Position numbers and translations under genes: made by a program. 46,330 bases of DNA from an uncultured Ruminococcus sp. (GTDB lineage: Bacteria; Bacillota; Clostridia; Oscillospirales; Acutalibacteraceae): positions 1 to 46,330 of the forward strand of contig CACYPV010000030.1 in the NCBI GenBank assembly GCA_902776375.1. Direction: 5' to 3'. The notes beneath the pieces were generated by a model. It saw nothing but the letters and a program-made list of their open reading frames with translations, ran no database searches and had not been told where the DNA came from. Position 1 is the stretch's first letter. Each line of letters starts with the position of its first letter. Below, one piece after another: positions 1 to 46,330 of this stretch.

Positions 1-122
1 TTGGCTGGCTGTTTCTATATTTTTGAGTGATAAATTAAATTATTATCTGAGAAAGACTCACTGTTTGTCAGGTTTTTTGAGTTTTGCTCAGGGCTAATAG
101 ATATTATTTAGGAGGGATTTAC

Positions 123-218
123 ATGTTGGATTTAGAAGTTAAAGAATTATTAGATCAGCTCTTATTGTTGCCGACTGACTTGGATGCGATTGAAAAGCTG
201 TTGAAAAGTGAGTTTTAA
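123..218 (+). CDS. small protein, 31 aa, unknown
   Basis: An ATG sits 5 to 6 bases after a strong ribosome site (TAGGAGGGA, 109-117). It opens a 31-codon frame rich in Leu, Asp and Glu, beginning MLDLEVKELLDQL and ending EKLLKSEF. The composition suggests one or two amphipathic helices. No family is recognised. It lies just before the promoter of the first WYL gene and may be the last gene of an upstream unit or a short regulator. Real translation is supported only by the ribosome site and spacing. Confidence 0.45.
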   Translation: MLDLEVKELLDQLLLLPTDLDAIEKLLKSEF

Positions 219-265
219 AAAGGGTATTACGGTAATTTTAAGAGATTTAAAATCGTCACGATCGG

Positions 266-295
266 TTGACATAAGCAGGCAAATTGCACTACAAT
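266..295 (+). promoter_or_regulatory. sigma-A promoter of the WYL genes
   Basis: TTGACA at 266-271 and TACAAT at 290-295 are separated by 18 bases. The next gene has AAGGAGG at 314-320, seven bases before its ATG at 328. This is a near-consensus vegetative promoter. Confidence 0.75.
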
Positions 296-327
296 GAATA
301 AAAGGAATTTTGAAAGGAGGGTGAAGT

Positions 328-1560
328 ATGGCTTACAGCGAACTGATAAAAAACTTTCAGCGCGTTAGGGATTATATGCGCGCGTTCTATGTTTTCGGCT
401 TCAAGAGCCGTGACGAGTACAGCAAAAAGAGCGGGCGTTCATATGATAACGAGCGGCGCAGAATAGAGAGCTGGCTCGGCGATTATATGCGCTTTTTAAA
501 GACTGAGGAAGGAAAGAGTGTTTTTCTCTCTATCGACAGCCGCGCGATGCCGGAGAATCCGCTGTATAAAGCGTTCAAGACCTCGAGCTTTACCGACAGG
601 GATATCACCCTGCACTTTATCCTCTTTGATATCCTGCGCTCGCCCGACACGGCGTTGAGCGCGCCTGAGCTATGCGAAAGGATAGACGGCTATTTGTCGG
701 GCTTTGATGAACCGATCGAATTTGACGAATCTACCGTTCGTAAAAAGCTGAAGGAATATGTGGATCAGGGTATCGTCAAGGCGCAAAAGGACGGCAGAAA
801 AGTCCTGTATAGCCGGACGAAGGAGGGCGGCGAGATACCGCCGTATATGCTTCAATTTTTCAGCGAGGTCTTGCCCTGCGGCGTGGTCGGCTCGTTTTTG
901 CTCGACAAGCAAACGGAGAGCAGGCACATATTCAACTTCAAGCACCATTACATACTCTCGGCTTTAGACAGCGACGTGCTGTGCGATATCTTTATTGCCA
1001 TGCGAGAGCACAGGGAAATAACGGCGGACAATTACAGCCCGCGTTTTTCGCAAGCCAAGCAAGTCGCGATCGTTCCGCTGAAGGTTTTGATAAGCGTGCA
1101 GGGCGGACGGCAGTATCTTATCGGGTACAGCCGCGAGTACGATCAGATGCGTTCCTATCGCGTGGACTATTTGTCGAATATCAAGATAAAGGACGTCGCC
1201 GAGGACTTTGACAGCCTTCGAAAGTGGCTGAAAAGGAACGAAAAGCATATGTGGGGCGTGACTCTGCGCAACAGTATGCGCGGCTATGATAAGGTGGAAA
1301 TGACCGTCAAGATCGGCGACAACGAGGGATATATCATCAACCGCCTTGAACGCGAAAAACGCTGCGGAGAGGTTGAGATCATCGACGAACACACCGTGAA
1401 ATTCACCGCCGAGGTCTTTGACGCGAGCGAAATGCTGCCGTGGCTTCGAACATTTATCTGCCGCGTTTCAGAGTTCAAAAGCTCTAACAAGCAGGCTGAA
1501 CGCGCGTTTTGGAACGACCTTGACAAGATGTATGAGCTTTACGGGATAAAGGAGGGGTAG
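328..1560 (+). CDS. WYL-domain transcriptional regulator 1
   Basis: This 410-aa protein has a predicted winged-helix-like middle (about residues 95-165, with the run STVRKKLKEYVDQGIV) and a WYL domain at about 205-295. The core QGGRQYLIGYS followed by RSYRVDYLSNIK matches the family's ligand-contact strand. A C-terminal extension (about 300-400) resembles the WCX region. WYL proteins are ligand-sensing regulators; several sense nucleic acids or nucleotides. It has its own promoter, and its last codons contain the ribosome site of the next gene, so the two are translationally coupled. Placed upstream of the TROVE-like and rtcB genes, it probably senses RNA or DNA damage and controls them; that role is inference. 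Confidence 0.85.
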   Translation: MAYSELIKNFQRVRDYMRAFYVFGFKSRDEYSKKSGRSYDNERRRIESWLGDYMRFLKTEEGKSVFLSIDSRAMPENPLYKAFKTSSFTDRDITLHFILFDILRSPDTALSAPELCERIDGYLSGFDEPIEFDESTVRKKLKEYVDQGIVKAQKDGRKVLYSRTKEGGEIPPYMLQFFSEVLPCGVVGSFLLDKQTESRHIFNFKHHYILSALDSDVLCDIFIAMREHREITADNYSPRFSQAKQVAIVPLKVLISVQGGRQYLIGYSREYDQMRSYRVDYLSNIKIKDVAEDFDSLRKWLKRNEKHMWGVTLRNSMRGYDKVEMTVKIGDNEGYIINRLEREKRCGEVEIIDEHTVKFTAEVFDASEMLPWLRTFICRVSEFKSSNKQAERAFWNDLDKMYELYGIKEG

Positions 1561-1561
1561 T

Positions 1562-2644
1562 ATGGTATTCAGCGAGCTGTACAGCGCGTATTACAACGCG
1601 CTGGCAGAGATAATAAAGCAGGCGCAGCGTGAACCGCTCACCGCAGCCAGGGCGCGCGAGATAATCGGCAATACCGCGTTTCGCGAAAGCGCGGTCGAGA
1701 TAACCGACGCGATCTCAGCCGAGCGGTGGCAGGTGATACACAGCGACTACACGACTGATTTGAAGTATACTCCGACGATGCCGCTCACCACTCTGCAAAA
1801 AAGGTGGCTCAAAAGCGTGACGCTAGACAGGCGTTCTAAGCTGTTCGGCGAGTGGGATTTTCCCGAATTGGCTGACGTCGATCCGCTGTTCACGGACGAG
1901 GATTACCGCGTTTTTGACAGCTACTGCGACGGCGACCCGTATGATGACAGGGACTACATTCACCGCTTCAAAAACATTCTGTTCGCGCTTCACCATGACA
2001 AGCCGCTTGACATTACTTTTCACAGCAGCAAGGGCAAGCGCGTGAGCGTCACCGTCAGACCCGAGCGGCTTGAATACTCCGAAAAGGACGACAAATTTCG
2101 CCTGTATGTAATGGGCGGCAGGTTCGGTTCCGTTATCAACCTCGGCAGGATGGAAGTCTGTGAAGTGCATGACGGAAGAAACTACATTGCAGATCGTTCG
2201 CATTCGGAACGTCCGAGAGAATTGCTGCTCGAGATAACCGACGAGCGAAACGCGCTTGAACGCGTTATGACGCACTTCTCGCATTTTGAAAAAAGCGTTG
2301 AAAAGCTTGATGATCTGCATTACCGTGTAAAGCTGATTTACGACGCCGACGATGAAACGGAGTTGATAATCCGCGTGCTGAGCTTTGGCCCGATGGTAAA
2401 AGCGGTCGCGCCCGAACGGTTCATCAACAAAATCAGGGAACGCCTGATAAAACAAAGGAATATTTCGGCACAGAAAAGAGTTGCGGACTTTTTTAGTTCG
2501 CAACTTTTTTGCGCCGGTGGGCGCCTTCTCCGCCTATTAAAAACAACTGCCGGTTTCAGGGTTTGCGGAACGGCGGGATTTAAAGTTTTTTTAGTTCGCA
2601 ACTTTTTTTCCGTGAAAAAACAGGAAGGATTTGGTATTGTATAG
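1562..2644 (+). CDS. WYL-domain protein 2
   Basis: This 360-aa partner starts one base after the stop of the first WYL gene, with AAAGGAGGGG as ribosome site. Residues about 130-215 resemble a WYL fold (IHRFKNILFALHHDKPLDI, then VRPERLEYSEKDDKFRLYV), and 220-300 resemble a WCX-type tail ending at ERFINKIRERLIKQRN. No clear DNA-binding helix-turn-helix is seen, so it may act as a heterodimer subunit, as PafB/PafC pairs do. The last 55 residues are odd: they read through a terminator-like hairpin (2479-2510) and low-complexity T-rich DNA. The true end may be near codon 305, with a frameshift or loss of the native stop. The function of the pair is inferred. Confidence 0.7.
   Translation: MVFSELYSAYYNALAEIIKQAQREPLTAARAREIIGNTAFRESAVEITDAISAERWQVIHSDYTTDLKYTPTMPLTTLQKRWLKSVTLDRRSKLFGEWDFPELADVDPLFTDEDYRVFDSYCDGDPYDDRDYIHRFKNILFALHHDKPLDITFHSSKGKRVSVTVRPERLEYSEKDDKFRLYVMGGRFGSVINLGRMEVCEVHDGRNYIADRSHSERPRELLLEITDERNALERVMTHFSHFEKSVEKLDDLHYRVKLIYDADDETELIIRVLSFGPMVKAVAPERFINKIRERLIKQRNISAQKRVADFFSSQLFCAGGRLLRLLKTTAGFRVCGTAGFKVFLVRNFFSVKKQEGFGIV
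2479..2510 (+). terminator. hairpin with T tract inside the WYL2 tail
   Basis: AGTTGCGGAC (2479-2488) pairs with GTTCGCAACT (2496-2505), ten pairs with one G-U, around a 7-base loop, and runs into six Ts. It looks like an intrinsic terminator, although the open frame continues through it to 2644. Confidence 0.6.
2489..2608 (+). repeat. 22-base direct repeat, two copies
   Basis: The 22-base sequence made of six Ts, AGTTCGCAAC and six Ts occurs at 2489-2510 and again at 2587-2608. The first copy is the 3' arm of the hairpin at 2479. The second lacks its own 5' arm nearby but could compete for it. Confidence 0.6.
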
Positions 2645-2904
2645 TCAAGAGATGCACACAGCGATTTTGAGAATTGACACTCGCCCATCGGGACGGCAAC
2701 CCGAATCCTGAAATTACAAAACAGATGTTGTGGGGTACCTTTAACGGCGCGTGGACGCCGCAAAGCTGTATCCGCTGTTTGTGTAAACGGAGAATATGCC
2801 ACGGGCATCTCGATGACGTTAACAGCAATCAGGTTGAATGTCGGATGATTTGGGAGAAAGCAGTGCTCTCAGATTACCGGAGATTGCCGACAGCGTCTTG
2901 ATTT
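2645..2904 (+). other. non-coding stretch before the TROVE-like gene
   Basis: I see no convincing gene here. Short hairpins are present: GGCG/CGCC near 2745, TGCC/GGCA near 2798, and a nested GAG-AGCA/TGCT-CTC near 2855. The stretch may be part of a larger non-coding RNA together with the two elements that follow. A TTGACA at 2674-2679 lacks a matching -10. Confidence 0.3.
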
Positions 2905-3016
2905 AGGATGCGGACAGCGATTATGACCTCCTTCGTTAGTCCACTTGAAGGGACACTTGCCTTATAAGCAAGCTGCGGCGCGGTGAAAGCCCGGGCACGG
3001 ATAAAAGACGCATCCT
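2905..3016 (+). ncRNA. candidate structured RNA, tRNA-like element 1
   Basis: AGGATGCG (2905-2912) pairs perfectly with CGCATCCT (3009-3016), closing about 112 nt. Inside are GTCC/GGAC around 2940-2954 and a hairpin at about 2956-2972 whose 5-bp stem CTTGC/GCAAG carries the 7-base loop CTTATAA, the shape of a tRNA anticodon arm. There is no T-arm consensus, so it is not a tRNA. A competing pairing exists: GCGTCTT (2893-2899) with AAGACGC (3005-3011). Its position before a TROVE-like gene suggests a Y-RNA-like role (inference). Confidence 0.4.
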
Positions 3017-3043
3017 GCGCGCGGCACTACGCCGCGCAAAAAC

Positions 3044-3129
3044 TTAAGACACCAACAGCAATTTTACCGAAGTCTGTAAAACTTTGAAGCTCAAAGAGCA
3101 CGGGAATGAAAATTCCTTTGGTGTCTTGA
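3044..3129 (+). ncRNA. candidate cloverleaf RNA before the TROVE-like gene
   Basis: A 12-bp closing stem (3044-3055 with 3118-3129, one G-U) encloses three hairpins. These are TTTTAC/GTAAAA (3062-3067 with 3076-3081), CTTTGA/TCAAAG (3082-3087 with 3091-3096) and GGAAT/ATTCC with a GAAA tetraloop (3103-3107 with 3112-3116). The result is a four-way junction with tRNA-like layout, ending 13 bases before the ribosome site of the TROVE-like gene. It could be a Y-RNA-like small RNA bound by that protein or a regulatory 5' leader. Pairing was done by eye and no covariation was checked. Confidence 0.5.
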
Positions 3130-3157
3130 ATTTTACAAATTGAGAGGAGAGAAGAGA

Positions 3158-4648
3158 ATGCTAAACGAATTAAAGAATGAAGCGAACCGCGCTTATACCG
3201 AAAACGGAGCTCTTACAAATAGAAGCACACAGTCAGACTGCCTTGATCTGTTCGCAACAGTAGGCGCGCTGCGCCGTCAGAGCGAGGATGAGATAATCGC
3301 GCGCTTTACACGCGCGTTCAACGAAAACCGCGACCTCGCCGTTAAAACTCTGTTCTATGCGCGCGACGTCCGCGGCGGCTTGGGCGAGCGCAGAGTGTTC
3401 CGCGTTATCATCGGTTGGCTTGCGCAAAACGAGCCCGCGACGCTGAAAAAGAATATCAAGTACTTTGCCGAGTACGGACGTTTTGACGACCTTCTCTGCC
3501 TTTTACATACCAAGTGCGAGGGTGAGGCGGTGCGCGTCATCAAGGAGCAGCTTGACAAGGATATGAGCAGCCTTAAAAAGGGCGAAGACGTCAGCCTGCT
3601 CGCAAAGTGGCTGCCGTCCGAGAATACGTCCTCAAAGGCCGCGCGCGAAAACGCAAGATACCTGATGCAGAAGTTAGGTTATACCGAACGCAGCTACAGA
3701 AAGACCTTGGTCGCTCTGCGTGATAAGATAAGAATAATCGAAAACAATCTTCGCGAGCGCGACTACACCTTTGACTACTCAAAGCAGCCTTCGCGCGCAA
3801 TGAAGAAGTACCGCGCGGCGTTTTACCGCAATGACGGTGAGCGCTACAACGAGTTTTTGCAAAAGGTGGTTTCGGGCGAGGTGAAGCTCCACGCTGATAC
3901 GCTCTATCCCTATGAGCTTGTTTTGCCGTACATCCACGACAGGTTTTGGGGAGCGAACAAGAGCTTTATGCGCGATATCACCGAGGAAGAAAAGCAGTAT
4001 CTGAACGCGACGTGGAAGTCGCTGCCGCACTTCGGCACAGATGAAAACGCGCTTGCGGTCGTCGATACCTCCGGCTCGATGTACTGGAGCGATCCTCCGC
4101 TTCCTGCTGCCGTTGCGCTCTCGCTCGGCTTGTATTTTGCCGAGCACAACAAGGGCGTATTTGCAAACCACTTTATTGAGTTCTCGAACACCCCGCAGCT
4201 GATCGAGCTAAAGGGCGAGACCTTTGCCGACAAGCTGCGCTATGCTTGCACCTTTAACGAGATCGGCAGCACTGATTTGGAAGCGGTTTTTGATTTGGTG
4301 CTCAATGCCGCCGTTCACAATAACGTGCCGCAGGACGAGCTGCCGAAGAAGCTTGTCATCATCTCCGACATGGAGTTTAACTCCTGCATTTACAACGCGG
4401 ACGCGACGAATTTTGACAACGCAAGGCGAAAGTACGCCGCGCACGGCTACGACCTGCCTGAGATAGTATTCTGGAACGTGGAGAGCCGCAACCGCAACCT
4501 GCCCGTTACGATGAACGAGAACGGAGCAGCGCTTGTCAGCGGCTGCACGCCGAGGATATTCCAAATGGTCGAGGGCGATTTGAGCACGCCCTATGAGCTG
4601 ATGCTCGAAATCTTATCGGCTGAGAGGTATGAAAAAATCTCAGCCTGA
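3158..4648 (+). CDS. TROVE-like / vWA protein (DUF2828 type)
   Basis: This 496-aa protein has an all-helical N-terminal half (about 1-290), including the family-typical runs SLLAKWLPSEN (146-156) and PSRAMKKYRAAFYR (211-224). A von Willebrand A domain follows with a complete-looking MIDAS: DTSGS at 303-307, a downstream GSTD threonine, and ISDMEF. The layout is that of DUF2828, a relative of the Ro60/Rsr TROVE proteins, which form rings that bind Y RNAs and misfolded RNA. The ATG at 3158 follows GAGAGGAGAGAAG; an earlier in-frame TTG at 3140 overlaps that ribosome site and is rejected. rtcB follows 20 bases later, pointing to RNA repair or quality control. RNA binding by this protein is inferred. 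Confidence 0.85.
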   Translation: MLNELKNEANRAYTENGALTNRSTQSDCLDLFATVGALRRQSEDEIIARFTRAFNENRDLAVKTLFYARDVRGGLGERRVFRVIIGWLAQNEPATLKKNIKYFAEYGRFDDLLCLLHTKCEGEAVRVIKEQLDKDMSSLKKGEDVSLLAKWLPSENTSSKAARENARYLMQKLGYTERSYRKTLVALRDKIRIIENNLRERDYTFDYSKQPSRAMKKYRAAFYRNDGERYNEFLQKVVSGEVKLHADTLYPYELVLPYIHDRFWGANKSFMRDITEEEKQYLNATWKSLPHFGTDENALAVVDTSGSMYWSDPPLPAAVALSLGLYFAEHNKGVFANHFIEFSNTPQLIELKGETFADKLRYACTFNEIGSTDLEAVFDLVLNAAVHNNVPQDELPKKLVIISDMEFNSCIYNADATNFDNARRKYAAHGYDLPEIVFWNVESRNRNLPVTMNENGAALVSGCTPRIFQMVEGDLSTPYELMLEILSAERYEKISA

Positions 4649-4668
4649 TAATGAAAGAACTGAGATAA

Positions 4669-5874
4669 ATGATCGATATACAAGGTAAGTACAACACCGC
4701 CCGATGCTTTGTTGATGAGATCGATAAGGCAGCGGCGGGTCAGATAAAGGCAGTCTGCGACGTTGAGCAATTTTCAGACTGCAAAATCCGCATTATGCCC
4801 GATGTTCACGCCGGGCTCGGCTGCACCATTGGCACAACCATGACTATTCACGACAAGGTCGTGCCGGGTATGGTCGGCGTCGATATCGGCTGCGGTATGG
4901 AAACCGTAAAGCTAAAGGAAACCGAAATCGATTTTGAAAAGCTCAATAACATCGCGTATTATGACATTCCTTCGGGCTATGATATCCGCGAGACCCCGCA
5001 CGAGTATTTTGACAGGATAGACTTGAATGAACTGCGCTGCAGCCCTTATGTGAACCTTGTTCGGGCGTCACGCAGCATAGGCACTCTCGGCGGCGGCAAC
5101 CACTTTATCGAGGTCGACCGCGATGAGGACGGCGCGTTGTATCTTATAATCCATTCCGGTTCGCGACACCTCGGAAAAGAAACCGCCGAATACTACGGCA
5201 GCGAGGGCTTTAAGGCTCTCTGCGGCAACGCGCGTTTCCAAATCGACGCGAAAATCAAGGAGCTCAAGGAGAGCGGCAACACAAAAGAGATACACAAGAC
5301 CATCAAACGGATGAAAAAGCAACGCGCTATGCTCACTCCTTTGCCTAAGGATCTGGCATATGTGGAGGGTCAGTTGTTCGAGGATTACATACACGATATG
5401 AAACTCGTCCAGCGCTTTGCCGTGCTGAACCGTCAGGCGATGGTGGACATCATTATGAACGGTATGGGATGGCACGAGGCGGATCGCTTTACCACCATCC
5501 ACAACTACATCGATACGGATAATATGATACTCCGCAAGGGCGCGGTATCGGCGCAAAAGGGAGAGAAGCTCCTTATACCGCTCAATATGCGCGACGGTTC
5601 GCTGATCTGCGTCGGCAAGGGAAATGAGGACTGGAACTGCTCCGCTCCTCATGGCGCGGGCAGATTGATGAGCCGTAAGGACGCAAGAACCAACCTTGAC
5701 GTAGACGAATACGCCCGCCAGATGGATGGGATATTTACAACCTGCGTCGGAAGCCGAACCCTTGATGAAGCTCCTATGGCGTACAAGGACGGCAGTATGA
5801 TAGAGCGGTTGATCGAACCCACGGCGGATATCATTCATCACCTAAAGCCTGTCTATAACTACAAGGCAGGATAA
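4669..5874 (+). CDS. rtcB: RNA-splicing ligase RtcB
   Basis: RtcB joins 2',3'-cyclic phosphate or 3'-phosphate RNA ends to 5'-hydroxyl ends using GTP and Mn2+. The 401-aa protein shows the expected motifs: MPDVHAGLGCTIG (43-55), VDIGCGME (71-78), GGGNHFIE, HSGSRHLG and, near residue 330, APHGAGR with the histidine that takes the GMP. Its length fits the shorter bacterial class; no archease gene is nearby. The start has a weak ribosome site (GAGATAA) and lies 20 bases after the TROVE-like gene, so co-translation is likely. The pairing resembles rsr-rtcB RNA-repair operons, here with WYL proteins instead of the RtcR activator. Confidence 0.97.
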   Translation: MIDIQGKYNTARCFVDEIDKAAAGQIKAVCDVEQFSDCKIRIMPDVHAGLGCTIGTTMTIHDKVVPGMVGVDIGCGMETVKLKETEIDFEKLNNIAYYDIPSGYDIRETPHEYFDRIDLNELRCSPYVNLVRASRSIGTLGGGNHFIEVDRDEDGALYLIIHSGSRHLGKETAEYYGSEGFKALCGNARFQIDAKIKELKESGNTKEIHKTIKRMKKQRAMLTPLPKDLAYVEGQLFEDYIHDMKLVQRFAVLNRQAMVDIIMNGMGWHEADRFTTIHNYIDTDNMILRKGAVSAQKGEKLLIPLNMRDGSLICVGKGNEDWNCSAPHGAGRLMSRKDARTNLDVDEYARQMDGIFTTCVGSRTLDEAPMAYKDGSMIERLIEPTADIIHHLKPVYNYKAG

Positions 5875-5957
5875 AAATGGCTTTCACAAGCGGTCAACAA
5901 TTGCTGACTACTCATACCGTCAGGGATTAACTTGCCGTTTGTAAAGTAATAAAGAGG

Positions 5958-6094
5958 AGCCCGCAACGTATGACCGGGCTAGGCGCTTTCTGTGCGGTGC
6001 TGAACCTTTTGCATCGTTGCGGAGCACAGGATCCTCAAATATCCGGAAACACCCCGACCTGCACAGAGCTTAGTTCGGGTGTTTCCGGTTTTTT
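5958..6094 (+). ncRNA. candidate structured RNA after rtcB, with terminator
   Basis: CCGCAACG (5961-5968) pairs perfectly with CGTTGCGG (6015-6022), enclosing other helices. AGCCCG/CGGGCT (5958-5963 with 5975-5980) is an alternative local hairpin. CTGTGC (5990-5995) can pair with either of two GCACAG copies, at 6024-6029 and at 6061-6066 in the apical loop of the terminator; the latter would be a pseudoknot. The stretch ends in a strong terminator. The competing pairings suggest a switch or a small stable RNA. I do not recognise a known family. Confidence 0.5.
6043..6094 (+). terminator. terminator after rtcB / RNA element
   Basis: CCGGAAACACCC (6043-6054) pairs with GGGTGTTTCCGG (6077-6088), twelve perfect pairs, followed by six Ts. 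Confidence 0.85.
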
Positions 6095-6198
6095 AATGTA
6101 TATTTACTATTTGTATATTATTTTAACGCTATAATGATATATAGCTCTTTGCACAAAAGAACAATTCCCTAAATCTAAAAGTTTTGTGCATTGAAAAG

Positions 6199-6228
6199 TT
6201 GACAACCCGCAATGGCTTACTGTATAAT
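6199..6228 (+). promoter_or_regulatory. sigma-A promoter of the zinc-ribbon gene
   Basis: TTGACA (6199-6204) and TATAAT (6223-6228), both consensus, lie 18 bases apart, 49 bases before the ATG at 6277. Confidence 0.85.
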
Positions 6229-6276
6229 AAAAAGGAAAGCCAGCGGTTTTTCAATTCACTAAAAAGGAGAGTATTT

Positions 6277-7866
6277 ATGTTTTGTGAAAAATGCGGTAAT
6301 CAGATAAAAGACGGCGATTTGTTCTGCCAGAAGTGCGGCGCGCCCGTACCCGGCCAGACTCCCGTACAAGCAGCCGAGCAAACGGCGGAACAGGTTCAGG
6401 AGGTTCAGCAGGCGGCTTCGCAGGCTCCCGAACAAGCGCCTCAGCAGGCACAGCAGTTTGCGCCCGCACCCGAACAGGCGCAGCAGTATGCGCCCGCACC
6501 CGAACAGGCTCAGCAGTATGCGCCCGCTCCCGGTCAGGCACAGCAGGTCGCGCCCGCACCCAAGGCGCCCAGAAAGCCTTTGTCTCCTAAGATGAAAAAA
6601 ATCATCATCTTCGGCGGCGCCGGCGTAGCGGTTCTGGCAGCGTTTTTGATCGTCCTGTTCACGGTCATCATTCCCGCCGCCCGCGAAGCGTCAAGAATCG
6701 ACATCACCAAATATTACACCATTAAAATCGACGGCGTTGACAAAGAGGAGGAAAACCCCTCTGTTCTCGACGGCAAAATCGACGGCAGCTTTGGAATCGA
6801 CTACAAAAAGTTTGCCGAAGAAAATAAGGTCGACGAGAAAAAGGCAGAAGACTACCTCGACAGGCTGTCCGATATGCTGAACGTAAAGGTCGTAAAGGAC
6901 GGTAAGGACGTGTCGGGTTATCTTGACGACGTAAAGGCGGAGGACGTTTACACCATCACCGTAGAGTGGCCTACAGACGGCGGCAGCGCCGAAATGGACG
7001 CTATTAGCGAAAGGCTTAATGATTACGGCTTTGGCAGTTTGTCCGATTCGATCGATCCCGAGAAAAAGATAGAAAAGATCGAAAATGAGCTCGGCGTTGA
7101 GTTCAAGCACAAGCCGCTTTCCTGCGAGATCAAGGTAGCCGACGCGCTTGACGCGCAGGGCATCAAGCTCGCCGTACCTACCGAAATGAATGTGCTTGGC
7201 TACATTAAGGACAACAACCTGTTTGTACAGGAAGGTCACAGAAGCGGCGATATCTCGCTCAGCATCAAAAAGTTTGAAACCACCTTCGGCGATTTTACCG
7301 TTTCAAAACCGGACGACGAGTACTACACCAACGTCACGGTCAAGAAGGGCAACAAGGAAGTAGGCTCCTTCGACATCGAGATGAGCAACCACAACTATCT
7401 GAAGTCTAACGAGGAGATCACGGTCAGCTACGACAGCTATGACGTCACCAGCCTTGCGGACAAGGGCGTTGTGCTCACCGGTGATAAAATCACCTATACC
7501 GTCGTCGGCCCCGAGGAATTCACCGCTGACGTTGCCAAGAATAACGTGGAAGCGCTGAAAACCTTCTTCAACGACAACGTTAAGAAAGAGGACTGGAAGG
7601 CAGATGAAAAAGACCAGATAACACTTAACAATATCTATTATTCAACCAACAGCGACGACAGAGCATATGTTGTTTATGTTTACACTAACGCCACGCAGAA
7701 GTACAGCAAAACAATGTATATGGACGCCGAATACCTCTATATGGAGGACGGCACTCTGAAGAACGACGGTTACTGCGGCACCGGCTCCTCCGGCAAGGAC
7801 GTCAAGGAAGCGGTCAGCTACTGCAGCTACCTCAAGTCCCCCTATACGTCCACCCAGATACTTTAA
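6277..7866 (+). CDS. zinc-ribbon membrane protein
   Basis: This 529-aa protein begins with a zinc ribbon (CEKCG and CQKCG, Cys pairs at about 3/6 and 17/20). A Gln/Ala/Pro-rich linker with about four tandem QQYAPAPEQA-like units follows (residues 60-95), then one membrane helix (IIIFGGAGVAVLAAFLIVLF, near 110-130), then a long extracytoplasmic part. That part has two similar-looking segments that each end in a Y-T-V-type strand. Small ribbon-TM-extracellular proteins are common in clostridia, and their role is unknown. The ATG follows AAAAAGGAGAG; a TTG at 6184 is in frame but lies upstream of the promoter and is rejected. Confidence 0.85.
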   Translation: MFCEKCGNQIKDGDLFCQKCGAPVPGQTPVQAAEQTAEQVQEVQQAASQAPEQAPQQAQQFAPAPEQAQQYAPAPEQAQQYAPAPGQAQQVAPAPKAPRKPLSPKMKKIIIFGGAGVAVLAAFLIVLFTVIIPAAREASRIDITKYYTIKIDGVDKEEENPSVLDGKIDGSFGIDYKKFAEENKVDEKKAEDYLDRLSDMLNVKVVKDGKDVSGYLDDVKAEDVYTITVEWPTDGGSAEMDAISERLNDYGFGSLSDSIDPEKKIEKIENELGVEFKHKPLSCEIKVADALDAQGIKLAVPTEMNVLGYIKDNNLFVQEGHRSGDISLSIKKFETTFGDFTVSKPDDEYYTNVTVKKGNKEVGSFDIEMSNHNYLKSNEEITVSYDSYDVTSLADKGVVLTGDKITYTVVGPEEFTADVAKNNVEALKTFFNDNVKKEDWKADEKDQITLNNIYYSTNSDDRAYVVYVYTNATQKYSKTMYMDAEYLYMEDGTLKNDGYCGTGSSGKDVKEAVSYCSYLKSPYTSTQIL

Positions 7867-7884
7867 TCCCATTTATGATCGAAG

Positions 7885-7914
7885 CGCTCCGGCTTGATAA
7901 GCCGGGGCGTTTTT
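7885..7914 (+). terminator. terminator of the zinc-ribbon gene
   Basis: CGCTCCGGCTT (7885-7895) pairs with AAGCCGGGGCG (7899-7909) with a 3-base loop, then five Ts. Confidence 0.85.
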
Positions 7915-7956
7915 GCCGCCATATCGCCTGTTTCACCGATCAAGGGCAACGTAAAA

Positions 7957-7992
7957 CTCCGCAACGCCAAAATGGTGTTGCGGAGAGCTTTT
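7957..7992. terminator. bidirectional hairpin terminator
   Basis: CTCCGCAACGCC (7957-7968) pairs with GGTGTTGCGGAG (7974-7985), twelve pairs with one G-U, between convergent genes. T-rich flanks on both strands (AGCTTTT, and TTTTAC on the minus strand) suit termination both ways. Confidence 0.65.
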
Positions 7993-8027
7993 ATGCGGTT
8001 TTACGGTTTATCGATTTGTATTATTTT

Positions 8028-9509
8028 TTATGCGTTGTATACTCTGACCATCTTTACTTTGAATAAGGTTGAATTGCTGAGTCCGACCGCATAATAGGTT
8101 CCGAATATCGACTTCATAAACTCGTCATCCCATTGCTGATAGGTGAAGAGCTTGAGGTCAACGACTGCCTTGTTCCTGTCGCCCATGCGGATGGCTTTGA
8201 CGGTACCTACTCTGTCATAACCTGCGCATTTATATATACCATCGTTGAAGGATTTGTCGATCTTGGTATTTCTTGTTTTGCTGATATTTACCTCATCGCT
8301 GAGGATGATGTAGCAGTCACCGGTCACATTTGCATTAATGCGCATATCGGTTATCAGATATTCATACATGCTTCTTGCGGGGAATTTGGTGCGGACATGA
8401 TCGGCGATCGCGGTAAGCTCTTTTATAGTCAGAGCATTTTCCTTAACCTTGCCTTCGACGTCAAGATAATCGCTTCTGTCTTTATTCCATACACAACGGC
8501 GGCCTTGATCATAATCCAGACGTACTTCTCTGCCTGCTGTGTCGGCGTTCTTGTTGATGTATACAGGTCTGTCGTACTTTGTTTGGAAGTTATTAACTCC
8601 GTTAGCTGCCGCCACCAGGGCTATTGCCGCGTCGTCATCATCCATAGAATGTCTGTACTGGTTGAAGTTGTTATAGAGGTTGGCGTCATAGGCTGTGTTG
8701 AGCTCATTGATGTTTTCCTCGGTGAACTGAGAAACCGCCTTGACTGCCGTCTGGCACTCCTGCATAAGAGCTACCGCGGAAACATACTGCGTAACAAGAG
8801 CTTCCGCAGTGGGGAGAGCCGCCTGATAGGCTTCTCTTGCAAACATAGAGTTGAGGGCTTCCTTTGTATAAAGAGCCTTGAACATATCCACATAAGCGGG
8901 GTCTGTGCCGTCCATGCACTTCATGATGTTGTAAACGTATGTCGTGATATAGTCGTATCTTATCGTGTCTGTCAGAGCGGCAAGACGCATGATCCTTTGG
9001 CTCTTGTTGAGGCTTTTGTCTGTTTCGACTGCCTTGACGTCCTTTACGAACTTTACAAGCTGGGGGCTGAGTCCTTTGAATTCTCCGCGGAGCTCGCTCA
9101 TATCGGCTGTGTTCTGTACCTTCTGCGCCATCCACGCGGTGTTCTTGTTGATGTTTTCGTTAAGCTCATTGACTTTTGCGTCGAGCTGGTCGAGCTTGTT
9201 GTCGATCTGATCCAGCTTTTCGCCTATGATCTCCATGGGATCCTTATCGTCTACACCCGAATGGAATAAAGATTTGAAGGGTGAAACTAAAATTTTTGCG
9301 CCCGGGAACAGATCGCCGATGGTATCGAACGCGGCGTCCGCTGCGTCTATGCCCATTTTCTTACCGGTTTCCTCTGTGGTTGCCGCGCTTACCGTAACCG
9401 ACGCGGCGCCGACTGTCATGGCTCCTACCGAGAAAATCGTAATTACCGATAAGGTCGCCGCGATAAGTCTGTTTTTATAATTGTGTTTCTTTGTTCTCGT
9501 GTTTTTCAT
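8028..9509 (-). CDS. secreted coiled-coil protein, unknown
   Basis: This 493-aa protein has a typical signal peptide (basic NTRTKKHNYKNR, hydrophobic LIAATLSVITIFSVGAMTVG, then ASA-type residues). A coiled-coil follows (EIIGEKLDQIDNKLDQLDAK, roughly residues 105-150), then a helical region to about 320 and a probably beta-rich C-terminal domain. A hydrophobic stretch (GDLFPGAKILVSPF) precedes the coiled-coil. Overall this loosely recalls alpha-helical pore-forming secreted proteins, but I do not recognise a family. I chose the ATG at 9509 because AAAGGAG precedes it and the signal peptide follows directly. A second in-frame ATG at 9596 also has AAGGAG and would add a 29-residue Thr/Asn-rich head. 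Confidence 0.75.
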   Translation of the reverse strand: MKNTRTKKHNYKNRLIAATLSVITIFSVGAMTVGAASVTVSAATTEETGKKMGIDAADAAFDTIGDLFPGAKILVSPFKSLFHSGVDDKDPMEIIGEKLDQIDNKLDQLDAKVNELNENINKNTAWMAQKVQNTADMSELRGEFKGLSPQLVKFVKDVKAVETDKSLNKSQRIMRLAALTDTIRYDYITTYVYNIMKCMDGTDPAYVDMFKALYTKEALNSMFAREAYQAALPTAEALVTQYVSAVALMQECQTAVKAVSQFTEENINELNTAYDANLYNNFNQYRHSMDDDDAAIALVAAANGVNNFQTKYDRPVYINKNADTAGREVRLDYDQGRRCVWNKDRSDYLDVEGKVKENALTIKELTAIADHVRTKFPARSMYEYLITDMRINANVTGDCYIILSDEVNISKTRNTKIDKSFNDGIYKCAGYDRVGTVKAIRMGDRNKAVVDLKLFTYQQWDDEFMKSIFGTYYAVGLSNSTLFKVKMVRVYNA

Positions 9510-9596
9510 TGTGATCTCTCCTTTTGTGTTGTTAGTATTTGTTGTGTTAGTTGTGTCGGTTGTATTGATTGTTGTGATTTGATTTGTCTTTTTCAT
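9510..9596 (-). other. Thr/Asn-rich upstream in-frame extension
   Basis: An ATG at 9596 with its own AAGGAG reads 29 codons (MKKTNQITTINTTDTTNTTN and on) in frame into the secreted protein. The DNA is an ACA/AAC-type simple repeat. Either it is an alternative start that would mask the signal peptide, or the repeat duplicated a ribosome site. Confidence 0.4.
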
Positions 9597-9641
9597 GGTG
9601 AAAGCTCCTTTCGTTGTTTGGTTTTGTTTTACTGTGGTTTT

Positions 9642-9676
9642 ATTATATCAGGGTGATCTTTGCAACTTCTTTGCAA
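9642..9676 (-). promoter_or_regulatory. extended -10 promoter with TTGCAA pair
   Basis: On the minus strand TGATATAAT (TATAAT is 9642-9647 in plus coordinates) is an extended -10 without a good -35. Twelve bases upstream lies TTGCAA-N5-TTGCAA (9660-9676), a likely regulator site. It drives the secreted protein. Confidence 0.55.
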
Positions 9677-9689
9677 AAATCTTTGATTT

Positions 9690-9900
9690 TTAAAAAAGTT
9701 TCAAATTTTTTTGAAATCTTTTTATCAGCAGTTTCGGGGAGGTTTTTGTGTTTCCCTGTCCAGCCTCGTTGCTCTGCGCTGATCCTCGTATAACTCCCAC
9801 TCGTCTGATCTGTTCCGTCGCCTGCCGCGACTTCACAGCTCAGTCCTCGTCAGTCGTTATCCGAGGGCTCCGAGCCTCGGCTTTTCCCTTGACTGTGGCT
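9690..9900 (-). ncRNA. candidate small RNA upstream of the secreted protein
   Basis: A second copy of the same promoter architecture lies just upstream (9903-9937). From there the minus strand has no gene for about 200 bases. It can form CCGAGG/CCTCGG and GTCGC/GCGAC hairpins, and it ends in TTTCAAA/TTTGAAA (9716 to 9699) followed by CTTTTTT. A small RNA or a decayed duplicated gene start would both fit. Confidence 0.35.
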
Positions 9901-9902
9901 AA

Positions 9903-9937
9903 AGTATATCAAACCGACCTTTGCAACTTCTTTGCAA
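9903..9937 (-). promoter_or_regulatory. second copy of the TTGCAA promoter
   Basis: TGATATACT (TATACT is 9903-9908 in plus coordinates) lies twelve bases from TTGCAA-N5-TTGCAA (9921-9937). The spacing is identical to the copy at 9642. The surrounding 40 to 45 bases are also similar. Confidence 0.5.
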
Positions 9938-10016
9938 ATATCTGTAAATTTAAAAAAAATATAAAAAAATTTTCTTTATCGGTGTGTTTTTCTTTTTCCG
10001 GCATCTTAAATAGTAA

Positions 10017-10049
10017 AACAGCAGCTCTCTTTTGGTGAGAGCTGCTGTT
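10017..10049 (-). terminator. terminator of the PHP operon
   Basis: AACAGCAGCTCTC (10017-10029) pairs with GAGAGCTGCTGTT (10037-10049), thirteen pairs. On the minus strand it runs into TTTTAC. Nearly the same hairpin recurs at 14201. Confidence 0.8.
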
Positions 10050-10094
10050 GGTTTTGGGAAATGTAAAGAGTTTGTGACCGGGGAGCCGGTACTT

Positions 10095-10940
10095 TTATTG
10101 CGTCGCTTTTTTACGCAAGGCTTCATAGAATATGTACGGGATTTCAAGATTTCCCTTGCCTTTGCCAAGAGCGATATCGGGTTTGTTTGACCCGTGAAAA
10201 TCGCTGCCGCCGCTTTCGAGCAAATCAAATTTATTACACATCATTTTTGCAAACGAGCTGTCAGAATCGCTGTAAAGTGAATAGACCGTTTCTATTCCGA
10301 CCAGACCATGTTTTTTGGCAATCGGCAGAAAATCCATGCATTCCTCATAATTCATATGAATCAACGGATGCGCCCATACCGGAACTGCGCCGAGATCACA
10401 AATAAACTCTATCGTTTTCAATGCAGATAATCTCTCGGGCGGATCGTACCAGCCATATTCTTTGGAAAGAATGCTGTTAAACGCGTCATTTCTTGTTTCA
10501 AAATAACCGAGTTTGACAAGTTCGGCAGCAAAATGCGCGCGGTTTACCTTTCCGTCCGGGCGCTCGCTTTTTATTTTGCAGTAATCGATCATATACCCGT
10601 TTTGATTAAGCTTTTGGGCAAGGTCGAGGTTGCTGTTTTCCTTCCGTTCATCAGCATTTTTAACATATTCGGTTATATCATCAAATGAATCGGGCTTGAT
10701 AAACAATCCCAGAATGTGAAGTTCTTTTTCCATATAGCCGGTTGAAAACTCAATACCCGGAACAGCGTCAATAGGTTTACCTTTTGCATAAGACATAAAA
10801 CCGGGTAACCCTGATACAGTGTTATGATCAGTTAATGCGATTGCCGATAGACCCGCTTCGATTGATGAATCAATAATTTGTTCAGGCGAAAAAGTACCGT
10901 CCGAAAAAACGGAATGAGTATGTAGATCGCAGCGTTTCAT
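10095..10940 (-). CDS. PHP-domain phosphoesterase
   Basis: This 281-aa protein has the PHP signature: DLHTHSVFSDG (5-15), then ALTDHNTVSG and a central HFAAEL region, with later metal-binding residues in WAHP and SDFHGSN. This subfamily (YciV/RNase AM-like and related) cleaves phosphate from nucleotides or trims short 5' RNA ends. Its ATG overlaps the stop of the metallophosphoesterase gene (TAATG), and AAGGAGG lies within that gene, so the two are translationally coupled. It is the last gene before the terminator at 10017. The substrate is unknown. The PARG-like gene upstream hints at nucleotide or ADP-ribose-linked chemistry, which is inference. Confidence 0.85.
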   Translation of the reverse strand: MKRCDLHTHSVFSDGTFSPEQIIDSSIEAGLSAIALTDHNTVSGLPGFMSYAKGKPIDAVPGIEFSTGYMEKELHILGLFIKPDSFDDITEYVKNADERKENSNLDLAQKLNQNGYMIDYCKIKSERPDGKVNRAHFAAELVKLGYFETRNDAFNSILSKEYGWYDPPERLSALKTIEFICDLGAVPVWAHPLIHMNYEECMDFLPIAKKHGLVGIETVYSLYSDSDSSFAKMMCNKFDLLESGGSDFHGSNKPDIALGKGKGNLEIPYIFYEALRKKATQ

Positions 10941-11494
10941 TAGTGATCCTCCTTATTGTTTGCGGCGAGCAATTCATCAAGCGTTTTCGGCGCGTAATCC
11001 ATATATTCCATCATACATCCGACGTTGATGATGCGCGCCGGAATATCCATTTGCAAAAGCTCTTGCTGCCACTTCTCGACAAGTTCCCATTCTCTTGTGT
11101 TATGTACGTGACCGTACAGCATCACCGCGCCGTCGCGCTGATGATTGTAGAACATGATCGGATAGTGGCTCAGCACGACCAAATGTCCGCCGTCCTTGAT
11201 TTCTTCGTACTCACTGACGGATTCCCACAGCTTTAGCAGCTTGCCGTTGTTGCGGTCGTGATTGCCGCGGATAAGGCGTTTGTGCCCGTTCAGGCGCTTC
11301 ATTATTTCAATGCTTCTTTCCTCGCCCTTAAAAAACGCGTCGCCGAGTACATACACGGTGTCATCATCACACACGCGCTCATTCCACCTGCGGATGATCT
11401 CCTCGTCCATCTGCTCGGTGTCGGCAAAAGGCCGCTTATCATATTTTAGTATATTCTTATGCCCAAAGTGCGTGTCGGCAATGTAGTAGATCAT
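10940..11494 (-). CDS. calcineurin-like metallophosphoesterase
   Basis: This 184-aa small metallophosphoesterase shows all metal-binding motifs: ADTHFGHKNI (D and H at 7 and 9), LGDAFF, RGNHDRN, LSHYP and YGHVHN. Its length is that of the bare catalytic domain, like phage-type and YfcE-type enzymes. Such enzymes cleave phosphomono- or diesters, including 2',3'-cyclic nucleotides. It has GGAG before the ATG and overlaps the PHP gene. A gap of 98 bases separates it from the upstream PARG-like gene with no clear terminator between, so one operon of three is likely. Confidence 0.88.
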   Translation of the reverse strand: MIYYIADTHFGHKNILKYDKRPFADTEQMDEEIIRRWNERVCDDDTVYVLGDAFFKGEERSIEIMKRLNGHKRLIRGNHDRNNGKLLKLWESVSEYEEIKDGGHLVVLSHYPIMFYNHQRDGAVMLYGHVHNTREWELVEKWQQELLQMDIPARIINVGCMMEYMDYAPKTLDELLAANNKEDH

Positions 11495-11592
11495 ATTAAC
11501 ACTCCAATAATAGCAGCATATGCAATTATTTTACGCGGATTTGAACAAAAGTCAAGTTAGCCAGATTCTTTTCGGCGTTTTGAATTTCATCG

Positions 11593-12459
11593 TCAGAGGG
11601 CAAGCATCATGTTTTCATATGCATGGACAAATGCATCATAGTTTTCTGTTTCATAGCTGCGGCAGTATACGGCAAACTCAACCAAATCAAAGCAGCCGAC
11701 TAACTCTTTCAGCGCGTCAAACATTGCTTTGGCAACAACACGCGGATCATTGGCAAAGGCACCGCAGCCAAATGCGCCGAGCACAAGAATATCCACATGA
11801 TTTGCGGCGGCAACCGTCATAATGTGCCGTGCTCTTTGCAGGTGGATTTGATAAAGCTCTCCGGAAGTCACGTTGACTGCGTTTCCCGATTCTATGTTAT
11901 AAGCGTTGCTGACAACCTTTCGGAGATTCGGCGCGGCGCAGCTGATGACGTCCACGGAAAACCAATCACTTTCGGGCGTGGACTGTGGAATGTAAGCGTC
12001 ATTCTTAATGACAATGATGTCAGGCGAATAGATACATGCGTCGGTGTGCAAAGCGTTTCTGTCCTCGCGGTTGACGCTGTAATAGTTATCCCACATATGC
12101 TGTTGATCAAGCGTTGGATATAATGTCGAACAACGGCACAGGGCTTCTTCCTGAGCGGAGGCACCGAGCTTTACGCCGCCGCCGGGATTGACTGCGGAAG
12201 CAAAGTTCAACACGGCAATTCTTTTATCCGGATACGTTTTGTGAAGCTTGCGCGCGGCGTCAAAGGTGGTGCTGCGCGTTACGGCGATTTTCGTTTGAGA
12301 ACGTTCATCGTGATTGATCACCGGATAGTCATCGGGCGCGTAATACCTTGTGTTTTCAATACTGCTACGGGTAGCCTGCGTCAGCTTGTCGATGACTTGA
12401 ATTTGAAGCATTGTATCATTGAAAACTGCCTTCAATTCTTCTTTTCTATTGGATTGCAT
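11593..12459 (-). CDS. bacterial-type poly(ADP-ribose) glycohydrolase
   Basis: This 288-aa protein belongs to the TIGR02452 / microbial PARG group. The diagnostic catalytic loop is clear: NPGGGVKLGASAQEE (about 90-104) with the tandem glutamates. The macrodomain-like fold continues with VLGAFGCGAFANDP. The enzyme removes ADP-ribose from modified macromolecules. The ATG at 12459 follows AGAGGGAT and lies behind its own promoter. Two phosphoesterases follow in the same direction and could process released or RNA-linked ADP-ribose; that link is inference. Confidence 0.9.
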   Translation of the reverse strand: MQSNRKEELKAVFNDTMLQIQVIDKLTQATRSSIENTRYYAPDDYPVINHDERSQTKIAVTRSTTFDAARKLHKTYPDKRIAVLNFASAVNPGGGVKLGASAQEEALCRCSTLYPTLDQQHMWDNYYSVNREDRNALHTDACIYSPDIIVIKNDAYIPQSTPESDWFSVDVISCAAPNLRKVVSNAYNIESGNAVNVTSGELYQIHLQRARHIMTVAAANHVDILVLGAFGCGAFANDPRVVAKAMFDALKELVGCFDLVEFAVYCRSYETENYDAFVHAYENMMLAL

Positions 12460-12511
12460 TGGTTATCCCTCTTTTCTGAAAAAATATAAATATATCAATG
12501 GGTTATACTGC

Positions 12512-12539
12512 ATTATACTCTGTTTTCTGCGGTTGTCAA
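12512..12539 (-). promoter_or_regulatory. promoter of the PARG operon
   Basis: On the minus strand TTGACA (12534-12539 in plus coordinates) and TATAAT (12512-12517) are 16 bases apart. Confidence 0.7.
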
Positions 12540-12650
12540 GTGCTTGTCTGAAATAAATTTTTTTGCGATGCTAAATCAAAGATGATCCGATTTTCTCTGG
12601 ACTTTTCTGTTTTCTGTGGTATGCTGTTCCGCTTGAAAAGAGGCGGTCAG

Positions 12651-12960
12651 ATGGCAGTGAAAAAGTTGCTGAATAAAGGCACGGTATATAAGCAAAACGA
12701 CAATCGATGGGGAGGAGCAGTTCGATATCGTGATGAGCAAGGTGTGACAAGGCGGAAAGGCTTTTGTGCGCCGGCCAAAAAAACATTGCTGCGAAAGATA
12801 AATGATTATATCACCACTTTTCAAAAAGAGATAGCCGAAGCGGATCTAGCGCACCAACCGTTGCAAAAGGTGATACACAAATGGTTGATGATCTTTCGCT
12901 ATCCGACGATCGAAAAGGCAACCTTAGATATTCAGGAAAGCGTCATCAATCTCTATATCC
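12651..12960 (+). pseudogene. tyrosine recombinase N-terminal fragment
   Basis: The ATG at 12651 opens an AP2-like integrase arm-binding domain (LNKGTVYKQNDNRWGGAVRY, then RDEQGVTRRKGF) and the start of a core-binding domain (VIHKWLMIFRYPTIEKATLD). After about 103 residues the frame runs straight into SGNH-hydrolase sequence, and the catalytic R-H-R-Y domain is absent. This is an integrase truncated by deletion or by the recombination that joined it to the hydrolase. It marks the former edge of an integrated element. Confidence 0.65.
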
Positions 12961-13441
12961 GCTGGACAGGCTTGCTGCAAAAAGCCCTCGGAAAAGACGC
13001 GCTGGTACTTGAAGAAGGCTTGTGCGGCAGAACGACCGCTTTTGATGATGAAGAAATCAACCGCTTGACGCGGCGGTCATTATGCTTGGCACTAACGACT
13101 GTAAAAGCGCATTTAACGCTTCGTCAAAAGAAATTACGGCAGGGTTGGAGCTGTGCCTTAAAAAGCTCCTTGATGTTGTTGCCCCTGAAAACATCTTGCT
13201 GATTTCTCCGCTTTATCTTGAAACGGCGGCTTTTGATTTTGGCTTTAATGACCGTTCCATTGCGGTGAGCAGAGAGTTGAAGCAGGATTACAAGGAATTG
13301 GCGGATAAATACAATACTGCTTTCCTCGCCGCTTCGGATCATGCTAAGGCAAGCAGCTTGGACGGACAGCACCTGACAGAGGAAGGTCACCGCGCGTTGT
13401 GTGAGGCTGTTTTGAAAAGTATTGTTTCAATGAATATATAA
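12961..13441 (+). pseudogene. broken SGNH/GDSL hydrolase
   Basis: The reading frame from the integrase fragment continues as RWTGLLQKALGKDALVLEEG and LCGRTTAFDD, typical of SGNH hydrolases shortly after their first block. At about 13070 the frame shifts. The next frame reads LDAAVIMLGTNDCK (block III GxND, 13082 onward) and ends with DGQHLTEEGH (block V Asp/His). About 20 to 25 codons between the two parts appear to be missing, and the N-terminal GDS block is lost at the integrase join. It cannot make a normal hydrolase; the 119-aa C-terminal frame from ATG 13082 is probably not functional. Confidence 0.7.
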
Positions 13442-13567
13442 AAACAAATAAAAACAAAGTTCCTTTTTTTAAGTTTTTATTATTGATATGGCAGTGAACA
13501 AAAAATGCGACGCTGTAATCAAAGAAAACGGAAATCAAATTACTACCTTCTCCGTCAGATTCAAGGC

Positions 13568-13596
13568 TTGACGAAGAACCCTCAAAGGTTTATCAT
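13568..13596 (+). promoter_or_regulatory. promoter of the acetyltransferase gene
   Basis: TTGACG (13568-13573) and TATCAT (13591-13596) are 17 bases apart, 32 bases before the ATG at 13628. Confidence 0.6.
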
Positions 13597-13627
13597 AAAT
13601 ATATCACAACAAACAGAGGTGCTTAAA

Positions 13628-14185
13628 ATGGAAGAAATCAGAGTAGATATGCGTGAAATGAACGAAAAGGATATGGCGCTGTACGCCAAGCACGAGGAGC
13701 TGCTTTTTAAGCTCAACCAAACCATGCCGCGCACAGCGGAATATATGGATATTTTGCGCGAGCTGTTTGACGGCAGGATAGGCGAGGATTCCTTTGTACG
13801 CGCACCGCTTGCGGGAGCAGCGCTCGATAAAGTCACTATCGGCAACAGGGTGTTTATCAACAACAATCTGCTTGCGATGGCTCGCGGCGGAATAACGATC
13901 GAGGATGACGTTCAGATTGCGGCAAACGTCCAGCTTCTGACGAATAACCACGACCCGTATGAAAGGCAGATCCTCATCTGTAAGCCTATTCTTATCAAGA
14001 AAGGCGCGTGGATCGGCGCAGGCGCGACTATCACGCCCGGCGTGACCATCGGAAAATATGCCATCGTAGGAGCATCAGCCGTTGTCACGCATGATGTAGG
14101 CGACTATGAGGTGGTTGTCGGCAATCCTGCAAGAGTGATAAAAACGCTCGATGCGGAAAGATTTGATGAAATAAATTCCCGTTAA
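13628..14185 (+). CDS. left-handed beta-helix sugar O-acetyltransferase
   Basis: This 185-aa protein is of the maltose/galactoside O-acetyltransferase type. An N-terminal helical region (MEEIRVDMREMNEKDMALYA) is followed by hexapeptide repeats (VTIGNRVFINNN, ITIEDDVQIAANVQ) with the catalytic-type histidine in TNNHDP, then GAWIGAGATITPGVTIGKYA and GNPARVIK. It transfers acetyl from acetyl-CoA to a sugar or similar hydroxyl. The ATG at 13628 follows AGAGGTG and lies just downstream of the promoter; an ATG at 13505 upstream of the promoter is rejected. Confidence 0.88.
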   Translation: MEEIRVDMREMNEKDMALYAKHEELLFKLNQTMPRTAEYMDILRELFDGRIGEDSFVRAPLAGAALDKVTIGNRVFINNNLLAMARGGITIEDDVQIAANVQLLTNNHDPYERQILICKPILIKKGAWIGAGATITPGVTIGKYAIVGASAVVTHDVGDYEVVVGNPARVIKTLDAERFDEINSR

Positions 14186-14200
14186 TAAACCAACAGCTTC

Positions 14201-14238
14201 AAAACAGCAGCTCTCGAAAAAAGAGAGCTGCTGTTTTT
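14201..14238 (+). terminator. terminator of the acetyltransferase gene
   Basis: AAAACAGCAGCTCTC (14201-14215) pairs with GAGAGCTGCTGTTTT (14223-14237), fifteen perfect pairs, and runs into Ts. The stem is nearly identical to the one at 10017-10049, so it is a repeated terminator. Confidence 0.88.
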
Positions 14239-14305
14239 CGTTTTCTATGGACAATCCCGTTTGGATTTGATAAAATGGATTCAGAATACAACGGAGGGTT
14301 GATTT

Positions 14306-15133
14306 ATGGAAGTGTTCGGACAACAAATCAAAAAATTCAGGAGCGAAAAAGGTTATACTCAGGAGAAGCTCGGACAGCTGGTCGGAGTCACAACACAGGC
14401 GGTCTCAAAGTGGGAACGCGGAAGTATGCCCGACGCTGAGATCATTCCTCTTATCGCACAGTCGCTCGGCGTAAGTATAGAAGCCCTGTATGGGCGCGAG
14501 GAACGGAACCTCTCGGTCGATCTTGCAAAAAAGCTCTGCAGTTTGCCTAAGGACGAAGCCTACCGCTACGCCTTTGAGATATGTTGGGCGATCGAGGTAG
14601 GCTTGCTCGGCGAGGACTCCGCGATCGAGTTGTTTGTAAACCGCGGATTTACCGAACTGGACAAAACGAATCAGCATTTCGCTAAGCTGATACACGATGA
14701 AGGAATTGCGCTTAGCCGCGTTTCGCCGCTGCCGCAGCACTTTTTCCTGATGCGCACTCCCAATGAGGGCGGCGTGCTGCAGCACCTTGAAAGCATTGAT
14801 TCGCTCCAAAAGGTATTTGAGCTTTTCGCGGATAAAAACGCGTTAAAGATCATTTGTTATCTATATTCGCTGCCGGTCATGCCCGTTGCCGCTTCGCTTA
14901 TAAGCAAGCACACCCGGCTTTCCGAAAAGAGGGTAGAGGAATATATGGAGCGTATCTGTGACCGTCACCTTGCGACGCGTACAACGATAGCGACAGCCGA
15001 GGGAGAGATGTACTCATATGCCATTTGTCCGGAGGGTTTTGCCGTGCCGCTGATCTGCTTTGCCGACGAGATCGCCAAGGATGATGTGCACCCGTTCTTC
15101 GGGGTGCATAACAGAAAGAAACCGTTTTTCTAA
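14306..15133 (+). CDS. XRE-family regulator with long C-terminal domain
   Basis: This 275-aa protein begins with a clear helix-turn-helix (EVFGQQIKKFRSEKGYTQEK, then LGQLVGVTTQAVSKWERG, residues 2-42). The C-terminal 200 residues contain a helical segment and then a winged-helix-like part (KIICYLYSLPVMPVAASLIS, then KHTRLSEKRVEEYMER), suggesting two DNA- or ligand-binding modules. CGGAGGG precedes the ATG. No adjacent co-directional target is obvious other than the esterase, which has its own promoter. The ligand and targets are unknown. Confidence 0.85.
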   Translation: MEVFGQQIKKFRSEKGYTQEKLGQLVGVTTQAVSKWERGSMPDAEIIPLIAQSLGVSIEALYGREERNLSVDLAKKLCSLPKDEAYRYAFEICWAIEVGLLGEDSAIELFVNRGFTELDKTNQHFAKLIHDEGIALSRVSPLPQHFFLMRTPNEGGVLQHLESIDSLQKVFELFADKNALKIICYLYSLPVMPVAASLISKHTRLSEKRVEEYMERICDRHLATRTTIATAEGEMYSYAICPEGFAVPLICFADEIAKDDVHPFFGVHNRKKPFF

Positions 15134-15185
15134 ACGCGCAGTTTAATTATTAGACGAGGCGTTGTATAAATCCATAGACTGTTTC

Positions 15186-15214
15186 TTGTTATCCCGCTGT
15201 TTATGCCTTACAAT
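15186..15214 (+). promoter_or_regulatory. promoter of the lipoprotein esterase
   Basis: TTGTTA (15186-15191) and TACAAT (15209-15214) are 17 bases apart, 30 bases before the ATG at 15245. Confidence 0.6.
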
Positions 15215-15244
15215 AAGTATGTAAGCAAAACAGGAGGGCATTTT

Positions 15245-16951
15245 ATGAAAATCAAATACTTTTTAGCAGGACTGTTGTGCGTTTGCCTCGGCACGTCTAT
15301 GATGACAGCCTGCGCAAATCCACAGAGCGCTCAAAGCAGCGAGGCGCAAGAGGTCAAGACAGAAAAGCTCCACAAGCTGTATATCAGGGCTCCCAAGGAG
15401 TTTACCGAGCTGACAGTTATGTTTTCCTGCACCGGAAGCGGCAAAACAGCTGACGTCAAAATGACAAAAAGCGGCGAGGATGACACCTGCGCCATCTTCA
15501 GTTGCGAAGCCGACGTTAACCTTTATAATTTGGTGCGGGTCAAGAACGGTGAAAAGGAAGGTTTCGACGTAGCCTTCAACAGCTTTATAAGCGGCTGGAA
15601 TTTTGAAGATATGAAAAACCCGCTTCCGTATGTCGCGGGCACAAAGCCGAGTTATGATCCAAAGCTTGAGACGAAGGAGTTCAAGTTTGACGGCAGGGAT
15701 AAAAAGGTCTACATCTGGACTCCCGAGGATTATGACGAAAAGTCGGATGATAAATATTCCGTTATCTATATGTTTGACGGTCAGAGTATTCTGGCAAAGG
15801 GCGTAGACAATGGAATGGACAATGACGTTGTGTGCTGGAACGTCAGCGAAAGCGTAACGAGTATGATGTCCGTTACGGATAACAAGGCGATAATCGTCGG
15901 AATAACCAACAATGACGTATACAGAAACGACGAGCTTATCCCCGATTTGGGAGATATCAATACCGAGGGTGGGGATCCGAACATGGACCCGGACGAGTTC
16001 ACCCATAAACGCGGAAGCGCCTTTGCTGATTTTTTATGCGATACCGTTATGCCTTATGTTGAGGAAAACTACAACGTCTACACCGACGCTGAGCATACCT
16101 CTCTGGCGGGTTCCTCGCTGGGCGGACTCGAGACCTTCTATACGGTTTTGGCACATCCCGATAAGTTCGGCACCGGCGGCGTTATGTCGCCTACCTTTGA
16201 TATGTTCGCCGAAAAGGAATGGAAGGAATTTCTGAAAGATAAAACGGATATGAAAAACGCGCCGTTTTTGTACTTCTACGCCGGAGGATACTCATCGGAT
16301 AACGGCGATGTGACAATGGAAATGAACAACAGGCTCATCGAAAGCGGATACCCGAAGGATAAGCTTGTCTTCTGCAAATACGAGCCCGGCGAGCATTTGA
16401 TAGAGTATTGGAGAAGCATATATCCCGAGTTCTTGGAGGCTGCGTTCACACAGAACGTCTCGGCGCTCGAGACCGGCGTTCCCGTACAATACGAAGACAC
16501 CCGCGACCCTGTTGAGGAATACCTCGATGAAATGGGAATGGACATAAACGACTTTACGCCGGGATATGTTTATTATGATAACAGCGAGACAAAATGGGAT
16601 AAGGTCTACGCTTATTGGTGGGGCGGAATGTCCTTCAACAGCGTTACCAAGGACGCATATTATTTTGCCGAGTGGCCGGGATTTGAGATGGAGCGGATAG
16701 AAGGAAGCGATATCTACCGCGTCGTAGCACCCTTTGGCGTTACGGGAATCATCTTTGACTCGGGAGTTACCGACAGAGCGGTCGCCGAGGGCAAGACGGC
16801 GTATCAGACTACCGACCTGAAATACAGCGCCGATTTGATGGGCAAGGTCTATAAAATAGATCTGTCTGTCGAACCCTCGACCGACCCCGGAAAAATGAAA
16901 ACAAAGCACAGATATTCCGCGGGTAATTGGTCGGATTATCAGCAGAAATAA
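15245..16951 (+). CDS. lipoprotein esterase with starch-binding-like module
   Basis: This 568-aa secreted lipoprotein has a hydrophobic leader and the lipobox MTAC (lipidated Cys near residue 23). The middle (about 145-400) is an esterase D-like alpha/beta hydrolase: VYIWTPEDYD, VIYMFDGQS, the nucleophile elbow AGSSLGGLE and a late GEH histidine. The last 120 residues (YVYYDNSETKWDKVYAYWW, EWPGFEMERI) look like a CBM26-type starch-binding module, common in Ruminococcus enzymes. It probably cleaves an ester on a plant polysaccharide at the cell surface. AGGAGGG precedes the ATG at 15245; the ATG at 15203 overlaps the promoter and is rejected. Confidence 0.82.
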   Translation: MKIKYFLAGLLCVCLGTSMMTACANPQSAQSSEAQEVKTEKLHKLYIRAPKEFTELTVMFSCTGSGKTADVKMTKSGEDDTCAIFSCEADVNLYNLVRVKNGEKEGFDVAFNSFISGWNFEDMKNPLPYVAGTKPSYDPKLETKEFKFDGRDKKVYIWTPEDYDEKSDDKYSVIYMFDGQSILAKGVDNGMDNDVVCWNVSESVTSMMSVTDNKAIIVGITNNDVYRNDELIPDLGDINTEGGDPNMDPDEFTHKRGSAFADFLCDTVMPYVEENYNVYTDAEHTSLAGSSLGGLETFYTVLAHPDKFGTGGVMSPTFDMFAEKEWKEFLKDKTDMKNAPFLYFYAGGYSSDNGDVTMEMNNRLIESGYPKDKLVFCKYEPGEHLIEYWRSIYPEFLEAAFTQNVSALETGVPVQYEDTRDPVEEYLDEMGMDINDFTPGYVYYDNSETKWDKVYAYWWGGMSFNSVTKDAYYFAEWPGFEMERIEGSDIYRVVAPFGVTGIIFDSGVTDRAVAEGKTAYQTTDLKYSADLMGKVYKIDLSVEPSTDPGKMKTKHRYSAGNWSDYQQK

Positions 16952-17025
16952 AAAAACTATACCGTCAAAAGAGGCTGCCGCATTATGAACCGCACCACGT
17001 CAAGAGGACAGAGAAATAATTTTTT

Positions 17026-18099
17026 ATGTGTGATTTTAATTATGAAGCAATCGAAAACCAAATAGGCTATCCCTTCACAAACAAGAAATTGTTAAAACAG
17101 GCGTTTACACGGCGTTCCTATTCACAGGAACACGGCGGCGAAAACAACGAGGTCTTGGAGTTCTACGGCGACAAGGTTTTGGAGTTTATTGTAGGCAGAT
17201 TGTTTTCGGAATGGTATGGAGAAATACAAGAAAGCAACAGACCACAGACAAGAAGCGGCATTTACGCTTTTAATCAGCTCGAACCGAATGGTCAATATCA
17301 CTCTGATTACAATGAGGGAGAGTTAACAGAATTCCGAAAGCTGCTTGTCAGCCGGCAAACTCTTGCGCAAAGGATTTATGATTTGGATTTGGAAAGTTAC
17401 TTGCGGCTTGGAAAAGGTGACGAGAAGAACGGCGTTCGCGACAAAGATTCGGTCAAAGAGGATTTGTTTGAGGCGATACTCGGAGCGGTTGCGCTTGATT
17501 CAAAGTGGGATATCAAAAAGATGCAGGATGCGGTTGAAGTAATGCTTTGCCCCGGTCAGTTTTTGTTTGACGAAAATCATGTGCGTGGTATAACCCAGTG
17601 GACAATAGATGAATACGGTTGTGTGCCGGAAACTTGCTTTGACCGATATTGTCATCCTTATGCATTTTTGCAAGCCCCAGTGCCGAATTATTTTGCTAGG
17701 TGTGAATGCTATTTGACGCTTGGAGAATATGAATTCTCGTTTCGTGCTACAGGGGACTCGCGTGCAGAAGCAAGAGACAACGTATTCCGGTTTGCATACC
17801 AACATCTCAAAGAGAAAGGCTTGCTCCATTCCATCAAAGACGAGATCGAAGAACCAAGTGAAGCAATGGCGATCAATCAGCTCGAAATCCTTTCACGGCG
17901 CGGTTATTTTGATTTGCCAAAATATAAATACACCGAAACTCACGATAAGGACGGCAATCCGAAATGGCAGGTAACGTGTATGATCAATGGGTTTGACAAG
18001 GTGTTCAACGCAACTTCAACTTCAAAAAAAGCAGCAAAGAAAAAAGCGGCATTCAGAATGCTTAACTATGTTTTGGAGAACTATGACAAGGAGGATTAA
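17026..18099 (+). CDS. accessory RNase III with double-stranded RNA domains
   Basis: This 357-aa protein is considerably longer than housekeeping RNase III (about 225-230). The catalytic motif NEVLEFYGDKVLEF supplies E42, E45 and D49, and EDLFEAILGA supplies D147 and E150, so all four catalytic acids are present. A first dsRBD-like region spans about 185-270 (ECYLTLGEYEFSFRATGDSR). A second, clearer one spans about 285-352 and ends SKKAAKKKAAFRMLNYVL. It cleaves double-stranded RNA. No standard neighbours of the housekeeping copy (acpP, smc, ftsY) are here, so it is probably a second paralog. The start at 17026 has a weak ribosome site. The next small gene is coupled to its end. Confidence 0.85.
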   Translation: MCDFNYEAIENQIGYPFTNKKLLKQAFTRRSYSQEHGGENNEVLEFYGDKVLEFIVGRLFSEWYGEIQESNRPQTRSGIYAFNQLEPNGQYHSDYNEGELTEFRKLLVSRQTLAQRIYDLDLESYLRLGKGDEKNGVRDKDSVKEDLFEAILGAVALDSKWDIKKMQDAVEVMLCPGQFLFDENHVRGITQWTIDEYGCVPETCFDRYCHPYAFLQAPVPNYFARCECYLTLGEYEFSFRATGDSRAEARDNVFRFAYQHLKEKGLLHSIKDEIEEPSEAMAINQLEILSRRGYFDLPKYKYTETHDKDGNPKWQVTCMINGFDKVFNATSTSKKAAKKKAAFRMLNYVLENYDKED

Positions 18100-18101
18100 G
18101 T

Positions 18102-18359
18102 ATGTTTTTTGATATTTTTAAAGGCAAATTCGGCTTTAAGATGTCCGATGATATGGGAATGGACTCCGACGGCAATATGATGATGCGTGTAGGCGATAAC
18201 ATGGCGATGGACATGGACTCCGGTGAGCTGCATGATAACAATAACAGTTTCGGTTCTTCATGGGACGATGATGATAACAATAATGGTTTCGGTTCATCAT
18301 GGGATGACAATAACAACGGCTTCGGTTCATCGTGGGGCGATGACGACGATGATTGGTAA
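18102..18359 (+). CDS. small acidic repeat protein
   Basis: This 85-aa protein starts two bases after the RNase III stop, with AAGGAGG inside that gene, so they are coupled. The first 20 residues (MFFDIFKGKFGFKMSDDMGM) may fold. The rest is Met/Asp-rich and then contains three tandem copies of a FGSSWDD-type unit separated by Asn runs, ending DDDDDW. No family is recognised. Its strong negative charge and the coupling suggest an RNA-mimic or partner of the RNase III (inference). Confidence 0.7.
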   Translation: MFFDIFKGKFGFKMSDDMGMDSDGNMMMRVGDNMAMDMDSGELHDNNNSFGSSWDDDDNNNGFGSSWDDNNNGFGSSWGDDDDDW

Positions 18360-18377
18360 ATAAACGGTATATATTAT

Positions 18378-18406
18378 GCGGACAGCCTTGTGACTGCCCG
18401 CTTTTT
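18378..18406 (+). terminator. terminator of the RNase III operon
   Basis: GCGGACAG (18378-18385) pairs with CTGCCCGC (18394-18401) with one mismatch, followed by five Ts. Confidence 0.75.
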
Positions 18407-18532
18407 CTATGCCCATTTGCATAGGATTGTCAACTGATTATTTTGTGTGCAATATAACTATATGGTTTTAGCTCTCGCGTCGAGTGGTGCTGCTGTTTCG
18501 TCGTCCCCGATTTTGATACCGTATCCGGCGTA

Positions 18533-18706
18533 ATGCACACCTTGTTTATCTTGGAGGATTTATACAGCTTTCGCTTTACGCTTGAAAACTGCACATCCGA
18601 CAAACTGAAAATGGCAATTAACGAATGGCATAGGAAGCACGAAAGCTATACTAAAGGCGAAATCAGCAAAGAACAATACGACGATTGGAGACAAAACTAT
18701 AAATAG
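18533..18706 (+). pseudogene. short orphan frame, possible gene remnant
   Basis: A 57-codon frame begins MHTLFILEDLYSFRFTLEN and ends with a convincing protein-like tail (MAINEWHRKHESYTKGEISK, then EQYDDWRQNYK). The tail resembles C-terminal ends of proteins from conjugative elements, but I cannot name the family. No good ribosome site precedes it, and the frame stays open upstream for about 60 more bases, so it is likely the 3' end of a lost gene. The rest of 18407-18868 shows only a GCCGCCTT/AAGGCGGC hairpin at 18712-18731. Confidence 0.35.
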
Positions 18707-18868
18707 AAATCGCCGCCTTAAAAAAGGCGGCATAAGACATCTAATGAGTATAGATAAATAAAGGAATATGGAGCTCATTGCGAGATGAGGCGGATATGTT
18801 TCCAACGTATAATATGATCTCTATGACAATGGAACCTTTTTCGTTCGCCCACTCGTTCAGAGGTCGGG

Positions 18869-19249
18869 TTACGCCTGTTCCTGTTTCTTTTTATAATCCT
18901 CCAGCGCTGCCTGAATCGCTTCCTCGGCGAGTACGGAGCAGTGCATTTTGTAAGCCGGGAGACCGTCGAGGGCTTCGGCGACGGCTTTGTTAGTGAGCTG
19001 CATGGCGTCCTCCACGCGCTGACCCTTGATCAGCTCCGTCGCCATCGAGCTGGACGCTATCGCGCTGGCGCAGCCGAAGGTTTCAAACTTTACATCGGTG
19101 ATGATATCGTCGTTGATCTTCAAATACATTTTCATGATGTCGCCGCATTTGGCGTTGCCGACCTCGCCGATACCGTCCGCGTCCTCAATTACGCCCAGAT
19201 TGCGGGGCTGCAAGAAATGATCCATCACTTTATCGCTGTATAATGCCAT
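18869..19249 (-). CDS. iscU: Fe-S cluster scaffold IscU/NifU
   Basis: This 126-aa scaffold holds nascent Fe-S clusters made with sulfur from the desulfurase. The three ligand cysteines are in place: C35 (AKCGD, with the neighbouring Asp), C60 (FGCAS) and C104 (MHCSVLAEEA). Length and motifs match the NifU-like scaffold that clostridia pair with NifS. It lies 13 bases after nifS on the same strand and is surely co-transcribed. Confidence 0.95.
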   Translation of the reverse strand: MALYSDKVMDHFLQPRNLGVIEDADGIGEVGNAKCGDIMKMYLKINDDIITDVKFETFGCASAIASSSMATELIKGQRVEDAMQLTNKAVAEALDGLPAYKMHCSVLAEEAIQAALEDYKKKQEQA

Positions 19250-19262
19250 AGTAAAAATCCTC

Positions 19263-20453
19263 CTATTTCAAGATAAATTCCTTTTTGCCTTCCGTCAGAT
19301 CGCGCCAAACCGGTGAGAAGCTCCTGAGATGCGCCACTACCTCTTTGACGGATCCAATAATATAATCAGCTTGCTCGCGGGTAATATCCTCGCCGATACT
19401 AAGTCTTAATGAGCCGTGCGCTACATCGTGTATCCTGCCAATAGCAAGCAGCACATGACTCGGGTCGAGCGCGCCCGAGGTGCAGGCGCTGCCCGAGGAA
19501 GCGGAAATACCCTTTTGGTCAAGCAGGAGCAAAATTCCCTCGCCCTCGATTCCCTCAAAGCTGAAATTGACGTTGCCGGGGAGCCTTTGGGATGCGTCGC
19601 CGTTGAGCGCGCTGTGCGGTATCTCGGACAAGCCTTTGATAATATAGTCGCGGATCGCCGATATATGCGCGTTGTTTTGTTCCATGCTTGTGGCGGCTTC
19701 CTTCAGCGCGGCTGCCATCGCCATAATGCCGGGAAGATTCTCCGTTCCGGCGCGTTTGCCGCGCTCCTGTGCGCCGCCCTCAATCAGGTTTTGCAGGACG
19801 ATTCCCTTGCGCGCGTACAAAAAGCCCACGCCCTTGGGACCGTGGAATTTATGCGCCGAGGCGGAGAGCATGTCGATGTGCTGCGCCTTGACGTCGATCG
19901 GCAGATGACCGACCGCCTGAACCGCGTCGGTGTGGAAGAGAACGCCGTGCTTCCGGCAAATCTCGCCGATCTCGGCGATTGGCTGAATGGTGCCGATCTC
20001 GTTGTTGGCGGTCATGATCGTGACGAGGCAGGTGTCCTCGCGGATGGCGGCTTCCAATTCATCCAATATGATGATTCCGTTGTCATGAACGGGCAGGAGC
20101 GTGATTTCAAAGCCGTTCTTTTCAAGCTTATTCAGCATGTGGAGGATCGCGTGGTGCTCAAACGCGCTTGATATAATATGTGTTTTGCCCTGTTTCTTGC
20201 CGTTTAGTGCGGTGGTAAGCAGCGCCTGATTATCCGCTTCGCTGCCGCCCGAGGTAAAGATGATCTCACGTGGGCTCGCATTGATCACGGCGGCGATTTC
20301 CTCGCGCGCTTCCTCTAACTTTTCCTTCGCCTTCTGACCGATGGTGTACAGGCTCGACGGATTACCCCACCAATTCCGCATACCCTCTGTCATCGCCTCA
20401 ATAGCCGCCTCGCTCATTTTAGTGGTGGCGGCGTTGTCCGCGTATATTTGCAT
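19263..20453 (-). CDS. nifS: cysteine desulfurase NifS/IscS
   Basis: This 396-aa PLP enzyme releases sulfur from cysteine for Fe-S assembly. It shows YADNAATTKM at the start, the PLP-binding lysine K202 in SASAHKFHGPKGVG and the persulfide cysteine C324 in SSGSACTSG. It shares a strong promoter with iscU and is divergent from an Rrf2 regulator. Clostridial nifS-nifU pairs serve general Fe-S biogenesis. About 120 bases of structured leader precede the ATG. Confidence 0.95.
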   Translation of the reverse strand: MQIYADNAATTKMSEAAIEAMTEGMRNWWGNPSSLYTIGQKAKEKLEEAREEIAAVINASPREIIFTSGGSEADNQALLTTALNGKKQGKTHIISSAFEHHAILHMLNKLEKNGFEITLLPVHDNGIIILDELEAAIREDTCLVTIMTANNEIGTIQPIAEIGEICRKHGVLFHTDAVQAVGHLPIDVKAQHIDMLSASAHKFHGPKGVGFLYARKGIVLQNLIEGGAQERGKRAGTENLPGIMAMAAALKEAATSMEQNNAHISAIRDYIIKGLSEIPHSALNGDASQRLPGNVNFSFEGIEGEGILLLLDQKGISASSGSACTSGALDPSHVLLAIGRIHDVAHGSLRLSIGEDITREQADYIIGSVKEVVAHLRSFSPVWRDLTEGKKEFILK

Positions 20454-20489
20454 GATGTCAACTCCTTGGTTGTGATAACTACGGATTCT

Positions 20490-20555
20490 ATTATAACCAT
20501 CATTACAAAGAAATGATGGTTATAATCAGCCATCGCTCTTGCCGCAAAGCGGCAA
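20490..20555 (-). promoter_or_regulatory. structured leader of nifS-iscU
   Basis: Within the nifS 5' leader, two strong hairpins can form. One is a 15-bp perfect inverted repeat (20490-20504 with 20512-20526). The other is TTGCCGC/GCGGCAA (20539-20545 with 20549-20555) with a 3-base loop, extended by GCTC/GAGC. Neither ends in a T tract on the minus strand. They could act as an RNA control element or an operator. Confidence 0.5.
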
Positions 20556-20575
20556 ATCGAGCGGGCAATATAAAT

Positions 20576-20609
20576 ATTATAATCATATTCGCCTACCGTG
20601 TCAATAGGT
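20576..20609 (-). promoter_or_regulatory. nifS-iscU promoter with CCTA-N9-TAGG operator
   Basis: On the minus strand TTGACA (20599-20604) and TATAAT (20576-20581), both consensus, are 17 bases apart. The inverted repeat CCTA-N9-TAGG (20592-20608) overlaps the -35 box, a position suited to repression. The same motif recurs at 25370 and 30668. Confidence 0.8.
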
Positions 20610-20622
20610 AAATAACAAAAAC

Positions 20623-20655
20623 TTGATTTTTCCATTAATCCTATGTTATAATAGG
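20623..20655 (+). promoter_or_regulatory. promoter of the first Rrf2 gene
   Basis: TTGATT (20623-20628) and TATAAT (20647-20652) are 18 bases apart. The -10 sits within the inverted repeat CCTAT-N6-ATAGG (20640-20655). The 13-base block TGTTATAATAGGG is identical at the second Rrf2 promoter, suggesting autoregulation. Confidence 0.75.
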
Positions 20656-20774
20656 GCGAAATGTGCCGGTGGGCACTTTATGCGTCTTTGGAACACTTTT
20701 TATTATTGCGAACCTTCATCAACGGCGCACCGAAAAGTTTGATTATTTGATTACTTGTGGAGGAGTGAAAACCT

Positions 20775-21170
20775 ATGATTTCATCTAAAGGACGTTACGC
20801 GCTGAGGGTGATGATCGACCTCGCGCGGCAGAACAGCGACGGCTATGTGCCGCTGAAGGAGATCGCCGAGCGGCAGGGCATCTCCAAAAAATATCTGGAG
20901 ATCATCGCCAAGGAGCTTGTCAGCGCGAAGCTTCTCAAAGGAGTAAGCGGCAAGGGCGGCGGATACAAGCTGAGCCGCAAGCCTGAGGAATATCCTGTCG
21001 GCGAGATTTTAGATGTGATGGAAAACTCGATGGCGGTCGTGTCCTGCCTTGAAAACGGCGCGGAGGTGTGCCCCAGAGCTGCCGAGTGCGATACCCTTCC
21101 GATGTGGTCGGAGCTGAATAATCTTATCCATGATTTCCTCTATTCAAAAAAGTTATCGGATCTTCTGTAA
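20775..21170 (+). CDS. Rrf2-family regulator 1 (IscR-like)
   Basis: This 131-aa winged-helix regulator opens MISSKGRYALRVMIDLARQ and has the recognition wing LLKGVSGKGGGYKLSR. Three cysteines lie near the C-terminal third in SCLENGAEVCPRAAEC, a spacing (C-x7-C-x5-C) suited to Fe-S binding as in IscR. It is divergent from nifS-iscU, so Fe-S-responsive control of that operon is likely. GGAGGAGTG precedes the ATG. An alternative is a CymR-type sulfur regulator; the second Rrf2 protein is a paralog. Confidence 0.88.
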   Translation: MISSKGRYALRVMIDLARQNSDGYVPLKEIAERQGISKKYLEIIAKELVSAKLLKGVSGKGGGYKLSRKPEEYPVGEILDVMENSMAVVSCLENGAEVCPRAAECDTLPMWSELNNLIHDFLYSKKLSDLL

Positions 21171-21190
21171 CATGGAACCGGAAACAACAA

Positions 21191-21226
21191 AGCCCTCTTT
21201 CTCGTTTTGCTGTGAGAAAGAGGGCT
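21191..21226. terminator. bidirectional terminator
   Basis: AGCCCTCTTTCTC (21191-21203) pairs with GAGAAAGAGGGCT (21214-21226), thirteen perfect pairs, between the convergent Rrf2 and cysK genes. Confidence 0.8.
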
Positions 21227-21247
21227 GTCATTTTCATTCTGTGATTA

Positions 21248-22180
21248 TCAGTCTGCAAAAAGGGGCGTCGAGAGATAACGGTCGCCTGTGTCGGGGAGGA
21301 TGACGACAATGGTCTTGCCCTTGTTTTCCGGACGCTTGGCAAGCTCGATCGCCGCGAATGTCGCTGCTCCGGATGAAATGCCTACCAATACGCCTTCGCT
21401 TCTGCCAATCAGCTTGCCGGTCGCAAAGGCGTCCTCGTTGGAAACGGGAATGATCTCGTCGTAAATATCGGTGTTGAGCACGTCGGGAACGAAGCCTGCG
21501 CCGATACCCTGAATTTTATGTGCGCCTGCGACGCCCTTGGAAAGAACGGGAGATGTCTCCGGCTCAACAGCGACAACCTTTACATCGGGCTTCTGTGATT
21601 TCAGATATTCGCCCGTGCCGGTCACGGTACCGCCGGTGCCGACGCCCGCTACAAGGAAATCCACCTCGCCGTCGGTGTCCTCCCAAATTTCGGGACCTGT
21701 CGTCGCCCTGTGAACGGCGGGGTTCGCGGGATTGACGAACTGACCGGGAATAAAGCTGTTCTCGATTTCCTTAGAAAGCTCCTCAGCTTTGGCGATAGCG
21801 CCCTTCATACCCTTGGTGCCGTCGGTGAGTACAAGCTCTGCGCCGTATGCCTTCATCAACTGGCGGCGCTCAACGCTCATCGTCTCGGGCATAGTGATGA
21901 TCAGTCTGTAACCCTTTGCTGCGGCGACGGAAGCGAGTCCGATTCCTGTGTTGCCCGATGTCGGTTCGATCAAAACGCTGCCGGGTTTGATAAGACCCTT
22001 GCTTTCCGCGTCCTCGATCATCGCCTTTGCGATCCTATCCTTGACGCTGCCGGCAGGATTGAAGTATTCGAGTTTTGCGACGATTTTCGCCTGCAAGCCG
22101 AGTTCCTTCTCGATGTGCGTCAATTCAAGCAAAGGGGTTTTGCCAATCAATTGGTCTGCTGTTTGATAAATCTTACTCAT
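21248..22180 (-). CDS. cysK: cysteine synthase A (copy 1)
   Basis: This 310-aa PLP enzyme makes cysteine from O-acetylserine and sulfide. The PLP lysine is K47 in NPAGSVKDR, the substrate loop is [10 protein letters not shown], and the glycine-rich phosphate cup is [10 protein letters not shown]. In Bacillus CysK also binds CymR to form the repressor; here cysK is divergent from an Rrf2 gene, which fits that pairing. GGAGG lies in the short leader. It shares most motifs with cysK2 at 30783. Confidence 0.97.
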
Positions 22181-22237
22181 AATGATTGCCTCCTAAAATT
22201 ATAACCTATAAAAGAAGTATGTTAGTGGAATGGCTAT

Positions 22238-22266
22238 ATCATACTCCTCATTTTTGAATTTGTCAA
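22238..22266 (-). promoter_or_regulatory. cysK promoter
   Basis: On the minus strand TTGACA (22261-22266) and TATGAT (22238-22243) are 17 bases apart, just upstream of cysK. Confidence 0.75.
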
Positions 22267-22286
22267 TAGAAAATTTGAAAAAAGTC

Positions 22287-22318
22287 TTGAAAACATATCA
22301 ACATACTGTTATAATAGG
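22287..22318 (+). promoter_or_regulatory. promoter of the second Rrf2 gene
   Basis: TTGAAA (22287-22292) and TATAAT (22310-22315) are 17 bases apart. The block TGTTATAATAGGG over the -10 is identical to that of the first Rrf2 gene. Confidence 0.75.
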
Positions 22319-22336
22319 GAAACGGAGGCGATAAAG

Positions 22337-22762
22337 ATGTTGATTTCAACAAAAGGACGTTACGCGCTTCGTGTCCTGATCGATATGGCGGAACACAGCG
22401 GAAACGAATATATAAAATTAAAAGATATAGCGGATCGGCAGGAGATTTCCGAAAAGTATTTGGAGAGCATTGTCAAGCAGCTTGTCCTGAATAAAATCGT
22501 GACCGGCTTACGCGGTAAGGGTGGCGGCTACAAATTAGCAAAAGCACCTGATGAAATCATTGTCGGCGAGGTGCTGCGTTTTATGGAGGGCAGTCTTGCG
22601 CCTGTTGCTTGTTTAGAGGACGCGCCCTGTCCGCGTACTGCCGAGTGCCGAACGCTTGAGTTTTGGCGCGGTCTTGATGAAACGATCCGCCGTTACACCG
22701 ACAGCTTTACCGTTGCGGATCTAACACGCACGGATAATGCGGGCTTTGATTACATAATTTAG
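22337..22762 (+). CDS. cymR: Rrf2-family regulator 2 (CymR-like)
   Basis: This 141-aa Rrf2 protein (MLISTKGRYALRVLIDMAEH) has the wing VTGLRGKGGGYKLAK. Its cysteines are CLEDAPCPRTAEC, closer together than in regulator 1 (C-x5-C-x5-C), and it has a 15-residue tail. Divergent placement from cysK and co-directional placement with a LysR gene point to control of cysteine synthesis, as for CymR. GGAGGCG precedes the ATG. The symbol is by context and needs binding data. Confidence 0.8.
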   Translation: MLISTKGRYALRVLIDMAEHSGNEYIKLKDIADRQEISEKYLESIVKQLVLNKIVTGLRGKGGGYKLAKAPDEIIVGEVLRFMEGSLAPVACLEDAPCPRTAECRTLEFWRGLDETIRRYTDSFTVADLTRTDNAGFDYII

Positions 22763-22773
22763 GATGATTTGAG

Positions 22774-23706
22774 ATGACGATTCAACAACTGAGATATGTC
22801 ATTGTTATTTGCGAGGAAGGCTCGCTTAACAAGGCTTCGGAGCAGCTATATATCGCACAGCCGTCTTTGACAAGCGCCGTACAGGAGCTTGAAAAGGAGC
22901 TCGGTATCACGATTTTTAACCGCGGCGGCAGAGGCGTCACGCCGACAAACGACGGCTTGGAGTTCATTCGCTATGCGCGCGAGGTGCTGTCGCAGTATGA
23001 TAATCTGCTTGAAAAATACGGCAAAAACGGAAATCTGAAAAAGAAGTTCGGCATCTCCACCCAGCATTATTCCTTTGCGGTCAAGAGCTTTGTCGAAATG
23101 GTAAAGCACTTCGGAACGGACGAGTATGAATTTGCAATACGCGAAACGATGACACGCAACGTAATTGACGACGTTGCGGGTGGCAAAAGCGAAATAGGTA
23201 TATTATATCTGAACGACTTCAACCGTAAGCCGCTGGAAAAGCTGCTGAAATCAAACGGCTTGGTTTTCACGCCGCTGACCGAGTGCAACGCTTATGTATA
23301 CTTATGGAAGGGTCATCCGCTTGCGGGCAGAGCCTCAATTAAATTTGATGACCTGAAGGAGTATCCGTGTCTTTCATTCGAGCAGGGCGACAAGGGTTCG
23401 TTCTATTACGCCGAGGAGATACTCAGCACAAACGAGTACCCCAAGACGATAAAGGCGACCGACAGAGCGACTATGCTCAACCTGATGATCGGGCTGAACG
23501 GCTACACCCTTTGCTCCGGCGTTATCAGCGAGGAGCTCAACGGCTCGGATTATCTGGCGGTACCGTTTGAACCCGACGACGATAGCGCGGCAAGCAACAT
23601 GGTCATTGGCTATATTTCAAAGAAAAATCTGCTGTTGAGCCATATCGCTCAGCTGTATGTCAATGAGCTTGACAACTACCTGAAAGACTATCAGGAGAAT
23701 CATTAA
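22774..23706 (+). CDS. LysR-family regulator (CysL/CysB-like)
   Basis: This 310-aa protein has a standard LysR helix-turn-helix (MTIQQLRYVIVICEEGSLNK, then SEQLYIAQPSLTSAVQELE) and a C-terminal sensor domain (about 90-300) with FEQGDKGSFYYAE. It starts 11 bases after the Rrf2 stop and shares its transcript, ending at the hairpin at 23715. The sulfur context suggests sensing of O-acetylserine or a related metabolite and control of the neighbouring metY or cys genes (inference). Confidence 0.88.
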   Translation: MTIQQLRYVIVICEEGSLNKASEQLYIAQPSLTSAVQELEKELGITIFNRGGRGVTPTNDGLEFIRYAREVLSQYDNLLEKYGKNGNLKKKFGISTQHYSFAVKSFVEMVKHFGTDEYEFAIRETMTRNVIDDVAGGKSEIGILYLNDFNRKPLEKLLKSNGLVFTPLTECNAYVYLWKGHPLAGRASIKFDDLKEYPCLSFEQGDKGSFYYAEEILSTNEYPKTIKATDRATMLNLMIGLNGYTLCSGVISEELNGSDYLAVPFEPDDDSAASNMVIGYISKKNLLLSHIAQLYVNELDNYLKDYQENH

Positions 23707-23714
23707 TAATTCAC

Positions 23715-23759
23715 ATATACCCGAGTTATAGATTCAATCTATACCCGGGTATATTTTTT
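23715..23759 (+). terminator. terminator of the Rrf2-LysR operon
   Basis: A long hairpin with outer stem ATATACCCG (23715-23723) / CGGGTATAT (23746-23754) and inner ATAGAT/ATCTAT is followed by a run of Ts. Its 3' arm contains the perfect palindrome TATACCCGGGTATA (23740-23753), so it could also be an operator for metY. Confidence 0.75.
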
Positions 23760-23764
23760 GTGTA

Positions 23765-23795
23765 TTGGACAAAACCTATCTGTTTGGTATATAAT
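23765..23795 (+). promoter_or_regulatory. metY promoter
   Basis: TTGGAC (23765-23770) pairs with TATATA (23788-23793, 17-base spacing) or TATAAT (23790-23795, 19). The TATTGGACAA -35 context is the same as at the 36212 promoter. Confidence 0.6.
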
Positions 23796-23826
23796 GCAAT
23801 CAGCAAAAACAAAGGAGACGAAAGTC

Positions 23827-23889
23827 ATGACGCTGATTTTAAAAACGCTGACTAACGCAAATATAAATATGGAGCGAATGCTTAGGTAA
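23827..23889 (+). CDS. possible 20-aa leader peptide before metY
   Basis: AAAGGAGACG precedes an ATG that opens 20 codons (MTLILKTLTNANINMERMLR), then a stop, 69 bases before metY. It contains no Cys codon; two Met codons lie near its end. GGTAA at its stop can pair with TTACC just before the metY ATG. It may control metY translation, but the logic is less clear than at the Cys leaders. Confidence 0.45.
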   Translation: MTLILKTLTNANINMERMLR

Positions 23890-23958
23890 CCGCATTGACC
23901 CGTTTGTTTTATCACTACATGTATTAACTATATTAAATTAAAGAAAGAGGTATTTACC

Positions 23959-25239
23959 ATGTCAGAATATAAATTTGAAACCTTACAGCTTCACGTAGGA
24001 CAGGAACAGGCAGACCCCGCAAGCGACGCTCGCGCGGTGCCGATTTACGCAACCACATCATACGTATTCCACAACGCCCAGCATGCCGCCGACCGTTTCG
24101 GTCTTGCCGACGCAGGCAACATCTACGGCAGACTTACCAACTCCACGCAGGGAGTGTTTGAAGATAGGATCGCGGCTCTCGAGGGCGGCGTAGCAGGCTT
24201 GGCGTTAGCTTCCGGTGCGGCGGCGATCACTTACACGATCCAGGCTCTCGCAACTCAGGGTGAGCACATCGTCGCACAAAAGACCATTTACGGCGGCTCC
24301 GCCAACCTGCTGGCGCATACCTTACCGCTGTACGGCATTGAGACCACCTTCGTCGACATTCACAACCTCGAGGAGGTCACGGCGGCTATCCAGCCCAACA
24401 CCAAGGCGATCTACATCGAGACCCTCGGCAACCCGAACAGCGATATCCCCGACATCGACGCGCTCGCCGAGATCGCTCACGCACACGGACTTCCGCTCGT
24501 TATTGACAACACCTTCGGCACTCCGTATCTTATCAGACCGATCGAACACGGCGCAGACATCGTCGTTCACTCAGCGACTAAATTCATCGGCGGTCACGGC
24601 ACCACCCTCGGCGGCGTGATCGTAGACGGAGGCACCTTCGACTGGGCAGCCTCGGGCAGATATCCGTGGATCTCCGAGCCGAACCCCAGCTATCACGGCG
24701 TGAAGTTCACCGACGCCGCAGGAAAAGCCGCGTTTGCGGTTTATATCCGCGCCATCCTGCTCAGAGATACCGGCGCGACGATCTCTCCCTTTGCCGCTTT
24801 CCTGCTCCTGCAGGGAACAGAGACGCTTTCGCTCCGTCTCGAACGCCACGCGGAGAACACCAAGAAGGTGCTCGATTATCTCGTAAAGCATCCGCTTGTC
24901 GAAAAGGTTTATCACCCCTCGCTCGCAGACCATCCCGACCATGAGCTTTATAAAAAGTATTTCCCCAACGGCGGCGGTTCGATCTTTACGTTTGATATCA
25001 AGGGCGGCAAGGAGGAGGCGTTCCGCTTCATCGACGGCTTAAAGATATTCTCGCTGCTCGCGAATGTCGCGGACGTGAAATCCCTCGTTATACACCCTGC
25101 CACCACGACCCACTCACAGCTCACCGACGAGGAGCTTGACGCGGCAGGAATCCACCAAAACACCATCCGCCTCTCCATCGGTACGGAGCACATCGACGAC
25201 ATCATCGCCGATCTGGAAAACGGCTTCGCCGCTGTATAA
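23959..25239 (+). CDS. metY: O-acetylhomoserine sulfhydrylase
   Basis: This 426-aa PLP enzyme makes homocysteine from O-acetylhomoserine and sulfide. Length and motifs fit MetY: YGRLTNST, SGAAAITYT, ETLGNPNSDIPDI and the PLP lysine K208 in HSATKFIGGHG. AAAGAGGT precedes the ATG. It stands alone between its own promoter and the terminator at 25269. Confidence 0.95.
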   Translation: MSEYKFETLQLHVGQEQADPASDARAVPIYATTSYVFHNAQHAADRFGLADAGNIYGRLTNSTQGVFEDRIAALEGGVAGLALASGAAAITYTIQALATQGEHIVAQKTIYGGSANLLAHTLPLYGIETTFVDIHNLEEVTAAIQPNTKAIYIETLGNPNSDIPDIDALAEIAHAHGLPLVIDNTFGTPYLIRPIEHGADIVVHSATKFIGGHGTTLGGVIVDGGTFDWAASGRYPWISEPNPSYHGVKFTDAAGKAAFAVYIRAILLRDTGATISPFAAFLLLQGTETLSLRLERHAENTKKVLDYLVKHPLVEKVYHPSLADHPDHELYKKYFPNGGGSIFTFDIKGGKEEAFRFIDGLKIFSLLANVADVKSLVIHPATTTHSQLTDEELDAAGIHQNTIRLSIGTEHIDDIIADLENGFAAV

Positions 25240-25268
25240 GCCCTTACCGAGTTAAAGAATAATAAATA

Positions 25269-25321
25269 GGGAACCTTCCGGCAATACAGCGTCAAAACGC
25301 AGTTTTGGGAGGTTTCCTTTT
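25269..25321 (+). terminator. metY terminator
   Basis: GGGAACCTTCC (25269-25279) pairs with GGGAGGTTTCC (25307-25317), eleven pairs with two G-U, then Ts. The loop is long (27 bases). Confidence 0.65.
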
Positions 25322-25337
25322 CTATTTGATGTGTATA

Positions 25338-25386
25338 TTGACAATCAGATTTCGATATTATATAATTGACCTACTGTGTCAATAGT
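25338..25386 (+). promoter_or_regulatory. gshA operon promoter with CCTA-N9-TAGT operator
   Basis: TTGACA (25338-25343) and TATAAT (25361-25366), both consensus, are 17 bases apart. CCTA-N9-TAGT (25370-25386) lies over the expected transcription start. Its inner sequence GTGTCAA matches the nifS operator. Confidence 0.8.
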
Positions 25387-25412
25387 TAATTGTATTTGTT
25401 TGGAGGAAAAGC

Positions 25413-26630
25413 ATGCTTCTCTGCTTCAACAATTCATATATAAACCGGCTTGCGCAGACGGCTGAGTTCGGTATCGAGCGCGAGAGCCTGCGCGTCACCT
25501 CTGACGGTAAACTTGCGCAGACAAAGCACCCCTTTGTCGGTGATCCGCATATCGACCGCGATTTCTGTGAAAATCAGGTTGAGATTATCGGCGACGTTTT
25601 CAACGATCCTGCCGACCTGATCTGCCAGCTCGGTGGTCTGCTCAATGAGATAGACGTTGAGCTTGTCAAAAACAACGAGTTGCTCTGGGCGTTTTCCAAT
25701 CCACCGAAATTCGATTCGGAGGATGAAATACCCGTCGCCCGGTTCCACGGCGCACAGCGCGGTAAGTCGGAATACCGTTACTATCTCGCGGAAAAATACG
25801 GAAAAACAAAAATGTTGTTTTCAGGAATCCATCTTAACATTTCCTTTACCGAGAGCCTGCTGCAAGCCGCTTTTCAAGAGAGCGGCGCTGAGATATACAC
25901 CGCATTTAAGAATGATTTTTACCTGCGCCTCGCAAAACGCCTGACGCAGTATGCGTGGCTGGCGGTTTATCTCACCGCTGCAAGCCCTGTCGCGGACGCT
26001 TCTCTCGGCATCAAAAGCAACGTTTATTCCTCGATCCGCTGTTCGGAGCACGGCTACTGGAACCGATTTACGCCCATCCTCGACTATTCAAGCCTGAAAA
26101 AATATATCCGCAGTATCGCACGCTATATCGTAAACGGCGACCTGAAAGCCGCTTCCGAGTTGTATTATCCCGTCCGTGTTAAGCCGCGCGGCGTAAACAG
26201 CTTGGAAACGCTCTTACATAACGGCGTGAACCATTTGGAGCTGCGCGTCCTCGACGTCAATCCGTTGACGCGCACGGGCATTTTTTCAGAGGATATCCGC
26301 TTTATCCACCTGCTTCTGCTCTGGCTTTCAAGTCTGCCCGAATTTGATTTTGACGAAGAAAAGCAGATACAGTCGATAGCGGACGTCAAAGCCGCCGCCG
26401 TTTTCGGCAATGCGGAAATCAAGCGGAGAGCCAAAGAAACGCTTGAGGAAATCAAACGCTTTACCCGGCAATATTTCCCGCATTTTTTGCCCGTCATCAA
26501 CTATCAGCTCAATAAACTGACCGACGGCAATAGCTACGCCGAGATCGTCAGCCGCAAATTTACCGATGGCTACATGAAAAAAGGTATTGCGCTTGCAAGG
26601 CGGTACCAAGGAGGTGAGCGCAGTGTGTGA
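25413..26630 (+). CDS. gshA: glutamate-cysteine ligase (GshA/GshF-N type)
   Basis: This 405-aa ATP-dependent ligase joins the gamma-carboxyl of glutamate to cysteine. The N-terminus FGIERESLRVTSDGKLAQT is the family hallmark, followed by DFCENQVEIIG, HLNISF and, near 270, NHLELRVLDVNPL. It lacks the C-terminal ATP-grasp domain of bifunctional GshF, and no glutathione synthetase gene is in the window, so the product may stop at gamma-glutamylcysteine. TTTGGAGG precedes the ATG, and its last codons overlap the amidotransferase gene. Confidence 0.9.
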   Translation: MLLCFNNSYINRLAQTAEFGIERESLRVTSDGKLAQTKHPFVGDPHIDRDFCENQVEIIGDVFNDPADLICQLGGLLNEIDVELVKNNELLWAFSNPPKFDSEDEIPVARFHGAQRGKSEYRYYLAEKYGKTKMLFSGIHLNISFTESLLQAAFQESGAEIYTAFKNDFYLRLAKRLTQYAWLAVYLTAASPVADASLGIKSNVYSSIRCSEHGYWNRFTPILDYSSLKKYIRSIARYIVNGDLKAASELYYPVRVKPRGVNSLETLLHNGVNHLELRVLDVNPLTRTGIFSEDIRFIHLLLLWLSSLPEFDFDEEKQIQSIADVKAAAVFGNAEIKRRAKETLEEIKRFTRQYFPHFLPVINYQLNKLTDGNSYAEIVSRKFTDGYMKKGIALARRYQGGERSV

Positions 26631-27396
26631 GTTATTCGGCGTTTCCGCACGAGATGATTTTTATGCTAACAACTACCTGAAAGCCTTTTACGCCCACAGC
26701 GATTTTCATCCGCACGGCTGGGGCTTAGCCTGCGTTTCACGAAACAGCGCGCTTGTGGAAAAGGAGAGCGTCAAAGCCTCCGAAAGCAACTATCTGCGCG
26801 AGAGGTTATCTCAGCCGATCACCGAAAAGCTCCTGCTCGCGCACATTCGCTATGCCACCATCGGTAACGTTGAGTACAAAAACTGCCATCCGTTCACGGG
26901 AAAAGACTGCACGGGACGGCGCTGGACGCTCATTCACAACGGCACGATCTTCGATTATCCCGCGCTGTATCCCTACCTCAAAACACAAAAGGGCGACACC
27001 GACAGCGAGCGCGTTTTCCTCTATCTTTTGGATAAGCTAAAAGAGGCGACGTGCAAAAACGGCGCAAGGCTGCATTTTGAAGAACGCTTCCGGCTGTTTG
27101 AAGAGATCATCTGCGATATGTCAAGGGGCAACAAGCTCAACCTGCTCTTTGCCGACGGCAAATACCTGTATGCGCACACCAACTGTAAGGGTACGATGCA
27201 TTATCTTGAAAAGGAAGGCGTAGCGTTCGTTTCCACACAGCCTCTTACCGGTGAAAACTGGCGGCTTGCACCCTTCTGTCAGCTTCTTGCGTTCAGTAAG
27301 GGTAAGCTGATCAAAATAGGAACCGAACATCAGCACGAATATATCCAAAGCGAGGAAGAGATGAAGCTGATCTATCAAATCTTCGCCAACCTATAA
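26623..27396 (+). CDS. class II glutamine amidotransferase (EgtC/YafJ-like)
   Basis: This 257-aa Ntn-hydrolase needs an N-terminal cysteine. The GTG at 26623 follows a perfect AAGGAGGTGA and places Cys at position 2 (CELFGVSA), so that start is strongly favoured over the ATG at 26587. Further motifs are HPHGWGLA, AHIRYATIG, NCHPFTG and HNGTIFDY. In ergothioneine synthesis a related enzyme, EgtC, removes a gamma-glutamyl group from a thiol intermediate. Here it lies between two gamma-glutamylcysteine ligases and overlaps the first, so hydrolysis or transfer of a gamma-glutamyl group is likely. The substrate is unknown. Confidence 0.88.
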   Translation: MCELFGVSARDDFYANNYLKAFYAHSDFHPHGWGLACVSRNSALVEKESVKASESNYLRERLSQPITEKLLLAHIRYATIGNVEYKNCHPFTGKDCTGRRWTLIHNGTIFDYPALYPYLKTQKGDTDSERVFLYLLDKLKEATCKNGARLHFEERFRLFEEIICDMSRGNKLNLLFADGKYLYAHTNCKGTMHYLEKEGVAFVSTQPLTGENWRLAPFCQLLAFSKGKLIKIGTEHQHEYIQSEEEMKLIYQIFANL

Positions 27397-27415
27397 GGGC
27401 ATCTAAGGTGAGAAC

Positions 27416-28801
27416 ATGACCAAAGAAGAAATAATGGACCGTCTGTATGACCGCTTTATTCGACCGACCGAACAAAAAAGAGAGAGCTTTATCGGCGTGG
27501 AGATCGAGATGCCGATCGTCAACCTCAACCATGAAGCGGTGGACTTTGCCGTGGTGCATCAGCTGACCGCGGCTTTTCTGAAAGCCTTTGACTTCACTGC
27601 GACGGGCTTCGACGAGGAGGGGCACGTCTATTCCGCCGTCAACAGCACGTTCGGCGACGTGTTTTCCTACGACTGCTCCTACAATAATATGGAGTTTTCA
27701 TTCGGCAAGGAAACAGATCTGCAAGCAATCCACGATCGCTTCAAGCTGTATTACGGCTTTGTACAGGATTTTTTCAAGCCGCACCACTACACGCTGACGG
27801 GAATGGGGATCAACCCCAACCGAAAGCTGAATCACAATATCCCGATTGAAAACGGCAGGTACAAAATGCTGTTCAACCACCTGTCGTCATTTTCCAAATA
27901 CTTTTACATTCCCATGTTCTTCCACCGCTATCCGCAGTTCGGAATGTTCTCGAGCGCGTCGCAGGTACAGCTCGATGTGGATCATGACTCGCTGCCCGAG
28001 ATCATCGACACCTTCAACAAGTTAGAGCCGATCAAGGCGCTGCTGTTCGCAAATTCCGTGCTGCTCGGCGAGAACGAGGACTTGCTCTGCTGCCGCGATA
28101 TGCTCTGGAAGAACAGCACTCACGGAATCAATCCGCACAACGTCGGAATGTACGACTGTGACATCCAAACGACCGAGGACATTTTAAATTACATATCCAC
28201 TACGAGCATTTATTGTGTGGAGAGAAACGGCAAATACCTCAACTTTCCGCCGGTCAATATTTTGGAGTATTTCACGCGCGACAAGTTGACGGGAGAATAC
28301 ACGGAAAACGGCGAGCATATTTTGATGGAATTTCAGCCGCAGCCCGACGATATCGCCTATTTGCGCACCTTTAAGTTTGAGGATCTGACCTACCGCGGTA
28401 CGATTGAATACCGCAGCGCCTGCTGTCAGCCGATCGGCGACGTGATGACCGTTGCCGCCTTCCATCTCGGTCTGCAAGGCAAGGTTAAAGAGCTGCGGAA
28501 ATTGCTTGACAGTGATGTTTCTCTATATCACCATGGCTACAACGCCGCCGAACTTAGAAAACAGCTTGTCCGTAAGGAACTGCCGTCCACTGTTGACAGG
28601 GACGCGCTGTATGACCTTGTATCAAAGGTTCTCGACCTCTGCCGCGAGGGACTATCCGAGAGAGGACGGGGCGAGGAAAAATATCTGGAACCGCTTTATA
28701 AAAGAACCGAAAACCGCACCAATCCTGCAAAGGAAATGCTCCGCCGGCTGCAAAACGGCGAGAGCATAGAAACCATAATAAAGAGCTATGCCGAGGTGTA
28801 A
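27416..28801 (+). CDS. second glutamate-cysteine ligase-like enzyme (GCS2/EgtA type)
   Basis: This 461-aa protein belongs to the GCS2/plant-like glutamate-cysteine ligase superfamily rather than the GshA type upstream. Evidence is FIGVEIEMPIVNLNHEAVDF near residue 25, YNNMEFSFGK, QVQLDVDHDS and TIEYRSACCQPIGD near 340. It would ligate glutamate, gamma-linked, to an amine or to cysteine. It starts 19 bases after the amidotransferase, in one operon with gshA and cysE. Two unrelated ligases of the same reaction class in one operon are unusual and suggest two different acceptors. Confidence 0.82.
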   Translation: MTKEEIMDRLYDRFIRPTEQKRESFIGVEIEMPIVNLNHEAVDFAVVHQLTAAFLKAFDFTATGFDEEGHVYSAVNSTFGDVFSYDCSYNNMEFSFGKETDLQAIHDRFKLYYGFVQDFFKPHHYTLTGMGINPNRKLNHNIPIENGRYKMLFNHLSSFSKYFYIPMFFHRYPQFGMFSSASQVQLDVDHDSLPEIIDTFNKLEPIKALLFANSVLLGENEDLLCCRDMLWKNSTHGINPHNVGMYDCDIQTTEDILNYISTTSIYCVERNGKYLNFPPVNILEYFTRDKLTGEYTENGEHILMEFQPQPDDIAYLRTFKFEDLTYRGTIEYRSACCQPIGDVMTVAAFHLGLQGKVKELRKLLDSDVSLYHHGYNAAELRKQLVRKELPSTVDRDALYDLVSKVLDLCREGLSERGRGEEKYLEPLYKRTENRTNPAKEMLRRLQNGESIETIIKSYAEV

Positions 28802-28805
28802 TCCT

Positions 28806-29762
28806 ATGAATGAGATACAATCAAAAATAACCTGTCTGACCGAAAAACTGATGGCAGACTACGGTAAGGGCAGAGTGATCGATGAGATAAAGATGTTCGA
28901 CTATCCTGACAGGGCGGTGATTATCGACCTGCTTGAAAAGCTAAAGATCATCATTTATCCCGGCTATCACCGCAACGGCAATTACCGCACCTACACGGTC
29001 AAAAACAATATTTCCATTCTGCTCGAGGATATTATTTACAACCTGACGAAGCAGATTGCTGTCGTTCTGAAATACGCGCCGCAACACCAAAACCCTGACA
29101 ACGACGTGCGCGAAGCGGAAGCGGAGAGAATCACCTTTGCATTTCTCGACAAAATCCCGAAAATCAGGGAGTACATCGAAACCGACATTCAGGCGTTCTA
29201 TGACGGAGACCCCGCCGCCTATAACAAGGACGAGATCATTTGCACCTATCCGGGCTTGTACGCGATTTTTACCGCAAGGATCGCCCATGAGCTGTTTTTG
29301 CTTGAAGTCCCGCTGATACCGCGCATCATGACCGAGCACGCGCACAGCCTGACCGGTATCGACATACATCCGGGTACGACGATCGGTAAGTACTTCTTCA
29401 TTGACCACGGTACAGGCATCGTTATCGGTGAAACGACCGTGATCGGCAACAATGTCAAGGTCTATCAGGGAGTGACGCTCGGCGCACTGTCTACCCGGGG
29501 CGGTCAGAATCTGCGAGGCAAAAAGCGCCACCCGACCATTCATGACAACGTGACGATCTATTCGGGCGCGTCTATTCTCGGCGGCGATACCGTCATCGGT
29601 AAAAACGTCGTCATCGGCGGCAACGCCTTCATCACAAGCTCCATTCCCGAGGGCGCAAGAGTCAGCGTAAAGAGTCAGGAGCTGATGTACAACTACGACT
29701 CCAAGCATCCCGTCGAGCGTAAGGACGTTGAATTGGATGAAACATGGTTTTATATGATATAA
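28806..29762 (+). CDS. cysE: serine O-acetyltransferase
   Basis: This 318-aa enzyme makes O-acetylserine, the CysK substrate. The N-terminal helical SAT domain spans about 30-180. The left-handed helix contains IDIHPGTTIGKYFFIDHGTG, VIGETTVIGNNVKVYQGVTL and GAKRHPTI-like KKRHPTIHDNV. It is longer than E. coli CysE, matching the long clostridial type. The ATG at 28806 follows GAGGTG, four bases after the previous stop; an upstream ATG at 28788 overlaps that gene and is rejected. Confidence 0.95.
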   Translation: MNEIQSKITCLTEKLMADYGKGRVIDEIKMFDYPDRAVIIDLLEKLKIIIYPGYHRNGNYRTYTVKNNISILLEDIIYNLTKQIAVVLKYAPQHQNPDNDVREAEAERITFAFLDKIPKIREYIETDIQAFYDGDPAAYNKDEIICTYPGLYAIFTARIAHELFLLEVPLIPRIMTEHAHSLTGIDIHPGTTIGKYFFIDHGTGIVIGETTVIGNNVKVYQGVTLGALSTRGGQNLRGKKRHPTIHDNVTIYSGASILGGDTVIGKNVVIGGNAFITSSIPEGARVSVKSQELMYNYDSKHPVERKDVELDETWFYMI

Positions 29763-29780
29763 ATTCCAACAGGTAAGAAA

Positions 29781-30002
29781 ATGAAAGCTTTATCCATACA
29801 GGAATTTGTTGAATTAAGGAATCAGAGCCGCGACCGCTTTGGCGTTGAGCTTCATTTGCACGATCATTGCTCTTCGCAGTATTTTTCGGCAGACGGCAAG
29901 ACCTTTGACGGAGAATATATGGAGCTTTTGACCGATTTTCTCAGCAAGAAAAACCTCGGTGCGCAGATTTCCGACGACAAAACCGGCATATTGATTGTAT
30001 AG
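29781..30002 (+). CDS. RDAC-like small protein
   Basis: This 73-aa protein contains RNQSRDRFGVELHLHDHCSS, which resembles the small RDAC family seen beside sulfur-assimilation genes in anaerobes, though the eponymous Ala-Cys is here Arg-Phe. The HLHDHC motif could bind metal. It starts 18 bases after cysE. The role is unknown; membership in the cysteine operon suggests sulfur handling. The family assignment is from memory and moderate. Confidence 0.6.
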   Translation: MKALSIQEFVELRNQSRDRFGVELHLHDHCSSQYFSADGKTFDGEYMELLTDFLSKKNLGAQISDDKTGILIV

Positions 30003-30021
30003 TCATCAAAGAGGTAATCTT

Positions 30022-30237
30022 ATGAAATCAATTTTAATCAAAGATACAACCAGAGAAGAACGCGAACAAATCGTTAAGCAGTCTTTATGGGGCAGCTGCG
30101 GAGCCGAATGTGAATTCTGCTCCGGCTGCGACAATCGGGGCGGCGGAAGAATAGAAGCCTTATTTCAGCCGTATATTGACGGCGAAAAGGAAATCGCAGA
30201 AATCAACGCGGAATATACCGCGCCGTTTGTAAGATAA
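30022..30237 (+). CDS. Cys-rich small protein
   Basis: This 71-aa protein has a compact cluster, GSCGAECEFCSGCDN (residues 29-43, four Cys), within an otherwise soluble Glu-rich chain. The cluster could bind Zn or an Fe-S centre. AAAGAGGTAATC precedes the ATG at 30022. It lies between the RDAC-like and ThiS-like genes, so a sulfur-transfer role is plausible. I do not recognise the family. Confidence 0.6.
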   Translation: MKSILIKDTTREEREQIVKQSLWGSCGAECEFCSGCDNRGGGRIEALFQPYIDGEKEIAEINAEYTAPFVR

Positions 30238-30254
30238 ACAGGAGCAGATTGTTT

Positions 30255-30461
30255 ATGAAGATCATTATTTCGGGAAAAAGAAAAGAAGTGACCGATGGGC
30301 TGACTGTCGCACAACTGATCAACAGCGAAACGAACGGCAGACCGCGCTATGTTTCAGTCGTTACACGAAAAGAGCTGTTGCTTGAAGGCGGATTTAATGA
30401 CGTTGTGCTTCAAGACGGCGATACGGTTGAATTCATCTATTCGGGAGAAGAAGAATGCTAG
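30255..30461 (+). CDS. ThiS/MoaD-like protein lacking the GG tail
   Basis: This 68-aa protein has the ubiquitin-like ThiS pattern: MKIIISGKRKEVTDGLTVAQ at the start and NDVVLQDGDTVEFIYSG near the end. Sulfur carriers end in Gly-Gly, which becomes a thiocarboxylate. Here the chain ends GEEEC, so the activating enzyme could not work in the usual way. Either the tail is decayed or the C-terminal Cys has a new role. A 15-codon frame overlaps its end. GGAG lies ten bases before the ATG. Confidence 0.65.
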   Translation: MKIIISGKRKEVTDGLTVAQLINSETNGRPRYVSVVTRKELLLEGGFNDVVLQDGDTVEFIYSGEEEC

Positions 30462-30502
30462 CCGGTGAAGTGATCAAAGAATTGACGAGTTTTGAAAGAT
30501 AA
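30455..30502 (+). pseudogene. 15-codon frame, possible remnant after ThiS-like gene
   Basis: ATG at 30455 overlaps the ThiS-like stop and reads MLAGEVIKELTSFER before TAA. It resembles the first residues of a longer protein that a deletion removed; a ThiF-type partner would be expected here. Very short, low support. Confidence 0.25.
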
Positions 30503-30505
30503 ATC

Positions 30506-30545
30506 AAACAGCCGGGTGTTTCAGTTGATAAACACCCGGCTGTTT
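30506..30545 (+). terminator. terminator of the gshA-cysE-thiS operon
   Basis: AAACAGCCGGGTGTTT (30506-30521) pairs with AAACACCCGGCTGTTT (30530-30545), sixteen perfect pairs, then Ts. Confidence 0.9.
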
Positions 30546-30623
30546 TTGTACGGAATAATCGGTTTGTCAAGAGTCTATACCCGGCAATAGAAATAATATA
30601 TAACTGTGATGTCAAAAAACATC

Positions 30624-30685
30624 TTGACAAATGAAGTGAAATATGAGATAATATGTTGCAGAATAAACCTACTAAGTATATAGGT
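30624..30685 (+). promoter_or_regulatory. cysK2 promoter with ACCTA-N9-TAGGT operator
   Basis: TTGACA (30624-30629) and GATAAT (30647-30652) are 17 bases apart. The inverted repeat ACCTA-N9-TAGGT (30667-30685) lies just downstream of the expected start. It is the most symmetric member of the three-site operator set. Confidence 0.78.
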
Positions 30686-30707
30686 ATTATAGATTAGAGG
30701 AATGATT

Positions 30708-30740
30708 ATGACCCTTTTTTATCTTTTTAGGCGATGTTGA
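30708..30740 (+). CDS. 10-aa leader peptide ending in Cys
   Basis: AGAGG (30696-30700) lies seven bases before an ATG that reads MTLFYLFRRC and stops. The single Cys codon TGT (30735-30737) is the last sense codon. The stop codon TGA is the first part of TGACTC, which can pair with the ribosome site of cysK2. The arrangement is that of a translational attenuator sensing charged Cys-tRNA; the peptide itself is probably of no other use. Confidence 0.6.
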   Translation: MTLFYLFRRC

Positions 30741-30776
30741 CTCTGTTGGATATCAATATGATTTAAGAAGGAGTCA
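30738..30776 (+). promoter_or_regulatory. hairpin masking the cysK2 ribosome site
   Basis: TGACTC (30738-30743) pairs with GAGTCA (30771-30776). The 3' arm covers the AAGGAGTC ribosome site (30768-30775) of cysK2. A ribosome stalled at the Cys codon directly upstream would cover the 5' arm and free the site. Six pairs is modest, with G-U extension possible on both sides. Confidence 0.55.
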
Positions 30777-30782
30777 GTTATT

Positions 30783-31706
30783 ATGAGAACATATAAGAAA
30801 ATTACCGACTTGATCGGTAACACACCGCTTTTGGAGCTCGAAAGTATAGAAAAAAACACAGGAGCGATTGTATTCGGCAAGCTCGAATATTTTAATCCCG
30901 CCGGAAGCATTAAGGACAGGATCGCCAAGGCGATGATAGACGACGCGGAGGCTAAAGGAATATTGAAGCCGGATTCCGTTATCGTGGAGCCGACCAGCGG
31001 CAACACGGGCATCGGTCTTGCCGCCGTAGCCGCAGCGAGAGGCTATCAGGTGATTCTTACCATGCCGGAAACAATGAGCGTGGAACGCAGAAATCTTCTG
31101 AAGGCATACGGCGCGAAGGTCGTTCTGACCGAGGGTGTTAAGGGAATGAAAGGTGCTATTCAGAAAGCACAGGAGATCGCGGCTGAAAATGCGCACAGTT
31201 TTATTCCGAGCCAGTTCACGAACAACGCCAACCCCAAGGCACATTACGATACAACCGGTCCCGAAATCTGGAACGATACCGATGGCAGGATCGATATTCT
31301 TGTCGCGGGCGTCGGCACGGGAGGAACCGTTTCGGGCGTGGGCGAATATCTAAAGAATAAGAACCCTAATGTTCAGGTCGTCGCCGTGGAGCCTTCCGGC
31401 TCTCCTGTCTTGTCGGGAGAAAAGCCCGGACCGCATAAGATTCAGGGCATCGGCGCGGGGTTTGTTCCCGAAACACTCAATACCGACGTATATGATGAAG
31501 TTATTAAGGTAACGAATGAGGACGCATTCGCGACAGGCAGAACACTTGCCAAGCATGAGGGCTTGCTTGTCGGGATCTCATCGGGGGCGGCTGTTTGGGC
31601 TGCGGCTCAATTGGCAAAGCGTCCCGAAAATAAAGGAAAAATCATCGTGGCAATTTTGCCCGACACGGGAGAAAGATATCTTTCAACTCCCATGTTTTCA
31701 GAATAA
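30783..31706 (+). CDS. cysK: cysteine synthase (copy 2)
   Basis: This 307-aa O-acetylserine sulfhydrylase has the PLP lysine K44 in [19 protein letters not shown] and [10 protein letters not shown]. It is a close paralog of the copy at 21248, with [12 protein letters not shown] at the end. Unlike copy 1, it sits behind a Cys leader peptide and an operator, and the next leader begins 12 bases after its stop. Copy 1 may be the regulatory partner of CymR, and copy 2 the starvation-induced enzyme (inference). Confidence 0.95.
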
Positions 31707-31718
31707 GAGGTACAAAAA

Positions 31719-31847
31719 ATGATTATCAACAGCAATGCAAAGTTCAATACTGTTTATACCGAAGTCGGCGTAATTGGCTTCGGCAGCATTGCTGCGCCCT
31801 TCTGCGCCCGTTGTATGTGTTGTGTTGTGAACACAGGCGGCAGTTAA
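31719..31847 (+). CDS. 42-aa Cys-rich leader peptide
   Basis: AGAGG precedes the ATG by eight bases. The 42-codon frame has its only cysteines clustered at 29, 32, 34 and 35 (FCARCMCCVV), near the end. The stop (31845-31847) lies just after the ACAGGCGG segment (31833-31840) that forms one arm of an antiterminator. Clustered regulated codons close to an antiterminator arm are the hallmark of amino-acid attenuators such as trp and his. No function of the peptide itself is expected. Confidence 0.72.
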   Translation: MIINSNAKFNTVYTEVGVIGFGSIAAPFCARCMCCVVNTGGS

Positions 31848-31909
31848 GGGGAATCAATGAGATAAATCCTGAGCCGTCTGTCTGCATTTGCAGCGCAGGC
31901 GGTATTTTT
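31833..31909 (+). promoter_or_regulatory. cysteine attenuator before the luxS-mccBA operon
   Basis: The segment CCGTCTG (31874-31880) can pair two ways. With ACAGGCGG (31833-31840) it makes an 8-bp antiterminator. With CAGGCGG (31896-31902), extended by CTGC/GCAG (31882-31885 with 31890-31893), it makes a terminator followed by TATTTTT. A ribosome finishing the leader covers 31833-31840 and allows termination; a ribosome stalled at Cys codons leaves it free for antitermination. Confidence 0.72.
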
Positions 31910-31932
31910 ATGCCTGAACGGAGGTAAAACTG

Positions 31933-32853
31933 ATGATAGAAACAAGGGAAAGCGTTACCGCAAAGCTCTGTTCCTTTGCCCGTGCTTTTCATTCCAATAT
32001 CGAAAGGAATAAGATTTTCGACGATTATCTCGCTTATGATTTGATGGGAAAGGACGAGTTTGAAAAAATCGGTCAGCTGATACAAAATGATTTCGACGCG
32101 GAAAAATCGGATAAAAACTACACCTTCGCGTCAAATAAGATTGCAAACTGCATCAACCGCTATATCACGCCGATCCCGCTTTCGAGAATCGCTTTTGCAG
32201 AGAATAAGTTGGACGCGTTTGCGCAGCATTGCGGTAAATGTCAGTATGTGATTTGCGGAGCAGGTATGGATACCTTCGCGTTTCGTAACGATAACCCCGA
32301 TATCAAGGTGTTTGAGCTTGACCACCCCGACACGGGAAGGTATAAGCGGCGCAGAATCAGGGAGCTTGAGTGGATCATTCCCGATAACCTTACCTTTGTA
32401 CCGATTGATTTTTCAAAGGACGACATGAGCGAAAGACTGCTCGTTTCAGGCTATGATCCCGAAATCCCGACGTTCTTTGCCATCCTCGGCGTGTCATATT
32501 ATCTGACGCTATCAGTCTTTGAGGATACGATTCGAAAAATCAGCTCGCTGTGTAAAGCGGAAAGCAAGGTGGTTTTTGATTATCCCGACGAAACCACACT
32601 GCGCGGTCGAAGCACCGAGCGTGTCCATATGCTTGCGAGTATCACCGAAAAGCTCGGTGAAAAAATGTTGCACGGTTATTCTTACAAGGAGATATATGCT
32701 GTGCTCGAACGTCACGGCTTTGAGATAGAGGAGCATGAAACGCCGCAGATGATACAAATGCATTATTTTGAGAACCGCAGCGATATGGCTGCATTTGAGA
32801 ATATCAATTTTATTTTGGCTTGCAAAGAAAAAATACCCGGGGAGGTTGCTTGA
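31933..32853 (+). CDS. SAM-dependent methyltransferase (LCMT-like)
   Basis: This 306-aa protein resembles the TIGR00027/LCMT methyltransferases. It has an N-terminal helical lid, then VICGAGMDTFAFRN (SAM loop, near 102-115), VFELDHPDTGRYKR (acidic SAM contact) and FFAILGVSYYL. It produces S-adenosylhomocysteine. Its stop overlaps the luxS start (TGATG). In Bacillus the mccAB operon also carries a methyltransferase (YrrT), and this may be its counterpart. No nucleosidase (mtnN) gene is in this operon. The methyl acceptor is unknown. Confidence 0.82.
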   Translation: MIETRESVTAKLCSFARAFHSNIERNKIFDDYLAYDLMGKDEFEKIGQLIQNDFDAEKSDKNYTFASNKIANCINRYITPIPLSRIAFAENKLDAFAQHCGKCQYVICGAGMDTFAFRNDNPDIKVFELDHPDTGRYKRRRIRELEWIIPDNLTFVPIDFSKDDMSERLLVSGYDPEIPTFFAILGVSYYLTLSVFEDTIRKISSLCKAESKVVFDYPDETTLRGRSTERVHMLASITEKLGEKMLHGYSYKEIYAVLERHGFEIEEHETPQMIQMHYFENRSDMAAFENINFILACKEKIPGEVA

Positions 32854-33314
32854 TGAAAACAATAGCTAGCTTTACAGTTAATCACGACAGGCTTGAAAAA
32901 GGAATGTACCTTTCGCGTGTTGACGGAGATGTTGTGACATATGACGTCAGAATAAAAAAACCGAACGGAGGAGATTATCTCGGCAACGGCGAGCTTCATA
33001 CGATTGAGCATTTGTTCGCTACCTACGCGCGCAACAGCGAAGTGTCGGACGATGTTGTGTACGTCGGTCCAATGGGCTGCCGCACAGGGTTTTATCTGCT
33101 TGTCAGAGACAGCGTATCTCATGACCGTGCTGTCCGTCTGGTAAGAGACAGCTTGGAATATATCGCTGGCTTTGAGGGGGAAATACCCGGAAGCAAACGC
33201 ACGGAGTGCGGAAACTATGCCGAGCATGATTTGAACGCAGCAAAGCAAACGGCAAGAGATATGCTCTCTGTTTTGAAAAATTGGAATGAAAATGATTTGG
33301 ACTATAAGGAGTAA
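32853..33314 (+). CDS. luxS: S-ribosylhomocysteine lyase LuxS
   Basis: This 153-aa metalloenzyme splits S-ribosylhomocysteine to homocysteine and the AI-2 precursor. The metal ligands are H49 and H53 (HTIEH) and C119 (TECGN); the catalytic cysteine is C76 in GPMGCRTGFYLL. The ATG at 32853 overlaps the methyltransferase stop. Here it recycles homocysteine for the transsulfuration enzymes that follow. Confidence 0.97.
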   Translation: MKTIASFTVNHDRLEKGMYLSRVDGDVVTYDVRIKKPNGGDYLGNGELHTIEHLFATYARNSEVSDDVVYVGPMGCRTGFYLLVRDSVSHDRAVRLVRDSLEYIAGFEGEIPGSKRTECGNYAEHDLNAAKQTARDMLSVLKNWNENDLDYKE

Positions 33315-33319
33315 TCAAC

Positions 33320-34477
33320 ATGGCAAATTATAAAAATATAGAATCCGCTCTGATTCACGGCGGAATATCAACAGACAAATTTACGGGAGCGGTCAATGTT
33401 CCGATCTATCAGACCTCGACCTATCAGCAGACCGGCTTGGGCGAGGAGCCAAAGTGGGAGTATTCGCGCACGGGAAATCCGACCCGTGCCGCGTTGGAAG
33501 CGTTGATCGCAGAGCTTGAGGGCGGCAAGGCGGGCTTTGCCTTCGGTTCGGGCATGGCAGCGATAACGGCGGTTCTCAGTTTGTTTGAATCGGGCGATAA
33601 GGTTCTGATTTCGAGCAACGTATACGGCGGCACCTTCCGTGTGCTCGACAAGGTGTTCAGTAATTTTAACATCGGCTATTCGATCGAGGACACCACCGAT
33701 TTAGCCGCGCTGGAAAGTAAAATCACCCCCGAGGTCAAGGCGATCCTCGTCGAAAGCCCGGCAAATCCTCTGCTGACGGTCACAGACCTCGCGGCGGTTG
33801 CAGCTCTGGCGAAAAAGCACGGTATTCTCTCAATTGTCGATAATACCTTTATGACTCCGTACCTCCAAAGACCGATCGAGCTGGGCGCTGATATCGTCGT
33901 ACACAGCGCGACAAAATACCTCGGCGGTCACAGCGACGTTGTAGCAGGCTTGGTTGTCGTCAATGATGACGCGCTCGCGCAAAAACTCGCATTTATCCAG
34001 AATTCAACAGGCGGCGTGCCGGGACCCTTCGACAGCTTTTTGCTGATCAGAGGAATCAAGACGCTCGGCGTTCGCCTTGACCGCCATGTAGAGAACGCCG
34101 AAAAAGCGGCTGAATATCTGCAAAACCACAGGGCGGTAAAAAAGGTTTACTACCCCGGACTTCCCGACGCGCAGGGCTATGAGATCAACAAGCGGCAGGC
34201 GAAAAACGGCGGAGCTATGATTTCCTTTGAGCTGTACGAGAACTACAATATCAAAAAATTCTTCAAGGCGTTAAGGCTTGTTGCGCTTGCGGAGAGTCTC
34301 GGCGGCGTGGAGAGCCTTGTATGCCACCCTGCCAGCATGACGCACGCCGCGATCCCTTACGAGGTGCGCCAAAGGATCGGCATTACCGACGGCTTGATCA
34401 GACTGTCCGTCGGCATCGAGAGCATTGACGACATTCTTGCCGATTTGGACCAGGCAATAGCGGAAAGCGAGGAATAA
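33320..34477 (+). CDS. mccB: cystathionine gamma-lyase / MccB-like
   Basis: This 385-aa PLP enzyme of the Cys/Met metabolism family shows YEYSR-like WEYSRTGNPTR, GSGMAAITAV, ESPANPLL and the PLP lysine in HSATKYLGGHSD. It most likely splits cystathionine to cysteine, or homocysteine to sulfide. The start is five bases after luxS, and mccA follows after two bases. The gene order luxS-mccB-mccA supports the methionine-to-cysteine assignment over a synthase role. Confidence 0.9.
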   Translation: MANYKNIESALIHGGISTDKFTGAVNVPIYQTSTYQQTGLGEEPKWEYSRTGNPTRAALEALIAELEGGKAGFAFGSGMAAITAVLSLFESGDKVLISSNVYGGTFRVLDKVFSNFNIGYSIEDTTDLAALESKITPEVKAILVESPANPLLTVTDLAAVAALAKKHGILSIVDNTFMTPYLQRPIELGADIVVHSATKYLGGHSDVVAGLVVVNDDALAQKLAFIQNSTGGVPGPFDSFLLIRGIKTLGVRLDRHVENAEKAAEYLQNHRAVKKVYYPGLPDAQGYEINKRQAKNGGAMISFELYENYNIKKFFKALRLVALAESLGGVESLVCHPASMTHAAIPYEVRQRIGITDGLIRLSVGIESIDDILADLDQAIAESEE

Positions 34478-34479
34478 AC

Positions 34480-35391
34480 ATGGCACTCTATCACGATATG
34501 CAGCAGTTGATCGGAAACACTCCGCTCGTAAAGCTAAATCACATTGATTTGCCTGACGGAGCGAATCTTTATGCAAAATTAGAGCTGTACAATCCTTCGG
34601 GAAGCGTTAAGGACAGGATTGGAAAATATATGATCGGGGACGCCGAAAAACGCGGAATACTCAAAAAGGGCGGCACGATCGTAGAGGCAACGGCAGGTAA
34701 TACCGGTCTCGGGATCGCCTTTGCCGCGCTGAACAAGGGCTATAGGATCATCTTTGTCGTTCCGACTAAATTTTCCGAAGAAAAGCAGACGCTCCTGCGC
34801 GCTTTGGGGGCTGAGATCATCAATACTCCCCGTGAGGGCGGTATGCTGGGCGCATGGGACAAGGCAGAGGAAATACGCCGTTCCATTCCCGGTGCGGTCA
34901 CGCTCGAACAGTTCAAAAACCAGGCGAATCCGCAGGCGCATTATGAAACGACGGGAAAAGAAATATTTGAGGATCTGAACGGTCAAATAGATTATCTTGT
35001 CGCAGGCGCGGGCAGCGGCGGCACCTATTCGGGCGTTGTCAGGTTTTTGAAAGAGAAAAACAAAAACATTACAGGTGTGCTTGCCGATCCCGTCGGCTCC
35101 ACGATGGGCGGCGGCGAGCACGGCGATTATAATATCGAGGGTATCGGCAATGACTTTATAGCCGACACCATGGATATGTCGCTTGTTGACAGGGTGGTCA
35201 AAATGACCGACGCAGAGGCGTTTGACGGAGCACGCGAGCTTGCGTCAAGGGAAGGCATCTTTGCCGGCTCTTCCTCGGGCGCGGCTCTGGCAGCGGCAAA
35301 AAAGCTGATCAACAGTGGGGCGAGGGGCAATATTGTCATTATTCTTCCCGATCGCGGCGACCGTTATTTTACAAAACATCTTTATGAATAG
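34480..35391 (+). CDS. mccA: cystathionine beta-synthase, O-acetylserine type (MccA)
   Basis: This 303-aa CysK-fold PLP enzyme carries the PLP lysine in NPSGSVKDR and the substrate loop VEATAGNTGLG instead of EPTSGNTG, which marks MccA-type enzymes that condense O-acetylserine or serine with homocysteine. AGAGSGGTYSG is the phosphate cup. It lies two bases after mccB, and the two complete reverse transsulfuration. Confidence 0.9.
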   Translation: MALYHDMQQLIGNTPLVKLNHIDLPDGANLYAKLELYNPSGSVKDRIGKYMIGDAEKRGILKKGGTIVEATAGNTGLGIAFAALNKGYRIIFVVPTKFSEEKQTLLRALGAEIINTPREGGMLGAWDKAEEIRRSIPGAVTLEQFKNQANPQAHYETTGKEIFEDLNGQIDYLVAGAGSGGTYSGVVRFLKEKNKNITGVLADPVGSTMGGGEHGDYNIEGIGNDFIADTMDMSLVDRVVKMTDAEAFDGARELASREGIFAGSSSGAALAAAKKLINSGARGNIVIILPDRGDRYFTKHLYE

Positions 35392-35403
35392 GTGACGTTT
35401 AAA

Positions 35404-36183
35404 ATGCGGATCATTGATTTTCACGCGCATATATATCCCGACAAAATCGCAGAAAAGGCAACCAATGCCACGGGCGACTTCTACGGTATAACGCCTGCCT
35501 GTATCGGAACAAGCGAAGGGCTGCTCAGAGAGGGAAAAGGCGCAGGTATCAGCGAATTTGTCCTTTTGCCGGTCGCAACAAAACCAGAACAAGCGAGGAG
35601 TATCAACACATTTATCAGCGGCGAGGTAAACGCCCACGCCGAATTTCACGGTTTCGGAACGCTTCACCCCGACAGCGCAACAATGCTCGAAGAAGCGGAA
35701 TATATCCTGCAATCAGGTCTTTTGGGCGTAAAGCTGCACCCTGATACACAGGGCTTCAATACCGATGATAAACGGCTGTTTGAGGTGTACGATTATTTGC
35801 AGGGCAGAGGAACGCTGATCGTTCACTGTGGCGACAAAAGGTTTGATTATTCCCATCCGCGCCGCCTGAAAAAAGTGATAGACAATTTTCCAAAGCTCTG
35901 CGTCATTGCCGCGCACCTCGGCGGCTGGTCGCTGTTTGATGAGGCGTTCGCGCTGCTGAAAAGCAGCGATTGCTTCTTCGATATTTCAAGCTGCACGATG
36001 TTTTTGCCATCGGAAAAGGTCGCGAAATACATTCGCGGCTACGGAGCCGACAGGGTTTTGTTCGGTACGGATTTCCCTCTGTGGAGCCCTGAAACCGAGG
36101 TAAATGCTTTTAAAAATCTCCCTTTGACGACCGAAGAATTTGAGAAAATCGCGTACAAAAACGCGTTAAGGGTTATAGGTTGA
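35404..36183 (+). CDS. amidohydrolase-2 family metal hydrolase
   Basis: This 259-aa TIM-barrel hydrolase has IIDFHAHIYPD (metal HxH), GVKLHPDTQGF, LIVHCGDKRFD, IAAHLGGW and FGTDFPLWSP, as in ACMSD-like amidohydrolases. The ATG at 35404 follows TAGGTGACG. It is the last gene of the methionine-to-cysteine operon; its substrate is unknown, possibly a decarboxylated or cyclised thiol metabolite. The operon seems to end here although no strong terminator is seen. Confidence 0.82.
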   Translation: MRIIDFHAHIYPDKIAEKATNATGDFYGITPACIGTSEGLLREGKGAGISEFVLLPVATKPEQARSINTFISGEVNAHAEFHGFGTLHPDSATMLEEAEYILQSGLLGVKLHPDTQGFNTDDKRLFEVYDYLQGRGTLIVHCGDKRFDYSHPRRLKKVIDNFPKLCVIAAHLGGWSLFDEAFALLKSSDCFFDISSCTMFLPSEKVAKYIRGYGADRVLFGTDFPLWSPETEVNAFKNLPLTTEEFEKIAYKNALRVIG

Positions 36184-36200
36184 ATCTATTACCAACTATA

Positions 36201-36241
36201 CCTATAGGATATTGGACAATAAGAAAAACTAATGATATAAT
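36201..36241 (+). promoter_or_regulatory. promoter of the transporter/oxidoreductase operon
   Basis: TTGGAC (36212-36217) and TATAAT (36236-36241) are 18 bases apart. The palindrome CCTATAGG (36201-36208) within TACCTATAGGATA lies directly upstream of the -35. The TATTGGACAA -35 context matches metY. Confidence 0.65.
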
Positions 36242-36271
36242 GGGCTCACTGAAACGAAAGGAGAAAACGCA

Positions 36272-36367
36272 ATGACTACCTACGCAACAATGTGTATGAA
36301 TACCTTTATGTGTAAAATGCAGAAGGCGGTTTTCTGCGTTAAGGCATGCTGTGCGTTCCGAATGTGA
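36272..36367 (+). CDS. 31-aa Cys/Met-rich leader peptide
   Basis: AAAGGAG precedes the ATG by nine bases. Of 31 residues, five are Cys (8, 14, 22, 26, 27) and six are Met (1, 7, 9, 13, 16, 31); the peptide ends VKACCAFRM. The CC pair is 18 bases before the first arm of an antiterminator hairpin. The stop is followed within three bases by that arm. This matches attenuation by cysteine and perhaps methionine supply. Confidence 0.72.
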   Translation: MTTYATMCMNTFMCKMQKAVFCVKACCAFRM

Positions 36368-36369
36368 AG

Positions 36370-36425
36370 GGCATTTTGCGCTTCAACGAGAATGCCGGCG
36401 AGGGTGTGCCCACCGGCTATTTTTT
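36370..36425 (+). promoter_or_regulatory. cysteine attenuator of the transporter operon
   Basis: GGCATT (36370-36375) pairs with AATGCC (36391-36396) as antiterminator. GCCGG (36394-36398) pairs with CCGGC (36413-36417), with inner GGG/CCC, and ends in TATTTTTT as terminator. The two share bases 36394-36396 and exclude each other. A ribosome at the leader stop (36365-36367) would cover the first arm and favour termination. Confidence 0.7.
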
Positions 36426-36458
36426 ATGCCCGACAGCGGGTGGAAAGGGAGTAATCAA

Positions 36459-36692
36459 ATGAAAAAATTACTGATTATCTGTATTATCGCGCTTGTCGCG
36501 GCGTTCAGCGTAACCGGCTGCGCAACAAGCGCGTCAAACGAAAGCAGTCACAGCGAAAGCGCAACGAAGGATTGCTGTAAGGACAAGGAAGCGACCTCCT
36601 CCGAGGTTCCCGACTGCTGCAAAAACAAAGAGCATACGGACAGCAACTCATCCGAAACCTCCGATGTTCCCGATTGCTGTTCGGGAGAATAA
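36459..36692 (+). CDS. small Cys-Cys repeat lipoprotein
   Basis: This 77-aa lipoprotein has a hydrophobic leader (KKLLIICIIALVAAFSV) and lipobox VTGC (Cys near 21). The mature part is Ser/Glu-rich with three vicinal cysteine pairs: KDCCKDKE, PDCCKNKE and PDCCSGE. The pairs could bind soft metals or carry persulfide at the cell surface. GGGAG precedes the ATG. It directly precedes a substrate-binding lipoprotein in the same cysteine-controlled operon. I know of no named family. Confidence 0.72.
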   Translation: MKKLLIICIIALVAAFSVTGCATSASNESSHSESATKDCCKDKEATSSEVPDCCKNKEHTDSNSSETSDVPDCCSGE

Positions 36693-36719
36693 TCATTGAC
36701 ACACAGAAAGGAAATCAAC

Positions 36720-37826
36720 ATGAAAACAAAAATCATCGCGGCTCTTCTTGCCGCCTCACTTTCAATAGCTGCATTTGCAGGCTGTAATACATCATCAGAC
36801 AGTTCAACTGCCTCTAAAGCTTCCGCAACAGCTTCAAACGGTGAAGCAAAGCTTGAAAAGACGACCTTCAACCTCGGTCACCTCAATTCCACCGCTCATC
36901 TGCTCGGATTTGTGGCAAAGGAGGAAGGATACTTTGAGGAAGAAGGACTCGACGTAACGCTTACACTGTTTTCTTCTGCGGCAGAGCTTTCAAGCGGATT
37001 GGAAAACGATAAGCTCGACGTTGCCTTCATCGGCTCCGTTCCTACGCTCACCTTCCAGAGTCAGGGTCACGACCTCACGATTTTCGGCGGTGAGATGACA
37101 AACGGTCACGGCTATGTGATAAAGCCTGAATTTGTCGATGGCAAGACTGATTGGGATGTTTCAATACTCAAGGGCAGAAACGTTGCTTCTGTTAAGAACT
37201 CCGTTCAGGACGCAGAGCTTCAAATCCTTTTGAAGGACAAAGGGATCGAGATCGGCGAGGGTGAGGACAAGGTAAACATCGTCTACTTTGACAGCCAAAA
37301 GGACGCCTACAACGCGCTCCAAAACGATTCGATCGACGCGGCTTCGGCGTATTCGCCCTACACCTCGCTTGCAGAGAGCCAGGGCTACAAGATCGTTTAC
37401 CGCTGCTCCGAGGAAAAGCTCCTCGAAAATCAGCCTTGCTGCCGTCAGGTAGCCGCTACCGAGTCGCTTGCAAAGTATCCAAATTCCTACAACGCTTTTG
37501 AGCGCGCGCTGATAAAGGCTTATAAGTTTACTCAGGAAAACAAAGAGCAGACCGTCAAGGACGTCAAAAAGTACATTGATATAGAGGAAAATCTGATCAA
37601 CACCGAGGTTTACGGCGGTTACGGTTCCTCTGTTCCCGACCCCGACAAGCAGGGTACGGTCACTCTGAAAAATTCGATCGTAGAGCTTGGCTATGCCGAG
37701 GATTACGATATCGACAAGCTGTATAATACCGATATCTATAAGAACGCTCTCGAAAGCCTGATAAAAGAAAATCCCGGCGACAAGGTATACGCCGAGCTTC
37801 AAAAGCACTTTGAAGAATTTGAATAA
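36720..37826 (+). CDS. ABC transporter substrate-binding lipoprotein (SsuA/NMT1-like)
   Basis: This 368-aa lipoprotein (lipobox AFAGC, Cys near 21) has the NMT1/SsuA fold: LGHLNSTAHLLGFVAKEEGY, FSSAAELSSGLENDKLDVAF and a C-terminal helical part. Relatives bind sulfonates, taurine, nitrate or thiamine precursors. AAAGGAAA precedes the ATG at 36720. Cysteine-dependent control favours an organic sulfur compound as ligand; the exact ligand cannot be read from sequence. Confidence 0.88.
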   Translation: MKTKIIAALLAASLSIAAFAGCNTSSDSSTASKASATASNGEAKLEKTTFNLGHLNSTAHLLGFVAKEEGYFEEEGLDVTLTLFSSAAELSSGLENDKLDVAFIGSVPTLTFQSQGHDLTIFGGEMTNGHGYVIKPEFVDGKTDWDVSILKGRNVASVKNSVQDAELQILLKDKGIEIGEGEDKVNIVYFDSQKDAYNALQNDSIDAASAYSPYTSLAESQGYKIVYRCSEEKLLENQPCCRQVAATESLAKYPNSYNAFERALIKAYKFTQENKEQTVKDVKKYIDIEENLINTEVYGGYGSSVPDPDKQGTVTLKNSIVELGYAEDYDIDKLYNTDIYKNALESLIKENPGDKVYAELQKHFEEFE

Positions 37827-37859
37827 GATATACTAAATTATAAACTGAGATGATCCTAT

Positions 37860-38672
37860 ATGAGCAAGATAGAGATAAACAATTTAACGGTTGACTATAC
37901 AGAAAAAAAGAACCGCTTTACCGCGCTTAAAAACGTCAGCTTTTCCATTGAGGACGGTGAGTTTGTCAGCGTTATCGGCTCAAGCGGCTGCGGCAAAAGC
38001 ACGCTGCTCAGCATTTTGGAAGGTATCAATACGCCGACAGCGGGCGAGATCCTTATAAACGGCGAGCCGATCCACGGCACCGGCACTGACAGAGGCGTTG
38101 TGTTTCAGCACTACTCGCTGTTCCCGTGGATGACCGCCAGAAAAAACGTTGCTTTCGGTATCAGGCAGGTCAACAAAGAGGCGAGCAGAACCGAACGCCT
38201 GAAAATCGCCGATGAGTTTTTGGAAAAGGTAGGACTCAACGAATTCAAAAACAAATATCCATCGCAGTTATCGGGCGGAATGCAGCAGCGCGTCGCTATT
38301 GCCAGAGCTTTGGCGATGGACACCGACATTCTCCTGATGGACGAACCGTTCGGTGCGATCGACGCGAAAAACCGCACCATTTTACAGGAGCTTCTGCTTG
38401 AGCTGTGGGAGGGCGACGGAACAAGCGCGAGAAAAACCGTTGTGTTTGTCACGCATGATATCGACGAGGCTATCCTGCTCTCGGACAAAATCGTGATGAT
38501 GACCGCGAATCCCGGTCAGGTGTACAGTGAGATCAAGGTTCCCTTCGATCGTCCGCGCAACCGAAGCGAGCTTGTTCAGACAAAGGAATACAATCAGTTC
38601 AGGAATAAGCTGCTGGCGATGTTCTACAGCGACATCGTCAGCAAGATCGGCGGAGACGAGGTGGTGCTGTAA
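37860..38672 (+). CDS. ABC transporter ATPase (SsuB/TauB-like)
   Basis: This 270-aa ATPase has Walker A GSSGCGKST (residues about 40-48), the Q-loop in VFQHYSLFPW, signature LSGGMQQR and Walker B ILLMDEPFGAID followed by VTHDIDEA. It drives the importer with the permease gene, whose ATG overlaps its stop (TAATG). Confidence 0.93.
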   Translation: MSKIEINNLTVDYTEKKNRFTALKNVSFSIEDGEFVSVIGSSGCGKSTLLSILEGINTPTAGEILINGEPIHGTGTDRGVVFQHYSLFPWMTARKNVAFGIRQVNKEASRTERLKIADEFLEKVGLNEFKNKYPSQLSGGMQQRVAIARALAMDTDILLMDEPFGAIDAKNRTILQELLLELWEGDGTSARKTVVFVTHDIDEAILLSDKIVMMTANPGQVYSEIKVPFDRPRNRSELVQTKEYNQFRNKLLAMFYSDIVSKIGGDEVVL

Positions 38673-39592
38673 TGACAATCAAAAAGAGATATCTCAGAGT
38701 CGTTCACGCGCTGTTTATCGTGCTTTTGCTGATTCAGCTTCTGCCTGATAAGCTCAGCGGCGATACCTACGCGCAGTACGTTATATGGTTTGCCGTCGGC
38801 GTTGAAGTGCTGACGCTCCTCGTATCCTCCTTTATCAAAAAGTCGGTCGGTTTGAATCTGTTTACGGATATCGTCAGCTTTATCTACGGCTTGCTGATCG
38901 CATGGACGTTGGCTACAGCCAAATTCAATCTGTTAAAGCCTGCGCTGTTCCCACCGCCCGGAAAGGTCTTTTGGAGAATGATCGGTGATTACGAAACGAT
39001 CATCACCAACATTTTCAGCTCCATCGGCATCATTTTGCAGGGCTATCTGCTGGCGCTGGTCATAGCGATCCCGCTCGGACTGTTTCTCGGGTGGAGCGCG
39101 AGACTCGGCAGCGCGGCAACCTACATTTCAAAATTTTTCGGCGCGATCCCGCCGATCGTTTATATCCCATACGGCATCGCCCTTTTGCCGACCTTCCGCT
39201 CGGTCTCGGTCTTCGTTATCTTTTTAGCGACCTTCTGGCCTGTTCTCGCCGGCACTATGAGCGGCGTTATGAATGTAGACAAAAAGACGATCGACTCCGC
39301 AAAGGTTTTAAATGTCGGAAAATTCACTATGCTGTTTTCCGTCATTCTCCCGGCGTCGCTGCAACAAATCTTTATCGGTTGCAACCAAGGGCTGACAGTA
39401 TCTTTCGTGCTTCTGACCTCGGCTGAAATGATCGGAGCACAAAGCGGCTTGGGTTATTACATCAAAAACTACTCCGATTTCGGAGACTACACCAGAACGC
39501 TTGTCGGCTTGATCGTTATAGGCATAGTGATCGTCGCGATCTCGTTTGCGTTCAATAAGATACAAAAATACCTGCTTCGCTGGAAGCACTGA
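38672..39592 (+). CDS. ABC transporter permease (SsuC/TauC-like)
   Basis: This 306-aa inner-membrane protein has about six to seven helices and the EAA-loop region ...VMNVDKKTIDSAKVLNVGKF typical of this importer class. Two N-terminal helices (LFIVLLLIQLLP and YVIWFAVGVEVLTLLV) precede the conserved core. It is translationally coupled to the ATPase. Confidence 0.92.
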   Translation: MTIKKRYLRVVHALFIVLLLIQLLPDKLSGDTYAQYVIWFAVGVEVLTLLVSSFIKKSVGLNLFTDIVSFIYGLLIAWTLATAKFNLLKPALFPPPGKVFWRMIGDYETIITNIFSSIGIILQGYLLALVIAIPLGLFLGWSARLGSAATYISKFFGAIPPIVYIPYGIALLPTFRSVSVFVIFLATFWPVLAGTMSGVMNVDKKTIDSAKVLNVGKFTMLFSVILPASLQQIFIGCNQGLTVSFVLLTSAEMIGAQSGLGYYIKNYSDFGDYTRTLVGLIVIGIVIVAISFAFNKIQKYLLRWKH

Positions 39593-39606
39593 AGGGAGGA
39601 AACAAA

Positions 39607-40128
39607 GTGACGGAGATATTATGGCACGGCAGAGGAGGACAGGGAGCCTTTACAGCCGCAAGACTTCTCGGCGACGCGTATTCGCTGAAGGATAACGCCT
39701 ACGCGCTGGCTTTCCCCTCCTTTGGTCCCGAGCGCAGAGGCGCGCCGATTCGCGCGTTCACGAAGCTCGATACAAAGCCGATAGGCAACCGCAGCGAGAT
39801 CACAAGATCAAACTACAGTATTTTTCTTGACGATACGCTTTTTAACGAAAAATCCTTCCGTGAGCTAAAGCAAAACGGAATAATACTTTTGAATACAAAG
39901 AAGCAATTTGATGATCCGCGTGTGATCACGCTTGACGGAGACGGTATTGCCGCGCGGATTTTGGGCTTGCCTATTACCAATACGATTCTTCTCGGCGCGT
40001 TTGCGGCGGTTTCAGGAGAAATAACACTTGAAGATATCAACAAAGCAATACGTCAAACAATGCCGCACCGCCTGCACGAAAAGAATATCGCCGCTGTTAA
40101 GGCAGCTTTTGAGGAGGTTGTCGCATGA
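39607..40128 (+). CDS. 2-oxoacid:ferredoxin oxidoreductase gamma subunit
   Basis: This 173-aa gamma subunit (EILWHGRGGQGAFTAARLLG at the start) starts with GTG at 39607 behind GGGAGGAAAC. The four-gene order gamma-delta-alpha-beta follows the POR/VOR type. The complex oxidatively decarboxylates 2-oxoacids to acyl-CoA with ferredoxin, or runs backward as reductive carboxylation. Its end overlaps the delta start. Confidence 0.92.
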   Translation: MTEILWHGRGGQGAFTAARLLGDAYSLKDNAYALAFPSFGPERRGAPIRAFTKLDTKPIGNRSEITRSNYSIFLDDTLFNEKSFRELKQNGIILLNTKKQFDDPRVITLDGDGIAARILGLPITNTILLGAFAAVSGEITLEDINKAIRQTMPHRLHEKNIAAVKAAFEEVVA

Positions 40129-40415
40129 AGCCTTATCTGAGGGATTTCGTCCCGACCTCTTATGATGACATTCCCGAAGCGACCGCTTATGAGGCAGGCT
40201 ATCTCGTCACAAAAAACGCGGGTTGGCGTAACACAAGGCCGGTATTGGACGAAACAAAATGTATCGGCTGTCTGAATTGTTATCTTTATTGCCCCGACGG
40301 CGTGATTTTCCGCGAGGGCAGTAAGGTAAATATAGATTACGACTTTTGCAAGGGCTGCGGCATTTGCTCTAAGATCTGCAAGCCCGGGGCGATAAAAATG
40401 GAGGCGGAAAAGTAA
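40125..40415 (+). CDS. 2-oxoacid:ferredoxin oxidoreductase delta subunit
   Basis: This 96-aa polyferredoxin subunit carries two [4Fe-4S] motifs, CIGCLNCYLYCPDG and CKGCGICSKICKPGA. It overlaps the gamma gene by four bases, and its stop overlaps the alpha start. It passes electrons between the ThDP site and free ferredoxin. Confidence 0.93.
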   Translation: MKPYLRDFVPTSYDDIPEATAYEAGYLVTKNAGWRNTRPVLDETKCIGCLNCYLYCPDGVIFREGSKVNIDYDFCKGCGICSKICKPGAIKMEAEK

Positions 40416-41587
40416 TGTCTAAAAAGTTTTTATCGGGCAACGAGGCGTTTGCATACGGCGTCCGCCTTGCTCGCCCGCAGGTGATTTCCGCTTATCCGAT
40501 CACGCCGCAGACGATCGTGGTTGAAAAGCTTTCGGAATTTGTTGAGGACGGCAGTCTGAACGCGGAGTTCATTCATGTGGAATCCGAGCATTCCGCGCTT
40601 TCCTGCGCAATCGGTGCATCCTCGGTAGGCGCGAGGGCTTTTACCGCGACCTCCTCTCAGGGCTTGCTCTATATGGCTGAGTGTTTGCCTTATGCCGCAG
40701 GCGGCAGGTTTCCGATCGTCATGATGAACGCCAACCGTTCAACGGCACTTCCGTGGAACATCTACGGCGATCAGCGCGATTCTCTCTCTCAGCTCGACAG
40801 CGGCTGGATCCAGGCATATGCAGGCAACGCGCAGGAGGCGCTTGATCTGGCTTTGATGAGCTTTTACATCGCCGAGCACAGCGAAGTCAGCACGCCGTTT
40901 ATGGCGAATCTCGACGGATTTGTGCTCACCCATACCTATGAGGTAGTAGACGTTCCTACGCAGGAACAGGCGAACGCTTTTCTTCCGAAGTACGAAACGG
41001 AAAACAAGCTTGACCTGCAAAATCCGCGTAACCTTGCTTTCTCGGCAGGACCCGACACCAACACGTTTTTTAAGTACAGGGAGCACCTCGGTATTCTGAA
41101 TGCTTCCAAAATCATTGAAAAAGCCGAGGAGCGTTTTGCGGAGATCTTCGGCAGGCGTTACAGCGGTTTGACGGAGAGCTATCAAACCGATGACGCGGAA
41201 TTTATTCTGATTACCCTTGGCAGTATTTCGGGACTTGTCCGCGAGGCAGTGGATAAGCTCAGGGCGGAGGGGAAACGCGCAGGGTTGTTAAGATTGCGCT
41301 ATCTCCGTCCGTTCCCGAATGAGGAAATCGCAAACGCTGTCAAAGACGCAAAGGCTTTGGCGGTACTTGAAAAGGATGTCTCTTTTGGCAACGAGGGCAC
41401 GGTTTATACCAACGTCAACTCCGCTCTGCAAAAAGCAGGAATAACGCTTCCGACATCAAATTATATCGGCGGTCTCGGCGGAAAGAATATTTCCTTTGAA
41501 GAAATAATCAATATCTTTGACGAGCTTGAAAAACAGCAGTCAAAAGTAAAATTTTTAGGGATCGGCGGTGAAGCAAATGGCGATTAA
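40415..41587 (+). CDS. 2-oxoacid:ferredoxin oxidoreductase alpha subunit
   Basis: This 390-aa subunit begins KKFLSGNEAFAYGVRLARPQ and contains VISAYPITPQT, HVESEHSALS and FTATSSQGL, as in PorA/VorA. The C-terminal domain II (about 250-380, RLRYLRPFPNEEI) binds near CoA. Substrate specificity cannot be told by eye: pyruvate, branched-chain, aryl and methylthio keto acids all occur in this family. Confidence 0.92.
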   Translation: MSKKFLSGNEAFAYGVRLARPQVISAYPITPQTIVVEKLSEFVEDGSLNAEFIHVESEHSALSCAIGASSVGARAFTATSSQGLLYMAECLPYAAGGRFPIVMMNANRSTALPWNIYGDQRDSLSQLDSGWIQAYAGNAQEALDLALMSFYIAEHSEVSTPFMANLDGFVLTHTYEVVDVPTQEQANAFLPKYETENKLDLQNPRNLAFSAGPDTNTFFKYREHLGILNASKIIEKAEERFAEIFGRRYSGLTESYQTDDAEFILITLGSISGLVREAVDKLRAEGKRAGLLRLRYLRPFPNEEIANAVKDAKALAVLEKDVSFGNEGTVYTNVNSALQKAGITLPTSNYIGGLGGKNISFEEIINIFDELEKQQSKVKFLGIGGEANGD

Positions 41588-42464
41588 TGCGAAAACTCTC
41601 AGTGAAACAGAGCTGTTCTACGGTCACAAGGCGTGCGCCGGCTGTGGAGGAAGCCTAGCGGTGCGGATCGCACTAAAGGTTTTGGGCGAAAACGCCGTCG
41701 CCGTTCTTCCGGCAGGCTGTATGTCGGCTGTCGGCTTTAACTTTCCGCAGCTTTGCTTCGGCAACAACGCCATTATATCCACCTTTGCCGGAACCGCTTC
41801 CATGCTGACCGGCGTTGAAGCCGGACTCAGAGCACAGGGTATCACCGACTTTCACGCGGTAGGCTTTGCGGGCGACGGAGGTACGGCTGACATCGGCTTG
41901 CAGGCGTTGTCGGGAGCGATAGACCGCAACGACGATATCCTCTATATCTGCTACGACAACGAAGCCTATATGAACACGGGTATCCAAAAAAGCTCGCTGA
42001 CGCCATTCGGCGCAAGGACGACCACCACTCCCGCAGGCAAAAACATCCGCGGCAACCTCAGACCCAAGAAGAATCTTTTTGAGATCGTCGCCGCCCACGG
42101 AATACCCTACGCCGCCACCGCAAGCGTAGGATATCTCAACGATTTTATGCGAAAGGTGGAAAAGGCAAAGAATATCAGGGGCACAAAGTACATTCACGTT
42201 CTTGCGCCCTGTCCCACCGGCTGGGGTGTAAAAACAGACGAAACTGTTGAAATCGCCAAGGAGGTCGTTGACTGCGGCCTGTGGTACCTTGCCGAATACG
42301 AGAACGGCGAATTTACGCTGAACCAACGCCCTAAGGAGTTTTCAGACGTTTCGGCTTATCTCAAACGTCAGAGCCGCTTCAAGCACCTGACCGACGCAGA
42401 CATAGAGATCATTACAAAATCCCGCGATGAAAAATGGGAGTTTATCAAGAAAAACTTTAAGTAA
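41577..42464 (+). CDS. 2-oxoacid:ferredoxin oxidoreductase beta subunit
   Basis: This 295-aa ThDP-binding subunit has cluster ligands ACAGCGG (Cys near 21 and 24) and VLPAGCMS, the ThDP-Mg motif GFAGDGGTADIGLQ and CYDNEAYMNTG. The ATG at 41577 is preferred (GGCGGTGAAGC before it); a GTG at 41568 is possible. It overlaps the alpha gene. Confidence 0.92.
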   Translation: MAINAKTLSETELFYGHKACAGCGGSLAVRIALKVLGENAVAVLPAGCMSAVGFNFPQLCFGNNAIISTFAGTASMLTGVEAGLRAQGITDFHAVGFAGDGGTADIGLQALSGAIDRNDDILYICYDNEAYMNTGIQKSSLTPFGARTTTTPAGKNIRGNLRPKKNLFEIVAAHGIPYAATASVGYLNDFMRKVEKAKNIRGTKYIHVLAPCPTGWGVKTDETVEIAKEVVDCGLWYLAEYENGEFTLNQRPKEFSDVSAYLKRQSRFKHLTDADIEIITKSRDEKWEFIKKNFK

Positions 42465-42482
42465 AAGATAGGAGTAATCAAA

Positions 42483-43823
42483 ATGAGCAGAGATATCAAT
42501 AATAAATTCTGGGATGAGGAGCTTGAAACCCTGCCCCGTGAAGAGCTTGAAAAAAGACAGCTCGAGGACTTGAAGGAGATCGTAAAATTCGCCTATGAAA
42601 ACGCGCCCTATTACAAGCGCAGCTTTGACGAGGCAGGCGTAAAGCCCGAGGACATCAAAACCCTCAAGGATATTCAAAAGTTCCCGTTTATAAACAAGAA
42701 AACCCAGCGCGACACTCAGGGCGTAGGCTCATTCTTAGGCGAGCTTGCGGCTGTTCCGGAGGAGGACGTGGTATTCATTTCCACCTCGTCCGGTTCAACG
42801 GGAGTTCCCACCATGAGCCCATTCACCAAGAAGGATTTTGACGAGTTTCAGGATACCGAAAGCCGCTGGTTTTGGCAGATCGGTATGCGCCCGAACGACC
42901 GCTATGTTCACGCGCTCAACTTCTCGCTCTATGTAGGTGGACCCGACGTTATCGGCGCGCAGAATCTCGGCGCGCTCTGCATCTGGGGTGGTACGCTCCC
43001 GAGCGAACGCCTGCTGTTTGTGTTGAAAACTTATCAGCCAACCGTAATTTGGACGTCTCCGTCTTACGCATGGCAGCTCGGCGAAAAAGCCCTGAAGAGC
43101 GGCATTGACCCCAAGAAGGACTTGAATATCAAGAAAATCATCGTTGCCGGCGAGCTCGGCGGCTCGATCGACGCCACCAGAAAGGCTATCGAAGATATTT
43201 GGGGAGCGGAGGTTTACGATTTCTACGGCTTGTCTGACATTTTCGGCGCCTGCGCCGCAATGTGCGAGGCTAAGGACGGACTTCACATTGCAGAAAACCA
43301 TATTCTTGTTGAAACGATCGATATTCATACAGGCGAGATTTTAGAGCCGGGTCAGGTCGGCGAGCTTGTATTTACGACCCTCAGAAAGCACGCTCGTCCG
43401 CTCATCCGTTTCCGCACAGGCGATATCGGTCGAATCGACAACACAAAATGCTCCTGCGGCAGAACGCACGGCAGGATACATATTCTGGGCAGAAAAGACG
43501 ACATGTTCATCGTTTCCGCAGTAAACGTGTTCCCGAGCGACATCGAGGCTGTCATCCGCGAGCAGGACGGCATTACCGGCGAATATCTTATCAGGATCTT
43601 TGAGAGGGATTTCACCAATAAGTACGCCGTCGAAATCGAAAAGAATGCCGATAATCCCAAGTCTGATGACGAGGTAGCGGCGGAGGTGACCGCGGCGTTG
43701 AAGGCGCGTATCGGCGTTAAGCCGGCGAGAGTGGTCGTGCATCCCGACGGCGGTCTTGATACCCGCTCGGAGCACAAATCCAGACGTGTCATCGACGAAC
43801 GTACACTTGATTATAGTATTTGA
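42483..43823 (+). CDS. PaaK-like acyl-CoA ligase
   Basis: This 446-aa adenylate-forming enzyme of the phenylacetate-CoA ligase type shows FISTSSGSTGVPT (P-loop, near 98-110), YGLSDIFG, RFRTGDIGRID and the C-terminal HILGRKDDMFIVSAVNVFPS. It activates a carboxylic acid with ATP and CoA. It follows the oxidoreductase by 18 bases. Acid activation plus a keto-acid:ferredoxin oxidoreductase is the pairing used by anaerobes to carboxylate acyl-CoA reductively into amino-acid skeletons. Confidence 0.9.
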   Translation: MSRDINNKFWDEELETLPREELEKRQLEDLKEIVKFAYENAPYYKRSFDEAGVKPEDIKTLKDIQKFPFINKKTQRDTQGVGSFLGELAAVPEEDVVFISTSSGSTGVPTMSPFTKKDFDEFQDTESRWFWQIGMRPNDRYVHALNFSLYVGGPDVIGAQNLGALCIWGGTLPSERLLFVLKTYQPTVIWTSPSYAWQLGEKALKSGIDPKKDLNIKKIIVAGELGGSIDATRKAIEDIWGAEVYDFYGLSDIFGACAAMCEAKDGLHIAENHILVETIDIHTGEILEPGQVGELVFTTLRKHARPLIRFRTGDIGRIDNTKCSCGRTHGRIHILGRKDDMFIVSAVNVFPSDIEAVIREQDGITGEYLIRIFERDFTNKYAVEIEKNADNPKSDDEVAAEVTAALKARIGVKPARVVVHPDGGLDTRSEHKSRRVIDERTLDYSI

Positions 43824-43865
43824 TCGGTGTATAATTGAATCAAAATTTTCAACGGAGGCACAGCT

Positions 43866-45026
43866 ATGCCCGAACTTTCAAAACGAACAGAAACCTTCAC
43901 CGATTCGGTGATTCGGCGTATGACGCGCATTTCCAATCAATACGGAGCAGTGAATCTCTCGCAGGGCTTTCCCGATTTTGAACCTCCGCGTGAGCTGCTG
44001 AACAGGCTCGCCGAGGTGTCAAACGAGGATTTTCACCAGTATTCCATCACATGGGGCGCGCAGAATTTCCGTGAGGCGCTGGCTGAAAAGCAATCGCGGC
44101 TGATGGGCAGAAAAATTGACCCTAACGCGGAGATCGTTGTGACCTGCGGCAGCACCGAGGCAATGATGGCAGCGATGATGACAGTCGCCAATCCGGGTGA
44201 CAAGGTAATCGTGTTCTCGCCGTTTTATGAGAACTACGGCGCGGACACGATCCTGTCGGGGGCGGAACCAATATATGTTCCGCTCTATCCGCCCGAATTC
44301 AACTTTGACCCAAACGAGCTGGAAGCGGCGTTCAGACAGAAACCCAAGGCGTTGATTCTCTGCAATCCGTCAAATCCCTGCGGCAAGGTGTTCACTTACG
44401 ACGAGCTGAAAACCATTGCCGAACTTGCCGAAAAATACGATGCGTTTGTGATTACCGACGAGGTTTACGAGCACATTGTCTATGCTCCGCACAAACACAC
44501 CTATTTCGCTTCATTGCCTAATATGTGGGAGAGGACGATTTCCTGTTCCTCGCTTTCAAAAACCTATTCTATCACAGGATGGCGTTTGGGATATATCATC
44601 GCTCCGCCGCAAATAATTGACGTTGCGAAAAAGGTTCACGACTTCCTGACCGTCGGTGCGGCGGCTCCCTTGCAGGAGGCGGCGGTGACCGGACTGCGCT
44701 TCGGAGACGATTATTACAGACAGCTTGCTGAAAAATACACCGAAAAACGCGATTTGTTCCTGAAAGGGCTTGACGATATCGGGATAGCCCACACGAATCC
44801 GCAGGGTGCATATTATGTGCTTCTCGATATATCGGAATTCGGTTATGAATGCGACCTTGATTTCTGCGAAAAGCTCGCCGAAAAGGTCGGCGTAGGCGCC
44901 GTGCCCGGCTCAAGCTTCTTCCGTGAAAACGTTAACCACCTGATCCGTCTGCACTTTGCTAAGAAAAACGATACTCTTAATGAAGCTCTCAACAGGCTTT
45001 CGGATATATATAAACTTAGAAAATGA
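43866..45026 (+). CDS. class I/II aminotransferase (YbdL/KAT-like)
   Basis: This 386-aa PLP enzyme begins VNLSQGFPDFEPP, the mark of methionine/kynurenine-type aminotransferases such as YbdL. The PLP lysine is in SLSKTYSITGWRLGY, with NPSNPCGKV and ITDEVYEH upstream. Such enzymes interconvert methionine or aromatic amino acids and their keto acids. CGGAGG precedes the ATG. Its placement in a Cys/Met-controlled operon favours a sulfur amino acid as product or substrate (inference). Confidence 0.88.
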   Translation: MPELSKRTETFTDSVIRRMTRISNQYGAVNLSQGFPDFEPPRELLNRLAEVSNEDFHQYSITWGAQNFREALAEKQSRLMGRKIDPNAEIVVTCGSTEAMMAAMMTVANPGDKVIVFSPFYENYGADTILSGAEPIYVPLYPPEFNFDPNELEAAFRQKPKALILCNPSNPCGKVFTYDELKTIAELAEKYDAFVITDEVYEHIVYAPHKHTYFASLPNMWERTISCSSLSKTYSITGWRLGYIIAPPQIIDVAKKVHDFLTVGAAAPLQEAAVTGLRFGDDYYRQLAEKYTEKRDLFLKGLDDIGIAHTNPQGAYYVLLDISEFGYECDLDFCEKLAEKVGVGAVPGSSFFRENVNHLIRLHFAKKNDTLNEALNRLSDIYKLRK

Positions 45027-45038
45027 GGTGTTCGCATA

Positions 45039-45872
45039 ATGAAACGCATATTAACTATTCAGGATATATCGTGCGTCGGAAAATGCTCTCTGACCGTAGC
45101 ACTTCCGATTATTTCGGCAACAGGTGTTGAGACAGCAATTTTGCCGACCGCTGTACTTTCCACTCATACAATGTTTCAAAATTTTACCTGCAAGGATTTG
45201 GACGATCAGATTTTGCCGATCGCTAAGCACTGGAAGGATGAAAACATTACCTTTGATGCTTTTTACACGGGTTATCTTGCCTCGGCACAGCAGATCGATA
45301 AGGTTCTGAAATTGATCAATAGTCTGAAACGCGAAGCCGACCTTGTGATCGTTGATCCGGCTATGGCGGACAATGGCAAGCTTTATCCGGCTTTTGACAG
45401 CGGCTTCCCTAAGGAAATGGCAAGGCTGGCGGCGCAGGCGGATATTGTTTTGCCGAACATTACCGAAGCGTGCCTGATGACCGATACTCCCTACCGGGAA
45501 AGCTATGACGAGCAGTTTGCAAAAGAAGTAGTCAAAAAGCTTGCCGCACAGGGAGCTTTAACCGTTGTGTTGACAGGAGCGGCGTTTGACGGCAAATACG
45601 GTGTTTTGATTTATGACAGCAAAACGGAAGAGTTTCGCTTCTATGCTCAAAACAAGGTAGACGCGTCTTATCATGGAACAGGCGACGTTTTCAGCTCTGC
45701 CTTCACCGGTCTGCTGCTTCGCGGAAAATCCGTTTTAGACAGCGTAAAAATCGCGGCTGATTTTACGGCGGAAAGCATCAGGCTCACAAAAGAAACACCC
45801 GGCTCAAATTGGTACGGTGTTGATTTTGAAAGAGTCCTGCCTCATTTGATAGAAAGGATCGATGCCAAATGA
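45039..45872 (+). CDS. pdxY: pyridoxal/pyridoxamine kinase
   Basis: This 277-aa ribokinase-fold enzyme of the PdxK/PdxY type begins ILTIQDISCVGKCSLTVALP and has YTGYLASAQQ, VDPAMADNGKLY and the catalytic HGTGDVFSS motif. It phosphorylates B6 vitamers to PLP/PMP. The start is 12 bases after the aminotransferase. As the last gene of the operon it may supply PLP for the many PLP enzymes in this sulfur locus. Confidence 0.9.
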   Translation: MKRILTIQDISCVGKCSLTVALPIISATGVETAILPTAVLSTHTMFQNFTCKDLDDQILPIAKHWKDENITFDAFYTGYLASAQQIDKVLKLINSLKREADLVIVDPAMADNGKLYPAFDSGFPKEMARLAAQADIVLPNITEACLMTDTPYRESYDEQFAKEVVKKLAAQGALTVVLTGAAFDGKYGVLIYDSKTEEFRFYAQNKVDASYHGTGDVFSSAFTGLLLRGKSVLDSVKIAADFTAESIRLTKETPGSNWYGVDFERVLPHLIERIDAK

Positions 45873-46048
45873 CAGAAAAAGCGAGCGTGACGCATGAACT
45901 AATCAAACCTTTTGAAACGTTTGCTTTTCCATTAACCTGCTTAAATGGCGTGTTTAAGCTTTTTCTGTATCAAAACTGTAGGATAATTATGGCTTTTCAC
46001 TCCACCTTTGATACAATTTTTATCGCGGTCGATGAACGACAGTTAAAA

Positions 46049-46080
46049 CACCCCTCATTTTCATTTTGAGGGGTGCCATT
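46049..46080 (+). terminator. terminator after the pdxY operon
   Basis: CACCCCTC (46049-46056) pairs with GAGGGGTG (46068-46075), followed by CCATTTT. A second similar block (CATTTTCATTTTG, then the palindrome TGGGGTACCCCA at 46088-46099) follows directly, an apparent tandem duplication. Confidence 0.6.
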
Positions 46081-46091
46081 TTCATTTTGGG

Positions 46092-46226
46092 GTACCCCAT
46101 ATTGAATGGGTTGATAAGATTATTTCTGTTGTTAAACCGATATTTCTTTCCAATAACAAGGAAATTGGTGTAACACAGGTAGTAACTGCTTTATCCAAGG
46201 ATGAGAGTTTTGCACCATTTGGGTGA
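46092..46226 (+). pseudogene. protein-coding remnant, unknown
   Basis: An open frame without start reads HIEWVDKIISVVKPIFLS, NNKEIGVTQVVTALS and ends DESFAPFG before TGA. The protein-like composition suggests the 3' end of a lost gene. No family recognised. Apart from this and the terminator, 45873-46258 shows nothing convincing. Confidence 0.3.
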
Positions 46227-46258
46227 ATGGTTTTTTTTGAGAAAAAACAAAATACCTA

Positions 46259-46287
46259 TTGACATATAATACTATGTGTGATATAGT
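46259..46287 (+). promoter_or_regulatory. promoter with palindromic operator
   Basis: TTGACA (46259-46264) and TATAGT (46282-46287) are 17 bases apart. ATACTAT and ATAGTAT form an inverted repeat spanning the spacer and the -10 (about 46269-46290), a layout common for self-repressed GntR/YtrA regulators. Confidence 0.65.
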
Positions 46288-46311
46288 ATAATATGAAAGG
46301 AGGTATTGCCT

Positions 46312-46330
46312 TTGGATATGCAATTGAAGC
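46312..46330 (+). CDS. start of a gene cut by the window edge
   Basis: AGGAGG (46298-46303) lies eight bases before TTG at 46312, which reads MDMQLK before the window ends. An ATG at 46318 is in frame but farther from the ribosome site. The palindromic operator suggests a GntR-type regulator; six residues cannot confirm it. Confidence 0.5.

Follow-up and report, generated by a model that had tools for sequence, protein, structure and literature searches.

Control of cysteine genes in Bacillota is usually attributed to T-boxes and CymR. The yrrT-mtnN-mccA-mccB operon of Bacillus subtilis, which is under CymR, begins with a methyltransferase gene followed by methionine-to-cysteine genes, and we know of no Cys leader in it. 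Cys leader peptides have been described elsewhere. They were found ahead of cys operons of Mycobacterium and Propionibacterium acnes, and in Bifidobacterium longum ahead of cbs (Seliverstov et al. 2005; PMC1262725), a study that reports no conserved terminators for the Mycobacterium leaders. Canestrari et al. 2020 (cited through PMC9094748 and PMC13236596) presented mycobacterial leaderless ORFs as cysteine-responsive attenuators, and the uORFC-8-2 motif of Rhodobacterales is a predicted Cys attenuator with a terminator-like U run before cysS (PMC8632094). A leader peptide based on His precedes hisS/hisZ in bacilli (PMC2965389). A literature search with most subscription journals outside its reach found no Cys attenuator before luxS/mccBA or in Bacillota.

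Here we describe a locus in DNA from an uncultured Ruminococcus sp. (the window, meaning the whole stretch of 46,330 nucleotides that was analysed) which we read, with high confidence, as a ribosome-mediated transcription attenuator that would use Cys codons as its sensor and gate the methionine-to-cysteine genes. The locus resembles trp-type attenuators in its leader ORF with clustered codons for the regulated amino acid, its antiterminator, its overlapping intrinsic terminator and its biosynthetic genes; unlike them, it relies on the Cys codon, it is sited behind cysK inside a likely operon (53 named loci) and a protector arm 1 is not established. The mycobacterial cys leaders share with it a short ORF and clustered Cys codons but differ in the reported lack of a conserved terminator hairpin, in their leaderless ORFs and in genes and phylum, whereas the uORFC-8-2 motif has two tandem Cys codons and is confined to cysS and Alphaproteobacteria, in contrast to an LCMT operon with 4–8 Cys per leader in the relatives examined here. 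The His leader of bacilli is likewise a leader-peptide attenuator in Bacillota, but for histidine and other genes. With the B. subtilis yrrT operon the locus has in common the methyltransferase-first order and a CymR-like palindrome, and it differs in carrying luxS and a methyltransferase of the LCMT type. Judged from sequence, it would thus be a known kind of device, in a new family and at an unusual position in the operon.

All genes of the putative operon lie on the plus strand. The first, cysK (cysteine synthase A, 30783–31706; TIGR01139, 470.5 bits against a cut-off of 350.95), would be read before the attenuator. The first gene past the attenuator encodes an LCMT-type SAM-dependent methyltransferase (31933–32853; TIGR00027, Pfam LCM) and is followed by luxS, for S-ribosylhomocysteine lyase (32853–33314; NCBIfam/Pfam). 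Next come an mccB-like Cys/Met PLP enzyme of the cystathionine gamma-lyase type (33320–34477; best NCBIfam 558 bits, cut-off 594) and an mccA-like PLP enzyme of the cystathionine beta-synthase/CysK family (34480–35391; best NCBIfam 339 bits, cut-off 344), and because both score just under the cut-offs their names are based on family and gene order. Across relatives, cysK is found 1.0–1.4 kb ahead of LCMT in 54 of 80 named loci, with the leader in between in 53 of the 54. Where the leader is present (n = 70), mccB or mccA lies behind LCMT in 58 loci and luxS in 48, less than 1.5 kb of sequence being available there in nine. The preliminary description had set the attenuator ahead of the methionine-to-cysteine genes, which holds, and had made it the 5' leader of a luxS-mccBA unit, a part that we abandon since it stands behind cysK. 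Because the window and 53 of the 54 named loci share this position, the attenuator is most likely internal, splitting a single operon transcript.

The leader ORF (31719–31847, plus strand) starts 12 nt after the cysK stop (31706), is preceded by the Shine-Dalgarno-like AGAGGT, and consists of 42 codons and a TAA, with the peptide MIINSNAKFNTVYTEVGVIGFGSIAAPFCARCMCCVVNTGGS. Codons 29, 32, 34 and 35 are its only Cys codons, so that the cluster at 29–35 first proposed for this ORF is exact, and a gap of 9 nt separates the last of them from arm 2, the 5' strand of the antiterminator (ACAGGCGG, 31833–31840). Pairing analysis and folding further define, on the same strand, arm 3 (CCGTCTGT, 31874–31881), which is common to antiterminator and terminator, and arm 4 (CAGGCGG, 31896–31902), the 3' strand of the terminator, behind which the sequence continues as a U-rich tail (UAUUUUU, or TATTTTT in the DNA, 31903–31909). 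All coordinates originally given for these elements are correct. The arrangement thus combines clustered codons for the amino acid of the downstream genes, a terminator before the first structural gene and, directly behind the sensing codons, a mutually exclusive antiterminator.

Folding of the window sequence supports both structures. RNA from 31860 on forms the terminator hairpin at -20.6 kcal/mol (z -3.9; equalled by 0/200 shuffles), and RNA stopping short of arm 4 (31825–31887) folds as the antiterminator at -20.5 kcal/mol (equalled by 3/200 shuffles). When arms 2–4 are all present the two are of near-equal stability, which suits control by the position of the ribosome. In the absence of a ribosome, RNA through arm 3 is predicted to retain the antiterminator, a departure from the trp case. 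Of the classical four-arm attenuator first proposed, arms 2, 3 and 4 are upheld by folds and by conservation of their pairings, and we consider these alone established; arm 1 is doubtful, as its pairing with arm 2 (CCCUUCUGCGCC : GGCGGCAGUUAAGGGG) shows in the whole-leader fold but the stability of the segment is matched by 73/200 shuffles (window only). A pattern-based terminator scan of the window did not report the attenuator hairpin, which it overlooked because the hairpin is bulged. A riboswitch of the T-box or SAM (S-box) type would be the usual device for genes of sulfur and amino-acid metabolism in this phylum, yet Rfam at gathering scores gave 0 matches in the window and 0 in 12 related loci; on this basis we reject a known riboswitch or T-box and give such an explanation almost no chance of being right.

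The mechanism that we infer for the attenuator extends to ribosome stalling, Cys-tRNA dependence, read-through, the start site and the enzyme steps. RNA polymerase would start ahead of cysK, read this gene and then enter the leader. With ample Cys-tRNA, the ribosome would pass the Cys codons and cover arm 2; we propose that in the window a ribosome at the stop codon (31845–31847) sits over arm 2, so that the terminator wins. Arms 3 and 4 would then pair and transcription would end at the U tract, with cysK made and LCMT-luxS-mccBA not. With scarce Cys-tRNA, the ribosome would wait at the first Cys codons (29 or 32 in the window), leaving arm 2 free to pair with the emerging arm 3, and LCMT-luxS-mccBA would be expressed as no terminator forms. 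The LCMT-type enzyme would convert SAM to SAH, LuxS would carry the product on to homocysteine, and the mccA/mccB pair would lead from there to cysteine. Under this scheme cysK would be always on, and the methionine-to-cysteine genes would be on demand only.

To see how widely the leader accompanies these genes, we searched genomes at several distances. A search with the leader peptide in 150 genus genomes gave 8 clear loci (E ≤ 8.4e-6), that of the window included, and a search with the LCMT protein found the gene in 14 of 161 genus genomes. All 14 carry a Cys leader, which is whole in 13 and truncated in G160, where the contig stops but the Cys cluster can still be seen. One of these leaders (G002) is the same as that of Ruminococcus bromii YE282 (FMUV01000014.1, L118), a different peptide (MNTILNYAVSKINNILSMSNNCCCIACCIKQGGADLLC) in whose locus the three arms are jointly altered to CAGGGCGG / CCGCCUUG / CAGGGCGG and a promoter-like sequence can be seen by eye ahead of the leader. 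In a family sample of 398 genomes, LCMT was present in 19 at E ≤ 1e-30; besides the window, the leader accompanied 7/7 close LCMTs (49–73% identity) and 0/11 distant ones (31–39% identity).

We also scanned named genomes with an LCMT alignment, which gave 157 relatives, and kept the best 80 loci, which partly overlap the genus and family samples. In 70 of these 80 loci an ATG frame no longer than 75 codons lies upstream and contains 3 or more Cys within 7 codons; this count exceeds the number of independent events because many of the loci are closely related. Examples come from Eubacterium oxidoreducens (MNNVNKCCCCLCCCNDTGG), Ruminiclostridium sufflavum and Lachnospiraceae MAGs, and the leader is present in 7 of 8 Treponema MAGs; two loci labelled as an Alphaproteobacteria MAG (L136, L142) may be misbinned. 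Among the ten remaining loci, two (L098, L120) have less than 300 nt upstream and three (L102, L140, L142) show looser Cys leaders by eye. In the other five of the 80 (L119, L126, L130, L141, L143) no Cys leader was seen; L126, L141 and L143 give no luxS, mccB or mccA matches within 4 kb behind LCMT, and L119 and L130 have mccB or mccA downstream. In a further locus (L052), a metK-like gene, named by reading its sequence, replaces luxS after a Cys leader and LCMT; its leader and terminator sequence is unrelated, although by eye GATTCGC : GCGAATC might form an antiterminator.

The Cys cluster is far more frequent than expected by chance. For this comparison we used the 78 loci with at least 300 nt upstream, stricter limits on position, 20 dinucleotide shuffles per locus and 1416 control windows drawn from other parts of these loci. 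A frame with 3 or more Cys in 7 codons was present in 70/78 loci, against 2.2% of the shuffles and 1.2% of the control windows, and with the threshold raised to 4 Cys in 7 codons the figures were 67/78, 0.13% and 0.28%; the cluster is therefore conserved in relatives (70 of 78 testable LCMT loci). Ala, which clusters next most often after Cys, does so in 24/70 leaders. Both Cys spellings are used, with TGT favoured in the leaders (TGT 250, TGC 122) and a TGT:TGC ratio of 131:190 in the LCMT genes. TGY occurs 372 times in frame and 118 and 232 times in the other frames of the leaders, a count on which we place no weight, the out-of-frame abundance being partly due to repeats in TGT runs.

The spacing between the cluster and arm 2 is narrow. 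Measured to the antiterminator core from the point where the cluster's first Cys codon ends, it has a median of 21 nt (IQR 21–24, range 18–45; n = 65, with L092, L093, L094, L105 and L129 left out), and at such spacing a ribosome stalled at that codon would leave arm 2 free, given the ribosome footprint. The distance from the stop codon to arm 2 ranges from -14 to +34 nt in the relatives (median 15), and since it varies, masking of arm 2 by a ribosome at the stop is not assured in some of them. A hairpin by itself would reduce downstream expression, so that a fixed partial terminator could set the cysK:LCMT ratio behind a leader frame present by chance; given clusters in 70/78 loci against 2.2% of shuffles, together with the narrow spacing to arm 2, we regard this explanation as extremely improbable.

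The leader might instead encode a functional Cys-rich peptide, metal-binding or modified, with a plain terminator behind it. The peptides are indeed Cys-rich, and within the genus the whole peptide is alike. Among 12 leaders taken from separate groups, however, likeness centres on the Cys run and on the part of the peptide that arm 2 specifies, and in the relatives the peptides measure 19–57 aa with variable Cys spacing. No NCBIfam or Pfam family was found above cut-off for the leader of the window or for those of three diverse relatives, and of two further leaders compared with NCBIfam only, one had no match and one a match at E 0.2, under the cut-off. A functional peptide with a plain terminator would moreover leave arm 2 and its pairing with arm 3 unexplained, and we consider it very unlikely.

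Both pairings of the attenuator are conserved with compensatory changes. The idea thus withstands the comparison that accompanied its first proposal, by which a Cys cluster or pairings lacking conservation in related genomes would have counted against it. A script assigned a terminator hairpin in 69/70 leaders, four of them wrongly (L093, L094, L105, L129), and missed one (L092), so that hairpin and U tract were placed correctly in 65/70; the arms are visible by eye in L092, L105 and L129, and L093, L094 and L105 have a weak U tract. Compared with shuffles of the arm 2 region, the arm 2:arm 3 duplex reached p ≤ 0.05 in 52/69 leaders and p ≤ 0.01 in 26/69. Taken alone it was non-significant in 17/69, three of which (L093, L105, L129) had the wrong hairpin; L094 passed despite the wrong hairpin chosen. 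Pairs were counted in 36 of 41 non-redundant leaders (L093, L094, L132, L136 and L137 left out), among which L118 and L113 are wrongly aligned, to the disadvantage of the pairings. In these 36 rows, 92.7% of antiterminator cells pair, versus 37–50% when one strand is slid by 1–3 columns, and 93.2% of terminator cells pair, versus 32–43% when slid. Double-sided changes are found in 4 of 8 antiterminator pairs and 3 of 7 terminator pairs.

Because the arms vary little, shuffling the 3' letters within columns is a harder control. Such shuffles pair on average 89.4% of cells for the antiterminator and 89.1% for the terminator, and the observed value beats 500/500 in both. The covariation score is 0.192 for the antiterminator versus 0.143 shuffled, and 0.242 versus 0.166 for the terminator, values never reached in 500 shuffles. 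The number of doubly changed pairs was reached by 3/500 shuffles for the antiterminator and 53/500 for the terminator; for the antiterminator, 48/500 shuffles had at least as many further pair types. An exact search for the arms (ACAGGCGG-N28-58-CCGYCTGT) matched 58 of 398 family genomes, as did its backwards control (also 58), so the search is uninformative on other gene contexts; in the genome G000 the attenuator of the window is the sole match.

These pairings also bear on whether Cys-codon stalling acts through Rho-dependent polarity or translation control, as proposed for actinobacterial cys leaders, with the hairpin incidental. The precedent is the Mycobacterium leaders, which reportedly have no conserved terminator hairpins (PMC1262725). 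Here, in contrast, hairpin and U tract were placed by script in 65/70 leaders and by eye in three more (L092, L105, L129), arm 3 pairs with arm 2 as well, and in the window the GGAGG ahead of LCMT falls outside the terminator hairpin. We therefore view such a route as very improbable.

We next consider the region before cysK. A candidate promoter of the unit (TTGACA-17-GATAAT with a TG before the second hexamer; 30624–30652, plus strand), identified by consensus match alone (11/12), is the sole plus-strand match in 30450–32050 and precedes cysK, in a region where both strands together give 3 promoter-like matches versus 2.6 by chance. Just past it lies the palindrome CCTACTAAGTATATAGG (30668–30684; CCTAY-N8-WAGG), whose likeness to CymR/Rrf2 operators leads us to presume a predicted site of that type, and a CymR-like repressor acting at the cysK promoter may form a second layer of control. 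Between the palindrome and cysK is a micro-ORF (MIMTLFYLFRRC*, 30702–30740, plus strand) which ends in the recurrent CGATGTTGA (Arg-Cys-stop). Both the CymR-like pattern and the CGATGTTG motif had been drawn from the sequences in which they were later counted, so the following enrichments are descriptive: CCTAY-N8-WAGG lies ahead of cysK in 24 of 31 loci examined (of 54; shuffle expectation 0.08 loci) and ahead of LCMT in 13 of the 23 loci that lack cysK and offer sufficient sequence (of 26; shuffle expectation 0.06), and a micro-ORF with the CGATGTTGA end stands within 160 nt before cysK in 34/51 loci, against 0.025 expected from shuffles. The micro-ORF loci are L064–L072, L076–L078, L081, L083, L084, L086–L091, L093–L097, L099, L101 and L102, together with L104, L105, L109, L111, L113, L114, L121, L128 and L132, and in some loci the end reads RCC or RCW. 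In L097 and L102 the micro-ORF precedes the attenuator leader without cysK, and in L074, L079, L092 and L100 CGATGTTGA terminates the attenuator leader itself. Perhaps the micro-ORF is a further Cys sensor ahead of cysK.

Other elements related to cysteine are present in the window and its relatives. A second Cys/Met-rich leader (MTTYATMCMNTFMCKMQKAVFCVKACCAFRM, 36272–36367, plus strand) is followed by a terminator-like hairpin (36394–36417) with its tail (36418–36425), has promoter-like and CymR-like sequence ahead of it by eye, and precedes a small Cys-rich ORF and an NMT1-like/ABC transporter set (36696–39592). This leader was found in 16/161 genus genomes at E ≤ 0.0011; its end, FCV(V/K)ACCA(L/F)RM, is kept in 14 of the 15 loci read, and two unrelated hairpins alternate behind leaders of this type (5 and 9 loci). 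L107 and L132 likewise have Cys/Met-rich frames after mccBA, and in a Treponema MAG (L137) a frame with a Cys cluster (MIIFFEKLVRENFRNGVMCCWCCTSSVGTL) and a terminator-like hairpin lie behind mccA, at +3087 from LCMT. When the window and the 80 named loci were scanned for additional leaders combining Cys codons with a terminator, only three candidates came out; the scan is insensitive, since it overlooked the leader at 36272–36367. The window also holds another exact copy of the CCTAY-N8-WAGG palindrome (20592–20608), just upstream of a minus-strand gene (19263–20453) that resembles a cysteine desulfurase when its sequence is read. The same sulfur cluster contains a glutamate-cysteine ligase gene (25413–26630; Pfam PF04262, E 5.7e-58), and a PALP-family cysK-type gene is located at 21251–22180 on the minus strand, the second such gene being cysK at 30783–31706 on the plus strand. 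It is possible, though we hold it only tentatively, that control by cysteine is layered, with a CymR-like operator, the Arg-Cys-stop micro-ORF, the internal attenuator and the 36272–36367 leader, and that Lachnospiraceae and Treponema acquired the attenuator together with the operon. Were this so, the ribosome would sense cysteine several times per cluster, once perhaps through arrest at Cys-stop.

Taken together, the sequence comparisons strongly support the leader, its Cys cluster, the spacing, the arms with their compensatory changes and the gene order. If the attenuator works as proposed, it would bring ribosome-stalling control by cysteine to Bacillota, with the methionine-to-cysteine route opened only at a shortage of Cys-tRNA, and the putative switch precedes these genes in dozens of other, related gut bacteria as well. 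Control of LuxS, and hence output of the autoinducer-2 precursor, becomes testable as a question of cysteine supply. Furthermore, given its occurrence among Clostridia of the rumen and gut, Ruminococcus bromii being one of them, and among Treponema MAGs, the leader could mark cysteine limitation in gut communities.
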